64,000 nucleotides of DNA from Mycosarcoma maydis (taxonomy: Eukaryota > Basidiomycota > Ustilaginomycetes > Ustilaginales): positions 496,001-560,000 of the forward strand of contig NC_026485.1 of NCBI RefSeq assembly GCF_000328475.2, in the 5' to 3' direction. A program made the position numbers and the translations under genes. The notes under the pieces were generated by a model. The model saw only the letters and a list, made by a program, of their open reading frames with translations, did no database searches and was not told the origin of the DNA. How positions within the stretch are numbered: the stretch's first letter is position 1; each line of letters begins with the position of its first letter. Shown here in pieces: positions 1 to 64,000 of the stretch.

Positions 1-1676
1 GAACTCTCTGTCCTGGTATGGAAGCAATCGTCGTTTAAGGCGGCCAACTCCTCGTCAGTGTACAGAGAAGCACGATACGGACGGCTCGGTCTCACAATCG
101 AGGCGGTGGTGTGCGATCGGATGAGCGAGCTCTTTGTCGACGTATCGATAGAAAAAGTCTCGTCCTGGTCTGGAAGAGTGTCATCGCCAGCCAGGATAGC
201 TCGGATGACGTCTTGGTCGAGCACACTGTACCGCGGCTTGTGGCCTCCCGCATGACCATGGGCGTCGTCGTCGAGCTCGCTTAGCTCGCTTTCAAAAGCA
301 CTGCATTCGGACAGCGAGCTTTCGCCTTCAACAGAAGTGCTGTCGGTAGATCCGTGACGAGTCAGAGTGGGCATCATCAAGACGTCCTCGATACTCTCGC
401 TGGACACGTTGGAGTGTGTATGATTGTCCTGGAGAGCTTTACTGATGGCTTCGGTGTCCTGCAGATCATCTATACCCAGCTCGTCGGCGAGTTGTTGAGC
501 TTCCTGATCGGTTAGGCCAGCGAGCAAGGCTTCAATATCGTGCTGTTTGGCACCAGACGAATTCTCGAGCCAGGGAAAATCGGCAGTCGATCTACGAGGT
601 CGCAAAGGACGACGAAGTGAAAGTTTCTTTTCCTCGGCCTCGGAGAGGATCTGCTGCGCCTGATCGCGTACGTAGCCTTGGCCGAAGGGAGCATCGATGG
701 AAAGGCTGCTCAAAGGAACTTCTTGCTTTTCGGGTGACGTTTGAAAGGCTTGGATCATTCCGCGCACCTTGCGGCTGTCGCGCATACGCTTTAGTGTGAG
801 CTTGCTGGTGGTCTTTGAACTGCGCGCGATGGCGTCGCGTTCCAGTGGAGAGTGATCGTCTTCTTGAGCGCGCTTTTCATCTTCTTCCGTCTCTTCGCGC
901 TCCATATCGTGGGATGATTTGGGCCAACGCAGAGAGCCAGATTCATTACCCCAAATTCGGCCACGAAGAGCATCGCGTCGCAGCTTGCGCACGGCTTCGA
1001 TCATGAGCTTACGCCACTTGAGATTGAGACCTTGGCGCTCAAGATCTTTTTCGCTGAGGCGTAGGAAGGCACGGCCGCCCATCCTGGAGCTCCTTACATA
1101 GGCGGTCACGTCGTCAACGACGGGTCGAGGCACTAGCCCGAGGACGTGCGTGAGATAGAGAGCTACCTGCGAAGGGAGCCACGTTTTGGGATTGTGGGGA
1201 AGGTTTGCGACCGCTTCGACCAGACGTTCTGCTTCCAAGTCGGAGTGAGGAGCGCGATCCGAGATGGAATGTAGGTCAGGCGTGCTGGTGGAACTCGACA
1301 GCCGGTGAAGTGTTTTGCTGCGCAGTGGAAGGTCGAAGTTGTTGGCAGAGGGACTGGTGAGAGGCGAGATGACTGGGAGCGGGACGCGGGGCGAAGAAGG
1401 GGATGTGACAAGTTTGTGAGACGCGACTTGGGGAGGCGGCGAGGAAAGATCAGATGATCTGCTTTGCAAGCCCTTGGGACGCGACCTGGTCGAGGTGGAC
1501 ATGGATGTAGAGCGAGATAGGTAGGAGTAGCCTTCGAAGACTTGGCCTCCAGGACTGAAGCCAGCTACGTTGGGCATCGCGTTGGCTGCAGTGGAGAAGG
1601 TACCGCTGCGCTTTGGAGCGAGAGAATAGCGAGGCCGGGATGGCGTCGAGATGGCGGGTGGATCGGCATTCGCCAT
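1..1676 (-). CDS. SAM-domain protein, C-terminus cut by the window edge
   Basis: The frame is open on the minus strand from ATG at 1676 to the window edge, at least 558 codons with no stop. I checked the translation codon by codon over the first 180 residues and again at the edge. The N-terminus (about 1-150) is Ser/Pro/Arg-rich and looks disordered. A SAM-like helical domain follows at about residues 165-240. It starts with a WLPSQVALYL segment, has a GGRAFLRLSEKDLE core and ends in a basic RKLRRDALRGRIWG helix. The rest is acidic and low complexity. SAM domains mediate protein-protein or polymer contacts, often in polarity or signalling scaffolds. I do not recognise a specific orthologue and give no function. 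The gene is divergent from the Mak32-like gene across a 1.2 kb shared upstream region. Confidence 0.8.
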   Translation of the reverse strand, partial: MANADPPAISTPSRPRYSLAPKRSGTFSTAANAMPNVAGFSPGGQVFEGYSYLSRSTSMSTSTRSRPKGLQSRSSDLSSPPPQVASHKLVTSPSSPRVPLPVISPLTSPSANNFDLPLRSKTLHRLSSSTSTPDLHSISDRAPHSDLEAERLVEAVANLPHNPKTWLPSQVALYLTHVLGLVPRPVVDDVTAYVRSSRMGGRAFLRLSEKDLERQGLNLKWRKLMIEAVRKLRRDALRGRIWGNESGSLRWPKSSHDMEREETEEDEKRAQEDDHSPLERDAIARSSKTTSKLTLKRMRDSRKVRGMIQAFQTSPEKQEVPLSSLSIDAPFGQGYVRDQAQQILSEAEEKKLSLRRPLRPRRSTADFPWLENSSGAKQHDIEALLAGLTDQEAQQLADELGIDDLQDTEAISKALQDNHTHSNVSSESIEDVLMMPTLTRHGSTDSTSVEGESSLSECSAFESELSELDDDAHGHAGGHKPRYSVLDQDVIRAILAGDDTLPDQDETFSIDTSTKSSLIRSHTTASIVRPSRPYRASLYTDEELAALNDDCFHTRTES

Positions 1677-1973
1677 GGTCAAGTGATGTACCAAATAAAA
1701 GCTTGATTGAAGAGTGTCCTTGGCAAAAGAGAATGACGACAATAGTGAGGGGTCAAAAGTAGCTAGCCCAGAAGGGAAATCGTTAGAGATGATCGTGTCG
1801 AGGTCTTGAAGGAGATCGTGAGTGGTTCGTTACAAGTGTGATGATATGAACGATGGATGCGATGATTGTGATGGTGGGAGGGAAGACGAGAGATGAAAAG
1901 GTCGGTGCTTATGGAGCACAGAGGAAAGCAGGAAGCTCATCGCCGTGACCAGTCAAGTTGGTTTGTGTGGTAC

Positions 1974-1994
1974 ACGGTTCACGGTTCACGGTTC
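1974..1994. repeat. Heptamer array (ACGGTTC)x3
   Basis: Three head-to-tail copies of ACGGTTC. This is the GGTTCAC variant of the heptamer family scattered through the intergenic DNA of this window. Confidence 0.9.
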
Positions 1995-2621
1995 ATGCAG
2001 GGTCGTGTTGGTTGATGAGCCCCTAAATCAAAATTCCAAAATTCTATGCGGCTGTAATTTCCACTCGTGACGTTAGTTAGTTAGTCACACTCAAGACTCA
2101 CACTCACGACAGAGAATTCACAGAGTCACAGTCACGAGTGCAGCCAGAACAACACGAACAATACACAGTCGTGAGTTGTTTGAGTCACGAATAAGGAATC
2201 GCAACTCCACTTTTTGTTCGCTCTGATCCTACTCCCGACTATGCTCGATGCTCGCTTTTCCAAGCTCAGGGGCACGTGTAAAGTGGCTTTGGTACAGTCA
2301 CGAGTGAGTTAACTTAGTTGCTTTCTATGACAATCACGAATGGCCCGCTTGGCAAGCCAGCAGCGAGCCAACGAGCTTTCTCGACTGCCACCTGACAGCG
2401 TAATCTGCCACGTTACTGCACGCTGAGTTAGTAGCAGTCACGAGTTAACCTACGTTAAGTCCAACAGGGGCCAAATTGCCACCACGACTTCCGTCAGGGG
2501 CTTCGGCTCTCTCGTCTCCCCCATCTCGCGTCTTGACGTGCACGGTGGAGTGCGTTTATTCGTGATTTGTTTTTCAAGTCACGAGTGGCAGAAAATTCAC
2601 TCGCCACAATCAACAATCAAC

Positions 2622-2674
2622 AATCGTGAATCGTGAATCGTGAATCGTGAATCGTGAATCGTGAATCGTGAATT
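2622..2674. repeat. Heptamer array (AATCGTG)x7
   Basis: Seven perfect tandem copies of AATCGTG (2622-2670), followed by a partial copy. On the other strand this is the GATTCAC heptamer. Inverted single copies lie just downstream (about 2725-2748), so the two blocks could pair. Confidence 0.95.
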
Positions 2675-2861
2675 CACTTACCCATGACATGTGAATCATG
2701 AATCGCACGGACCTGCTCACCATACGTGATTCACGATTCACGATTCATGCCCCTCTGTATTCCTGTCGAACCCCTGAACACAATCCATTTTTCACAGCGT
2801 CGTCAGTCTCGTTCTCTGTCGTTCTTGCAACCAGCCTCAGGCGCGGTAGCAATTAATCGGA

Positions 2862-4091
2862 TTGGATGCACACTGCCGCCTGACTGTCGCGCCACCATTG
2901 CCCAGCATGGCGTTCCCGCCAATCCGACTCGCGAGCATGGGCATGTTCATCATCGATTCGTTCCAATACCTGGATCCCACAACCGGTGCCGATCTGGGTA
3001 ACAGGGGGTTTCAAGACCAGATTGGAGGTGGAGGCTGCTACTTTGCCATCGGCGCTCGCGTATGGCTCCCTCCTTCCGAGATCCAAGTGATCATCGATCG
3101 GGGTGTCGACTGGAGTAGCTCAGATCAGGCTGTGCTCGACCAGTTCAATCGTACTCCCTCCTCCTCACAGTCTCAAGTATCATTCTCCATGTGGCACTAC
3201 AGATCAAGACCGGATCGCACAACGAGAGCCCTCAACATCTACAGAGGCGATCATCGTGGATTTGATTACCTGTCCAAAAAGATTCGGCTTGAACCAAGTG
3301 ACCTTCTTGCGTGCTCGCCCAGCGATCCGCCAAGGCTTCCGCAATGGATCCATCTCGTCTGTTCGCCAGAGCGCGCTCTTGAAACCATTTCACAGGTCGA
3401 TGCCATTCTCGAACAGCAGAAGCACAAACAAGAGCAAAAGCCAAGCTTTCCCAAACTCGTCTATGAGCCAATACCCGACTCGTGCATCATTGAGAATCTT
3501 GAAGATTGCCTTCGAGTTTTGCCAAGGCTTGCAGTGTTCAGCCCGAATCACGAGGAAGCGGCAACGTTGCTTGGAGTGTTTGACCAATGGCAAAGCGTTC
3601 TCGAGCGCGCCTCGGAGGACAAGGAGGCATCAACCGAGATCATCCTCCGCTTTGTTTCCGACAAGCTCGCCGGTGGGTTTGCGAGACATGTTTACAACCA
3701 AATGCCTGATGCAGTCAAGCAGGCTAAGCCCTTCGGCCCGATCATCTGCATCCGAAGTGGAGCTTGGGGTTCCGTGGTGGGTCAAGCAGGTCTTGGGTTC
3801 TATCACATTCCAGCATGGCACACATCGTCAGAGTCCATCAAAGACGTCACAGGAGCAGGCAACTCGTTCCTCGGAGGCTTGAGCGCCTATCTCGTGCACA
3901 CGGACAATGACAACGCACTGGACCCGACAACAAGGGTCAAACAAGCAGCCATGCACGGCGCGGTCTCTGCCTCACTCGTTATCGAGCAGCTTGGCTTGCC
4001 TAGCTTCGATGTGCAGGCAGACGAGGAAGTATGGAACGGCGACGTCGCCGTGCATCGTCTCGATTCCTTGCGTAATAGGGTTTGCCCGTGA
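2862..4091 (+). CDS. mak32: Mak32-like PfkB-family protein
   Basis: Single-exon gene, 409 residues from the first ATG. Starts at 2907 or 2937/2943 would also fit, because the conserved GMFIIDSF strand begins near residue 27. The protein has the PfkB carbohydrate-kinase fold: an N-terminal glycine-rich segment (DQIGGGGCYFAIGARVW) and a C-terminal signature-2 segment DVTGAGNSFLGG near residues 328-339. Overall it matches fungal Mak32, first known in yeast for maintenance of the killer M1 double-stranded RNA; its biochemical activity is not settled. The usual catalytic Asp of the GAGD signature is Asn here (codon 3861-3863), so ordinary sugar-kinase activity is doubtful. The stop is TGA followed by TAG. 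Confidence 0.85.
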   Translation: MDAHCRLTVAPPLPSMAFPPIRLASMGMFIIDSFQYLDPTTGADLGNRGFQDQIGGGGCYFAIGARVWLPPSEIQVIIDRGVDWSSSDQAVLDQFNRTPSSSQSQVSFSMWHYRSRPDRTTRALNIYRGDHRGFDYLSKKIRLEPSDLLACSPSDPPRLPQWIHLVCSPERALETISQVDAILEQQKHKQEQKPSFPKLVYEPIPDSCIIENLEDCLRVLPRLAVFSPNHEEAATLLGVFDQWQSVLERASEDKEASTEIILRFVSDKLAGGFARHVYNQMPDAVKQAKPFGPIICIRSGAWGSVVGQAGLGFYHIPAWHTSSESIKDVTGAGNSFLGGLSAYLVHTDNDNALDPTTRVKQAAMHGAVSASLVIEQLGLPSFDVQADEEVWNGDVAVHRLDSLRNRVCP

Positions 4092-4552
4092 TAGTGACAG
4101 TACCAGTATCAACAAATGATAGAGGTTTGACCAATAGCTGTAACTTACGTTAGTGGCATGATTCACAGATTATCTATTTTGATATCCCTGGAGGAGCCAC
4201 GAAAAGGGTCAACTCGTGACTGTCCTAAGTACGTCGAAATTTCAGCGACAGAAAAAGCGACGGTGGACCGAGAACACGGACTTGGACGAAATAAGGATGT
4301 CAGACCTCACTCGGTGACAATCATGAACAAACACGTGCTCGTTGCAGATTGGCTTACGACTCTAATCGTGAATATCCGCAGAACGTCAGGAAGACGTCGT
4401 GTGATTGGCACGGATCACCCACCGCCGAAAGCGACTGATAGCAGAGCCTTGACTTATTCGTGCCTTCGCTTGACGTTGCATGCACTTCGAACCCCCTCTG
4501 CTCGCCATTACCACTACCACCACCACCGGCATGGGACGATTGTAGACGAAAC
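4092..4552. other. Intergenic region
   Basis: Spacer between the Mak32-like gene and the four-TM gene, both on the plus strand. ORFs that cross it start from non-ATG codons and look like chance. I see no gene here. Confidence 0.6.
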
Positions 4553-5178
4553 ATGGCTCATCCACAATCCGCCTTTGCCTCGCCTCAAGGCGCTGGCGCT
4601 AGCGTATTCTCGGTGTTCAACATCATCTGGCTCCTCCACGCTGCAACTGAAGCGCCGGTGGCCTTCATCGGTCTCTTCTTCACGCACAGTCTGCACTTCA
4701 AGGACGAGATCAACAACACCACTGCCATCATTATCAAGGTAAGCTCCCTCATCCTCTCTGTTCTGATATACGTGTCTTGAGAGTACTGAATTTGACCTCG
4801 AACTTGTCCATTTAAATGGAAAACACCCAGCTTTACGCCACATTGGCTCTCTCGCTCTCAATCATTTGCATCCTGCTCTATGGCTTGCCAGACTACCTTC
4901 CCGGAAAGCGAGCCGCTGCCATTTTGCTGCTGCTGTATCACGGTGTTGCCTCGTCGATCCTCCTCAACGCCGAGCCGTTCATCGATTTTGCTTTTGCCGA
5001 CGCACTGTCAAAGCACGGTGTGAGGGTGGAGACGATTGCTGGTGTAGCTCATGGGTTCATGTCTCTCATGACTGTTTCCTGGTGGCAATCCAGTTTGGGC
5101 GCTGTGAGGGCGTATGGTGGTGGCGCTGGACCAAATGGTACGGCTGCAACGGTGAAAAAGGGTGGTAAGAGAAAGTGA
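4553..5178 (+). CDS. Small four-TM membrane protein, one intron
   Basis: Two exons give 177 residues. Exon 1 is 4553-4738 (62 codons, phase 0). The intron is 4739-4830 with donor GTAAGC, a TACTGAA branch-like site near 4784 and acceptor CCCAG. Exon 2 is 4831-5178. About four hydrophobic helices are visible: near 18-42, 58-82, 88-108 and 130-155. The tail is short and basic (KKGGKRK) and probably cytosolic. There is no obvious cleavable signal peptide. I do not recognise the family; it looks like a conserved fungal membrane protein of the ER or another endomembrane. The open frame upstream of 4553 starts only from GTG, so the ATG at 4553 is chosen. Confidence 0.75.
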
Positions 5179-6678
5179 GTGATTCCAAAAGCTGTACGAG
5201 TAGCTCGATTTTAGGTCGAGGCAATGTGAATCACGAATCACGAATACCATCGACCTCATACCCTTTCTTCCATCGAGACGGGCATGCGATAGAGAATTTG
5301 AACTCAAAAATACAAACGCTTGTTGCCAGGTGATTTCTTTGCATAGGGATCTGGACGTTTGCACCAGCATCGGCGCGGATCGACCTAGGCAATTTGATAT
5401 CGCGAGGGAAGAGGCGAAGTCAGATCTTCAAGATTCTGATGAAGAGCAAGTATAAAGGCAATGCGAGTGGTATATGCTTTCTCTTTCGTGTTTGGCAATT
5501 CGAGTTGACGCAACTATATGTGACTACTGTTGGAGATCGGCGAACCTTTTGTTTTCGGCAAACGTCAATCGAAAACGACCCGAGAAACACGAATCATGAA
5601 CTCAACGCTCTATAAATAATCGAGGCAAACGGCGACGCAGCAAGGGAGAAGCGACGGTGCTTCGTGAGCTTTACTGCTCGTTGGACATGCAAGAAAAACG
5701 AGGCTGACATCGCTGGGCAGGAGTTGAGGACGCGAATTGGTTTGCGGAAAACATGTCCGGTTTCGTTACAGTCACAGTCCCAGTCACGTACGAGTTGGAA
5801 AGTTAGCAGGTGGCTGTGTCTCCTGGGCTAGACTCTGTGATCAGATCACGAATCAGAGCCGCAGGGACGCCAATCACGAATCGTGAATCTTCACGCTTTG
5901 TTGTCGTTAAACGCGCAGTCCTGAGTACGTCAGGTGTTAATTCCATCTGCGAATTTTTGGCCGCCGGGCGAGCTGTTGTCTCCTCGGCTGCTGTGCATAA
6001 ATTCGAGATCTCGAATAAGTTAACTGAGAAAAGCATCCTGGGAAGTCCGCGCAAGTCTGCGCAGCTGAAAGAAGGGAGCGAGTAACTGTGAAGCACGAAA
6101 CAGAATGTCTCAGTTCGGGCCGCCGGGCGAAGGATTGAGGGCTAACTAATGGGTGAGAAGCCGTGCAAGACAGCTAACCGAGCAGCATGGCCCGTTCACA
6201 GTTTCTCTCTCCCGCCCCTTACTCGCATTGCACTACCTGCTCTCGGGCAGCCGTGATCAGCTCCGCCTTTTAGGGCTATGCTTGGTTTTGTGTGTTGCAG
6301 TGTGCATGCAGTAGTGGCGCGCCTGTTTCCGCATCCGAGAGGCGAAGGACGGGAGAAGGAAGGGGTCAAAGCGAGTTTCGTGAAACAGTCACGTTTGAAT
6401 TTGGAGCGTCAGCACATTGAGGCTGTGCGGACCGCGAGCTGGAACTCGACATGACATGCCTGCAGCCCTCTAGTAGGCCGCCCGCCTTTGATCATCTGGT
6501 CGAGCACAGACCATGGAATGTGGAGATGGAGCTTAGCTGGCAACAACTTGCTCGTCTGTGAAGATACTATATATCCTGCTCAACGGGAAGATCATCCTCT
6601 CCTCTCCGCCACGCGTTCATCACGATACACAAACCCCCTCCATCCCTTCCGGCCCCAACACAAGCACAAACAGTCAAA
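5179..6678. other. Intergenic region upstream of cipC
   Basis: 1.5 kb with no gene I can support. It contains scattered heptamer copies (about 5225-5246 and 5873-5889) and short spurious ORFs. The last 120 bases hold the cipC TATA box and a C/A-rich leader. Confidence 0.6.
6568..6574 (+). promoter_or_regulatory. TATA box of cipC
   Basis: TATATAT lies 111 bases before the cipC ATG and is followed by a CT/CA-rich, purine-poor leader. Strong TATA boxes are common in inducible fungal genes, which fits a stress-response gene. Confidence 0.55.
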
Positions 6679-7123
6679 ATGTTCGGATTCGGTAACCACG
6701 AAGAGGCTGCTGACTTTGTCTGTACGTGTCACCGCCCTTTTCTTCCACACATGCTACTGCTTTCTCCCCCATCTGCTCCGGTCGACTAAACCTTGCCTTT
6801 CTCACATTTTCTGCCCCGCATCTTTTCTATGCTCGACACACACAGACAACCAGGACCCGCGCGAGCATGAATCCAAGTTCTCGCACGAAGCCGTCGGATT
6901 TGGTGCTGGCTTCGTCGCAATGCGCGAGTACGAGAAGCGCCAGGAGGCCAAGGGCGAGCACCCCAAGCACGAGATGGCCAAGGAGATCCTCGCAGGTATC
7001 GCCGGTGCCGAAGTCGACAAGCTTTTCGAGACCAAGGGACTCGACTTCCTCGACCGCGAACAGGCTAAGCGTCACGCTCGTCAACAGGCTGAACAGCTCT
7101 ACGACCAGCAGTACGCCAACTAA
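6679..7123 (+). CDS. cipC: CipC-like stress-response protein (DUF3759), one intron
   Basis: Exon 1 is 6679-6721 (MFGFGNHEEAADFV plus one base). The intron is 6722-6845 with donor GTACGT and acceptor ACACAG. Exon 2 is 6846-7123. The product is 106 residues, restoring a Tyr codon across the junction. It is small, soluble and charged, with the family hallmarks: an N-terminal FGF segment, a central SHEAVGFGAGFVAMREYEKRQ and a helical Lys/Glu/Gln-rich C-terminus. The length fits CipC, the concanamycin-induced protein first seen in Aspergillus and later found as an abundant stress- or pathogenesis-associated fungal protein. Its molecular function is unknown. The compact gene with a clear TATA box suggests strong induced expression. 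Confidence 0.85.
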
Positions 7124-7900
7124 CTGCCTGAACGCCTGCATTCAAATAGTTGCTTGGCATACGTTGATGCAATGACATTCCACAATATGTCATCATAGTC
7201 GTGGTGATCGGTGCGATTGATTTGTTGCGTTAAGACATGAGCAGCTGAGACGGTGGATGACGGATCATGTAGAGCTGTGGCTGCAAGCAGTGTACGTCAG
7301 TGCATCGCTGCACCGCAAAGCACAGGTGACTGCAAACTTCACAGCGCAACCCGCAACTCGTTCCGCTCGCAATGCTTACTCACGACTTGGCAGTACACGG
7401 TACACGTTACGTGATATTAAACTGCATGTGTAAGACCGTCTTGCGTCAGCTTCAACATCAATCCCAACTCACGAACCGCTGTCCTGTACAGTGCTGTACA
7501 GAGTCGTTCCCTGTTTTCTTGTGCAGCAGCACTTCTCAGATCTCCCGATCAACTGCCAATTTTCACATTTTCGCATTCGATATGCTCGGTGTATCTTTGG
7601 CCTTGAATCCTTCGCGATTCGAGATTGAACCCACGACGATGGGATCTTGATTCAGGGTCCAGCGGCCTGTGTTGATTAGAGCGTGGAGCATGGTAGCAAA
7701 TGTGTAACGCACACATGACTTAACTTAATCGCAAATAGCGTGTAGCTGAATAGCATCATCCACAGGAACATTCGCGATTACAGGTCTTCTCTGCTTCCGA
7801 CACTTGACAACGCATCAAGTCGAGCTAGCTCGTGCGCAAAACCCTCGACGCTTGCCCTCATAGACGGCGTCACGACTCACACATATGCGGATCTGCCATC
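7124..7900. other. Intergenic region
   Basis: Between cipC and the TBC gene. A 92-codon ORF at 7372-7650 has no recognisable domain and is probably chance. I see nothing else. Confidence 0.55.
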
Positions 7901-10675
7901 ATGTCTGACCTCAACGAGCGAGCCTTAACACTGGACAAAGCTCGATCAATCGATCTCACCCAAGATACAGGCTCTCCCGAGCTGGTTCACGTCGATCATA
8001 CCGGCTCAGATACAGAACGCAGCCATCGCACAGAACTTGACACGCCTTCGCTTTTGTCGGAAGACGCCGAGATGGCGATTACTCGGAATGCGAACAATGA
8101 TGATGGCGACATTTCTCTAGTAGGTTCTCCAAAGATCACCGAAAGTACATCCACCGCCAGCGTCTCGTCTCATCGCCGAATCGACTCGGTGCCTCCTCAA
8201 AAGTATAGCGTAACGCATGACGGGGCTACTGGTCTATCAAGCAGCCTCGCCTCCGCATCGCTGTACTCGACTGCTGAAGAGGACGAAGAAGATATCACCG
8301 TCACCCATCCTCGAGATAGCGCCGACTTAGAAGACATCGATTCGAGCTCCTCTGCACCACATTCCTACTCTCAATCACGCGACGCAACCGCAATAGACAA
8401 AGCCGACCTTAACTTTGTTGACATTGTCTTGGATGCCCCTGAACCGAAAGCCGCTCTCGGCGGCCAACTCAACGAATCCTCCACCGCGTTGGCCGGCTCG
8501 GCAAAGACCGCAGAACAGATTCGTAACGACAACCTCAGCAGCCAAGACCTACAACCCAGTACCAGCACTCCACGAGCGGCTGATACTGAACATGAAGTAA
8601 TCTGTACAACCAGCTCACGTCTTTCAGCTCACGAGCAGAGCCCACCTCCAAGTCCCGACCAGAGCGGGACCGAAGACAGGCGAAGCGCAGAAGGCCGCTA
8701 TCGTGGTCGTAGAAGCGCAACTTGCAGCAGAGCAGCCAGCCCGACACGCTCTCTCAGCCGTAGCACATCACGTCGTATCTCTATGGCTGTACCGCAAGAA
8801 CCGGCTTCACCTTGCAATGCTCATCCGTCGGCACAGCCAGATAGACGCTCTGCGCCTGTATTGCTTGCCGCCGACGAGCATGGCAACATTAGTGTGGTCT
8901 CAGATATTCCAGTAAGCCCACGCACGGTCCCTACACGTTTGCCACTACAAGACGAACAGGAAGGCACGCAAATTAGCGCTCGAGCGCATGGTGATACAGC
9001 AGCGCAGGAATCGCGAGGACCTCGATCCGATGTCAAACTTACATCATTGTCAGACGAGATCGAGGCCGCAGAAGCTGGAGAGCCATCCAAGACATGTAGT
9101 TCTGCCGAAATCCAGCCTGCAGCATCATCGCTGACTCCTCCAGATGCCGGTGGGGCTGAGTCTGGCTCGACCGCTAGACTTTCAGACAAGGCGGATGAGC
9201 GCACCTCTAAAAACCGACGCAAATCGTCGTGGGCCGGCACGAACTGCGTGGAATCTAGGACACGTATGACTACGCTGCCTGCGAAAACGAAGACAGAGGA
9301 AATCAAGCACCGCACCGACTTTGAGCGCATGATGATGGCCGCCAAAGAGGTGGAGCGCAGAAAGCGCGACGAGGAGCAGGAGCGCAAACGCCGGCGCCAA
9401 GATGAGCAGCGCGAAGCGCTTACACGTTGGGAAAAGGAAATTCTGCCGTCTTGGTCTCGTGCGCGTGGAGATGCTCAACTTGAACAACTCTGGTGGAAAG
9501 GCGCACCGCCGAGTATCCGAGGCCGCGTCTGGGCACTCGTTATTGGCAATCCACTGATGCTTCCTCGCAATCTTTTGGAGCAGCACGAAAAAAGAGCGGC
9601 TGGAAAAGACAACAAGTCGATAGACGAGACGATCCCACGGCGCGTTCTAGATCAGATCGACGAGGATATAGAGGAGACCTTACCGAGTTGCAAGCTGTTC
9701 CAGGCCAACGGGCCGTTGCATGATGACCTGGTTCGTCTCTGTCGAGCGTTTGTGCTGGTGCGAATCGAGCAGGTTGCCGAGCTCGACGTTGCTGGAGACG
9801 CCAACAAAGCTGCTAGCCACCATCAAAGTGCAAGTCCCGCTTTGCACACGCTTGCGCTCGCGTCGATGGACCACTTGAGTGTGCAGGTGGAGCCGCAGGA
9901 TGAGTACGCGCGACGTGGCATCGACATCTACCAGCCGGGGCTTGCCAGTCTTGCTGCGGTACTGCTGATTAACATGTCGATCAACACGGCGTTTATTGCG
10001 CTCCTGAATCTGATCCACTCCAAGTCGTGGCTGAAAGCGCTGTACTCGCTGCTTCCCACGTGTCTCGCGCGCACACGCACGAGCGCCGACGATGCTTCAC
10101 CGAAACACAAAGCGATTCGCGGATTCGAACGCGTCTTTGAAACGCTTCTTGCGGACCAGATGCCCAAAGTGTTTGCGAATCTTTTGGCGAATAACGTCAA
10201 GCTACATCGAGTCGTGCTCAGGGAATGGGTATCGACGCTCTGGACGCGTTGGCTGGACATGGATACCGTGATGCGCCTGTGGGATGTGGTGCTACTGGAT
10301 CAGACGGATGCGATGATTTACAGGGTTTGTTTGGGCTTGGTGCAGATATTGGAATCGAGGCTTTACGTGCCCGATCAGCACGAGCTCGAGTCGGTCTTGA
10401 GCGGAACTAACAGGGCTGCGCTCGCCATTTGGAGGAGGGACAAGCAGATGAGCGGCCATCAGCTATCCATATCACCACCAACAAGCCAAGTCGACACAAC
10501 TAGCTCGAGCTCCAGCTCGCTCCACCCTCGTCCATCAGACATCACACCACGAGACTACATCTACGAGCAGTACGGCATCCAGGAACATCACATCTTCGAA
10601 ACGCTGGAGGCGCAGCAGAACTGGTGGAAGCCGTCCACTTTACAGCGCCTACTCGATCGCGAGTTGAGCGAGTGA
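7901..10675 (+). CDS. TBC-domain (Rab-GAP-like) protein, TBC1D12/14 type
   Basis: Single exon, 924 residues. The ATG at 7901 is chosen because the frame upstream is open only from a GTG. Residues 1 to about 460 are Ser/Asp/Glu-rich and disordered. A basic Lys/Arg/Glu coiled coil follows (about 465-510), then a TBC domain (about 530-830): PPSIRGRVWALVIGN opening, GPLHDDLVRLCRAF, LASLAAVLLINM, and MRLWDVVLLDQTDAMIYR. Its order and spacing resemble TBC1D12/14, which act on Rab11-type recycling and autophagy membranes. The IxxDxxR arginine-finger motif reads IDEDIEE (Arg to Glu, codon 9674-9676). The YxQ glutamine-finger motif reads YQP (Gln to Pro, codon 9935-9937). Classical dual-finger GAP catalysis is therefore unlikely. 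The gene converges on the myosin gene, 178 bases away. Confidence 0.85.
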   Translation: MSDLNERALTLDKARSIDLTQDTGSPELVHVDHTGSDTERSHRTELDTPSLLSEDAEMAITRNANNDDGDISLVGSPKITESTSTASVSSHRRIDSVPPQKYSVTHDGATGLSSSLASASLYSTAEEDEEDITVTHPRDSADLEDIDSSSSAPHSYSQSRDATAIDKADLNFVDIVLDAPEPKAALGGQLNESSTALAGSAKTAEQIRNDNLSSQDLQPSTSTPRAADTEHEVICTTSSRLSAHEQSPPPSPDQSGTEDRRSAEGRYRGRRSATCSRAASPTRSLSRSTSRRISMAVPQEPASPCNAHPSAQPDRRSAPVLLAADEHGNISVVSDIPVSPRTVPTRLPLQDEQEGTQISARAHGDTAAQESRGPRSDVKLTSLSDEIEAAEAGEPSKTCSSAEIQPAASSLTPPDAGGAESGSTARLSDKADERTSKNRRKSSWAGTNCVESRTRMTTLPAKTKTEEIKHRTDFERMMMAAKEVERRKRDEEQERKRRRQDEQREALTRWEKEILPSWSRARGDAQLEQLWWKGAPPSIRGRVWALVIGNPLMLPRNLLEQHEKRAAGKDNKSIDETIPRRVLDQIDEDIEETLPSCKLFQANGPLHDDLVRLCRAFVLVRIEQVAELDVAGDANKAASHHQSASPALHTLALASMDHLSVQVEPQDEYARRGIDIYQPGLASLAAVLLINMSINTAFIALLNLIHSKSWLKALYSLLPTCLARTRTSADDASPKHKAIRGFERVFETLLADQMPKVFANLLANNVKLHRVVLREWVSTLWTRWLDMDTVMRLWDVVLLDQTDAMIYRVCLGLVQILESRLYVPDQHELESVLSGTNRAALAIWRRDKQMSGHQLSISPPTSQVDTTSSSSSSLHPRPSDITPRDYIYEQYGIQEHHIFETLEAQQNWWKPSTLQRLLDRELSE

Positions 10676-10853
10676 GCTGCTGCCCACTCCGACGCCTCTT
10701 GCACGCTGTTTGGCATCGGCCTTTCATGCATGATGCCAAGCAAAGCAAATCAAAACCAATTCGTGATTCATTCAACGCAAATCGTCAAAGTGTCTGTGTG
10801 CTGAACAAGAAAAACAGGGATGTGTGATTCGTGATTACCCCTCGTGTAAAAGC

Positions 10854-13800
10854 CTAGTGCATACTCAACGCGCTCCTGGTGGGGCTACCCATAGCACCGA
10901 TTTCGCCATTGATGCTTGCTCCCCTGCCTCTACCGACGCTATTCCTCAGGCTGGCGGTTTGTTTTTCCAGCTCCATGGTGGAGCTCCTCCAACTTTCCAT
11001 ATGTTTGTCTGCCTGGTTCTTGTATTTTTCCAGCGTAGCTTGCAGGTTCTGGATCATGCCTTCGTCTACGCCGGCTTCCTGGATCAAGCACTGGTACGCG
11101 GCTGCGAGCTGGTCGTATTTCAGCTCGGTCTGGTCCAGGTCCGATTGAAGATCGCGGATCTGCGTCACCAGCTGCGACATTTGAGCTTGAGTCGATCGTT
11201 GGTTGGACAGTGACTCGTTGTAGGCGCGTGTCATTTCGGCGAGCTTCGATTCAAGCTCGCGATCCGAATGCGTCGATGACCCTGAGCCAGATGCGTTTTG
11301 CATCCGAGGCTTGTCGTAAACATAGTAGTTGCTAGATCCTCTCGCAGCTGCTTGAACACCGTTCGTGGGAGCCTTGTGATTTCTCAGCAAGTCGCTTTTG
11401 GCAGCAATGTCCTGTTCCAACTCTTCGTGGCCCCTCCTCAGCTCATCCAGAATCTGATGCCTTAACCCATCGCTGGATCCAGCCGGTTCTCGAGGCGACC
11501 CATGGCCCGCCAGAATCAGCTCCTCGAGGTTCGTCATTGTCGTGCTCCTCGCAATCTGCGAATTCTTCAACTGCCGTTCGAGCTCTTGAATGTGCGATTC
11601 GTACTGTCGTTTTGCCCGACTGACCATTTCGTCCGCTTGCAGATCCTTCCGACGCGCATTGGAAAGCGCCTCATCTCGCTGCTGCTGCGCTTGCTTCAAC
11701 GAGCTAGCGAGCTCCGAAACTTTGTCTTCGAGTTTCTTGATCGACTTTGCATCGCCGCTTGAGGGCGCGACATTTCCAAACGTGGTTACAGCCCCGCGCA
11801 GACCGACACCATTGCCCACCTTCGCAGACGCCGTCGCCGTTGCTGAACCCCCAGCTGCTCGCTGAAGCCTGCTCACTTCGCGCGTCAGATCCTCGTTCTC
11901 GTTCGCGAGTCGCGCCTTGCTCTTCTCCAGAGTCTTGGTATAGTGCGCCAACTCTTGCAACTTGGACTGAGCATCTGCAAGCTGGCGATCAGTGTACTTT
12001 TTCGCTTCCTCTAGCACATGGACGTGCTCGACAATCGTCTTGTTCTGCATCGATTGCAGCCGACGCATCTCCTGCTGCGCCAACGTCAGTTCGTGTTTGA
12101 GTCCGCTGATCTCCTTGTCTTTGCCAGCCACGAGCTGCTGCAAGCTGTTGGCGTTTCGCTCGGCTTGCTTGTGCGCCTGCTCGAGCAGTTCGCGCCGTTT
12201 CGATTCGGCACTGAGCTCAACAGCCACTTGGTCAGCTTTGTGCTTCCAACTGGCTTCGTTTCGTTCGAGCTCCAACAGCGCGTCTTCGAGATCCTGGTGC
12301 TTGGTAGCGGCTGCTTGGAGCTGCTTCTCAAGCGTAGCCTTGTTCTTGAGCGCGTCCTGAAGACCACGGTTGATGACGGCAGATTTGCTTTGCGCTTCCT
12401 GCAACAGAGTCTCGGCCTCGCGCTTGGCTTTCTCAGCAGCAGCAATTTTGGTATCCGTTTCTCGAACACGCACCTCAGCTTCCCGAAGCTGCACTTCGGC
12501 GCCTTGTCGTGCAGCACCGTGTGCCTGAGCTTCCTTCTGCGCTGCCGAGATTTCCGCGCGCAGCGCCGATATTTGTTCAAGGTTCGAGTGCTTGGTCTCG
12601 AATAACTCTCGCTGAACGCTGGCCATCTGCTCTCGTAGTGTCTGGAGCTCTTGTTCCTTCATGCGATGGATCTCCTTGGTCTTGACATCCTCGGAGCTTT
12701 TTGCTTCCATCAGTCGTCGTGTCTCGTCCAGTTCCTTCTGCAATGTGGCTCTGGCCTGGCTGGTCTTGGCATGCTCGTCCTTTGCCGACTTGACATCAAA
12801 GGTGAGCGTACTGACCTTGAGACCGAGATCCTCCAGCTTCTTGGATAGTGACTCGCGCTCTCGAGAGAGATCCGAGACCTGCTTTTGCAACTGGCTGACT
12901 TCCTGCTCCTTTTCTTTGACTCGCGCCTCGTAGCCTGCGGCAACACGCTGAAGCTCCGAGATTTGATAAGAAGACTGGCGCGTCTGTTCTTCGAGCTGCA
13001 GAGCACGTTTCTGCTCCTCCTGTCGACCGTTGGCTTCGGCCAGCAGCTTGGCTTCGACTTCCTGTACAGCAGTCATCATGCGCTTGTGAGCGCGATCGAG
13101 ATCCTGCTCCTTCTCCTGCAGCTTGCGGGACAAGTCATCCCTCTCAGTAACAAAGACTTGACGCTCGGTTCGGAATTGTTCTGCATTCGTGCTGTGCTTG
13201 CTGAGATCGCGCATGAAGGTATCTTCCTTTTCCTTCCAGGCCTTTTGCTCAGCTTCAAGACGGAGAAGATGGTCGGCGGCCTGGTCAAAAGCGAGCTTGA
13301 GTTCGGCGTGCGCCTGCTCTGTAGCCTTCTGCGATGCAAGAGCCTTCTCGAGCTGGCCCTCAAGCAGGTCGACGTCACTCTGAAGTGCTGCCAGATCATC
13401 TTCAAGGGCTGATTCGCGCTCTTTGGAGCGAGCCAGCACCTGATCCTTGTCGAGCAGCAGGCTTCGCTCCGAGATGAGCTGCTCTTCGATCTTGCGCTTC
13501 TCGGATTCGAGCTGGAACTTGAGGGCCTCGAGTGCTTCACGTTCCTTTTGATCTCGCTCAGCGCGTTCGGTGACCATGGCAAGCTCGAGTTGCTTGCGCT
13601 TGAGCTCCTCGTCGTGTCTGGTAGCAGTCAGGAGTGGTCGGACACGCGTGTACAGCTGCCACCAGGGCCATTCGCGCAATTTCACGTACAGTCGCGCGTT
13701 GCGTTGTACCGTTCGTACTGCCGCGGCACGATTGAGGATCTTCTTCATCTGGCGGCGGGCTGTATACATGCGACAAGCAGCACCGAAACGGCTGAAGATG

Positions 13801-16346
13801 TCGTAGAGGTGCGAATCTCTGCGTTCTTCCATCTCGGCAAGCACGCCAGCCTTGAAGAAGATCTTGGAGGTGCCGATCTTGAAGGTTAACTTGTCCAATT
13901 CAAGCGCTTCGACCATTCTCTGACAAGCTTTGCGACCGTCCATGTAGCCTGGAGGAATGATGCCGGGAGTCAAGACCTCGTAACGATTCCTGAACTCGGA
14001 GAAGAGCAGTCGGTTCGGATAGCCGAGACGGGCGATACGGATACCTTCGAGGACACCGTTGCAACGCAGCTGCTCGAGGACGAGCGGTACATTCATCTTG
14101 CCCGGCTTCTTCTCTGGATTTGGGACGATGCAACGGACAAAGTGGGGCTGCGTTGACGAGAGCTGGCCCATGAGTGAGTTGAGCTGCTCCTTGTGTCTCT
14201 GACCCACAGTGCGGAAAGCACCGCGCTTGATGCGACGCTTGGGTGCTGAAGCGAGCGATGTCTCTTCGTCGACCTCGGCGTACTCAGCAAAGAGCGAAGC
14301 GATGAAGCGGTCGGTTGATTCGGACATGACACGGGTAAGGTTGTCGTTGAGAGGGTCCTTGTTCTTGTCGAGCCATCCGTCGGTGCGGTATTCGACGTCA
14401 CCGGCGTAGTGCTTGACGACGAAGCCTTGGGCGAACCGAGTGCGAGCGTACTTGGTAGAACCATGGGCAAGACCCTTTTCGGCGGCCATGGCAGCACCTG
14501 CTGCATCGGTAGCCGATCCGTCCTTGTTGGTGCCCCAAATGCGGTTGAGCTTCTCCGTAAAGGTGAGATCGGTGGCCTTGGGCATGATGCACTCTTCGTC
14601 AAGACAGGAGAGGATGCCGATGGGAGTTGTCGACTCGATGAGGTCGATGGTAGGTTGGAGGTCGAGGCCAAAGTTGACAAAATCCCACTCGATGTTTTCG
14701 CGTGCATACTCTTCCTGCTCAAGGACAAACATGTGATGATTGAAGAACTGCTGGAGCTTTTCGTTGGTATAGTTGATGCAGAGCTGTTCGAAGCTATTTA
14801 CGTCAAAGATCTCGAAACCAGCGATGTCGAGAACACCGATGAAGCTGCTTTTGCTAGTGGGGCGATCGAGAGCCTTGTTGATACGGTCGACGAGCCAGCC
14901 GAACGCCTTTTCGTAGAGGGTCTTGCTGAGCGCCGCCATCTCCTCGGATACTTGGCGCATTGTCCTGGAGGATGTGACCCATTCGCGACCGGCCTTGACG
15001 CGCGGTCGAAGGAGAGCTTTGGAGAAGTCTTGCTCTGGCAGACCGAGCACATGGCAGATTTTTTCGACCTGGGGCATATTGGTGATGCGAGCCTGCTCGG
15101 ATCGGTCGGTTGCAAGTTGAATGTTTCCGATCTGCAGAATAGCGGCAGCCACACGGAAGAGATTGAGTTGCTCCTCTGGCATAAAGCCGACGGTATTGAG
15201 AGCGTCACGCAACAGCTTCCATTCGGCGCTATCATCGACACCTTCGACATGTTTGCGTGTGCCCTTGAGGTAGGCGTAGTCATCCGGAGAGCTGGTGAGC
15301 AGTAGCTTCTGCTTGAGCTCTGGCTCGGCACCACGAAGAAGCTGGTAAAAGATATGGAAGCTTCGCTCGTTCTCGCTTCGAATGGCGACTCTGCTCTTCT
15401 CCAAGAGGTACCAGTCGATGTTGGCACCGGCGATTGCACCTACTGAGGTAAATTCGATCCGAACGAATTTGCCAAAACGACTGGAGTTGTTGTTGCGGAT
15501 GGTTTGCGCGTTACCAAAAGCTTCGAGGATGGGATTGGCTTGCAGAATCTGGCGCTCAAGCAGGCCGAGGCGCTTTGAGGAAACTGGTTCCACGCCGTTG
15601 ATGCGATCCAGCACTTCTCGCGACGAGGAGGGTGTCAGCGAGTTGGCAGGCGACTGAGAGGTGTGTGCGGCGGGATCAGCAGCGATGGAGGCAAGATACT
15701 GAATGACTTTCTTTGTGTTTTCGGTCTTACCAGCACCGGATTCACCGGTGATAAGAAGACTCTGGTTCTCTCGATTGTCTATCATGTTGCGCATGGCCTC
15801 GTCCGCGAGAGCAAAGACGTGGGGTGCATTCTCTTCGCGCCTACGACCCTTGTATGCAGCTACGATGGCATCCGTGTATATGGGCAATGTATGGTATGGG
15901 TTGACGGCAACCAAGAAGAGGCCGGAGTAGGTGTAAATGAGCGAGCTGAAGTATCTTTGGCGCAAGTTGTGCACGACGCTTGCTTCGTTGAGGAAGGTGA
16001 GGTCGGCAATGTCTTCGACCTTGTCAAATTTGGGCGGGTTCATTTTGCTGAGCTCAAAAGTGGGGACGGTGCGATTGGAGCCATCCTGCAAGGCGCAGAG
16101 CGATTGATCGCCCTCTTCCTTGATGACCCAAGCGGAGAGGTAGCCTGCGGCTGAATCTGGGATCCATACATACTTTTTGGACGCAAATTCTGCCGCTGAG
16201 GCGGCATCGGAAGCCGACTGACCCACGCTCCTCGAGGGACGCGGCATGGCGGCGGCAAGTTGTGCAGCATTGTTGGCTTCGACCGATGGGGAAGCACGAT
16301 GTAATGGACGGAAGAGACTCGACTTTGTACGTACGACGTCGACCAT
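10854..16346 (-). CDS. Class II myosin heavy chain
   Basis: Single exon, 1830 residues. A short low-complexity leader is followed by an SH3-like segment (about 58-105) and the motor: P-loop GESGAGKT (201-208), switch I NNNSSRFGKF (about 286-295), switch II DIAGFEIF (about 507-514), and an actin-binding region with a PHFVRCIVPN helix (about 734). The neck (about 850-905) has a recognisable but degenerate IQ motif near VQRNARLYVKL. Residues about 905-1830 form a long heptad-rich coiled coil, broken by a Gly/Ser/Ala hinge near 1515-1545. This layout is that of conventional myosin II, which works in the cytokinetic actomyosin ring. There is no DIL or MyTH domain, which rules out class V and class I. 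A start at residue 34 (16247) is also possible. Confidence 0.95.
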   Translation of the reverse strand: MVDVVRTKSSLFRPLHRASPSVEANNAAQLAAAMPRPSRSVGQSASDAASAAEFASKKYVWIPDSAAGYLSAWVIKEEGDQSLCALQDGSNRTVPTFELSKMNPPKFDKVEDIADLTFLNEASVVHNLRQRYFSSLIYTYSGLFLVAVNPYHTLPIYTDAIVAAYKGRRREENAPHVFALADEAMRNMIDNRENQSLLITGESGAGKTENTKKVIQYLASIAADPAAHTSQSPANSLTPSSSREVLDRINGVEPVSSKRLGLLERQILQANPILEAFGNAQTIRNNNSSRFGKFVRIEFTSVGAIAGANIDWYLLEKSRVAIRSENERSFHIFYQLLRGAEPELKQKLLLTSSPDDYAYLKGTRKHVEGVDDSAEWKLLRDALNTVGFMPEEQLNLFRVAAAILQIGNIQLATDRSEQARITNMPQVEKICHVLGLPEQDFSKALLRPRVKAGREWVTSSRTMRQVSEEMAALSKTLYEKAFGWLVDRINKALDRPTSKSSFIGVLDIAGFEIFDVNSFEQLCINYTNEKLQQFFNHHMFVLEQEEYARENIEWDFVNFGLDLQPTIDLIESTTPIGILSCLDEECIMPKATDLTFTEKLNRIWGTNKDGSATDAAGAAMAAEKGLAHGSTKYARTRFAQGFVVKHYAGDVEYRTDGWLDKNKDPLNDNLTRVMSESTDRFIASLFAEYAEVDEETSLASAPKRRIKRGAFRTVGQRHKEQLNSLMGQLSSTQPHFVRCIVPNPEKKPGKMNVPLVLEQLRCNGVLEGIRIARLGYPNRLLFSEFRNRYEVLTPGIIPPGYMDGRKACQRMVEALELDKLTFKIGTSKIFFKAGVLAEMEERRDSHLYDIFSRFGAACRMYTARRQMKKILNRAAAVRTVQRNARLYVKLREWPWWQLYTRVRPLLTATRHDEELKRKQLELAMVTERAERDQKEREALEALKFQLESEKRKIEEQLISERSLLLDKDQVLARSKERESALEDDLAALQSDVDLLEGQLEKALASQKATEQAHAELKLAFDQAADHLLRLEAEQKAWKEKEDTFMRDLSKHSTNAEQFRTERQVFVTERDDLSRKLQEKEQDLDRAHKRMMTAVQEVEAKLLAEANGRQEEQKRALQLEEQTRQSSYQISELQRVAAGYEARVKEKEQEVSQLQKQVSDLSRERESLSKKLEDLGLKVSTLTFDVKSAKDEHAKTSQARATLQKELDETRRLMEAKSSEDVKTKEIHRMKEQELQTLREQMASVQRELFETKHSNLEQISALRAEISAAQKEAQAHGAARQGAEVQLREAEVRVRETDTKIAAAEKAKREAETLLQEAQSKSAVINRGLQDALKNKATLEKQLQAAATKHQDLEDALLELERNEASWKHKADQVAVELSAESKRRELLEQAHKQAERNANSLQQLVAGKDKEISGLKHELTLAQQEMRRLQSMQNKTIVEHVHVLEEAKKYTDRQLADAQSKLQELAHYTKTLEKSKARLANENEDLTREVSRLQRAAGGSATATASAKVGNGVGLRGAVTTFGNVAPSSGDAKSIKKLEDKVSELASSLKQAQQQRDEALSNARRKDLQADEMVSRAKRQYESHIQELERQLKNSQIARSTTMTNLEELILAGHGSPREPAGSSDGLRHQILDELRRGHEELEQDIAAKSDLLRNHKAPTNGVQAAARGSSNYYVYDKPRMQNASGSGSSTHSDRELESKLAEMTRAYNESLSNQRSTQAQMSQLVTQIRDLQSDLDQTELKYDQLAAAYQCLIQEAGVDEGMIQNLQATLEKYKNQADKHMESWRSSTMELEKQTASLRNSVGRGRGASINGEIGAMGSPTRSALSMH

Positions 16347-16812
16347 GTTGACGAGCGCAGCCTCTTGAAGGTGTATCTACGATCGAGTGGTCTTGGATGC
16401 AGAAGAAGGTTTGCCTGAAGATCGATTGAGCGTCGACAGGAGAGGGCACTCGAGTCTGCGTGGACGTTGACGTTGATACGTATGCTCGATGTGTATGTGG
16501 TTGTAGATGTTGTTGTTGTGGATGCTGTAGCTAGAGCAAGACTCGACTTGTGGCTAGAAACGGGGAAAAAACCAGGATAAGAAGGGTGGGCGAGATTGTT
16601 GATGGGTATGGTGATGGCGATGGTGACGACGTACTTGTTTTCGATGATGGTAGCGAAGAATGAAGTGGGTCAGATTGCAACTAGCCACAACCAGGTGCCA
16701 TTGACCGATTGCGTGAAGGTGCAGCGCCGGTAGCTCCGGCTCAGGGTAGAACAGAACAACACTTTGGCTGCGCTCCACCTTTTGCGAGGCAGGCTGAAGG
16801 CAGCCGGCACAG

Positions 16813-16833
16813 AATCACGAATCACGAATCACG
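16813..16833. repeat. Heptamer array (AATCACG)x3
   Basis: Three tandem copies of AATCACG, the reverse-complement register of GATTCGT. Confidence 0.9.
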
Positions 16834-17690
16834 TTGCGCCGCACCAAAGCACGAAGCACGCCCAAATTCACGATTCAGATTAACTTAACGACTGCCAAAT
16901 TTGAATCACAAATCGTGAATTGGGCCGAAAGGGTTCACATTTCGTGATTCTATTAATATTTATTTTTGGTTTTTAAGACAGGCCACCCCTGAAGGCGCGG
17001 GCGGGGGTTTGTTTTCTTGTCGACTCACGACTCACGATTCGCACTTGGTAATTCACATTTCGACGATTCGTGATTTCCAACGCAAACAAACATGATGCCA
17101 TTCCACGCACGACCCAACGCACTCACGACCAACGTTGCCCGATGACAGGGGTCTTCGCTTCGCGCGCTCCTTTCATGCTTGATTTCGCTGTTTACCCCTG
17201 ACAAGACCGGAGCTCGAGAGTGGTCATGGTTCTTCAGCTGCCCTGAAAGGAATGTCGAGCCCCTTATGTTTCGTAGCGATGCGATCGGTGCGGGTCGATG
17301 CGGTCTTACAGAAGCGCGATCATCCTCGTGCCGTGTCCCGTGTCTGGTCTTTGGAGCGGCCTGCTCCTGCTGTCACTCGTGACTAGTAATCATGAATACA
17401 CAAACACGATACTCACAACTGAGACGAGACCAACACTCGACGCAAGACGCGCCTGTCTGCCAGCAAAATAACTTTGTTACCACACCACAACACGCACCCA
17501 AATTCGAAATGCGACAGGCGTGCGGGACGCGTCTCGATGAACCAACGTGTAACCTTGTGCTGAGCGATTCACCCGCACGAAAAGAACAGGCAGAAAAAAA
17601 CCTTTGCTGTTCGTCGTTTCTTGTGCTGGATGGAGCCTTGGTGCTTTTCACCAACCACGAGTGTGCAGCGTCGAATCGGGAACGCTTACG

Positions 17691-17736
17691 ATTCGTGATT
17701 CGTGATTCGTGATTCGTGATTCGTGATTCGTGATTC
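17691..17736. repeat. Heptamer array (ATTCGTG)x6
   Basis: Six perfect copies of ATTCGTG plus ATTC. The array lies about 140 bases upstream of the Cir_N start codon. Confidence 0.95.
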
Positions 17737-17873
17737 TTTTTTCACAGGATGGCTGGACCCTGCATGCAGTAACTGACCATGCTCTGCTCGTCGAGACTCA
17801 GCTAGGCTTTTGCCATCCTGCGCAACATAGCTCGGAGCCTTGATCAATGCTATCGACGTGTTAGAAGAGCAGC

Positions 17874-18596
17874 ATGCCTTTGCATCTTTCTCAGCACAAG
17901 TCGTACCACCCTTACAAACGAGTCAATCGGGAAAAGGTCCGTATCGACGAGCTACAAGCAGCCGACCGACAGGACCGAGATCGTCAGGCCTCATTGGCCC
18001 ACCGCGATCACGCTCGCCTCGAAGCTCTTCGATCCCGTCGCATTCACTCCAGTGCCAGCGTCGAAGCGGCCCAAGATTTTCAACCCGCCGACTCACCCAG
18101 TCAGATACAAAGCTCCAGGTCACACTCGAAACCTCGGTCAGGTCACGCTCTTCTTCGCCCAGAGGATGAGCTGACACCTTGGTACACCACCTCGCAGCTC
18201 CGCAACGGCGCAGAAGCTGGAAAGACTGAAGATCAACGCCTTAAGGACACATACAAGGATCTGAGCTCCAAGTCTTCCAACGATCCGCTCAAGGCAATGC
18301 AAGCCTTTCTGGCTCAACGCAAAGCTGCTAAGCAACTTCCCAGTAGCTCACCCTCCTCCAGCCACTTCGACTCGCACACCGCTTCCGACCTATACGAGCC
18401 CGACGCCGTTCGAGCTGCTCAGTCTCGTCGGAGACACCACCACCATCACTCAAGCTCGAAGTTGGGCTCCTTTGGTCAAGGCGCATCCCACACGCATTGC
18501 AGACATCGGCCCGCTAACGCGCCAGGTCGCCACGCTTCGCGTTCAGAAGCAGACAACAATCGTCACTATCAGCAAATTCATCATCAGCAGCCATGA
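17874..18596 (+). CDS. Cir_N-domain protein (CBF1-interacting corepressor N-terminal type)
   Basis: 240 residues. The N-terminus MPLHLSQHKSYHPYKRVNREKV carries the Cir_N signature (short His/Lys segment, then a basic helix with DELQAADRQDRDRQ), as in CIR and related splicing-associated proteins. The middle has a DELTPWYTTSQLRNG segment and a predicted helix (DTYKDLSSKSSNDPLKAMQAFLAQRK), resembling the short conserved blocks of pre-mRNA-splicing factors of this family. The C-terminus is His/Ser/Arg-rich and low complexity. Role: probably nuclear, linked to splicing or transcription; this comes from the family, not from the sequence. Its stop TGA overlaps the ATG of the next gene in the string ATGA. 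Confidence 0.75.
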   Translation: MPLHLSQHKSYHPYKRVNREKVRIDELQAADRQDRDRQASLAHRDHARLEALRSRRIHSSASVEAAQDFQPADSPSQIQSSRSHSKPRSGHALLRPEDELTPWYTTSQLRNGAEAGKTEDQRLKDTYKDLSSKSSNDPLKAMQAFLAQRKAAKQLPSSSPSSSHFDSHTASDLYEPDAVRAAQSRRRHHHHHSSSKLGSFGQGASHTHCRHRPANAPGRHASRSEADNNRHYQQIHHQQP

Positions 18597-21460
18597 AGTC
18601 GGAATCGCCAGAGGGGGTGGACACCTGTACCGCTCAGCGAGACGTCGAAGGGTCGTCTTCTTCGCACCACGTTCATGCAAACGCCTATCGTCCAGGCTCG
18701 AGATCCTCCATGTATCCCGAACTCTTTCAGCAGATGGTCTGCACGGTTCTCGAGTCCGAATCCTACCTCTTTTCCAATTCTGAGCTCGACATTCTTTCTG
18801 CCTTCTTCATGCTATCCTACCCTGCTCGTTATCTGTTCGTCCGCCTTCTCCAACGCAAGAAGAACACATGGTATCGACTGGACCGGCTAGAAGCCTACCG
18901 CTCAGAGGTGCACGACCTCAAGGCAGCCACAGCTGAACTCGCTACCATCATCTCATCCCCACCCTCTGACGGTCCGAAGATCGAGACGGGTAGGGTCGAA
19001 GAGCAAGACCGACGAAAGCTCGCCCTTGACACCGATAAGGAGAATTCCGTTTTGGCACTACCTGCTCTTCAGCGTCAACTTGAGCTCGATGAACAGACAG
19101 GGCTACCTCGCGCCCCCACTTATCGACACAAGCAACCACTTGTTGAATCATCAGTACCGGCCAATAATGCTGCACAAACGGAGACTCCAAAGCCGAAAAC
19201 GAGCACAGAGTTACAAGGGCCGTTGCTGAATCGCTTTGTTCTGACTGAGAGAGACATGATAGGCGGTCTTTCGGAATCTCTCTCGCTTCTCACCATCGAA
19301 GAGCTCAAGGCGATTGCCAAGAACATGGGAATCACAAAGATTGGCACCACCCGCGCTCAGATTGTTGCTACACTTACAGCGACACGATCCCAGTCGATGC
19401 TCTTCAAGATCCCGATCAAGCGGTCGGACGCATCGCAGAACGCAGCTAGCACTGGCGCCTCGAAACAACTCACTTTGAACTTGGTCAGCCCCAACAAGGG
19501 TCAGCCCCAGGCATCACGCCTCAAGCATGAGCTCTCGGCAACCCTTGGAGGCGGTTGTATCCAAGTGCTTCCCGCACTTCGCTCGCTAGTGGATCGCGTC
19601 GCACTCGTATACTATCGCGGTAATCTCCTTGGAAGTGCTGCGCTCACCACTGCCATCTTGTCCCGCTCACACATTCGCAACTATCCCAGCTACGACTACA
19701 GGCGTACGAGCTTTCTCTTTCCATCCCGAGACCATCTGATCGCCTTCGAGCGTGCTCTCGGCATAGAAGCCGAGATGGAACATCTCATTCAGTTTGCAAA
19801 GAGCGAAGCTGATTTTCGTTGCGCGCTTGCGCTGTTTGACTCCGTTTGGGCCGAGTGGAATTCGTGTGTGCAGGAATGCATGTCAGCCCATCCCGAGGGC
19901 ATCGACAAGTTGGTCTACCATCGCATGCGATTTCATCCCGGATGGGTACTCACTCGTATCGTCTACAAAGGTGCAGGCGTGCTAGCCAGGCTCAAGCTTC
20001 GAGAGCGGGAGAAGCAAGTGCTGCAGGCTTTGCTCGATCAGAAGGTCTTCCGACGCGGCCGTCGAGGTGACTGGTACGATCGGTTGGCGCTCGTCACTGC
20101 ACTGTACTCGGACGACCAACGCAAGGGCAAAAGGCAAGCACTCGAAATCAGCGTACGCGGCATGCAGGATCCCGACACACATCTTATCTATCACGATACA
20201 TTGCAAAGGCGAATCGCGAGACTCGAGTCGCAACTTCGGATCCCTCGATCGGAGCAGCACGACTTTTCATACACAAAACTCAAAACAACGTCTGAGGTCG
20301 AATTCAAGGGTGTTCGGCTCGATGCGATGACCGAGACCGATACTCGCACCAACCAGCCCATCACGGCTCTGTCCAGATTTTTACACACTTGCAGTTCGCC
20401 GCCGCCGTCGCCAGACGAACCTGAACCTCGATCTGCCAGCGACACTCCTCCAAGGTCTGGTCTCGCGTCTCGCAGTGCCAGAAGCAGTTCATCGAAAGTT
20501 TCCCCGACTAAACGTTCTTGCGGCTTCGAGATCCGCAAACCGCTCTTCAAACGAGTCAAGATCGAGACGTTCGCAGAAACGTCGACGTTCAAGCGTGAAA
20601 CAGAATCATCCTTGTTCAGTCCGTCCGTCAAGATGGAATGTGAAGAGGCAATCGATGACCAAAGTCGACCTATTTTGGGAGCGCAAGACTCGTCAATCGA
20701 CTCGATCATTGTCAAGGAGGAAGATCTCGATGAGATTTCGTGGGATGAAATGTGTGCAGCACCTGATGCGACTGCGCTGTACATGATGTCTGGCGGCGAA
20801 GCGGCGTGCTGCATGACCACATCTACGCGTCGATCGATGCGCAGCGTCTGGCGCGGTTTGGACAAACGACCATGTCATGTTGAGCAGCTTTGCCTGCAAC
20901 ACTACGCGCTACAGGGCTTCAAAGGCTACCACTGCGAGGGTAAGCTGCTCACCATGATTTTCGTGCTGGTGATGTGGGACGTGATTTTCATGCAAGGCAT
21001 ACCAGGCTCGTTTGAGACACCCTATCAATCGGCACCGCTCGACCTTGGATCAGATTCATTTGGCATCGTACGCAGCCAGCAGATCCGCGAACGTCTCGAT
21101 CACATCGAACGCACCGGTGGCCTCGACCTCATCGACGCGGTCGACGATCGTGAACGCGCCAACAAGACGTGGGCGGTCGGCTGTCGATGGGATCTGTTCA
21201 GCAAACAAGATCTATTGGAGGTAGCAGAGTGCCTCGGTGGTCATTCGATCAGCGTCGTCTGCCAGATGCTCGTCGAGGAATGGGATCACTGTAGCTCAGG
21301 TATGCCCGATCTGGTGGTGTGGAGAATCAAGGATAAGGTGGTCAGGTTTGTAGAGGTAAAAGGTCCAGGTGATAGGCTGAGTGAAACGCAAAAGGTGTGG
21401 ATCGATGTTTTGTTGAGGGCCGGAATCCAGGTTCACGTTGGGTTGGTTAGGGAGGAGTGA
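18593..21460 (+). CDS. fan1: FAN1-like structure-specific nuclease (VRR-NUC)
   Basis: 955 residues from the ATG that overlaps the stop of the Cir_N gene. The ATG at 18710 (MYPELFQQMV) also fits, because conserved sequence starts there. Order: conserved N-terminal block LDILSAFFMLSYPARYLFVRLLQRK; a SAP-like DNA-binding helix pair near 226-265 (LTIEELKAIAKNMGITK); a helical middle; and a C-terminal VRR-NUC domain (about 840-955) with GMPDLVVW and FVEVKGPGDRLSETQ, which supply the PD-(D/E)xK catalytic residues. An insert rich in Ser/Lys/Glu (about 600-720) looks disordered. FAN1 incises DNA near interstrand crosslinks and 5' flaps. The N-terminal UBZ zinc finger of the animal protein is not seen. 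It converges on dpb4, 175 bases away. Confidence 0.9.
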   Translation: MKSESPEGVDTCTAQRDVEGSSSSHHVHANAYRPGSRSSMYPELFQQMVCTVLESESYLFSNSELDILSAFFMLSYPARYLFVRLLQRKKNTWYRLDRLEAYRSEVHDLKAATAELATIISSPPSDGPKIETGRVEEQDRRKLALDTDKENSVLALPALQRQLELDEQTGLPRAPTYRHKQPLVESSVPANNAAQTETPKPKTSTELQGPLLNRFVLTERDMIGGLSESLSLLTIEELKAIAKNMGITKIGTTRAQIVATLTATRSQSMLFKIPIKRSDASQNAASTGASKQLTLNLVSPNKGQPQASRLKHELSATLGGGCIQVLPALRSLVDRVALVYYRGNLLGSAALTTAILSRSHIRNYPSYDYRRTSFLFPSRDHLIAFERALGIEAEMEHLIQFAKSEADFRCALALFDSVWAEWNSCVQECMSAHPEGIDKLVYHRMRFHPGWVLTRIVYKGAGVLARLKLREREKQVLQALLDQKVFRRGRRGDWYDRLALVTALYSDDQRKGKRQALEISVRGMQDPDTHLIYHDTLQRRIARLESQLRIPRSEQHDFSYTKLKTTSEVEFKGVRLDAMTETDTRTNQPITALSRFLHTCSSPPPSPDEPEPRSASDTPPRSGLASRSARSSSSKVSPTKRSCGFEIRKPLFKRVKIETFAETSTFKRETESSLFSPSVKMECEEAIDDQSRPILGAQDSSIDSIIVKEEDLDEISWDEMCAAPDATALYMMSGGEAACCMTTSTRRSMRSVWRGLDKRPCHVEQLCLQHYALQGFKGYHCEGKLLTMIFVLVMWDVIFMQGIPGSFETPYQSAPLDLGSDSFGIVRSQQIRERLDHIERTGGLDLIDAVDDRERANKTWAVGCRWDLFSKQDLLEVAECLGGHSISVVCQMLVEEWDHCSSGMPDLVVWRIKDKVVRFVEVKGPGDRLSETQKVWIDVLLRAGIQVHVGLVREE

Positions 21461-21513
21461 TACACATCCAATCCAATTGGATTAGTGCACCGCACGTGGT
21501 TCGGACGAGACTG

Positions 21514-21548
21514 TTCGCGGTTCGCGGTTCGCGGTCTGCGGTTTGGGG
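21514..21548. repeat. Decaying heptamer array (TTCGCGG)x3 plus two variant units
   Basis: TTCGCGG three times, then TCTGCGG and TTTGGGG in the same register. This is a heptamer array whose units drift from one end to the other. It sits in the short convergent spacer between FAN1 and dpb4. Confidence 0.85.
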
Positions 21549-21635
21549 TTGTGTTTGTGTTTGTGTTGACTAAGTGTAATTGCAGTATGACAGTGAGTTT
21601 TCGAGGACGTAGGATATGTTGAGAGCAATAACGGT

Positions 21636-22385
21636 CTAGTCTTCATCCATGAGCTCATCCGCGCCGTCGCCGTCGTCGTTGTCGTCCTGATCTTGATCCG
21701 CGTGGTCCGCGAGGCGTCTGTTGAGCAAACTTGCACTGCCGCCTTGCTCGACGTCATCCCTGGTTGACTCGTCCGCGTCCATGTCGTCACTTTCCAACCT
21801 GCTCACATCGGCGTCGTTTGGCTCGGTCGCATCGGCAGCTTTGCTGCCAACACTTGCCTTTTCGCTCTTCTTTTTTACGACGCCTTCTCTGAACGCCAAT
21901 AGGTGCTCCTTCAACTCACGCATCACGTCTGCGTCGCCGAGCTCGATCTCGCGCATAGCCTCCATGACGTGTTCTGGTAGGATGTTCTTCTTTTTCTTCC
22001 TCCTCGCTGTGTCGTGCGCTGTAGCTGTCAGGTAGCTGATGAATACGCTTGCTGAACGGACGAGGGCGAATTGGACGTCTCTTCGCAACTGCACATTGTC
22101 CGGCAGCGAAGATTTGGCGAGCTTGATAAGTGGGCCTCGCGGTAGCTCGTACGACTCGATTCCTTTGAGCGCGACCTCTTGTTGCTTAAGCACGAGCTTG
22201 GTGGACGCAGGAACGACGAGGTTGGTGGTCGAAGCCGGTACGGTGGAATCTACATCTACAGCTGATGGTGGAGTCGCAGTGCCGCTAGTACCGTTGAGCG
22301 ATTTTCGCGAGCCCAATCCTTTCGCAATCGGTGTCGACGGCACTGACGCACCTGACGCTGCTCCTCCTGTAGACTTGCGTGGCAT
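21636..22385 (-). CDS. dpb4: DNA polymerase epsilon subunit Dpb4 / POLE3-like histone-fold protein
   Basis: 249 residues, single exon, start ATG at 22385. After a Ser/Thr/Pro-rich leader (1-75) comes a histone fold at about residues 78-165: ELPRGPLIKLAKSSLP, a long helix with ALVRSASVFISYLTATAHD, then ILPEHVMEAMREIEL. This matches Dpb4/POLE3/CHRAC-17, which pairs with Dpb3/POLE4 in DNA polymerase epsilon and in CHRAC/ISW2-type remodellers. The tail (about 185-249) is strongly acidic, as in POLE3. The leader is longer than in the animal protein. Confidence 0.88.
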   Translation of the reverse strand: MPRKSTGGAASGASVPSTPIAKGLGSRKSLNGTSGTATPPSAVDVDSTVPASTTNLVVPASTKLVLKQQEVALKGIESYELPRGPLIKLAKSSLPDNVQLRRDVQFALVRSASVFISYLTATAHDTARRKKKKNILPEHVMEAMREIELGDADVMRELKEHLLAFREGVVKKKSEKASVGSKAADATEPNDADVSRLESDDMDADESTRDDVEQGGSASLLNRRLADHADQDQDDNDDGDGADELMDED

Positions 22386-23918
22386 CGTTGTGTCATGAGA
22401 CCACGCGGTATCGTTCTCCGTTGATGACAGCAGTTCAAATAGCCACTCTAAATGTGAGCAGTCGCTTCGCTCGCCGTGATCGCTGTTGACAATATCTCCC
22501 TGCGAGCTAAGTCGTACTTGGTCGTCAGAAGATCAGCTCCAGTCAGATGTCGTTGCCCCAGTTGTCATCCACAATTCAACCTTGCGAAACAAATCGTGAA
22601 TGCCACAAAAGCAACACCTTTCCACGAACGCTATATTCGTAATTCACGATTCGTGTTTCACGAATATACGCGACCTACAGAAAAAACCTGCGCGACTCAC
22701 GACTCGAATCGTGAATAATCGTGAAATCGTGAATCGTGAATCTGGCGCGTCTAAAATACCGTGTTAAACCGCTGAACCCACAGTCCCATTCGTGATTCGT
22801 GATTCGTGATTCGTGATTTTGGCACCCATGACCATGCATGACACACAAACAAACTCCCGTCTCTGACTTGAACCAGGCATCATACAATCAACAATCACGA
22901 ATTCGGGATTCTGACACTCGTGACTGGGACCACAGGTGAAAGTGAAGGGTTAAAGAATGAATTGAAGGGAGACAAGAAAGTCGTTGCAGCCACAAAGTGA
23001 TTGCAAAGACAAAATTTGACTGGTGAAAAGCATACAAAGTTGATGGAAAAAGTAGGGGGGAAGAGCGGAGCAAGATCATCAGGAGAAGCGGATTTCAGGA
23101 GAATGGATTTACGAATGAGGAGAGCGGATGGATGCCAGGCCGAATGCGACTGGCATGAATGACACCGAGAGGTGAACGAGAGGATTGGGTCTGCTCGAGC
23201 AGACTGCAAGTAGGAGCAACAGGAAATTGTACACACATCCTTGGAAAGCCCCGTCCACGGTGCCACCAGAGCACCACAGAATAACGATGCTCGAGTACGC
23301 CGCATCACTAGGGACAAGTTCGAATGCGTACATGTCTTTCGACTGTTGAGCGGTACGAGGCGTTCGTAGGCTACAAACGGGGCCGACGGTAGTGGGAAAG
23401 CGTCGATAGCCAAATGAGCATCAACATAAATACGTAGACGTAAAAGGTCGAGGGATAGCTGAAGGTTGTATAATCGCAGGCAAGGCTTGAAGAAGCTGCA
23501 GTAGAGATGCGAAACGTCGGAAACGACGATAGAGAAACGATACTGATACAAAACAACATGCAATGCGAACAACAGGGTGCAGACTAGGCTCCGACAGAGT
23601 AGATAGAGGAAGGAACACGTCTCAAGACGTGTATAATGAAAACAAACGTAACAAGCGTCGACAATCGTGAATGCCGCCAAGCGGCAAGGCAGAACGCCGA
23701 CAGCTTGCGGCCAGGGCGCTTCAGAATTTGACGCGCTGGCCTGTCGAAAAACAAAGTCGGAAACTTGCGTGAACGAGAAGAGGGCTCTGAGGAGAACGGA
23801 AATTGAGGGGCGATGCTGATGTTGGCTGAGCAGCATCAAGGTCGAAGCATAGAGCAAGAAGCTTCGGTGAAATCTCGACCAGAGCGATACACGCTTCAAA
23901 ATACATGCAAAGGAAAAC
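22386..23918. other. Intergenic region, mainly 3' UTR of the Edc1-like gene
   Basis: No gene supported. The first 500 bases upstream of dpb4 are rich in heptamer words, with an array at 22788-22818. The rest (about 22895-23918) is C/T-rich on the minus strand and has long open frames in more than one register. It most likely holds the 3' UTR of the decapping-activator gene. Confidence 0.55.
22788..22818. repeat. Heptamer array (ATTCGTG)x4
   Basis: Four tandem ATTCGTG units plus ATT. More degenerate and inverted copies lie at about 22636-22745. Confidence 0.9.
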
Positions 23919-25475
23919 TCAACCAAGTCTAGCACCTCCAAGCATGCGAGCCAAAAGACTTTCCACGGTGGCGCCAGGCTGCATGCTTGGCTTGGCCGCA
24001 GGCGACTCGGCTGCAGCGGTATAGTGCGAAGGTGCAGTTGCGGGCACAGGTGCTCTGGTGGGGGTGGAGGTCATCTCTGCGGGAGCAGTGATGCCACGCA
24101 CGCCGCGCGTCAGCACTTCAACCTCGTCATCGCTGCCGCCCGACTCTCCACTGCTGCCAGCTGCAAGCGATGAAGAACGCACCATGCCTCGATCCAGCTC
24201 AGAGCTGCTCTTGCCGAGACGGTTCTGGAACTTGGGAGCGGGCAAACTGGCAGGCGAGGGCGAATTGTGGAAGTTGGGTCCAGCATAAGCGATCGCAGCG
24301 GCGACTGCAGGGTGCTGCTGGTTCTGGTTGGCGTTGGCGTTCTGGACCTTTTTGACCGGCGTGGAGGGCGCGATATGAATGGGCGCGCCGTGAGCAGGAA
24401 ATTCAGTCTGAATACAAGTAGCATCGCCTGGAGCGTCGGCGTTGCGCTGCAGTTGCGCAGACTTGGACTTGGCCATGCCATCTGCCTTTGCAGATTCAAA
24501 GAGATCGTCGATGTGGAGCGGCACATTGTTGCCGCGGCCCTTGCTGGCGCTTGTACCGTTCTTTTGGCCTCCTGAACCGAAGCTGCCAGTCCTGGGCCTT
24601 CTCTTGCTTGCCTTTCCGTTGGCATGAGCGTGACCTTGAGCAGAGCCATCATCGGTCCCGAAGGTCTCGACGTCGCGTGCATCAGCAAAGACATCAAAGT
24701 GCGGACCAGAACGCTTTTTGGCCCCAAGCAGCTCTTGCTGCCAGGTCAAGGCAGGCGAGTCACGCCCATCTTGAACCTTTTGTGGGTGTGCAAGGTTGCC
24801 GTCGTGCTTGGTAGCCGACGAATGCTGGGTCGCTTTCTTGTTGTTGCGCTTGGAGCCGTTGCCCTGGTGCGACAGGTCTACCCTGGAATTCGAGGCATGC
24901 TGAAACATCTCCTGCTGCCAAGTAAGAGCAGACGCTTGCTCGACGCCGTTGGCGTTACCATGTTCTAGCTCGGGTTGCTGAGCATAGTTGAGCGGGGCAG
25001 AGGGAGCAGATTTGGAAAGAAGCATCTCGGATGCATCGGCTCTAGGAGACGACTTGGACCTTCGAGAACGCGAAGTCCTGACAGGCTTAGATATGGCCTC
25101 GTCAGATGCAAATTTGGCTTCTTTTGCTTTCTTGGATTTCGAAGGACAGCTCTGCTGCTTAGATGCCTGGAGGTCTTCGGACATGGGCTTAGTCAGTGTA
25201 ATGAGGCCAGGGACAGGAGAGGAGATGCTGCTTGGTTTAGACACGTCGGTGTTCTGCTGCGATTTGGCCGCTTTCTTGGTAGCTGACGCTTTTTTGCCCG
25301 AGATTCCGTTGGCAACGTTGAGAGCCGCCTTGGCAGCTAACTTCTCATTCTTAGATTGAACGGAGGGCGAAGCGAGGGCAGATGTGGTGTTGTGGGACGA
25401 GGTGCGTGAGCTCGGTCTCGAGTGGGTGGAAGACGCAGTGGGATGCGCGTGTGATGGTCTCATTGCAGCAATCAT
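23919..25475 (-). CDS. Edc1/PNRC-like mRNA decapping activator
   Basis: 518 residues, single exon, almost wholly low complexity and basic/Ser-rich. Near residues 397-416 it has a YAGPNF segment followed by SPSPASLPAPKF. This is the Dcp1/Dcp2 activation motif of yeast Edc1 and animal PNRC proteins (YAG-x-x-F spaced from a LPxPxF-like Dcp1-binding segment). The function is therefore probably stimulation of mRNA decapping in the cytoplasm. A second short motif, ALTWQQE followed by two hydrophobics, occurs twice (about 183-191 and 242-250); I do not know its partner. The C-terminus ends in a short helix (ESLLARMLGGARLG). The family assignment rests on the linear motif, not on a folded domain. M5 (25463) is an alternative start. 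Confidence 0.7.
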   Translation of the reverse strand: MIAAMRPSHAHPTASSTHSRPSSRTSSHNTTSALASPSVQSKNEKLAAKAALNVANGISGKKASATKKAAKSQQNTDVSKPSSISSPVPGLITLTKPMSEDLQASKQQSCPSKSKKAKEAKFASDEAISKPVRTSRSRRSKSSPRADASEMLLSKSAPSAPLNYAQQPELEHGNANGVEQASALTWQQEMFQHASNSRVDLSHQGNGSKRNNKKATQHSSATKHDGNLAHPQKVQDGRDSPALTWQQELLGAKKRSGPHFDVFADARDVETFGTDDGSAQGHAHANGKASKRRPRTGSFGSGGQKNGTSASKGRGNNVPLHIDDLFESAKADGMAKSKSAQLQRNADAPGDATCIQTEFPAHGAPIHIAPSTPVKKVQNANANQNQQHPAVAAAIAYAGPNFHNSPSPASLPAPKFQNRLGKSSSELDRGMVRSSSLAAGSSGESGGSDDEVEVLTRGVRGITAPAEMTSTPTRAPVPATAPSHYTAAAESPAAKPSMQPGATVESLLARMLGGARLG

Positions 25476-26749
25476 GCTTGTCCCAAAGGAAGCCAGAAGA
25501 GGTAAATGTCGGTGCTATGGGCTTTAGTAATATTGAATGCAGGAATGGAGGATGCCGAGTGAGCCGATTGAGATGTGTGCGAGTGGGCGGGTAGAGTGAT
25601 GGATCGCGACTGAGAGTATCAAGGTCGCCTCTAGGTGAAGCTTGTTGCTGCCTGAAGAAGCAATGTAACACCACAGGTGTTGCGAGGCTGTCGTCGTCGT
25701 CGTTGGTGTAGAGATAGAGATAAAAATGCAGCGGGATGGTGGCGAATATTCACGATGAACGTCGATGCGTGGAAAGCTGCAGAACTGGAAAAGCAAGATC
25801 TGATGGATTGAGAATGAGAGCGACTGCGCTGGAGACCAGAGATGGATGATGGATGGTAGGAGTAACGAGATCGAGGCGGGATGGTATGGAGGCAAAAGGG
25901 AAGCAGTGAATCGCCTCAAGTATCGGGATGTGCGCTCTGTCAACTCAGCTAAAGCCGCTGCGCTGCATCCAGCCATAAGCGCGTGCTTGACTGCTCCAGT
26001 GGCACAAAGCTTTGAATGACTCCCTCGACTTGAAATTGTGATTTGACTCCATTCGTGATTCGTGATTCGTGATTCGTGATTCGTAATTTACTCTTCGGCC
26101 TCGGGCTAATCTGCATGTCGTTGCCACAGGCATGAATCATGTGAATTTCGACAGCCTTCTTTGTGTGAGATTTATAGTCATCACACTCGTGACTGTAACT
26201 CGTGATTGTCACTCTCAGCTCGAAGACTCGGTAGGGTTAAAACTCACTCGTACGATAGCCCTCCCTCCCTTCCAGTGTGCAGTTCAATGCCGGAATTACC
26301 CGCTTCTGGGTGCTAACATCGAGGTCCAAGATGCACGATGCGCCGCATTAATCTATCCTTGCGGGCATGATGGTGGTGTCTACGAACGTCTGGTGGGCGT
26401 AGCCGACTCTGAGACGGGGCGAGCGCGGCGATAGTTAGGTAGGCATCGGCCAAAGCTCCGGGAAGGCAATCTTGGATGCTAGGTGATCAAGGCGGATTTC
26501 ATTTGTCATTTTGCAGGCACCGCTTCATGTCCCTCCTACTCAGCATGACAGCCTACCGTATTCTACACCGGCACACATCGCATATGGCGCTCTGATGTGA
26601 CACTGCGGACATTGAAGGATTGCGGGACCTTGAAAAAAATGGTAGTTGTACAATGCGAGCTGCGAGCAAGAGTAGGAGCAGGATGACGGCAGCAATGAAG
26701 ATCAGGATGCATCACTGCAGTTTGTGACTCGTGTTGCCTTGCCTATATA
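25476..26749. other. Intergenic region
   Basis: Upstream of the decapping-activator gene and downstream of RAD51. It has a pyrimidine-rich (minus strand) leader near 25480-25900 and a heptamer array at 26051-26085. ORFs here are short and unsupported. Confidence 0.6.
26051..26085. repeat. Heptamer array (ATTCGTG)x4 plus ATTCGTA
   Basis: Four perfect ATTCGTG units and one unit with a final substitution. Confidence 0.9.
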
Positions 26750-27859
26750 TCAATCGACAGGGTCGATGATGCCCTCGGGTCCAATCGCGAAAACCGCGTC
26801 AGCTTCGGGGAGGCACGGCGAGTCAGCGATACGGCAGATACGCTGGTTGCCGCGTCCCTTGCGTAGTGACAATCTCGTGGTTGATGCGTGTGCAACAATG
26901 TTACCACCAATGGGCTTCTTAGCATCGGCCGTGAAAGCAGTGGCTCCGTCCACTTGAGCCACGACCTGGTTCGTGATGACGACTGCCACACCAAACTCGT
27001 CGGCCAATCGCATGAGACCTCGGAGGAACTTGGCCAGATGCATCTGTCGAGCCGACAGCTCACCTCGTCCAGAGAAATCAGTACGATAAAGCGAGGTAAG
27101 CGAGTCAACGATCAGCAGGGAGAAGCGTGACTCCGCCATCATGGCAGATGCTTGCATGAGCAATTGAAGCTGGTGGTCTGCGTTGTAGGCTCGCGCATAG
27201 GCAACGTTGTCGAGCACCTCCTCGCCATTTAGACCAAATCGCTCCGCCACAGCCAAGAGACGAGTGGGTCGGAAGGTGTTTTCGGTGTCAATATAGAGAC
27301 ATTTGCCCTCTCCGCCACCCATATCGACGGGCAGTTGGCAAGTCACGGCAAGCGTGTGGCAGAGCTGGCTTTTGCCCGTCCTGAATTCGCCGTATAGCTC
27401 GGTAATGCTTCCCGTTTCCATGCCTCCACCCAAAATCGCATCGAGATTCTTGGATCCCGTTGTGATAGATATGAGCTCGTTTCGGCGGGCATGGAACTCG
27501 GTGGCGGTGGTGAAGCCCATGGGCACGAGCCTGGCGGCCTCAGCAAGGATCTTGTCCGCCTTTGCCTCGGAAACGCCCTTGACCAGCAGAAGCTGCTTTT
27601 TGGGCGTGAAGGCGATGCTCTCCACAGTGTTGTAGCCCGACTCTGCCAGCTTTTTGCAGTCCGAGCTCGAGATGCCAAACTCCTAGTAGGGTAGCAAGTG
27701 CAAGGGAGTAATCGAATTGTCCGGGTCAGGTCGATGCATCGCAAATTGTGGTGCACAGCTGTACCAACTTACCTCGAGTTTGCTGACAGGGAGAGGTCCG
27801 AAGGCCTCACCCATGTCATCTTCGCCAATTTGAGCAGGATCTTGAGCGTTTTGCGACAT
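26750..27859 (-). CDS. rad51: Rad51 recombinase, one intron
   Basis: Exon 1 is 27859-27773 (29 codons). The intron is 27772-27683 (donor GTAAGT, acceptor CTACTAG). Exon 2 is 27682-26750. The product is 339 residues. The N-terminal helix-hairpin-helix domain (about 20-80) precedes the FTTA oligomerisation motif at 86-89, the same position as in human RAD51. Walker A GEFRTGKS is at about 127-134, Walker B LLIVDS near 218-223, and the L2 region has NQVVAQVDG. It forms the filament on single-stranded DNA that does strand exchange in homologous recombination. The sequence reads as Rad51 rather than Dmc1, and the length matches fungal Rad51. The stop is TGA then TAT. Confidence 0.96.
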
Positions 27860-28829
27860 TATGATTGTCAGAGTGTCGGAAGGACAGTTTTACAGGTTCA
27901 GACGGGAGTGGAAGGTCGATGGGCGAATTTCTAGATCTCTGTATGGGTGCGGTGCGCGAGAGAATGGTAGAGAAATGCTGGTGGAAGAGCTCAGCCGAGA
28001 GTGGTGGGTGCTCCTGGATGTCGGAAGCAATGAGACGGTCGTCGTAAGTAGTTTGGTGGCACGAATGTCGATGTGAAAGCGCAACAACATGCAGTGCCAG
28101 GGGCAGAGAAGGATTCGAGATGATATCGAGAAGCAGGAGGGAAAGAAGACAACTCAAGGTCCAAATCATAGATGGGTGGCGTGACGAGTGGCTGCTCTTT
28201 GACCGACTGAGCAGCGCGAGATCTGATGGATTTCACTGCCCTCTCATGCTTTGCACGCTCTCAGAGCTCTGCATGGATCTCTGTAGGAGCTTCCGATGCA
28301 ACCTTTACGCAGCTTTTTCTCATTTCGTTTTTTGGTCAAGTCCAGAGTGTTGGTCTCGTTGGACGCGTGAAGAAGCACGCGTATATGAGCCTGAACTGAG
28401 GTCTGGTGACTTGTGACCTGAAAACAGATTCGTGATTCATCCAGTTTGACTCAGCCGTCTCGTCATCTTATCGTGTAAGTTAGTCACGAGTCACGAGTTG
28501 TAATCGTGAATATCGTGAATTCGTGATTCACGTTTTGATCTGGGAAATATTTGTCAGGTTAGACATGCGCTGTAACACTATCGGGTTTCTTTCGTGTTTC
28601 GTGTTCCTGGGGCCGTGTCCGTGTTCCCTGTTAGACGACGTTACGTGGTTAGATATCAGCAGGGTCGTCTTCCGTGCTTCATCTTCCACACACGCGATTC
28701 GCGTCCCATGTTCGTGTTATAGCTTTACCATCGTGCGTTTGCTGCAACAAAAGAGGCTCAATGGTTGTCTTCAGTTTGGACTCAGACTCAAGACCACGTG
28801 CGGTGTGTTACCACAATGGTATGCAACTC
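27860..28829. other. Region upstream of RAD51
   Basis: 970 bases with no gene I can support. It holds the RAD51 promoter, with paired ACGCGT boxes at 28363-28382 and heptamer words at 28425-28530. It ends at the 3' end of the CREG-like gene. Confidence 0.6.
28363..28382. promoter_or_regulatory. Two ACGCGT (MCB-like) boxes upstream of RAD51
   Basis: ACGCGT occurs at 28363-28368 and 28377-28382, about 500 bases upstream of the RAD51 ATG. ACGCGT is the MluI cell-cycle box bound by MBF in yeasts, which drives G1/S expression of replication and repair genes. Single copies occur by chance elsewhere in the window; only the close pairing is notable. Confidence 0.35.
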
Positions 28830-29702
28830 TCATTGAAATACTAGTGTTGGAAGAGAGCCATGCTGCGAGTGCTGGACATCTGCTTTCACAAAGGGAGAGC
28901 CGCGGGGTGAAGCCATGTTATCGGATACAGACATTGTCCGTCCTCTTTCTTGTGCTGTGAGCGAAGATTGAGCATGCAGATCGTGTGTCTTCCATGCTGT
29001 GTTCCATTCTTCGCTGCTGAACCACCCAATAAAGTGCTCGTCCCCAAAGCCGCCAATCCAATAAACCTTGTGGACATTGAAGGTGGCCCAGAAGGGGACA
29101 TGTGGGGACTCTGTGGCATTCGGTGCCCAGTGACTGGCATCCGGGTGTCGTTCAAGGTAGCATTTCAAAGCCTTGTCAGCTACTTCTGGATGATGGGTGA
29201 CGTTGAGCACGTCAAAGTGGCCGAAGAGGGTGATACGCCCCTTGGAAGGCATACCACGCCGCCAAGAGGGCCTGTCCTTCTGCCAATGTTCTGGATGGCG
29301 TTTTGAGGCGTGTCGTGGGTCCGGAACAGCAGGATTCGTGTTCGAGACGATGCTAACAGTGGCATTCTTGGTCTCACTGTTGAGCACGTTTCGCCAGGTC
29401 TGCGAAACTGTCAAACCAAGATAGAGGAGGGTGCCAGTCTCGGCTTCGCATGGAGCAAAGTACTCGGGCCCCGAGATGATAGTCCCAGCCAAGTCGCCAA
29501 CTGGATGGTCGGCTGGGTATATTGTTGACAGTGTTGAGACGCCAAAGTGAGCTGGATCGTTGACCAGCTCGACGGCTTGTGACAGGGCTTGTTCCTTGGT
29601 CTCCCACGCATGCCCACCGAGACTGCAGAACGCTAGCAGGGTGGCGACGGTGATGAAGCAATGTCGATATAGGCTGCACAACTTGTGTGCTAAGACCATC
29701 AT
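28830..29702 (-). CDS. Secreted CREG-like / PNPOx-fold protein
   Basis: 290 residues from ATG at 29702. The frame is open 97 codons further up, but that part is low complexity, and the chosen start gives a signal peptide: a basic start, hydrophobic core FITVATLLAFCSL, and cleavage near GGHA-WET. The mature part matches the CREG/pyridoxamine-phosphate-oxidase split-barrel fold: FGVSTLSTI, GDLAGTIISGPEYFAPCE, a core strand GTLLYLGLTVSQTWRNVL, GRITLFGHFDVLN, ALKCYLERHPDASHW, and a closing VHKVYWIGGFGD. CREG proteins are secreted or vacuolar glycoproteins that lack the oxidase active site. NAT/NVT glycosylation sequons are present. The last 50 residues are low complexity. Function in this fungus is unknown. 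Confidence 0.75.
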   Translation of the reverse strand: MMVLAHKLCSLYRHCFITVATLLAFCSLGGHAWETKEQALSQAVELVNDPAHFGVSTLSTIYPADHPVGDLAGTIISGPEYFAPCEAETGTLLYLGLTVSQTWRNVLNSETKNATVSIVSNTNPAVPDPRHASKRHPEHWQKDRPSWRRGMPSKGRITLFGHFDVLNVTHHPEVADKALKCYLERHPDASHWAPNATESPHVPFWATFNVHKVYWIGGFGDEHFIGWFSSEEWNTAWKTHDLHAQSSLTAQERGRTMSVSDNMASPRGSPFVKADVQHSQHGSLPTLVFQ

Positions 29703-30445
29703 GTGAAGCGCCGAACGAGTGAATGGATGATGATGAATGATGATTGGTTTGTCGGTCAGATGAACAGATGAACAGATGAACTGGGACAAAAAGAAGTGAG
29801 AGGGCAGCACTCGAGATCTGATAAAATCAGGCTGTTGCATGGCAGGGCTCGCTTGGGTTGGCGAATTCAAGCTGGCAGGTCGAAAGCGCGACACACAAAA
29901 GCCGTGAGCTGTGTGCTCATCGCTGCAGCGTGACCCTCGTCTGATTTCGGCTCCAAGAGCGTGTTCACGCTTCAGGGTCCATTCGTGATTCACGATTCGT
30001 GATTCGTGATTATGGTAGTGCCTAACGCGTTCTGGTATCCCACGTTGGCCAATTCTTTGCTCGCCAGCACAGATTCAACAGCAGCATTCACAGACGTTAG
30101 AGCATGAATGGTCTTCACGGCATAGCCTTAGCTATACAATTATGAAAAGCAGTCAGACTGTCGGAAGTAGTGGGTGCCGCTTATACATCGGTTCGAGGCG
30201 CGAGTGCAAGACGTGTAGATTTATTTGTCTGTCAGACGACACGCCGAAAATGCCTAACCCTAAGTCAGCGCGCGCGAGTTAGAATCACATAATCATGTGA
30301 GCACAACCAACCTAGTTATTTGTAGGCTTCAAGACGACTCCTTCCATTGAACCTTAGCGCTGACAGCTTCTTTTCTCTTGTCCTGCCAATCTCTTTGAAC
30401 GCGGATCAAAGACACAAGGTTAATCGTCTACCTCGTAACGCTAGG
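29703..30445. other. Divergent intergenic region
   Basis: Between the CREG-like gene (-) and the UBR7-like gene (+). Heptamer words at 29981-30012 include one inverted pair. There is an ACGCGT near 30026. No gene is seen. Confidence 0.6.
29981..30012. repeat. Mixed-orientation heptamers
   Basis: ATTCGTG, ATTCACG, ATTCGTG, ATTCGTG, ATT in tandem register. Here the GATTCGT and GATTCAC variants alternate inside one array. Confidence 0.85.
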
Positions 30446-32272
30446 ATGGGCGAGGAGAGAAAGGTATCGGCCACCTCGTCGGCAGCATTGGCAATTCGAA
30501 CGAGCTCAACGCCATCGGCAGGAGCTCAACTTCCAGATCCCTCGTTGCCTGCACCAAACTTGGGCGAAGATGAAGTTGGATTCACCGCGGCCGATCTGAT
30601 CGCTCAGCAGTCCAAGCTTGAAGCGCAAGCGAACGAGGCGATTCCATTCCAGTTTGACACGTGCACGCACGAGAGAGGCTACATTCGACAGCCCGTCTAT
30701 GCTTGCAAGACGTGCGGCGGTGGCGGCGTGTGCGCAGGATGTAGTGTATCTTGCCACGCCGAACATGAGCTGGTCGAGCTCTTCAACAAGCGCAAGTTTC
30801 GCTGCGACTGTGGCACGCCCAACTTGTATCGGCAACAAGAACCCAACCGTGCCACTCGGCTCACTCGAATCACAGAGCAACTCGCCTACCCCGAAGGTGC
30901 CAAGCCATGCATTCTGCGCAAGCCGGGTTTCAGCCCACAGAACGACGTAAATGCCTATAATCACAATTTTGATGGTGGCTTCTGCTATTGTGAGCGGGGC
31001 AAGACGTACGATCCGGAGAAGGAGGACGAGACCATGTTCCAATGCATCGTCTGCGAAGAATGGCTCCACGAAAGTTGCACCTCCTTGTGGCCAAGTCCAA
31101 GGCCACTCGACAGCAAATCGAACACAGAAGCTGTCAATGACTCGGATGCAGCAGCTTCATTCGCGAGCCGAGCACTTGCAGAAGCGGAAGCACCTCTGAT
31201 CGATCATGACCTGTTCGACCTCATGATCTGCGATGCCTGCGTCCGAAGACCAGGGAACGGCTTACTGCGACGCTATGCTGGTGCAAAAGGCTGGATGATA
31301 CTAGTGCCCAGCCAAGACGCAGCTCAAGTTGCTGCGCACGACTCGATCACAAAGATTCAGGTTCCCACTGAGGACGAGCTGCGCGAAGGAGGTGGACCCT
31401 ATCACGATGGCCGCAGCTGGCAGATCTTTGGCCTTGAGGTGGAGCAAGAAAGGGTGCTGACGCAGGACGATGTGGCTATCGCTGCTGATGGAGCTTTGCT
31501 GTCCTCAGTAGCCGATCTGGCTCGATCCACTGTGGCCGCAGCCTCGGAGGTATTGCAAGGGACTTCAGCACTTGCAGAGGATGCAAGCACAAAACGCGAG
31601 GGTGAACCACAAAAAGAGGGTATTGGCTTAGCGAACGGTAGCGATGAGAGGAGAGAGGGCAAGCGACGAGCGGTTGAGGATGCTGGCGAGGACGAGGCTA
31701 AGCGGGTTAAGGTCGAAGACGAAAAGACTCGGGATGTTCACATGGCTACAGAGACAAGGTCCGAGACCGAAGTCAATGAGACGATTCAACAGCCTTTGTG
31801 TACGCTTCCAGCGGCACTTGACGTTGTCGCATCGCTTTCTGAATCAAAGGTGGATCCCTGGACACCCGCTTTGAGCGAGCCAGCGGCCAAAGAACTAGGC
31901 GTACAGCAACGATATGACATATTTCTGAGCGAAGACTTTCGCGACCGCATTTGCCGTTGTTCGACGTGTCTACCTCAGTGGGAGCATCTTTCACACGTGT
32001 TGGACACAGAGGAGACATACGCGCCTCCATCGGACCCGCAAGCGTCTGTGCGCGACGACGATGCGGCCTCCATCACGTCGTCGACGTACGACTTGGGCAT
32101 GGCAGCTCTTCGGTCCATGCCGAGGGAGAAGATGATCAACTCGCTACATGCGTACAGCAAGTTTCGAGACGCGCTGTGGGAGCATCTCAAGCCGTTTGCT
32201 GGTACAGGAAAGGTGGTGCGCGAGGAAGATGTTCGCGCGTTCTTCCAGAAGAAGCTCAATGCAGAGCGATGA
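30446..32272 (+). CDS. UBR7-like E3 ubiquitin ligase (UBR box plus PHD finger)
   Basis: 608 residues. The ATG at 30446 is used because the open frame upstream begins only with TTG. A UBR box lies at about 71-125 (CTHERGYIRQPVYACKTC ... CSVSCHAEHELVELF ... FRCDCGTP), with its zinc-binding Cys/His set visible. A PHD-type finger follows at about 180-300 (CYCERGKTYD ... MFQCIVCEEWLHESC ... MICDACVRR), with a low-complexity insert of about 40 residues inside it. An acidic and Lys-rich middle is followed by a conserved C-terminal block (YDIFLSEDFRDRICRCSTCLPQWEHL). This is the UBR7/S. pombe Mlo2 architecture. Members of the animal family act as chromatin-linked E3s; the fungal role is not defined. 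Confidence 0.85.
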   Translation: MGEERKVSATSSAALAIRTSSTPSAGAQLPDPSLPAPNLGEDEVGFTAADLIAQQSKLEAQANEAIPFQFDTCTHERGYIRQPVYACKTCGGGGVCAGCSVSCHAEHELVELFNKRKFRCDCGTPNLYRQQEPNRATRLTRITEQLAYPEGAKPCILRKPGFSPQNDVNAYNHNFDGGFCYCERGKTYDPEKEDETMFQCIVCEEWLHESCTSLWPSPRPLDSKSNTEAVNDSDAAASFASRALAEAEAPLIDHDLFDLMICDACVRRPGNGLLRRYAGAKGWMILVPSQDAAQVAAHDSITKIQVPTEDELREGGGPYHDGRSWQIFGLEVEQERVLTQDDVAIAADGALLSSVADLARSTVAAASEVLQGTSALAEDASTKREGEPQKEGIGLANGSDERREGKRRAVEDAGEDEAKRVKVEDEKTRDVHMATETRSETEVNETIQQPLCTLPAALDVVASLSESKVDPWTPALSEPAAKELGVQQRYDIFLSEDFRDRICRCSTCLPQWEHLSHVLDTEETYAPPSDPQASVRDDDAASITSSTYDLGMAALRSMPREKMINSLHAYSKFRDALWEHLKPFAGTGKVVREEDVRAFFQKKLNAER

Positions 32273-34025
32273 AAGGTCTGTCTCAAATGCCACACGGTAC
32301 CTTTTTTGTTTGGTGTTTGGTGGTCCGTGGTCTGTGGTTGTAATTGCCAAAGTATCCACACGCATAGAACTAACAGTTGCAATGACAACTTACGGCGTGG
32401 TGAACATGATGATAGCGACTAGCGACTGATTGACGGTAACTACGTGGATCCTTTTTGTTTAGAAGAATTGGGAGTGGAGCGCAGAGGCTCGAAGGCCTTC
32501 AAGACACGAATGCCCAACATTGTCCGAACAAAGCAGCTCCGTGGTCGGCTCGAATTTCCGTGCAGCTGAATATGTGGATCACGAATTGCAGGCCGACCAA
32601 ATCTAGTTAAGTTAACTCCGTGGAAGTCACTCACTTCGACCCCTGCACGCTGTGGATGCGAGCTTCATTTGAAATCACAGATTCGCAAAGTGCAGCTTTG
32701 GCATCCAATAAGAGGCCTACTTGATTTTCAAGTCACGATTATAATATTTAAAATCACGAATGAAGTGTGCACCGCCAAGGATTGGTTACAAGCTCCGTAC
32801 TGGATTGTGAGTTATTCTTGTTGCTAGCAATGAGAAGGAGAATTAAAAAATCCAAGTATAAAATAAATATAACTTGGCGAATCGTGATTCACTTGGCCGA
32901 GAGATGCATCACATGTGTGCTGACCGCTCTGCACGGCTGCATCCGTTCTTGATTGCCTTCGCGTACCATCGGCCTGCTTGTTGTTTTGGATTCGTGATTG
33001 CATCGTCGAACCTGTCAGAGGTCTTTTTCGCTCCTCTCTCACACGTCTCGTGTCTCTCTCGTGTCTCTCTCTGACAAATTCAAGATTGTCGTTAGCATGG
33101 CCGGCTCGCAAAATCCGAACTGCTCACTGACTGCTTTTTGACCCACTCTCTCAATCGTCGTGGTCTTATCCTATCATGTATACCAAGCTCGAATCGGTGC
33201 TTTACAGGCATCACTTAGCGTCCATCCTGTACACACCAGTCTGCTGACTGCTCAATGAGAAGGGCGCTATACCAAACGTGTGGTGTTGCTCGGGAGAGTC
33301 CGAGAATAGCCTTTCATATTCGTGATTGTTCGCGTGCCGTGGCTGTCCAACCTGTCTGTTCGTCTCTGTCGTTTTTTAAGGCTCCGAAACGCCGACAAGG
33401 AAAGTCACAGTGATTCACGATTGCGTCTCGACACGTTTCTCTCAGTAATGTTAGGAGAAATCACTCTGTATCGGTCTGCTTCCCACTCGGCTAGGAGAGC
33501 AAGCTCCTCTTTCATCAACATCAACATCAACATCAACATCACCCTCATCAACATCAACATCACCTGCACTCCATCATCCTCGTATCTACCTCTCACACCT
33601 TCCTTCTGCTCAGAAGCTTGATCATTTCGGCAGCCTTCGACAACACGCTTGTGCTCCACATCTGAATTGGCCACTTGCACACAACTTGGCACGGACACAG
33701 TATAGCCTTTCCGCCGAGATCCTTGATCTGTCTCGGTCTCGTCCTTCTCCACCTACGTCACCTTTTGGCCAGAGACGCAAACCTCCCCCGCAACTGTTGG
33801 TCGAATAGACGCCCTTTGACTTCATAATTGCGCCTGGCGCCACGGAAGCCAGCCTTGCAACTGCATTTCATTTCAACCTTGTCGTGCATCTCTGTCCGGC
33901 AGTAACCGTTCCGCTCCCGTAAGGCGCCAAGGCGTCCCCCAGGGTACCCTACTCAGGGTGACCTCTTGCAGAACACTGTCGACTGAGCACGCGGCTCGCC
34001 GTCGCCTCATCCGTCGTTGCCCTCC
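32273..34025. other. Long upstream region of the flippase gene
   Basis: 1.75 kb with no supported gene. It has heptamer words, pyrimidine-rich tracts near 33020-33080, and a CATCAA hexamer run (33513-33565). A/T-rich sequence lies near 32740-32880. The last few hundred bases are probably the 5' leader of the flippase gene. Confidence 0.55.
33513..33565. repeat. CATCAA hexamer microsatellite
   Basis: Two adjoining runs of CATCAA separated by CATCACCCT. They lie about 460 bases upstream of the flippase ATG. Confidence 0.85.
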
Positions 34026-37000
34026 ATGGTCGGCAAACACGGTTCCGAAAAGAACCAGTCTGCCGCGGTCCAAGCCTCAAGTCAGGCCAAGCTCGCATCT
34101 CTGCGTGCCAAGTTCTCCAACTTCAGCCTCGATCCTGATGCTGTGTTCAAGAAAAAGAGACCGCCACCCGCTCCTCGCTCCGTCTACTTCAATGAGCCGT
34201 TGCCAGAAGAGGCGTTTGATACCAAGGGGCGCCCTCAGCATCCTTACGTGTTTGCCAGTAATCAGGTCTTGACTGCCAAGTACACCATCTACAACTTTGT
34301 CTTCAAGAATTTGCTCGAACAGTTCCGTCGTGTTGCCAACCTCTTTTTCTTACTCATCGTTATCCTCCAGTTCTTTCCGCAATTCACTACCATCAACCCG
34401 GGTGTCTCGATGCTTCCCCTTCTCGCTGTTCTTGGTATAACCATGATCAAGGATGGCTACGAAGACTTTAAGCGTCATCAATCTGATCGCAACATCAATC
34501 GCCTCAAAGTCAAGGCCCTCACCGGCGGTGGCTGGAAAAATCCAAATGTCATGGAGTCGAACAGCAGAAGCATCGCTGCCTCCTTGTCAGCCGTTCACGA
34601 CAAGCGTCTCGGCGGCAAGAAAAAACAGTCTTCAAAGCTGCAAAAGGAAATGGCTGAGAAAGCCGAGGCTGCCGCTCAAGAAGGTCACGCTCACCCAGTC
34701 GCTTCGCCTATACCCGCTTCGGCAGATGCCCCTGGTGGTGGAGGTACCACCGAAGTCAAAGGCAGTGTCTCCGTCCCTGGAGAAGCCAACTTGCCAGTCC
34801 GCGCCTCGCACCAACTCGCACGACGCTCCACAACGCGCCACAGCCACTTTGAATCCGATTACGAGCAGCTCGAAGACGGTCGCATCGTGCACGGTGGTCG
34901 CATCCTCAGTGCTGAAGAGGAGCACGCCTTCTTCTCCAAAAAGGCGCCTAGATGGAAACCAAAGATGTGGGAGAGCCTCGCCGTCGGTGACTTTGTTTAT
35001 CTCACTAACAACGACCCCATCCCGGCCGACATTATTATTTGCGCTACCAGCGAAGAGGAGGACGCTTGCTTCATCGAGACCAAGAACCTAGATGGCGAGA
35101 CCAACCTCAAAGCGCGCCACGCCGTACCCGAGCTCACATCCCTGCGCTCGCCCGAAGAGTGCGCACGCGCCTCACTTCGCATCGACGCTGAGCCTCAGGA
35201 CACCAACATGTATCGCCTCAACGCCAGCGTCGTTCTCAACGATCGCTTCGACAAGGACGGTAACCCGCTCCAATGTCCTGTCACACTCAACCAGATCCTG
35301 CTCCGTGGATGCAATGTTCGCAACACCAAGTGGGTCATCGGTGTCGTCATCATGACGGGTTGGGATACCAAGATCATTGCCAACTCGGGTGTTACCCCGT
35401 CCAAGCGCTCCAAGATCGAGAAGCAGATGAACCCAATGGTCTACTTCAACCTGGCCATCTTGGCTTGTGTCTCTGTGGCATGCGCTATCGCCGACTCTCA
35501 GCTCGAGCAGTATTACTTTGACCGCGAAGCCTACTGGCAGTACGGTGCTGTCCACAGCGATGACAACCCACGCATCAACGGTCTGGTTGCATTTGCAAAC
35601 TCGCTTATCACGTTCCAGAACATTGTACCTATCTCCCTCTACATCTCGTTCGAATTTGTTCGTCTTGCCCAGGCCTACTTTATCTACGACGATTACGACA
35701 TTTGGTACGAGAAGACCAATCGCCGCACCACCGCCAAATCATGGAACCTTTCAGACGATCTCGGCCAGATCGAGTACATTTTTAGCGACAAGACAGGCAC
35801 GCTCACGCAGAACGTCATGATCTTTCGCGAGTGCGCAGTCGCCGGGGTCATCTATCACGGCGACGTCTCTTCACCTCAGCTTGGTGCTTCAGACACGACG
35901 ACCACCGACGTACCTACGGCCAAGAATTCTGATAATGGCGACGGCTCCACCAATGATGGTTTTGCAAACAAGGGCTCCCAGCTCTACCGCGCAGCTAGCT
36001 CCAAGGTCAATGTCAAGCCTCTCAACCCTGATATCCCTCCCTTTAGCGATCAGGGACTGGCTGAAGCTTTGAGAGATGCCGACTCGGAACATGCAAAACA
36101 GCTCGGTAACTTCTTTCGCTGTCTTGCGCTTTGTCATACGGTTCTGGTCGACAACCTTGAAGACGGCAGCATCGAGTACCAAGCACAGAGTCCCGACGAG
36201 CAGGCGCTCGTGCAAGCCGCAGCCGACGTAGGCTTCATCTTCCTGGGCAAGGATCGTCAGACGCTCCGAATCCTGACACCGTTCTCGAAAGAGCCGGAGG
36301 TCTACGAACTGCTGGTTGTCAACGAATTTTCGTCGGCACGAAAGAGGATGAGTGTCATTTTGCGAAGAATGTCAGATGGTCAATTGCTTATGCTGGCCAA
36401 GGGTGCCGACAGCATCATGTTTGAGCGTGCTCGCGCAGGACAAGAAGAGCTCAAGCAAGACACCGATGCAGCGCTGGAGGAATTCGCTAACAAGGGCCTG
36501 CGTACCCTCTGTCTCGGTGGAAAGGAGCTGACTACAGAGTTTTATGACGACTGGCAGCATCGCTTTCATTTGGCATCCGTTTCGATCCAGGATCGTGAGG
36601 AAAAGATGGAAGCGCTCGCGAGCGAGCTGGAAAAGGATTTTGATCTGTACGGTGCCACTGCCATCGAGGACAAGCTTCAGGACGGTGTACCCGAGACTAT
36701 CGCCGACCTCAAACGAGCCGGCATCAATGTGTGGGTGGCGACCGGAGACAAGCTGGAGACTGCTATCGCCATCGGTTACTCAACTATGCTGCTCACCGAA
36801 GACATGAACTTGGTCGTTGTTCGTGGTGGCGAGTACGGACAGCCCAACTCAGCCTACGAGCAGCTGCGAAAAGCTGTGATTCGCTTCTTTGGTGGACCTG
36901 CCGTGCTCAAGGAGATGGACCACCAGCCACCCGGGGAGGAGCCCGAAAGCCGACGATCCTCGTTTATGTCGCGCCGACCTTCGCTTCATAGGAACCGTCG

Positions 37001-38546
37001 CAGCAGCGTCAGTCAGGTCTCGCTCGTCGGCGAAGACAACGGACAACGCACAGGAGGATTTGCTCTCGTCATTGACGGGACCGCACTCGGACACGCGCTC
37101 AGCGAGGACTTTAGCAAAGATCTGCTGTTGCGCATCTCGACGCAGTGCAAAGCTGTCATCTGTTGCCGTGTTTCGCCGTTGCAAAAGGCGCTGATCGTTC
37201 GACTCATCAAGGATGGCCTTGGTGTGATGACACTCGCCATCGGAGACGGAGCCAACGACGTCAGCATGATCCAGGCTGCCCACGTTGGTGTCGGCATCGC
37301 CGGTGAAGAAGGTCTGCAAGCCGTCAACTCGTCTGATTATGCCATCGCGCAGTTCCGCTACCTCAAGCGTCTCGTGCTTGTCCACGGCCATTGGTCGTAC
37401 TACCGAAACTCGGTCATGATTGCCAACTTTTTCTACAAGCAGTTCATTCAAGTCGGCACGTTGTTTTGGTTCCAGATCTACTGTGCATGGTCCACAACGC
37501 AGGCGATCGACTACGTCTATATCTTGCTCTGGAATGCGATTTGGACCGTGCTGGCCGTCATCTGCCTCGGAATCTTTGACCGCAACATCAACGACAAGGT
37601 TCTCATGCAGGTGCCCGAGCTCTATCACCAATCGCGCAAGGGCGCCTACTTCGGCCTCAAGCCATTCCTCATCTACTTCTTAGATGGTATCTACCAGTCG
37701 GTGGTGCTGTTCTTCTTCTTTGCCTACTCGTACAACACAACGACGGCACGCAACGATGGCTACGATATTAATCTGTACGAATGGTCGACGGGCATGGCGA
37801 TCGCGTCGGTATTGGTGGCTAATCTGTTTGTCGGCCTTAATGCGCGCGCATGGACATGGTTCATCTTTATCGGTGTCTGGGCCGGTACAGTGGTCATGTT
37901 TTGCTTCGCACCAATCTACGCTGCGTTCTCCTCGACTTATTCTTATGGTAACAATTTGTTCCTGTATCGGTCGATCCAGTTCTGGACGTTGGGATTCCTT
38001 ACGTGCTTCTTGGCGCTTTTGCCGCGTTTGTTGGCGAAATGCTTCCGTCAGTCGTACTACCCGACTGATGTGGACATCTTGCGATACGTAGACAAGCGAC
38101 ATAATGACTATGACTTTACACGCGATCCAGCGATTCCGCATGCGCATGCTGATGGGGCAGTCTTCTCCGATGCGGCGGGCCGACCGAGCATGACGCATCA
38201 CACTTTTGCGCCATTGGTTCGTGCAGCTACCTCGACGTCGAGGTTCGATGCGCCCGTCGATGGTGCTCCATTGGGAGGTGTGCAGATGCACGAGCTTCGA
38301 CAGACGGCTTCGCGCGCCAGCAGTACACACTACGATATGCTCACTGGCGAACAGCGGCCGAATCGAGGTTACACGTTCTCGTCAGACGAGCCGACATCTC
38401 TGCACAAGAGGAAGAGCGTCAAGGATCGCCTAGTACCGGACATGTTCAAGAAGAGTTTGAGGAAGAACAAGGACGATAAGAAGCGCTTGACGATGATCAA
38501 CCAGGAAGAGGAGGATGTAGTCGAAGAGCGTCTAGCGTCTTCTTGA
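34026..38546 (+). CDS. P4-type ATPase, aminophospholipid flippase (Dnf1-like)
   Basis: 1506 residues, single exon, ATG at 34026 (the frame upstream starts from TTG). P4 features: N-terminal FKNLLEQFRRVANLFFLLIVILQF, a DGETNLK loop near residue 355, the phosphorylation site DKTGTLTQN with Asp about 588, preceded by a PISL-containing helix, and the hinge GDGANDVSMIQ near 1073. About ten membrane helices are visible, with the last six at about 1110-1360. Large inserts lie in the first cytosolic loop (about 195-310) and before the hinge (about 985-1020). The C-terminus is Ser/Lys-rich and may be regulatory. Such pumps move phospholipids from the outer to the inner leaflet of the plasma or endosomal membrane with a Cdc50/Lem3 partner. 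The NPGVSMLPLL segment resembles Dnf1/2 more than Drs2. Confidence 0.93.
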   Translation: MVGKHGSEKNQSAAVQASSQAKLASLRAKFSNFSLDPDAVFKKKRPPPAPRSVYFNEPLPEEAFDTKGRPQHPYVFASNQVLTAKYTIYNFVFKNLLEQFRRVANLFFLLIVILQFFPQFTTINPGVSMLPLLAVLGITMIKDGYEDFKRHQSDRNINRLKVKALTGGGWKNPNVMESNSRSIAASLSAVHDKRLGGKKKQSSKLQKEMAEKAEAAAQEGHAHPVASPIPASADAPGGGGTTEVKGSVSVPGEANLPVRASHQLARRSTTRHSHFESDYEQLEDGRIVHGGRILSAEEEHAFFSKKAPRWKPKMWESLAVGDFVYLTNNDPIPADIIICATSEEEDACFIETKNLDGETNLKARHAVPELTSLRSPEECARASLRIDAEPQDTNMYRLNASVVLNDRFDKDGNPLQCPVTLNQILLRGCNVRNTKWVIGVVIMTGWDTKIIANSGVTPSKRSKIEKQMNPMVYFNLAILACVSVACAIADSQLEQYYFDREAYWQYGAVHSDDNPRINGLVAFANSLITFQNIVPISLYISFEFVRLAQAYFIYDDYDIWYEKTNRRTTAKSWNLSDDLGQIEYIFSDKTGTLTQNVMIFRECAVAGVIYHGDVSSPQLGASDTTTTDVPTAKNSDNGDGSTNDGFANKGSQLYRAASSKVNVKPLNPDIPPFSDQGLAEALRDADSEHAKQLGNFFRCLALCHTVLVDNLEDGSIEYQAQSPDEQALVQAAADVGFIFLGKDRQTLRILTPFSKEPEVYELLVVNEFSSARKRMSVILRRMSDGQLLMLAKGADSIMFERARAGQEELKQDTDAALEEFANKGLRTLCLGGKELTTEFYDDWQHRFHLASVSIQDREEKMEALASELEKDFDLYGATAIEDKLQDGVPETIADLKRAGINVWVATGDKLETAIAIGYSTMLLTEDMNLVVVRGGEYGQPNSAYEQLRKAVIRFFGGPAVLKEMDHQPPGEEPESRRSSFMSRRPSLHRNRRSSVSQVSLVGEDNGQRTGGFALVIDGTALGHALSEDFSKDLLLRISTQCKAVICCRVSPLQKALIVRLIKDGLGVMTLAIGDGANDVSMIQAAHVGVGIAGEEGLQAVNSSDYAIAQFRYLKRLVLVHGHWSYYRNSVMIANFFYKQFIQVGTLFWFQIYCAWSTTQAIDYVYILLWNAIWTVLAVICLGIFDRNINDKVLMQVPELYHQSRKGAYFGLKPFLIYFLDGIYQSVVLFFFFAYSYNTTTARNDGYDINLYEWSTGMAIASVLVANLFVGLNARAWTWFIFIGVWAGTVVMFCFAPIYAAFSSTYSYGNNLFLYRSIQFWTLGFLTCFLALLPRLLAKCFRQSYYPTDVDILRYVDKRHNDYDFTRDPAIPHAHADGAVFSDAAGRPSMTHHTFAPLVRAATSTSRFDAPVDGAPLGGVQMHELRQTASRASSTHYDMLTGEQRPNRGYTFSSDEPTSLHKRKSVKDRLVPDMFKKSLRKNKDDKKRLTMINQEEEDVVEERLASS

Positions 38547-39628
38547 TACAAATCAGTTTAGCTTGCGGGTTGCTGCTTGGTTCTTTTCCTGTGTAACGTT
38601 GGATATGCATACAGACGTGAAAGTGTGGTTGGCTGGCTGGTCCGTGCGGGTGTGTCAGCTGCAACGAGACGGACGGAGAGGTGGGCACGTCAAAAACTGG
38701 TGCTTAGGGGTGCGAAGTGTGTGGGGTGAGTACAACGACCTGTGGCATGCCGACGAAGCACAGCCTGGCAGTGAAAACTGGGCGAGGCTCGGCAGCACGC
38801 GCGCGCGCGCGCGCCGATGCGAGAATCGATCGCACAGTCACGAGTCACGACTTGCGTTGCTGTATTCACGATTCGTGATTCACGAGTAAATGGAAAGAGA
38901 GGTGGCGGCAAGTGACTGTTGTAGTCATGTACAGTATCGAGATGAAGGCGCGGTGGTTTGGTCTGTTTTGTAACCACGTTTTTTGAACCGAATTCTTCTA
39001 GAACTGACACAAGCACGAATCGGGTGGTGGTGATATGGTGGAACAGGGAAACGTAGTTGCCAGACCTGCGAATCAAGAATCACGAATGAAGCCGAGTTGG
39101 TGACCGCAATCCAGCCGCCCCAGCTGCACAACGAGCGTGTGGTACAAATTGAGTCGGCAACCGCCTGGTGAACGACCCCATCTCATATATGTGATTTCCC
39201 TCGGCGAGATCTTTTCCTGTCTTCAATAACCCGCAACGATTCACCGTCGCCGCTCGACTGCATCGGTCTGAAAAGCCGACTGGCAATGCAACCGCGATGA
39301 GGGCGTCACCAACCTTGCATGCTAGCTCGACGATATGAAGTTTTGAAAGGGCGCGGTAACAGGATTGGTGGCTGTGAGTTGCCGTACCAATCGCTTTGAA
39401 TTTCGAGAGCGCGTGTACTCACTCTGCTCGAGTATGGCTCTTCACTGCGCCTTCAAAGAACCCACAATGGTAGCGCAAGCGGGCGTGTTCCACGAGCGAA
39501 AGCTACATATACCCCTCGAAAGCCTTCCGCCCTCCCACGTAGAGCAGGTCAGGAACCTCTCCCCGTACAGCTCGATTCTGGACAAAGACTCACACTCTTC
39601 CTCATCTCTTCAGACAACTTTTGACAAG
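38547..39628. other. Intergenic region upstream of the effector-like gene
   Basis: 1.1 kb, no gene. It contains an alternating CG run at 38798-38814 and heptamer words at 38865-38890 and 39065-39090. A TATA-like CATATA lies about 39508-39513, some 115 bases before the effector ATG. Confidence 0.6.
38798..38814. repeat. Alternating CG run
   Basis: A 17-base run of alternating C and G, of a type able to form Z-DNA, in the spacer downstream of the flippase gene. Confidence 0.8.
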
Positions 39629-40213
39629 ATGCTGTCCAACGTGTCATCAAGTCTCTTCTTGTTCGTCATCATCTCTGCGGTTGTATGTGGTTCGGCACAG
39701 GCGTCGTCATACACCGTTCTCATTCCGTGTGGAGACAACACCGACAACACTCATCCCATTGTACCCGATGCTACGTGCCAAAAGATCTCCTCAACCGGTG
39801 CCTTCACCGTCGCTCAGCTGGGTGAGCTCGAGGGCAACACCAAGATCGGCTTCTCAGCCACCCCCGATTGCAAGCAGACCTACACGACGGACGAGCTGGG
39901 AGAGCTGCAAGAAAGTCAGGAGTGTAGAGGCTATGTGACTGTTCAACATGATGCGAATGGCGCCAAGACGGATGACAAGAAGAAAGATGATGTCCCAGAC
40001 CAGCCGCCGAAGGACGATACGAAAGATGATATCCCGAACCAGCTGCCGAAGGACGATAAGAAAGATGAGCAGTCCAAGGAGAGATCCCTAGTGAAGCGAG
40101 TTGTCGGCGGATTCTCGTTCAAAAGACGCGATAGCCAGAAGCCAGCCAAGGATACTCCTATGGAGGAGAAGGCAAAGACGCCGCTTGCTTATGTGATGCT
40201 CGTTACCGCTTGA
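39629..40213 (+). CDS. Small secreted, effector-like protein with a Kex2-type site
   Basis: 194 residues from ATG at 39629. The frame is open 88 codons further up, but that part is not conserved-looking, and this ATG gives a strong signal peptide (SSLFLFVIISAVVCGSA, cleavage near AQA-SS). The mature N-terminal half has four Cys (in IPCGD, ATCQK, PDCKQ, QECRG), probably two disulfides. Then come two tandem 13-residue units (DDVPDQPPKDDTK and DDIPNQLPKDDKK), a dibasic SLVKR site of Kex2 type, and a basic tail. I recognise no known family. Small size, signal peptide, paired Cys and a processing site are typical of smut effectors or of repetitive secreted wall or hyphal proteins. The upstream TATA-like box lies about 115 bases before the ATG. 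Confidence 0.65.
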   Translation: MLSNVSSSLFLFVIISAVVCGSAQASSYTVLIPCGDNTDNTHPIVPDATCQKISSTGAFTVAQLGELEGNTKIGFSATPDCKQTYTTDELGELQESQECRGYVTVQHDANGAKTDDKKKDDVPDQPPKDDTKDDIPNQLPKDDKKDEQSKERSLVKRVVGGFSFKRRDSQKPAKDTPMEEKAKTPLAYVMLVTA

Positions 40214-41546
40214 GAGTTCGACAGCAACATGCGATTATCAGACTTACATCGGCCATCTTATGATGGTGTTTGTGCTGCGAGGCTGTGGCTTTTACCTTTT
40301 GCGCTGGAGTCTGGCATTGTGCTGCTACATGCTGCCTTGCTGACATTGTTCAATAGGCAACATCGTTGAACTAAGGCTCTCTAGCGTAGGCAGCCTGTTC
40401 AGGATTTTCATCTACTTGATCATGCCTGGTCAAAGCGCCACTCTAGTGGGGAGAAAGTAGGTCCACCAAGTGAAGACAGTTGTGCGAAGCTGCTTCAGCC
40501 ACGCTCAGCTGGCTTAATACACTTACGCAAAATACTCTGTGGCCAATTGTAATCAACTAGCCAATGTGTGGCCGCAATGGCCCTGCCGCTGAGGCCATGC
40601 AAGCCATTCGCTCTGATGGCGAGTTCGTATCTTAGCGGTCGTCGTCTTTCGCGATTCAAGTCACGAGTTGGCAGCCGACATACTGATTTCATGTTGAGCT
40701 TTTTCTATCCTGACGCAACGAAAGTCACCAAGCTACTGGGAACAACAAAGTTTTGCTGTCACAGTGTAGCAATGCTTCAAGTGCTGACATATGCCGGTAT
40801 TTATACAAGACTTGCTTGATGGAATCTGTATGTTCTATACCTCATCGCATTGCGGCAGCGTCGAAATTTCTTTGGGTGAGTTCTAATTAGCTGGCCAATT
40901 TTTGATTGCAAACGTCGGACAAGTTTGTCGAAGATCGAGGTTGCGTTGCTGAGAAGCTTTGCAGACACTCTTGGAGGTAAGTAGGAGAGCGCCGAAAAGA
41001 GGATATCTCGATCCTGTGTGGAATGAGGTAGGCAGCCGTGAACTTGATTTCGTGCCTCTGACTTGAGAGAGGTAGTGAGATGGCGACGTTGCAAACAGTG
41101 TCAAGATGGCGGAGCCAGGCTGAAGCACCGCTAACACGTGTGCTGTCCCCCAAGCGAAAGCGATGTCTTGGTAACTCAGTCATAGCAAACTGCTCTACAG
41201 TCACAAATCGTGAATACAGCGTGCGGCGTCTGACACGTGTCAAAACTGGCGCCCGATCTGGTACACTCGTGACTGCTTTCACAAAATTCGTGATTTGTTG
41301 AAGAAAATCGTGAATGAGATCAGTAAATCAAGCTTGGCGAGGTTGGGTTCCGCTGGCGCATGCATCCGCGATTGTTCTCAACAAAGTCTCAGACCCGATC
41401 GTCGTGGAGAAGAAAGATTACAACCTTGTGCTCGCTCAAATTCGGCTGTGAAAGTCGGCTCGACGGGGCAGGTTGCTCTGAAGGCTGAGTCGCCGAGAAG
41501 TGAGCTCGACTACGACACAGAAGCTGTGCTCCGCCCACCTAGAAGT

Positions 41547-42011
41547 ATGTCCACTGAACATATTGTGAGCAGAAGGTCGGCAAAGGTTGACACGAACACT
41601 TACGTACCACTGACGTCTCCACGCAGTTCGGTTGCTCTTCTATTGGATCGGATCGTGACTTTGCAGAACCCAGCTACAGGTGCCTATTTGGCCGATGATG
41701 CAGGCAGAAGACATCCGATCATGCTGATCGTGGATTCTTCCTTGGGTCCTCGAACAGAAGCAGTCTCGTTGCTTTTTGAAGACGGCTCGATTCTTGACCT
41801 GCCAAGGTACACCATCCGCGATTTCACTGCTAAGCGCCGGGCCCTTGAATCTCATCTCTCACCACCAGAACACAGGAGAAGGAAAGGGGAGAAGGCCAGA
41901 AGCGAACGAAGGTCCGTGCTTAACTGCGAATGCAGCTTTACTTTATATTCCTTTCCAAGCCCCTATATATTTACGATGGTAGGAGTTGGGTTGCCCAGAA
42001 AATTCCAATGA
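41547..42011 (+). CDS. Uncertain ORF, 154 codons
   Basis: The frame is open from 41295, but the first in-frame ATG is at 41547. The middle (SPRSSVALLLDRIVTLQNPATGAYLADD, then PIMLIVDSSLGPRTEAVSLLFEDGSILDLPRY) looks more protein-like than the shadow ORFs around it, and a basic tail follows. I recognise no domain. It could be a fragment of a decayed gene, an exon of a spliced gene, or chance. Confidence 0.2.
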   Translation: MSTEHIVSRRSAKVDTNTYVPLTSPRSSVALLLDRIVTLQNPATGAYLADDAGRRHPIMLIVDSSLGPRTEAVSLLFEDGSILDLPRYTIRDFTAKRRALESHLSPPEHRRRKGEKARSERRSVLNCECSFTLYSFPSPYIFTMVGVGLPRKFQ

Positions 42012-42026
42012 GACTTCATCGGCAGA

Positions 42027-42063
42027 TTTTTTTCTGTTTTTTTTTTTTCTTTTTTTTTTTTTT
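42027..42063. repeat. T-tract
   Basis: A nearly pure T run with a few C/G interruptions, just after the end of the uncertain ORF at 42011. It could be a retro-insertion tail read from the other strand, or simple slippage. I cannot find a matching element. Confidence 0.7.
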
Positions 42064-44940
42064 GCTTGGCGTCTTGTTTACGTGGCGTCCTTAAAAAGAC
42101 AATGGAGAATGGTAACATAGCGCATCTCAGAGTCACAGTACTGTTCTGTAAGCTTTGGTCGCGAACACAAGTTTCAGAAGGAAGCATCGCGATAGAGGCG
42201 AACGAGAAGTTCTGCTCACAGCACATACCGACGCCACTTTGTGAGTTGGAACAATCCGACTGGGGGGCAAAGCCTTTCACGTTTAGTTTGCCGAGACTCG
42301 AGCATGGCATTGTGTCAACACAGCCTCGAGCTTCAAAGTGGCATGTAGGTCAGGGTGTGAACACGTCACATAATAGCCATGCCAGCGGAATTTGCAGCAC
42401 AACGAGTGTCCTGGTGCGCGAGGTATCGCGGCCCCCGCGTGCCATGAATAGGGCAAGTCGATATCAACGTAAAGATGGTCAAGTCGCATTGTCTTTCTGT
42501 TAGACATCCACTTCCTTGTCAAACAGTAGTTGAGATATCAGGGGACGACCATTCAAGCAGGATTAATCGAATGAGGGTGTATTGGAGGTAAGACGAAGTG
42601 CGTGGCAATTTTCAGGTCTGACTCTGAGCAGATGGGTTCGGATCTGAGTAAGGGTCTGGGCACCCTATTCGAAAGATAATTACTTATAGTTATGGACGAT
42701 CCGAAGATGCCATTAGTGCTAAGAAAGGCCACTCAACACTGCACACGGACTCCGCAGTCGGCACTGCCCAAGACACATCACTGTCTCAACTAGGCCCATT
42801 CCTGCACAACGTGCCGAGTCAAGATGTTCATCGAGTGCACTCTTGTCCGTGTATTGTGGGCGTGATGAAGGCTCTCACTTACCATTCCGGCCATTCTGGG
42901 GCTAATCTGCATTAAGGTAGGGATCTCGTGTCTCATTGCCAAGATTACCAACAAGATATCGCTAGTACATGCCGACGATGGCAGGAAGTGATTTCCAGTC
43001 TTGAGAGATCAAAATCGGGTGCGATACTTCCTCAGAGCCGATGTCCAAAGTGATTTAGACGACGAATCGAGCACGAATGACAAAGGACCGAACTGTTTTT
43101 GCTCCGGGTTATGCTCCAGTCAACAAACCGTCCCTCGTGGCCGTCATCGCGACGACATCAAGTCCAACCATCGGAATGGACCACTCTCTGTACAAAATGG
43201 ATTATCGAGAGCGCGAGCCAGACGTGTCTGACATACAAATGTGAATAGAGTAGGGAGGGAAAGCAGTGCGTCTGCCGTATCCTGGCTGAATATCTGTTGC
43301 GGCTCTGACTATCCGATGTAGTAGCCCAAATTGGTTTTGGAACAGATTATGATCGCCTCTTCCTTTTGATAGTCGTCTAGGGGCACGAGCTTGGAAACTT
43401 GCGCGTAAAGTAATGTGTGAGGATGGATCAGGCGGCCTCGCGAATCGCTGCATCGAATCATGATTCCAGGAAGCTCAAAAAGGTGCGATTCGATGACGGT
43501 TTTCTCGGCGTGGGTTCCCGCTGTGATCTGGACGTGCAGGAGCGTGCATTTGCGAGTGCCCAGCTCCGCTCTTTTGTTGGAATCTTCAGCAAACAGTGTC
43601 GCATTTTGCCGCAGTATCCGGGACCCTGACGTGCATTCGTGATTGTGATTCCGGATTTCACACTGTCAAGCATTTTTATGGTACGCGCGTCGTTCAGGAT
43701 TTGCCTGTTCCAGAGGGTGTGACCCTTTACCATAGATTGCATTACCAAGCTTGCTTGCCAGGCACAACCCCGACAACCTGGTGAAACTAGGTATGAAGAC
43801 TTTTCGCCCAGATCTCCTTTTTCGGCAATGTATACTGTTCTCACATTTGCGCGCAGTTGGACCGGAGAAAGCTTTTACCATTGCAGGTTCGAACGATGAC
43901 GATGCTTGTGATATCTGTTTTAGCTGCTGCCGATCGACGGAACCTGGTTTTGCCCGGAGCTAAGTTCTCAGCAGCTAGACAGCTCAAGAGCCGAGTTTTC
44001 AGCTCAAAAACCTTCCGAAACTCAGCCGTCGAGCAGCATTTAATCAAGATTGAAACCGCGCGAAGAGGTGCTAGTGTAAGCGCTCGGCACATGCCTGATG
44101 GCTGCTCTCGCCTGCAGACAAGGATTTTCTCCCAGCAAGGATTGTGTCTTTGACCGCGTAACCCCTTCGCTAACGGTGTAGGTTCCGGTACAATTGCTTC
44201 CTAATTTTTTAGAGCCCATCCGCGTCATGTGTGCTAACTTCAAGATGAAAGTGAGATCCACATTTTCAGCTGCGCTTTCCCACCTACATGCTCGCTTCAC
44301 TTGGTCCCTTTGGCCTAAGCATGGCTAAGTGTCGCGATTGGAGGCTGAGTTTCCAAGCACGCGTATCGTCGCACATCAATGTGCCGGTCACCACAGATAG
44401 ACACACAAGAATCGCTTTAATCCACTTCGAATCCCAATTGTGGTTTGTTCTGTGCCTCGAGCCAGTGTTGCCCAGGGAAATCTCACGGTGAGCTGCAACA
44501 CGTTGCCTAGCTGCAGCTCTGCAGAGACGAGCGCGAGGCTGAACTGTGATGGTTCAATGTGGACGAGCCGACCCTGAGAATCGAAAAGCCTTTCTCCTTT
44601 TCACGCCTCTACTTTGTAGGTCTGTATCGCCTGCCCGGGCGCTGTTGCTTCATGACTAAAAAAAACAGTGCAGAGCATCAAGGCTGCCAAGTCCTGGAAG
44701 CTTGTCGAGACGCGAGCTCGACACGAAGCATTCTTCTTTGGATGCCAGACGGACCTCTCCCCACTTGACGGAAGCTCCGCCCCCTCGGAATTACCTTTTG
44801 TCATGTGTGATAGAACCTTTGGCCAACTAAGCCGGCTGCTCCAGTTCGATTGCCACTCCTCCTCTCTACGTGCCGATTGTGTCAACCAGCCACAGGAAAG
44901 AAACACCACACCACAAGGTTTTGGCCTTTCTCGGTTGATT

Positions 44941-46376
44941 TTGTTTTTCTTGTAACTAGTTTCTTTTGTTCTTGATGAGATTTTGTTGGCTTTGGGCCTC
45001 TCTGTCTGTCTGCCAGCGCGCGCTTGCTGCGCACAGCTCCACCGCTCATGTTGCTTGACCCTCGACTTCGGTACTAAGGAAGCAGGTCCTCGTCATATCC
45101 CGCCCTCCACAAAGACCCTTGTCTTTCGATCCTGGCTGAGCCCATGTCGCTCGCTCTGGTTGTCGTTGTTGTGCACGTCCCTGTGCCACACTCTCTCTCA
45201 CCATCTGCACGCGAACTCACCCAGCTTTGAAGGGAAAAAAACGGAGGCATCCGAACAACAACGCCACCAATTTTGTCAGCGCCTTGAAGCGTTTGGGGTT
45301 TGTTCCAAACAATGGAATCGACATTCGGAAGGGTGTCATAGAGCTCCACGGCGTTCAAAGACGGTCGCATTGTCCCCAAAACACATACAACCGTCGATGG
45401 TCCGGGTTTTGCGCTTTTCTCTGGTTAAACCTTGAGTTTCTTGACTGCTCCATCCCATTTACCTTCTTTGTTTGCTCTGCCGTTGCTGCTTTGCGTCCTT
45501 TCGTCTTGCCCGTTACCATCTCGGACCGCTTCTCTCACTTTGAAGTTTTTGGCCTTCGCTTCGACCACAGAGTTTCTTGCACACTGTCTCTGCGCTAGAT
45601 ACTAGCAACCGATAACGCTTCTTAGCGCGGCCTACTACCACATTAGGCTACGAATTGTGTTCTTCCTGTCGGCCACTTCGACCGTGCGTGCCCACACTCG
45701 CGAGTTCTTTCGTTTGACTTTGGTATTATCGGTCTCTTTCTCTTTCTCTCTCTCTCTCTCCTTCACGGTCCGTGTCTTTGGACTCGCATCCCCGTACGAG
45801 GTCACCAGCTCAACCTCGGTCCCTTCCAGCCTGACAAAACGCCACAGTTGGTTGGAGCTTACCTGAATTCCCTTGCCCCTGCTCTTCTTCAACTTCTCCA
45901 AGGGTCTTCAGGGTCGCTCTTCCCACTGAATGGGGTCAAACGGCCTTGTGCCAGTCTCAAGCTATCCTAGGTTCAACGTCGGAAGCAATCTTGCTTAAAA
46001 CAGCTCGACGTTTTGGGAAGTTGCAAGCGTCTTCGGCCCATCGGTAGTTCCGCTTTGTCGACTTGGCTCTTGATCTTTCCATCAGCTCTTCTCTTGTCGG
46101 CTTTGATCCTTCCCTCCCGACGCCCACCGCATCACTGCTCAATTCGCGCGATCATCACCCCTCTCTTCGTCGTGCTTGCCGCTGCTGCAAAGCTAGATAC
46201 GAACATCGCTCCCCACCCCCACGTTCCTTCATCCGACTCAACGCATCCATTCTTGGCACCTCCGGTCAATAGCTCAGACTCACAGAGCCTCGGGTGTGAC
46301 TTATCATCCGACTTTTACCCTTCTTACGCTGCCCAAACATCACTCACCTTACCATCACCCCCTCATCGTCAAACTC
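44941..46376 (+). other. Long pyrimidine-rich leader or promoter of the bZIP gene
   Basis: About 1.4 kb, markedly C/T-rich on the plus strand, with a CT microsatellite at 45732-45764. Several ATGs with short frames (for example near 45144 and 46013) could act as upstream ORFs. Such long leaders are common before fungal regulators. The transcript start cannot be placed from sequence. Confidence 0.4.
45732..45764. repeat. CT microsatellite
   Basis: TCTCTTTC followed by a CT dinucleotide run, in the leader of the bZIP gene. Confidence 0.85.
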
Positions 46377-47753
46377 ATGCCACTGATCATGCGACCTCCC
46401 GCAAAAACCTCCAACGATATGGTCGATCCTGAGCGCCTTCGCCAGACCGCGCGACGCAAAGAGCAGAATCGTAATGCTCAGCGTCGGCTTCGCGTGCGCA
46501 GAGAAGAACATATCTTGCAGCTCCAGGCTCAGCTAGAGGAGCTTCATCGCCGATCTCAGAGCCAAGAAGAAGAGAGTCACTTTCTAAGGGAAGCTCTTGC
46601 CCTCATGCGTGCCGAAAATCGTACGCTGGCCGAGCAGATCGCTATGATCCACCAGGCTTTTCCTTCAACCCAGTCATCTCATCCTCTACAACAGAGGGCT
46701 TCCATCAGACCCGGCGCCGATCAAAATGCTTCTCTCAATTTCAGCCGGAGTCGCTCACAAAGCGTCACAGCTTCCATGATCCCACCTTTCGCTTTTGGTA
46801 ACCCTGCCGCTCCTTGGTCCACCTCGACACAGCAGCCCACACCCGCGGTGCAGCAGCCTTTTGGAGCCACGGATGCTCCCAGTGCCACGCATCGCACCAC
46901 TTTCTCTCTCGCTTCGCCTCTGCCAGGCGCTCCAGGGTTTGTCGGCGGTCTAGCAGGGCCAAAACACGACAACAGTGAGGACGTTGTCATGCCGCGATCC
47001 CAAGACGCTAGTCGCACAAGTTCAATCTCACCAGCCTCGCAGCGACGCGATAGCTCCATAATCAGTCCTTTTGACTTGAGATCCGACCTCTCTCGTCTCG
47101 GCAGCGGTCAGACAGAGCTGACGCTACCCTCGGAACCGTCAGAGGTAGAGCGTGGTACACCCACCAAGTTTCGACGTACATCTGATCTGGGCTCGTTGGC
47201 TGGTATACCTGCTGCAATGTCGCAATCATCGCCGGTCGAATCGACAAACATCCCATCCAGAACTGCAATACCCGCTACTCGTCCATCTACAAGTGAAATT
47301 AAGACCGCTTCGACCAATTTTGCTCCTGGATCAGATGATGTGACGGCATGCTGCCTCGAAAGCATTCACTCTCTGCCCCAAGCCAACGTACAGAAGCGCA
47401 CGTTTGACAATGGCACTTCGTGGATGTCGCAATCCAACGACGATTCTGCCCAGCTGGCACTCTCTGACTTGTCGACCATCTCTAAGTCTCTGGCTTTGAC
47501 GCCGGTGGCTATGGGTTTAACCAACGCCATGACGGGCAGCGGGGCCGTTGGCGATGGATGGTCCATCTCGCCTTGGATCAACATGCCCCAGACGCCGTCT
47601 GACGGTGCACTTGCCAACACGTATACTAGTGCTTCTCGTGCTCAAGCCGACGGCCACACTGTAGACACGGGCATGGCGGTCGACGGGAGAAAGTCGTTGG
47701 CATCTCGTCGTGGGTTCTCGGGTAGCCTCAAATTTGAGGCAAACGCTGTGTAA
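46377..47753 (+). CDS. bZIP transcription factor (Yap/Pap1-type basic region)
   Basis: 458 residues from ATG at 46377; 46389 is also possible, and the upstream open frame starts from GTG. The basic region RRKEQNRNAQRRLRVRR (about 26-42) has the NxxAQxxxR pattern of fungal Yap/Pap1 factors. A leucine-zipper helix follows with ILQLQAQLEELHRR and LRAENRTL-like heptads (to about 88). The remaining 370 residues are Ser/Pro/Thr-rich with no folded domain. Two Cys together (TACCLES, near 320) might be redox-sensitive, but the c-CRD pattern of Yap1 is not evident. Likely a nuclear DNA-binding regulator; its targets are unknown. Confidence 0.85.
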   Translation: MPLIMRPPAKTSNDMVDPERLRQTARRKEQNRNAQRRLRVRREEHILQLQAQLEELHRRSQSQEEESHFLREALALMRAENRTLAEQIAMIHQAFPSTQSSHPLQQRASIRPGADQNASLNFSRSRSQSVTASMIPPFAFGNPAAPWSTSTQQPTPAVQQPFGATDAPSATHRTTFSLASPLPGAPGFVGGLAGPKHDNSEDVVMPRSQDASRTSSISPASQRRDSSIISPFDLRSDLSRLGSGQTELTLPSEPSEVERGTPTKFRRTSDLGSLAGIPAAMSQSSPVESTNIPSRTAIPATRPSTSEIKTASTNFAPGSDDVTACCLESIHSLPQANVQKRTFDNGTSWMSQSNDDSAQLALSDLSTISKSLALTPVAMGLTNAMTGSGAVGDGWSISPWINMPQTPSDGALANTYTSASRAQADGHTVDTGMAVDGRKSLASRRGFSGSLKFEANAV

Positions 47754-48942
47754 CAACGGTGATGGACGTCCACCGCTCCCGATCGAGTACCTCTTCTACT
47801 CAACTCCTGTTCTTTCTTTTATCTAAGGCGAACCAGAAGCCCCGAAATGCGTCCAGATACTCGCCAGTATTGAAACTTGTCAGTGGCGCGTTCGGGTTTG
47901 GTCTTGCCAGAATTGCCGAATCGTTATGCTTGCGCTCATGCTGCTGTCCACGGCATGACGCTGCTGCACGAACAGCTTCGTACTTTATTCTCCGTTCCTT
48001 GATATCTTGCCTCGCATTCACTGTCCCAATCTCGCCCTCCGTCCGAAAGCAGCATCTGTACCATACCAAGCATACTCGAAGGGTTCTTCTCACATGGCTG
48101 CCTCTTGCGTTCCGTGACCCATGGTCTCCATTCCTTGTCATTCGATTTCGCACGGGTCAGTATGCACGCACACCTGTCAACCGATTTCTGTTTCTCCAGT
48201 GTGGGCTTCGAGCTTCGCTCAGCGCGGGTGCTTGGCTCTGCGGCCCCATCTCCCTTGTTGTCCATGTAGTTCTTTCTTCTTCTAACGTCTTCTCGCATCG
48301 CATCATGTCCGCAATTTTGCAATGGTCTCTAATGATACTCGTCTGGGCCGCTGCAGGCTTGCAGCTTGGATTCTCATCGTAAACTGTGTGTAGTGCGACT
48401 GTGGCACGCTTGTTTGTGCGTTTCTTGTGCGAAATCACGAATCGTGAATCACGAATAGGTTTGAAGCTTAAAGCGGGAAGCACTAGGCATGTGAAGCGCG
48501 GAGACATGGGGGACCACGGACAGGGTTAGGGTTGTTAGAGCGCGATATTGGCTCATGCACAAATTCGGCAAACCTTGAACCGGGGTAAGGCATGGGCCGG
48601 AGTTTGAGGGACAAGCGTGAAAGTGTGGATAGCGGCTGCCAGCGAGAGCTTACTTAGCTTTACCAAGTTGCAGACTCCACATTCTTAGCTTTTGCAGTAG
48701 CATACTCACATTCGTGACTGTGATGGCCAGCTGGGGAGTTCAGAGACGCCTTGTTCTTCGGCTCACGCGGATTTTGGTGCCGGGCAAACACACTTGACGC
48801 TTGGCTTAAGAAGATCTTGGACTGTTTTCCACGTTGCCTTTTCACCATCACACGAACCGTTTGCCCGGTCATCCTCCGTTCTCGACCGACCTCAAGCGTT
48901 GCAACGTCTCTGTGCCTTGCTACCCAGACTAAATCAAACACC
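47754..48942. other. Intergenic region
   Basis: The 3' UTR of the bZIP gene and upstream of the thiolase gene. It has a heptamer cluster at about 48435-48460. From 48751 the thiolase frame is already open upstream of its ATG. I see no other gene. Confidence 0.55.
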
Positions 48943-50130
48943 ATGGCGAGTCAGGCATTCATTGTAGCGGCCAAGCGAACTCCGTTTGGAGCGTTCGGTG
49001 GCAAGCTCGCTGGCTTCAGCGCTTCGCAGCTGGGTGGTCTTGCGTCCAAGGCGGCACTCTCTGAGCTGCCCTCCTCGACCAAGGTCGACGCTACGATTTT
49101 CGGTAATGTTCACGCGAGCGACAGTACAGCTGCATACCTGGCGCGTCACGTTGGACACCATGCGGGACTGCCCGTGACAGTGCCTGCTTTGACGGTGAAC
49201 CGACTGTGCGGATCGGGTTTTCAGAGCATCATCAATGCTGTCCACGAGATCCGCGTGGGCGACTCGGCCGTCGTGCTGACCGGCGGTACCGAGTCCATGT
49301 CTCAGGCGCCGTACACTCTGTCCGGCGTGAGGTTTGGCAACACGAGGTACGGCCAGGATCTCAAGTTGGTCGACTCGCTCGCCGCGGCATTGACGGATCA
49401 GGTTCCTACGCCGACACCGATGGGTATCACGGCTGAAAACTTGGCGGCCAAGTATGGCATCACGAGACAGCAGTGTGACGAGTACGCGTTGCAGTCGCAA
49501 CAGCGCTACCAGAAGGCGTTGGCAGACGGAGCGTTCAAGGACGAAATTGTGCCTGTCGAGATCAAGTCAAAGAAAGCTACCGAGAGCTTCCAAGTGGACG
49601 AACACCCGCGTGCCAAGACCACTGTGGAAAGTCTCGGAAAGCTCCCCAGCGTTTTCAAGAAGGAAGGCACCGTTTCTGCCGGTAATGCCAGTGGTATCTG
49701 CGACGGTGCAGCCGCCAACGTTATCGCTTCGGAGGAAGCGCTGAACAAGTTCGGCCTGAAGCCTTTGGCACGTATTGTTTCGTACGGTGTCACTGCCTGC
49801 GAACCCAGCATCATGGGAATCGGGCCCGTCGAAGCGTCCAAGCTGGCGCTTAGCCGCGCCGGACTCAAGGTGTCGGACATGGATCTCATCGAGGTCAACG
49901 AGGCCTTCGCAGCGCAGTTCCTGTCCGTCCAGAAGGAGCTCGAGCTGCCCAACGACAAGACTAACGTCTTCGGTGGCGCGATCGCCCTCGGTCACCCTCT
50001 TGGCGCTAGTGGCGCTAGGATCATGGCTAACCTCACGCACAATTTGATCAGGCTCGACAAGAAGTATGCGCTCGGCGCCGCGTGCATCGGCGGAGGCCAG
50101 GGTATCGCCATCATCATCGAGCGCGTCTAA
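48943..50130 (+). CDS. Acetyl-CoA acyltransferase / 3-ketoacyl-CoA thiolase (ACAA2-like)
   Basis: 395 residues, single exon. Catalytic residues are in place: nucleophile Cys in NRLCGSGFQS (about residue 89), His in GHPLGASG, and the second Cys in ACIGGGQG. It resembles mitochondrial ACAA2 along its whole length (ending GQGIAIIIERV), more than the cytosolic Erg10 type. The reaction is thiolytic cleavage of 3-ketoacyl-CoA or its reverse, in mitochondrial beta-oxidation. There is no cleavable presequence after the ATG; animal ACAA2 likewise uses an uncleaved N-terminus. The frame upstream of the ATG is open to 48751 and would encode an Arg/Ser-rich peptide if a non-AUG start were used. No PTS1 or PTS2 is visible. 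The stop is TAA. Confidence 0.9.
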   Translation: MASQAFIVAAKRTPFGAFGGKLAGFSASQLGGLASKAALSELPSSTKVDATIFGNVHASDSTAAYLARHVGHHAGLPVTVPALTVNRLCGSGFQSIINAVHEIRVGDSAVVLTGGTESMSQAPYTLSGVRFGNTRYGQDLKLVDSLAAALTDQVPTPTPMGITAENLAAKYGITRQQCDEYALQSQQRYQKALADGAFKDEIVPVEIKSKKATESFQVDEHPRAKTTVESLGKLPSVFKKEGTVSAGNASGICDGAAANVIASEEALNKFGLKPLARIVSYGVTACEPSIMGIGPVEASKLALSRAGLKVSDMDLIEVNEAFAAQFLSVQKELELPNDKTNVFGGAIALGHPLGASGARIMANLTHNLIRLDKKYALGAACIGGGQGIAIIIERV

Positions 50131-50583
50131 GCTCTCACACTCGAGCAACATCGGCACGTTCCGATCTACTTGTTTCCACGGATCCTCAGTTGAAAAAGTA
50201 CCCAATCCTCAAAAAATGCGCCGCTTGCCCGTTCGTGTCTATAGACCTACCAATATCAGTGCTCGCTTCGAAATCGACAAGGTTCCTCTCGAGGGTTGCG
50301 CTGTTCGGCAGGCTGGTCGACTCGGTTTGGTTTACACAGCCACGTTCACGACGCTGAAGTGATGTGGAGTGAGGTTTGAACAACACATTGATTGCTAGAC
50401 ACGAGACAGCCGAGCGTCTATGCATTGGTGAATGATTTTGGGCTTTCACGGTGAAATTCCAGGGGCAGTCGGGTGGACCTAGGATCGTTCGAAGCTATTG
50501 ACACTGACAGAAGCAGACGAGAGCGGGTGAATGAGCTCTCAGAATGCAACGCCGAATCAGATCCTAGCCGACTGGCCAGCTAG
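50131..50583. other. Convergent spacer between thiolase and TPI
   Basis: No gene. The last 30 bases encode, on the minus strand, the possible readthrough extension of TPI. Confidence 0.6.

Positions 50584-50586
<3 letters not shown>
50557..50586 (-). promoter_or_regulatory. TGA-CTA stop context with in-frame extension of TPI
   Basis: The TPI stop TGA (50586-50584) is followed directly by CTA, the established high-readthrough context. The downstream frame adds Leu-Ala-Gly-Gln-Ser-Ala-Arg-Ile before the next TGA (50559-50557). It ends in ARI, close to the PTS1 consensus for peroxisome import. Confidence 0.6.
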
Positions 50587-51431
<845 letters not shown>

Positions 51432-52136
51432 TTTGTCTAGTATCCGATAATTGGTTGATGGACGAGATGTGGTTGTGATGGAGCGAAGAGCAAGCGCAAG
51501 TGTAGAAGCTTGAAACATAACAATGCAAATGTAGAGGGGCGGGACACCTTCTTCCAAGGGCTTTTGATTCGCGCTTGCCAGCATCAGCAGAAAGGCTACG
51601 AGCATTCACTACGATTCGTGATTCATGATTCACGATTGATAGCGGGATCAAAAACGAATCACGAATCGCAATCTCCAAACCGAGCCGATCCATACGAGCC
51701 AAGCGGAAAGATCCTGGGCGAACCCCTGCGTTCGCACATCGTGTTGGATTCACACTTATTCACGGTTCATGTCGATTGATTTTGATTTGCGTGCGATACA
51801 GGCTTATATTCACGATTATAAATAAATAATAATTAATTCCTCCACCTTGTCAGCGCAATTTGGCACACAACCATTTCTTCCTATCTGGAGCGTCAGCAAT
51901 CGTGAATCGTGAAATCCAATCAAGTTAGTCACAGTTGTGAATCGTGAAATGTGGTGTGCCAACGCATGGACCAGCTGAGGCTGCATCTTTCGTCCGGGAA
52001 CCGCGCGGCTGCTGAGCGCTTGAAGCGTGTCGCTGGTGCATGTGCGCCTGCTCAACGTCTTCTGACACCAACACGGAGCTTCTATCACCTATCCATCACT
52101 CGCTCGAACATCACTCGGAGATAAACATACAACGCA
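51432..52136. other. Divergent region between TPI and profilin
   Basis: About 700 bases, no gene. Heptamer words in both orientations lie at about 51605-51670 and 51895-51950. An AT-rich TATAAATAAATAATAA stretch lies near 51820-51836 and could serve either promoter. Confidence 0.6.
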
Positions 52137-52975
52137 ATGTCTTGGCAAGGATACGTTGACACAAACCTGGTCGGCACGGGCAAGATCAGCCAGGCTGCCA
52201 TCATCGGTCTCAAAGGTGGTGTTTGGGCGACCAGCTCGGATTTCAATGTAAGTTGGCTGCGGTACCATGTGTCGGAAGGCGATGACAAGAAAGCGGATGT
52301 TTCAACAGTCTGAAGCACGACGCGTACGGGCGAGCGACGAGCGAGCTATCTGCGGCCGAGCATTAGGGTATATTGACGGCTGCATCCTCTCTGATGGTCT
52401 CATGGTGCCATATGCTTTGGCCCTGACGCTTGTAGTTGCTCGAACCGGCTTGTCAAGAACGTAGAGCTTGTCTCTTTTGACCACAATCGATTCGATCAAC
52501 ATAGCCCACTGCTCTTGACTGACAACTGATTGTTGTCTTGTTTGCCCAATTGTTCGCTCGCTGCCAAAACCAAACTTGGGTGCTATCCGCCTATCAGCTC
52601 ACTGCCGAAGAGCAAAAAGCAATAATTGCCGGCTTCGACGATCCCTCGGGCTTGCAAGCTGGTGGTGTGCGTGCTAACGGCAAAAAGTTCTTCACACTCG
52701 GTGTCACACCAAGGACGATTTACGGAAAGCAAGGTGTAAGTATCCCTGCGCTTTCGCTAACTTTTTCCCGCCTCGGCGCTTCGCATCGCTCGTATTCGTT
52801 CGCTGACGTCGTTTCCAACTATCTACCCATCGGTGGGAATCAGGGAGACGGACTGGTAGCGGTCAAGACCAACCAAGCCGTGCTCGTATGCGTTTACATG
52901 GCACCGATCGTCCCCGGCGAAGCCAACAAGGTCGCTGAGGGTCTCGGTGACTACCTCGTCAGCGTCGGCTACTGA
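52137..52975 (+). CDS. pfy1: Profilin, two introns
   Basis: Exons are 52137-52247 (37 codons), 52598-52735 (46 codons) and 52844-52975 (43 codons plus stop), all phase 0. The product is 126 residues, the usual fungal profilin length. The N-terminus MSWQGYVD and the C-terminus GLGDYLVSVGY are typical; together they form the poly-proline-binding face. It binds G-actin and formins and controls actin assembly at polarised growth sites. Intron 1 is long for this genome (350 bases). Intron 2 is 108 bases with no in-frame stop, so its retention would insert 36 residues without a frameshift. Both donors are GTAAGT. Confidence 0.93.
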
Positions 52976-53435
52976 ATTCCGTCACCGCTTTCGCATAGGC
53001 TCACTTCCTGCGCATCGCTAATCTGAACCATATTGCTTGCATCTCAACCCGATCGTCACTCTTCGATCGCATGTGCGTGCTTCATCTGTGACAAACAAGA
53101 TCGATAAATCCCCGTGCAAGACATCTGTGTCGTTCCTCAGCCATGCGAGTACCGATTTCAGGCTAGGAGAACGTGCGGTCGCTACACAATCACGAATGTT
53201 TTCATACAAAGCTTCCACCATGACTCTACAAGAGTTGCTACATGTCATGAGTGATTCGTGATTGTGGCTTGCTCTCCGTCACAGCCAAGACTTGCATGTT
53301 GGACAACGGCAGAAATTCTCGTGTGTCTATTAAAATACTAGATTGCTAGCTTGCACACCGCTGATGCGCTTCGACACCAGAGAATGCACTTCAACTTTTA
53401 CGTTTGTTCGTTGGCCTTTGACATCGTTCACCTTA
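52976..53435. other. Convergent spacer between profilin and the SAPS gene
   Basis: No gene. Single heptamer words lie near 53170 and 53250-53265. Confidence 0.6.
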
Positions 53436-56400
53436 CTACGCTGCCCCGCCATCCCTTAAAGGAAAACCGGCCTCCCCTGCACCCAATGCCACCTCGTCCA
53501 GCGGCACCACTACCGTCGTTCCGTCAGCCAGTGTGCGTTGAAGCTTTCCCTCTTCATTTTGAGAGACGGTTGTCGAAATACCAGGTCCTAGCGGATCCCC
53601 GGCATCTGACACCTCTGCGATTTCCGGCCCAGCAGAACTGAGCGAGCCTCGACGCCGGTTGCCCGATATTTGGTCGCCACTTGCCAGGTCAGCGGCTTCA
53701 AGGTGGCCGAGTGAAGGGCGACGCGCGTGCGCCTTGCTCACCACGTCGATTCCGGATGAGAGCGAGGTGGCGTCGAAGCTCTTTGGTGGTGACAATGGGC
53801 TCGAGCTAAAAGCTGACGTTTCCTTAGCACCATCGTCGATCGGCTTGGTCGGAATTCCGATGGGCGTGGCCTGGTTGGCGTCGCTCTCCTGCTCCTCCTG
53901 CTCCTCCTCCTCGTCATCATCTTCGTCGTCATCCGAATCAATGTCATGCCGTGAGCTATTTTCTTCAAAGTCCCTTCGGAACTGTGCGGACCAATCAGCG
54001 GGAGTCAAGTTCTCGGCAAAGGGGTTCGGGTTGTTGTCAGGCGCACTGGCAGCAGCAGAAGAGGTAAAGTCAAAGCTTTGCGTGGTTCCTCTGGCGTTGC
54101 CATCGCTGGGGTCTGCAAATGGACCCCAGTCGTCGTCTTCATCATCGTCGCCAAGTTCGCCCCCGCCGCTGCCCGATCCGTGCCTTGGTGCGAATGCATC
54201 GTCAAATCCACTACCGTCCTTGCCGCCGCGTTTCATCTCGCTCGACAGCCATGAGGCCTCGTCATCGCTGTCGTCATCGTCAGAACCAGCCGCCCCGCCG
54301 ATTTGAGACGACAGGTAGCTGGCGAACGAGCTGCTTCCAGCTCCGCCAATACCACCATCATCGTCGTCGTCATCAGCGCCCGAGCCGAAGGACATGGACA
54401 TGCCGTCATGCCCGCGATTGAAAGCAAGCGGACCGCCTTCCTTCTCTCGAATCTCTTCCAGCGTCTCTGACACCACCTGGCGCCACTCATCGCGTTCTGT
54501 GAACACCTCAACCGGACGGGCAATTTCGAGCGGATAGCGTTGTAGCAGCTTGACGGTCTCTTCTGCGATGAGGTTCATGTGGCCCATATAACCAAGTCGA
54601 ATCCGGCGGGGACCCGCAACTGAATCCTCGTTGCGCTTGCGACCTTCCACGATCCGGGATGTCAAACATCCCTGCTCAAATACGGCGACAGTCAGCTTCC
54701 TGTTGAGGCCAACGTCCATGCGTCCGTTGAAGCACTGCTGGAGGATGTCGTAAACCACATTGTGCAGAAAATTGTTCCAAGGATAGTCAAAGAACAAGTT
54801 TAGAAGCGATGGTAGGATGCCACATTCGAGAAATTTCCTCTTGAGCATGTCACCAACAACGTAGTCCTTTGCTTCGTCGATTGGGCTGGGCGGACCTGAT
54901 AGTTTAGGTGCCGTTAATTCAGCAAGGGACAGTCCGGAGAGTGCCGACCGAATCGAAGCAGCGTCATCCTGATCTTCCTCGACAGAATCGCTTGTAGTGA
55001 CGCGCGGACTTTCATCGTACGAGTCCGTTTCTTGACTCCCCGAGGGCACCTCCAGACTGCTGCTTCCCTCGACCGGTGCGCTGGCCTTGTCGTAGAGAGA
55101 CACCTCGTTCAGGAGAGCTTCATCGTCCGCTTCGTCGGTCGAGTCGGTGGAGGCGCCAGTGCTCGATTGATCGCGGGCATGTCCTGAAACGCGGTGCGCA
55201 ACAGAGCTGTCTGTATCAATAGTGTCCTCAGACGCAGCTGCTTCAGTCTTCGGCGCTGCATCTTGTTGTCCACCGATATCTTGCATCGCTTCGGCCTCAG
55301 CACTGGCGGAGGTATCGCCGACCTCGGGACCATCGCCGCCCTGCAATGTTCTTGCAAGTGTCTGAAGCCCTTCGAGGCCGCCGGTGAGCACGCCGTCGTC
55401 TGAGTATTGTGGACCCTCTCCGGGTGCTCGATTGAGCAAAGCCATATTGGAGCAGTGGAGTAGCTCGGCGTAGAGCTCGGTGATTCGATACCTCTCGAAT
55501 GTGAGCGGGGCCACATTTCCGACAGAGGTCGGGATCGTAGCATCGCGTTCTCGTGGTTCATTGACGAGCTGTTGGAAGTCCGAGAGTCGCTCGGACAGAA
55601 CTCGAAGCATGGGACCGAGGTGTACGAGGCCCATCTTATCGACAATCTCGGCCATAGCCTCTTCCATGCCTTGCACGTCCTCCTCTTCTTCATCCAAAGT
55701 GTCCATTGCTTTCTGTGCCAGCTCTCCATCGTCCTGCTTCTCCGCCTCCGCCGAGCCAGCAGCTTCGCCTTGTTGCTGGGTGGACTTTGGCATTGCAGCC
55801 TCCTCTTCCTCTTTCTTTTGAAGCCGTTTTTCTGTCAACTCACTCTGCCTCTTGACAAGGTGGTTGTGAAGGGTACGTAGGAGATGCTGTTCAAAGTAGT
55901 CGCTGTTGTTCTTGCGGATGAGCTCAATGAAGACGCCAATACATGTCACCAGCGTCGAGCTGCATGTCTCGGCCGTGATGGGTACGGTGGGCGCCGAGAC
56001 GGGCGGGAACAAATTGTCGGGGCGGACAGTCGCCGTCGAACCTCGGTGATCGATTTGTCCAGGCGAGCGAGACTCGGAGGCTGGGAACTCGCGAGGATTG
56101 AGTGGTCTTGCAAAAGACTCATTGTCATCCTCATCATCGTCCAATGCAGACGAAGACGCAACGCCTTCTTCAAGCGTTGAAAGCGCAGCATCGCGTCGCT
56201 GCGAAGGTTTTCGAAGGTCCTGTACCGAAAGCTGCGATAACTGCTCATCGACCACATCTGTGAGACGACGATGTAATTGCCTCGGCATCTGCGAATCAAG
56301 CATGTAGCCAACCATCTTTCGGACGATAGGTTCGCTAGCTAGCTCGCGCACGAGACGATTATTGATCCCTGCAGCATTCTCTTGCGCCTCTCCAAGGCCA

Positions 56401-57527
56401 CCACCCAGGTCCTGACCCTGACCCTGATTTAGAGCGGCAGGAGAAGGAGCAGAAAGGGCGATGATGGCCTTGAGCAGCTCAGAGACCGTGTTGTGAATGT
56501 CGACAGAGTAGTTGGGAGCAAGTAGGTCGACGGTGCGAGAAACCAAGTCCTGCGATGAGAGCCAGTCGATAATATCGGTGGTCTGAACAGGTGTGCGCAT
56601 AGTCTCTTCCATCTGAATGATGCGGAAGAGCAAATCAACCACGGCGGGGGTCTCGAGATGCGCTACAAAGCGTTCGACGATGCGAGGTTGCTCCTTGATA
56701 AACTCAAGCATCTCGATTGGCTTGCGCTCGAGATAGGCGCCGTTCACCTTGGCCCAGTAGCCAGCCAGCACACCACGTCCTGGACCATTATCGAGAGCGC
56801 TAGTGGCACGCAGTCTGCCTTCAGTCTCTGACTCTGCGTCTGAAGATGACCTTGAGCTGCCCGTATTACCTGATGCAGCGTTGGAAAAGTCGGTGAAGTT
56901 GGTGACGCTGAGATGCGGAGAGGGCGAAGTGGATACCGAGGAGCCGGCAGGGGAGGAAGCGATATCCTCGGCGAACAGGGGATGTGTGTGCATAGGCAAA
57001 GGTGCTTGCGAAGGCGATGGATCCGAGGTCAAGATGGCATTCCAGAATGGCACAAGGAACTCTTTGGGATCCGAGAAGATGGCATCGATGATGGGCCATA
57101 CTTCGCTGCAGCTGAGCACCTCTGAAGCCACATAAGGATACTTGAACTTGACCTTCTCTTCCCATTCCTTGCCTCCGGTTCCTCCGACGGTTGCGGTGCC
57201 GACGACATGCTCCATCAGCCTTTTAACTATGCGGGGTTGTCGGAGAAAGTTGATGAGCTTTTGGTTTTGGGACTTGCATTCTTGGAGCAGATCATCCTCG
57301 TCAAGCACATCTTCGAGCGTAACATTGGGTTTGTCGAGAAGCGTTTCGAGCGTCGATACCGACGAAAAGCCGAATCTCCACTGTTGAGTAAGTGAGCAAA
57401 AGTCAAAGCGAGGAAGAGGATGCGAGGAGAAGGGTGCGAGGCAGAAGATGAGTCAGCGAGCTGCTCGGGTCACCACAGACGATGGTGCGAAGACGATGAG
57501 TACGAAAGCTTGAATACTTACAAACAT
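53436..57527 (-). CDS. SAPS-domain regulatory subunit of Sit4/PP6-type phosphatase, micro-exon start
   Basis: Exon 1 codes only ATG-TTT (57527-57522) before a GTAAGT donor. The intron is 57521-57381 with acceptor ACAACAG-like CAACAG. Exon 2 is 57380-53436. The product is 1316 residues starting MFWRFGFSSVSTLETLLDKP, the diagnostic SAPS N-terminus. The SAPS helical-repeat region runs to about residue 880 and includes RIVKRLMEHV, IIDWLSSQDLV and a conserved NFLHNVVYDILQQCFNGRMD block. Long acidic and Ser-rich inserts lie near 160-200, 400-460, 530-570 and 680-850, and the C-terminus (about 980-1316) is acidic and disordered. Yeast SAP155/185/190 bind the Sit4 phosphatase and link TORC1 and cell-cycle signals. 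The product is longer than the yeast proteins, mostly through these inserts. Confidence 0.9.
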
Positions 57528-58970
57528 GGTGCACTTGCTTTGTATCAGCACCGTGTCGTCAGGGTGTGTGAGCTGGGACGAGTGCTTTAAAGATGACGAT
57601 GTGGACAAGAGCTGATGAAAGCTTCAGGAGCGCGAAAACGTCTGTAGTTTATACAGATCGAAACGTAAAGGGATGTAGAGGAACGAGACTAAAACGAGAC
57701 GGACTGGAATTGGCCCGACGCTTTCGGTGCGGGTCAGTAAGTCCAACTGAAGCCAGAAATGCACCAAAGTGGCACAGGTACAAGATGCGATATGTAATTC
57801 AGGCTTCACTGACAGTGCCAAAGACTGTAGACTTCTGCTGGTGACCTTTGGCAGGCGTTGAGAGAAGGATTGGAGCGTAATGCTGGCCGCGCAGGACGTA
57901 TCTGCAAAATCGAAGATGACAGCCGGGCAAAATGAAGCGAAGTTAATCGAGGTGTGGAACTGGCGTCCTGCGAAACAAAGGATCGTGAGAGAGTGTGATC
58001 CTTGTGTCCGAACAGCAGGAACGATCCAGGTGATGAAAAGGGTGAAGATGATGGTGATAAAGATGAGGACGAAGAGCTTGCGTGAGCTATCGCTGAAACC
58101 AGCACAAGCCTTCGATCAACGCCGAGACCCGTCGATTCAGGATTCAGGATTCAGGATTCAGGATTCAGGATTCTCAGATCAAGTGGTGAGTCGGCCATAT
58201 CGTCAATCACGGAAAAAAAGGGTCCTTGAAAGCTTAGCTCTCACATACAGTATGCCTCGTCACGGCCGACGCCAGGAAGCGCCGTGCGCAGCAGCACGAG
58301 CCCGAGCCAAAGGCAGACATTCGTGATTCGTGATTGCGAGTGTTCCGAGCTATATACAACAGCAGATCGCCATACCGGCCAACGAACGCCGCGTCAAGCG
58401 TCGGTCGCCCCAAAAGACACGCTCGAACAGGGAAAATTCAACAATCGTGAATATCGTGAATAATCTCGAATCCTGAATCCTGAATCGTGACTGCGAAAGC
58501 TAGTCGTGAGTTAACCAAAATTATAATCACGGAATCATGAATAAGTTAACCGCAACGCCTCCTCGGTGCCTTCGCGGAATTCACAATTCGTGATTGTTTC
58601 TTTAAGGTCAAGGCTCTATTCGTGATTTCAGATTCAAATTTTGTATTTGCCAAACAAATTCATTTCACCGTCAAAATCCGAAAGACACCGCAGCACCTCG
58701 TATGACCTGACGCAAGCCTCTGTGACGGCGGTGCTCACAACCAAATCTCTCACCTCTAGCCATGCTATGTTCAGGGATGCACAGTACGCCATGCGCTTGT
58801 TCGTCAGTAGTGCTGTCGCAGTAATATAGTGATACAAGAGAAGTAAAATCTTACAGAGTGGTGACTGAATCACGAATTGTGGAGGGGCAGCATCGAGCAG
58901 GTCGTAACGACGTTAGAAAGCAAGCCAGAGCTGCGAGCGAGCAGCACATGTTGAGCAGCAGTGTTGACTA
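57528..58970. other. Intergenic region with a heptamer-variant array
   Basis: 1.4 kb between the SAPS and MYST genes, both on the minus strand. It holds the ATTCAGG array (58134-58173), heptamer words at 58320-58340, and mixed GTGAATC/CTGAATC words at 58436-58500. No gene is supported. Confidence 0.6.
58134..58173. repeat. Heptamer array (GATTCAG)x5
   Basis: Five perfect GATTCAG units followed by GATTC. It is a sequence variant of the GATTCGT/GATTCAC heptamers found elsewhere in the window. The reverse-strand words CTGAATC recur at about 58470-58490, next to GTGAATC words. Confidence 0.95.
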
Positions 58971-61900
58971 TTAGATTTCTTCAAGAGCAGGATCGTCGCT
59001 GCCATCAGCGTCTTCGTCACCAAGGTCATATTCTGCATCGTAGGCGTCAGGCGTGGTGGTAGCACCGTCACGCGCTTGCCATGGATTAGCCACCTCCAGC
59101 GGAAGTTGCACTTGAGGAGAAACGCGTATTGCAGGACCACTGGGCGCCCCTGAGCTAGCCGTAAGCACACGCTCAAGACGCTGCGCATTGACAGAAAGTG
59201 GTTCCGTCCCAGGCGCGATCGTCGACTGCGACTCTTGCTTCGTCAGCGGGGCAGAGGTGTCATACACGTACTCGTCGGCTTCATGTTCGCCATCGGCATC
59301 TCCGTCTGCATCCAAGTCTTCGTCCCACGCATCCGCGGCGCCTGCAACGTCGATGTTGGCTGTAGCAGTTTTCGAGGAAGAAATATCCGGGCTTACTTGC
59401 AGAGAACCGACTAGGCCTGATGCTATCTCTGCTTGACTTCTCGGTCCGTCTTCTTCGCTCTTCGTGTTGCCTAGCGTGATGTCATACAAAGCGTTTCCAG
59501 CGGGTGGCACAGGTCTGTTTCGCTTCTTGGGTGACGATGGAGTCGGTGTAGCGATCGGGATTTGGCCGGGGCTGCTGGGTAGAGATGCATTGGCAGAATT
59601 ACTGGCACCGATTGCCGCTGGACTCGCTGCTGCTGGACCAACTAGCGCCATGTTGCGCCGACCAGCTGCAGCAGCTGGGCTTGCGCGAGCACTCACGGTA
59701 TCCGCCCTGCCAGGCGTCTTTTGCACCTGATTGAGCACAGAGTATCCCAAATTCGCCATCATTTCTGCTGGTGTGAAGGTCCCGCTTCCAGACGGAGCTG
59801 GAGTACCATTCGAATGTCCGACACCTGAGCACACGCTGTGCCCGTTGATCGCGCTCGAGATGGGCTGAGGAAAAGAGCGAGACACCAGGAACGGCGTCCA
59901 TTTGAGCTTGTCGGCTCGCACCTTAAGATACCCCTTGGATTCGTAGTTTTTGAGATGCGCGATCACGTAGTCACGATCAAAGTGGATGCGATAGTCGCGA
60001 GGGAGGGAAGCAGCCGCATTCTTGTCCCTGTCCTTGTACGAAGGCAATCGGGTTGCAGGTGGCGGTCTGTGCTGCAGCGGCGGCCTACCACGTTTGCGCA
60101 ATTGCGACTCGGGCGCAGAAGAGGTACCACCAGCTGAGGCAGAGCCCGCTGCAATGCCTTCCCGCGCGCGGTACTTGCTTGTTGCTGGCGTTCGGCTGTT
60201 TGCGTTGTTTCCGTCATAAACTACAATCATGTCTTTCTCTGCAAGCACATAGTAGATATCCTCCAACTGCATGGCCGTTGCGCGGCTAATGTCGTCCATG
60301 CTGACCTCGTCCGGGGCTGTGCGCAAATAGTAGAATACAGCCAGCGTCCAGTAATTGCGGTAGCTCAGCAGACCAAGGTCGCTGAGCGGCTTCTCGGGCG
60401 TACCGGTTCGCCCCTCTTTTTTGGAGAGCAGAAAGCTGATGTCGATCAAAAAATTACCCCATCCCCTCCTTTGGCGCACTGGCAGTGTCATGATACATGA
60501 GACATTGTAATTCATCGGACTGCGCTTCTCCTTGCTAAAGTAGCCCACAAAGTGGTCGCCCGTGCTGTCACCCTCTGTGACTATATAGAACAGGAAAGGC
60601 TCCACATCATAGTAGAGCGTCTTGTGATCAAGAAACATCTTGGCAAGCAGGCACAAGTTCTGGCAGTAGATCTTGTTCTTCCTGCCATCGACCTCGTACA
60701 CGCAGATGTTGCCGTCACGATAGATCTCGTCGCCTGGTGGATGTCGCATCTTGCACTTGAGTCGGTGACGCTGTGCCATGAAGCGGCTCTTCATGTACTT
60801 GAGGCAGAACTCGCAGATCCACAGACGTCCGTCGGGTACCATGCTGTACTCTTCTGGATAAGGCGCTTGGTACCAAGTGTCGATATCGAACTCGCCAAAG
60901 CGGATGCATTTGATTGGTGAAGCGGTTCCCGTCTCGGCACTGCTGGCCGCGGTGGTGATCTCAACCTGCGATAACACTGATGTGCTTGATGGCGAATGTC
61001 GAGTAACAAGCTGTGCACGGGAGGTACGAGATGTGCCAATGGGTGAGTCCGTAGGGATGATTGAGCTCGCGTGGCGCGGTGATGCAGCTGCTGAACTTGA
61101 GATCACAGTCGGAGTCAGTCCGGGTCGCCTGACCACGCGACTGCCCGAACTTGCTGGTAGGTCGGCAAGAATGCCACCAAGCTTGTCTTGAGCAGCTTGT
61201 TGTGCACGTTGAAAACGTTCAATGTCTTGCGGTGTCGGTTTGTACGGCAGCGTGAGTGCATCCGACCCTTCAAGCACGCCGCCGAACGGGTCTTCTTCTT
61301 CGCTGCTCTTGGCGTCACACTCACCGGCTGCATCGTCTTCGTCATCTTCTCGGACGTCCTTCGTCGAATCTCCATCGTGTACGCCATGTTCTAAGCCGTG
61401 TTCTCCGTCCGAAGAATCTGAGCCCTCTTGATCGCCGAGCCTGGCGTTCCTGCTGCTGCTAGCATGTCTATCTGCACCAGTCAGACTCGAAACCGGCCTT
61501 TGATTGGATCGAGACGCACCGGCGGATTTTCTAGGACGACCTCGCTTGCCGCCTCTGGCACTCCCTCCGCCACCAGTAGCTGTCTGTTTAGAAGAGCTGT
61601 TCAACGATGAAGGCATCATGCCCGTCTGTATTTTCGAGCGTGGAGACCATGGAGAGACGGGAGCAAAGTTGAGCAAAGAGCCAGCCGCGCTGAGCAGGCC
61701 ATTTTTGAGCGTGTTCATAACGGCGAAATTGGGGCCAGCGAGCAGCTGCGCATCTTTGGCCCGATGAAGTGAGGCGTGCGCCGTCAGAAGCGAGTCGATG
61801 CTCCTATCCGGATTCGAGGGCTTACTTTGTCTGCCGGAGCTCGAGACACGTACGATCTGGCTGGGGAGATGCGTGGAAGCGGGACAGGCCGGCAGTGACC

Positions 61901-62630
61901 ATTGATGGTGCTGATCGCCGGCTACGCAGGTCGGGCAGTGCCATTGACCCTTGGGTGGTTTTGAAAGAGCAGGAGTTAGGCAGTAGAGATGCCAGCCACG
62001 GTCGCACCGATCGCAGAACATGAGCTGTGCCTGATGAATTCACAAGGAGGCAGAGTAGCTGATCAGTCAGTGTCGTGGCGGGAACGCTTCCATCAAATGA
62101 AGTCTTCACAGCGTTGCACAAAGGAAGCGCTACGATGCAAGACGAGTCAAAGAGGAGGAAAGGATACTCACATCGTCACCTTTGTCGTCACAAACTTCGC
62201 ACTTCTTGCATTCGATGCACCTCCAATTGTACGACAAGGCTTTGTGCACTTTGGTCGATTTGCGACCCCACTTGAGGCACGAGGGATGTCCGCTGCTGCC
62301 GCATTCGTAGCACGAAATGAGCAGCTTGGGTGTACCACCCCTTGACCTATCAGCAGGCTGCAAGCAGAAGGCACACGTCTCTTGGGGTGGAGCTCGTCGA
62401 GTCGCGGGTCTTGTCGGCGGTCTTTTTTTGACGGCAGGTAAAGTCTTAAGCCTGCGTTTCTTTGCCGGGCTCACTGACGCTCCTGCAATCTGCCTTGTGC
62501 GGACTCGCTTCGAGGGCGATGCAGGGAGTCTTGAGCCAGATGGTCCAGCTGCGAGCGGAGCAGTTGCCGAACTGAGTGGCTGAACGGTCATCATCGCTCT
62601 GCTGTCAGATGAAGAGTGATTCGAGAGCAT
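58971..62630 (-). CDS. MYST-family histone acetyltransferase with double PHD finger (KAT6/Sas3-like)
   Basis: Exon 1 is 62630-62172 (153 codons). The intron is 62171-62025 (donor GTGAGT, acceptor CACAG). Exon 2 is 62024-58971. The product is 1170 residues. Two PHD fingers span the junction: CAFCLQPAD onward (about 86-140), then [25 protein letters not shown] (about 137-190), as in MOZ/MORF. AT-hook-like KRGRPRK lies near 314. The MYST domain is at about 520-760: C2HC finger CEFCLKYM...HRLKC, the autoacetylated Lys in LDHKTLYYD (about 621), acetyl-CoA loop RQRRGWG (about 670-676) and catalytic Glu in PEKPLSD (about 697). The acetyl-CoA loop has Trp where Tyr is usual. The C-terminus is acidic. 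It acetylates histone tails, probably H3, in a NuA3-like complex. Confidence 0.9.
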
Positions 62631-63625
62631 GACATGATGGGTCGATGGTGGTTCAACAGCCGGATCCTAAGCACAACGAGTAGATGCTGTGGCCGTTTCG
62701 AGGGGTGGGGATGTGTTTGATTTCGTGCTGCTGCAATAGCTGAGTGCGGTGCTTTCGCCTGCGATGTTTTCAGGGATGTAGTTATGGTGTTGGCAGCGAT
62801 GCTTCTCGTGTTTTGACAGGATCAAGTAGCAAGCCTGAGTGATCGCACGCCTCACTATGAGGGAAAAGCTGTTTTGAGTGCCTTTCTGGTGATCCAAAGA
62901 AATGACTGAGTCTGTGATCGTCTGAACGGGCCATCCAGTCGGTCGAGCCGAAAGTGACCAAGTAAGCCGCAGTTGTTCTTGATGTTGCTCTGTCGAATCG
63001 TCCAATAGCAGCGGTACACGACCAAATTGTCGTTGCAACTTCTCTTGCCAATGTGACCTTCGGTGGTGCAAAGGATGATGTTGTTCAGATGAGACAGCCT
63101 CGTTGAGCCTGATCTTCGCAGACAAACACGAAAAGAGGACAACACGGATCATTCGTGGTTCACGATTGCGGAGTCACCTTAGCAAAAATGTGGTGCTGCT
63201 CGCGACTCTCTCTTTGTCACTCTCCACACGCCTGTGTTTCCGACCGTGCGCGTTTTGTAGCTGCGCCATTCACGATTCGCGATTCACGATTACGACCTCA
63301 GCTGGCGTTTCCCAACTCAAGAATCGTGAATCGTGAATCAGAACGCGCTTTTTGAGACCCTCACGCCTCACACTTCGTGCCAGTGACCTCGGATTTTGGG
63401 AGTCGAGACAAATGTAACGCCGGTCTAACACAACTAAAAACCCGGCACCGTGGCGTGTGGCAAGAACTGGGCCATGGACCCATGGACCGTGGACTATGGT
63501 CGCACTTCTTCTGACATACAGGCACCTTTACGTGACAGAAGCACCTGCAATCGCAAATTCCTCGAGAGATAGCGGACAAAGGCATATTCAGTTGGGTATC
63601 GGTGTGTATTGAGCGTGCCACCAGC
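62631..63625. other. Intergenic region upstream of the MYST gene
   Basis: About 1 kb with no gene I can support. A 161-codon minus-strand ORF at 62667-63152 has no recognisable domain and probably lies in the leader. Heptamer words lie at about 63145-63170 and 63265-63340. Confidence 0.55.
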
Positions 63626-64000
63626 TCAGTAGCCCATGTCAGACCAAGCGAGAGCGTCAAGTAGGCCCTGCCACTTTGCACGCGCGTGGTCATGTTCTTG
63701 CAGAACGCGGTCGGCCTGCGTAGCATCTTGAGCTTGGACAGCTGATCTGGCTGCGATGCGTCCAATCTGATCATCAACACCGACCTTGAGTTCTTCCACG
63801 AGTCTGTTAAGAGCTTTGCGTTGCCGTTCGCATTCGAGCCGGAAGCTTTCGCGCTTGTGGGTCTCGGACTCGATCCAATTTGCCGAGATATCAGCACTCA
63901 TCGAAGCATCAGTCGAGATCGCTTCGGAGACATCCGTATGGCCAAAAAGAGTGGCTTCGCCATCCATGTCACCAACAGCCACTCGCTCAAAGTCATCATG
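63626..64000 (-). CDS. C-terminus of an unknown coiled-coil protein, cut by the window edge
   Basis: The frame is open from the right edge to TGA at 63626-63628, giving at least 124 residues. After an acidic segment (GDMDGEATLFGHTDVSEA), the rest is a charged helix with heptad character (KRESFRLECERQRKALNRLVEELK, then QIGRIAARSAVQAQ). The end is hydrophobic (WQGLLDALAWSDMGY). I do not recognise the family. The real start lies outside the window. Confidence 0.6.
   Translation of the reverse strand, partial: HDDFERVAVGDMDGEATLFGHTDVSEAISTDASMSADISANWIESETHKRESFRLECERQRKALNRLVEELKVGVDDQIGRIAARSAVQAQDATQADRVLQEHDHARAKWQGLLDALAWSDMGY

Follow-up and report, generated by a model that had tools for sequence, protein, structure and literature searches.

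The question raised by this locus is whether the stop codon of a triosephosphate isomerase (TPI) gene simply ends translation or is leaky, so that a peroxisomal form of the enzyme is made beyond it. The gene lies on the minus strand of the window, by which we mean the whole 64,000-nucleotide stretch of DNA analyzed here. Exon 1 (51323–51431, with the start codon ATG at 51429–51431) is followed by a 101-nt GT-AG intron (51222–51322, GTGAGT...TTGCAG), and exon 2 (50584–51221) runs up to and includes the first stop codon; the splice sites are inferred from sequence and frame. The spliced two-exon frame of 747 nt, stop included, encodes 248 amino acids. The open frame of exon 2 matches Pfam PF00121 (TIM) with an E value of 4.6e-88 and retrieved 186 distinct sequences from the PDB at E ≤ 0.001, and all of the best 60 of these 186 matches are named triosephosphate isomerase. 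The main product ends in FVDIVNANA and carries no PTS1 before the normal stop.

The 3’ end of exon 2 reads, on the minus strand, ...GTC AAC GCT AAC GCT TGA CTA GCT GGC CAG TCG GCT AGG ATC TGA. The stop codon TGA (50584–50586) is directly followed by CTA (50581–50583), the readthrough-promoting context with its core CT according to the published dissection, and this CTA is also the first codon of an eight-codon extension, LAGQSARI (50560–50583). The extension remains in frame until a second TGA (50557–50559), which is followed by TTC and not by CT. Its last three codons specify the cryptic PTS1 Ala-Arg-Ile (50560–50568). The sequence thus displays the UGA-CU(A) readthrough arrangement, in which the stop, the CTA and an in-frame extension to a second stop are contiguous. 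Re-reading of the minus strand showed that the initial annotation of 50557–50586 was exact in its span, in TGA-CTA, in the extension Leu-Ala-Gly-Gln-Ser-Ala-Arg-Ile and in the second TGA.

The neighborhood identifies the gene. A thiolase gene (48943–50130, plus strand; Pfam PF00108/PF02803) converges on TPI tail to tail, 453 nt from the TPI stop, and ends in ERV followed by TAA-GCT, with neither a PTS1 nor TGA-CT. In the literature, Um03299 is U. maydis Tpi1, whose readthrough isoform is described as ending in ARI (PMC9133605), and UMAG_03298 is listed as a putative acetoacetyl-CoA thiolase (PMC7396576). The consecutive numbers UMAG_03298 and Um03299, together with the thiolase beside TPI here and the ARI of malate synthase described below, indicate that the locus is U. 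maydis tpi1. Compared with the published gene (Um03299; PMC4207609) by its described features, the gene in the window is alike in enzyme, TGA-CTA context, ARI-ending extension and thiolase neighbor UMAG_03298, and we found no difference. In a protein collection clustered at 90% identity, with one example name per cluster, the closest named TPI among the best 120 of 5,793 matches comes from Ustilago trichophora, at 94% identity; an unnamed 188-residue protein among the same matches reaches 99% identity over 76% of the TPI query, and none of the 120 appears under the name U. maydis. Taken together, we have little doubt that this gene is U. maydis tpi1 with its known programmed readthrough site, and that one mRNA provides both cytosolic and peroxisomal TPI.

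The readthrough reading of this stop, correctly made from the raw sequence, had in fact already been published (PMC4207609), and the tentative suggestion that TPI had been discussed in this context in U. maydis proved right (PMC4207609, PMC3798809). The site is real and already known. That it was found again in the bare letters shows that the reading was sound, although no new gene is gained. As described in PMC4207609, tpi1 was the gene used to dissect the UGA-CUA readthrough element, and its PTS1-containing isoform arises by stop-codon readthrough. According to the same source, CUA behind the UGA is sufficient for efficient readthrough in U. maydis, replacement of UGA by UAG or UAA reduces readthrough, G418 increases it, and the first two of the nucleotides after the stop weigh most. 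These statements are based there on reporter fusions and Western blots, including a construct in which the tpi1 motif placed between two reporters gave readthrough. PMC4207609 credits tpi1 readthrough to Freitag 2012, and PMC3798809 tabulates U. maydis TPI as read through with the same source. In mechanistic terms, most ribosomes would halt at the UGA and release the 248-residue cytosolic TPI, whereas a minority would insert an amino acid there because the following CUA weakens termination. Ribosomes past the UGA would translate eight codons more and end at the second UGA, and a single mRNA would thereby serve both the cytosol and the peroxisome. The tpi1 site is a model case of one mRNA supplying two compartments through leaky termination.

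Specific evidence also concerns the signal at the end of the extension. ARI matches the published PTS1 search expression, in which it is a literal term (PMC4207609). In addition, the malate synthase gene of the same genome ends in frame with ...PARI, in agreement with the description of U. maydis malate synthase Mls1 as ending in ARI (PMC9133605). GFP fused to the C-terminal dodecamer of Tpi1 was reported to be imported efficiently when the TPR domains of Pex5b were present (PMC9133605). The in-frame ARI of malate synthase thus points to a working signal of U. maydis, though a receptor-dependent one, and the initial suggestion that ARI might target weakly has to be revised in view of this enzyme and of the dodecamer import (PMC9133605): the signal is not merely weak.

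Our comparison with other enzymes of the same genome reveals a shared arrangement. The phosphoglycerate kinase (PGK) frame ends in TGA-CTC with the extension LDAAVPKL, and that of ribulose-phosphate epimerase (rpe1) ends in TGA-CTT with the extension LARRPAKL; the family of each was confirmed. Both resemble TPI in TGA-CT, in an extension of exactly eight codons and in a PTS1 at its end, and differ from it in having CTC or CTT in place of CTA and PKL or AKL in place of ARI. Accordingly, UGA-CU and not CTA is common to all three, and the CTA context that had been ascribed to U. maydis PGK does not apply to PGK in this genome. All three are published readthrough cases, TPI and PGK in PMC3798809 and the epimerase in PMC4207609, and the U. 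maydis GAPDH and PGK cases are reviewed in PMC10688622. The common eight-codon length (LDAAVPKL, LARRPAKL, LAGQSARI) hints at a preferred tail length, as judged from these three genes, for which the scan pattern described below itself required that length; art1 is a fourth published case. The mammalian enzymes LDHB and MDH1 likewise combine a UGA-CU context with a PTS1 within the extension (PMC4207609, PMC4359377); they are other enzymes in other organisms and presumably originated separately. Peroxisomal TPI probably takes part in triose-phosphate metabolism together with peroxisomal PGK and GAPDH.

To what extent such an arrangement is expected by chance can be judged from the window and from the genome. 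The TGACTA hexamer is ordinary in the window, with 21 occurrences against 18.3 expected. TGACT occurs 142 times, and 15 of these occurrences close a frame that is open over 80 codons or more; only two of the 15 continue as TGACTA, namely TPI (226 codons) and a minus-strand frame at 38927 (85 codons, no Met). Of the 38 stop-to-stop frames that reach 200 codons, two end in TGACT, namely TPI (CTA) and a minus-strand frame at 49569 (CTT); none of the 20 that reach 250 codons does. The claim that none of the other stops read in the window has CTA after TGA therefore holds for gene-like frames, a count outside which genes with short last exons fall. The frame at 49569 has 213 codons, lies antisense to the thiolase gene, ends in TGA-CTT without a PTS1 and probably arose by chance. 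In 200,000 3’ sequences simulated with a first-order Markov model from the window, with PTS1 defined by the published search expression, CT followed the stop in 6.1%, CTA in 0.7%, a PTS1 preceded the following stop in 0.9%, and CT coincided with such a PTS1 in 0.06% (about 0.0006 per stop).

The whole genome (19,664,356 bases in 27 contigs, the window lying on contig 8) was scanned with a loose pattern of TGA-CT, eight codons, a PTS1-like ending and TRR, and with the reversed pattern as control. The 35 matches, compared with 24 for the control, indicate that most loose-pattern matches are due to chance; in 10 of the 35, the pattern had accepted TGG as last codon. All 35 were examined individually; in 12 of them the second stop is genuine and the published expression recognizes a PTS1. 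Among these 12, the frame upstream is open for 100 codons or more in TPI, ribulose-phosphate epimerase and PGK only, and for 7 to 50 codons in the remaining nine; a gene with a short last exon would escape this filter. One further frame among all 35 exceeds 100 codons (L011, with 170), but its ending, ANI, lies outside the published expression.

These counts bear on the view that TGA-CTA and ARI coincide by accident at an ordinary TPI stop. The expected frequency of the hexamer and the small excess of loose matches over the control (35 versus 24) are what such an accident would predict, whereas the joint occurrence of CT and PTS1 at about 0.0006 per stop, the reporter experiments on tpi1 (PMC4207609) and the import of the C-terminal dodecamer (PMC9133605) speak against it, and as regards readthrough it is already contradicted by the Western blots published in PMC4207609. 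In light of the simulation, the genome-wide count and the published experiments, we set chance aside as highly improbable. A peroxisomal isoform could in principle also arise without readthrough, through alternative splicing toward the 3’ end of the gene, as in GAPDH. U. maydis GAPDH is reported to use alternative splicing (PMC3798809), and the GAPDH frame in this genome meets TAA directly followed by the splice-donor-like GTAAGT, an arrangement that agrees with that report. By contrast, the TPI extension is contiguous and in frame, its PTS1 is reached without an intron, and the tpi1 motif between two reporters gave readthrough (PMC4207609). Splicing as the source of the TPI PTS1 was rejected on account of this contiguity, and we assign it a negligible probability. 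A second, divergent TPI-like gene is present in the genome (contig C7, L007 1423–2298; 292-codon frame; Pfam TIM, 1.7e-55). It was considered as a source of peroxisomal TPI and discarded, as it ends in ...AGTN with TAG-TCG and has neither a PTS1 nor TGA-CT.

A further possibility accepts readthrough as real and differs from our explanation in function only: targeting would be marginal, and the extension would be a by-product of the leaky context that the cell tolerates. In its favor, efficient import through ARI depends on the Pex5b TPR domains (PMC9133605), and readthrough PTS1s are called patchy across species in a review (PMC9549241). Against it stand the same ARI in malate synthase and the canonical PTS1-type ending, encoded in frame, that TPI retains in 21 of 21 named relatives other than the core smuts among the matches listed. 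The latter suggests a lasting need for some peroxisomal TPI. We consider the by-product view unlikely, and programmed readthrough that delivers TPI to the peroxisome is the reading retained here.

The relatives were compared through two protein searches, of which the best 120 of 5,793 and the best 120 of 4,883 matches gave 200 distinct TPIs. Among these, 26 are from named Ustilaginomycotina, comprising five that we group as core smuts for this analysis (U. trichophora, U. hordei, Sporisorium reilianum, Moesziomyces aphidis and Kalmanozyma) and 21 others. The lineages of Testicularia, Ceraceosorus, Violaceomyces, Thecaphora, Acaromyces and Kalmanozyma were looked up; the remaining genera we take to be Ustilaginomycotina, in part by the tree described below. 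All five core-smut TPIs listed end without a PTS1, in ANA (two) or ANN (three), like the TPI of the window. The 21 others among the matches listed (P0006–P0008, P0010, P0013–P0017 and 12 further named proteins), from Testicularia, Thecaphora, Violaceomyces, Tilletia, Tilletiaria, Exobasidium, Acaromyces, Microstroma, Jaminaea, Parajaminaea, Ceraceosorus and Malassezia, end in ARL (16), AKL (three), SKL (one) or SRL (one). They share a PTS1-type ending with U. maydis TPI, but their putative signal precedes the normal stop, so that the whole TPI pool would carry it, whereas in U. maydis it lies behind the stop.

Some further C-termini weigh against the evolutionary reading set out below. Identity was used to single out 23 unnamed smut-like TPIs among the matches listed; [SAC][KR]L closes 11 of them and is absent from the other 12, two of which (P0043 and P0055) are incomplete at the C-terminus. 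Of the remaining 151 listed TPIs, 13 end in [SAC][KR]L, or 23 by the published expression, indicating that a single substitution would often suffice to give TPI a PTS1. P0021, labeled as from the tree Liquidambar formosana, is a smut-like TPI (75% identical) that ends in NAKL and is probably fungal contamination. In P0011, a metagenome TPI near Exobasidium, three more residues follow NARL (NARLVRT) and would bury the PTS1, which also speaks against that reading.

A tree was built from 49 rows, the window TPI and 48 of the 200 listed proteins; P0064 (the second M. furfur protein) and P0021 were among those left out. The C-terminal ends after GGASLKPE were removed beforehand. Three outgroup rows without this motif kept theirs, and these ends remained unused as alignment columns filled in less than 30% of rows were dropped. 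A branch (97/99) separates the 37 rows taken as Ustilaginomycotina-like, window included, from the rest. Within them, the window TPI belongs to a smut clade of 16 rows (96/92), itself embedded among sequences that bear the PTS1. The PTS1 is absent from 15 of these 16 rows; the exception is Testicularia (AKL), whose place within the clade is unresolved by the tree. Over the 49 rows, the PTS1 label requires six changes, three of which are forced by starred branches, compared with a mean of 16.8 for shuffled labels.

This nesting of the core smuts among PTS1 bearers makes a loss of the in-frame signal in the smut lineage probable: the in-frame TPI PTS1 is probably ancestral, and in U. maydis the signal now resides behind the leaky stop. 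On these C-termini and the tree, we are inclined to favor a shift of the peroxisomal signal across the stop codon during smut evolution. The Ustilaginomycotina ancestor would have had a TPI with an in-frame PTS1, NARL or NAKL. On the core-smut branch, NARL would have become NANA or NANN, perhaps via NARA, so that most TPI no longer carried the signal, and its role would have passed to a PTS1 beyond the leaky UGA-CUA, at least in U. maydis. The AKL of Testicularia inside the smut clade means that the loss may be repeated, or that the PTS1 was regained there.

Among the papers listed, judged by title and the opening of the abstract, we found no description of in-frame PTS1s on Ustilaginomycotina TPIs, which Freitag 2012 and its supplement may contain; the switch in relatives may be the sole new part of this analysis, and priority is not claimed. 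If true, the switch would be a traceable change from a signal on every copy of the enzyme to one on a small, possibly adjustable fraction. It raises the question of whether leaky stops replace in-frame targeting signals when only a minor part of an abundant enzyme is required in an organelle. Two metagenome TPIs of the smut clade, P0018 and P0023, end in NARA, halfway from NARL to NANA, and these endings look like an intermediate between the two.
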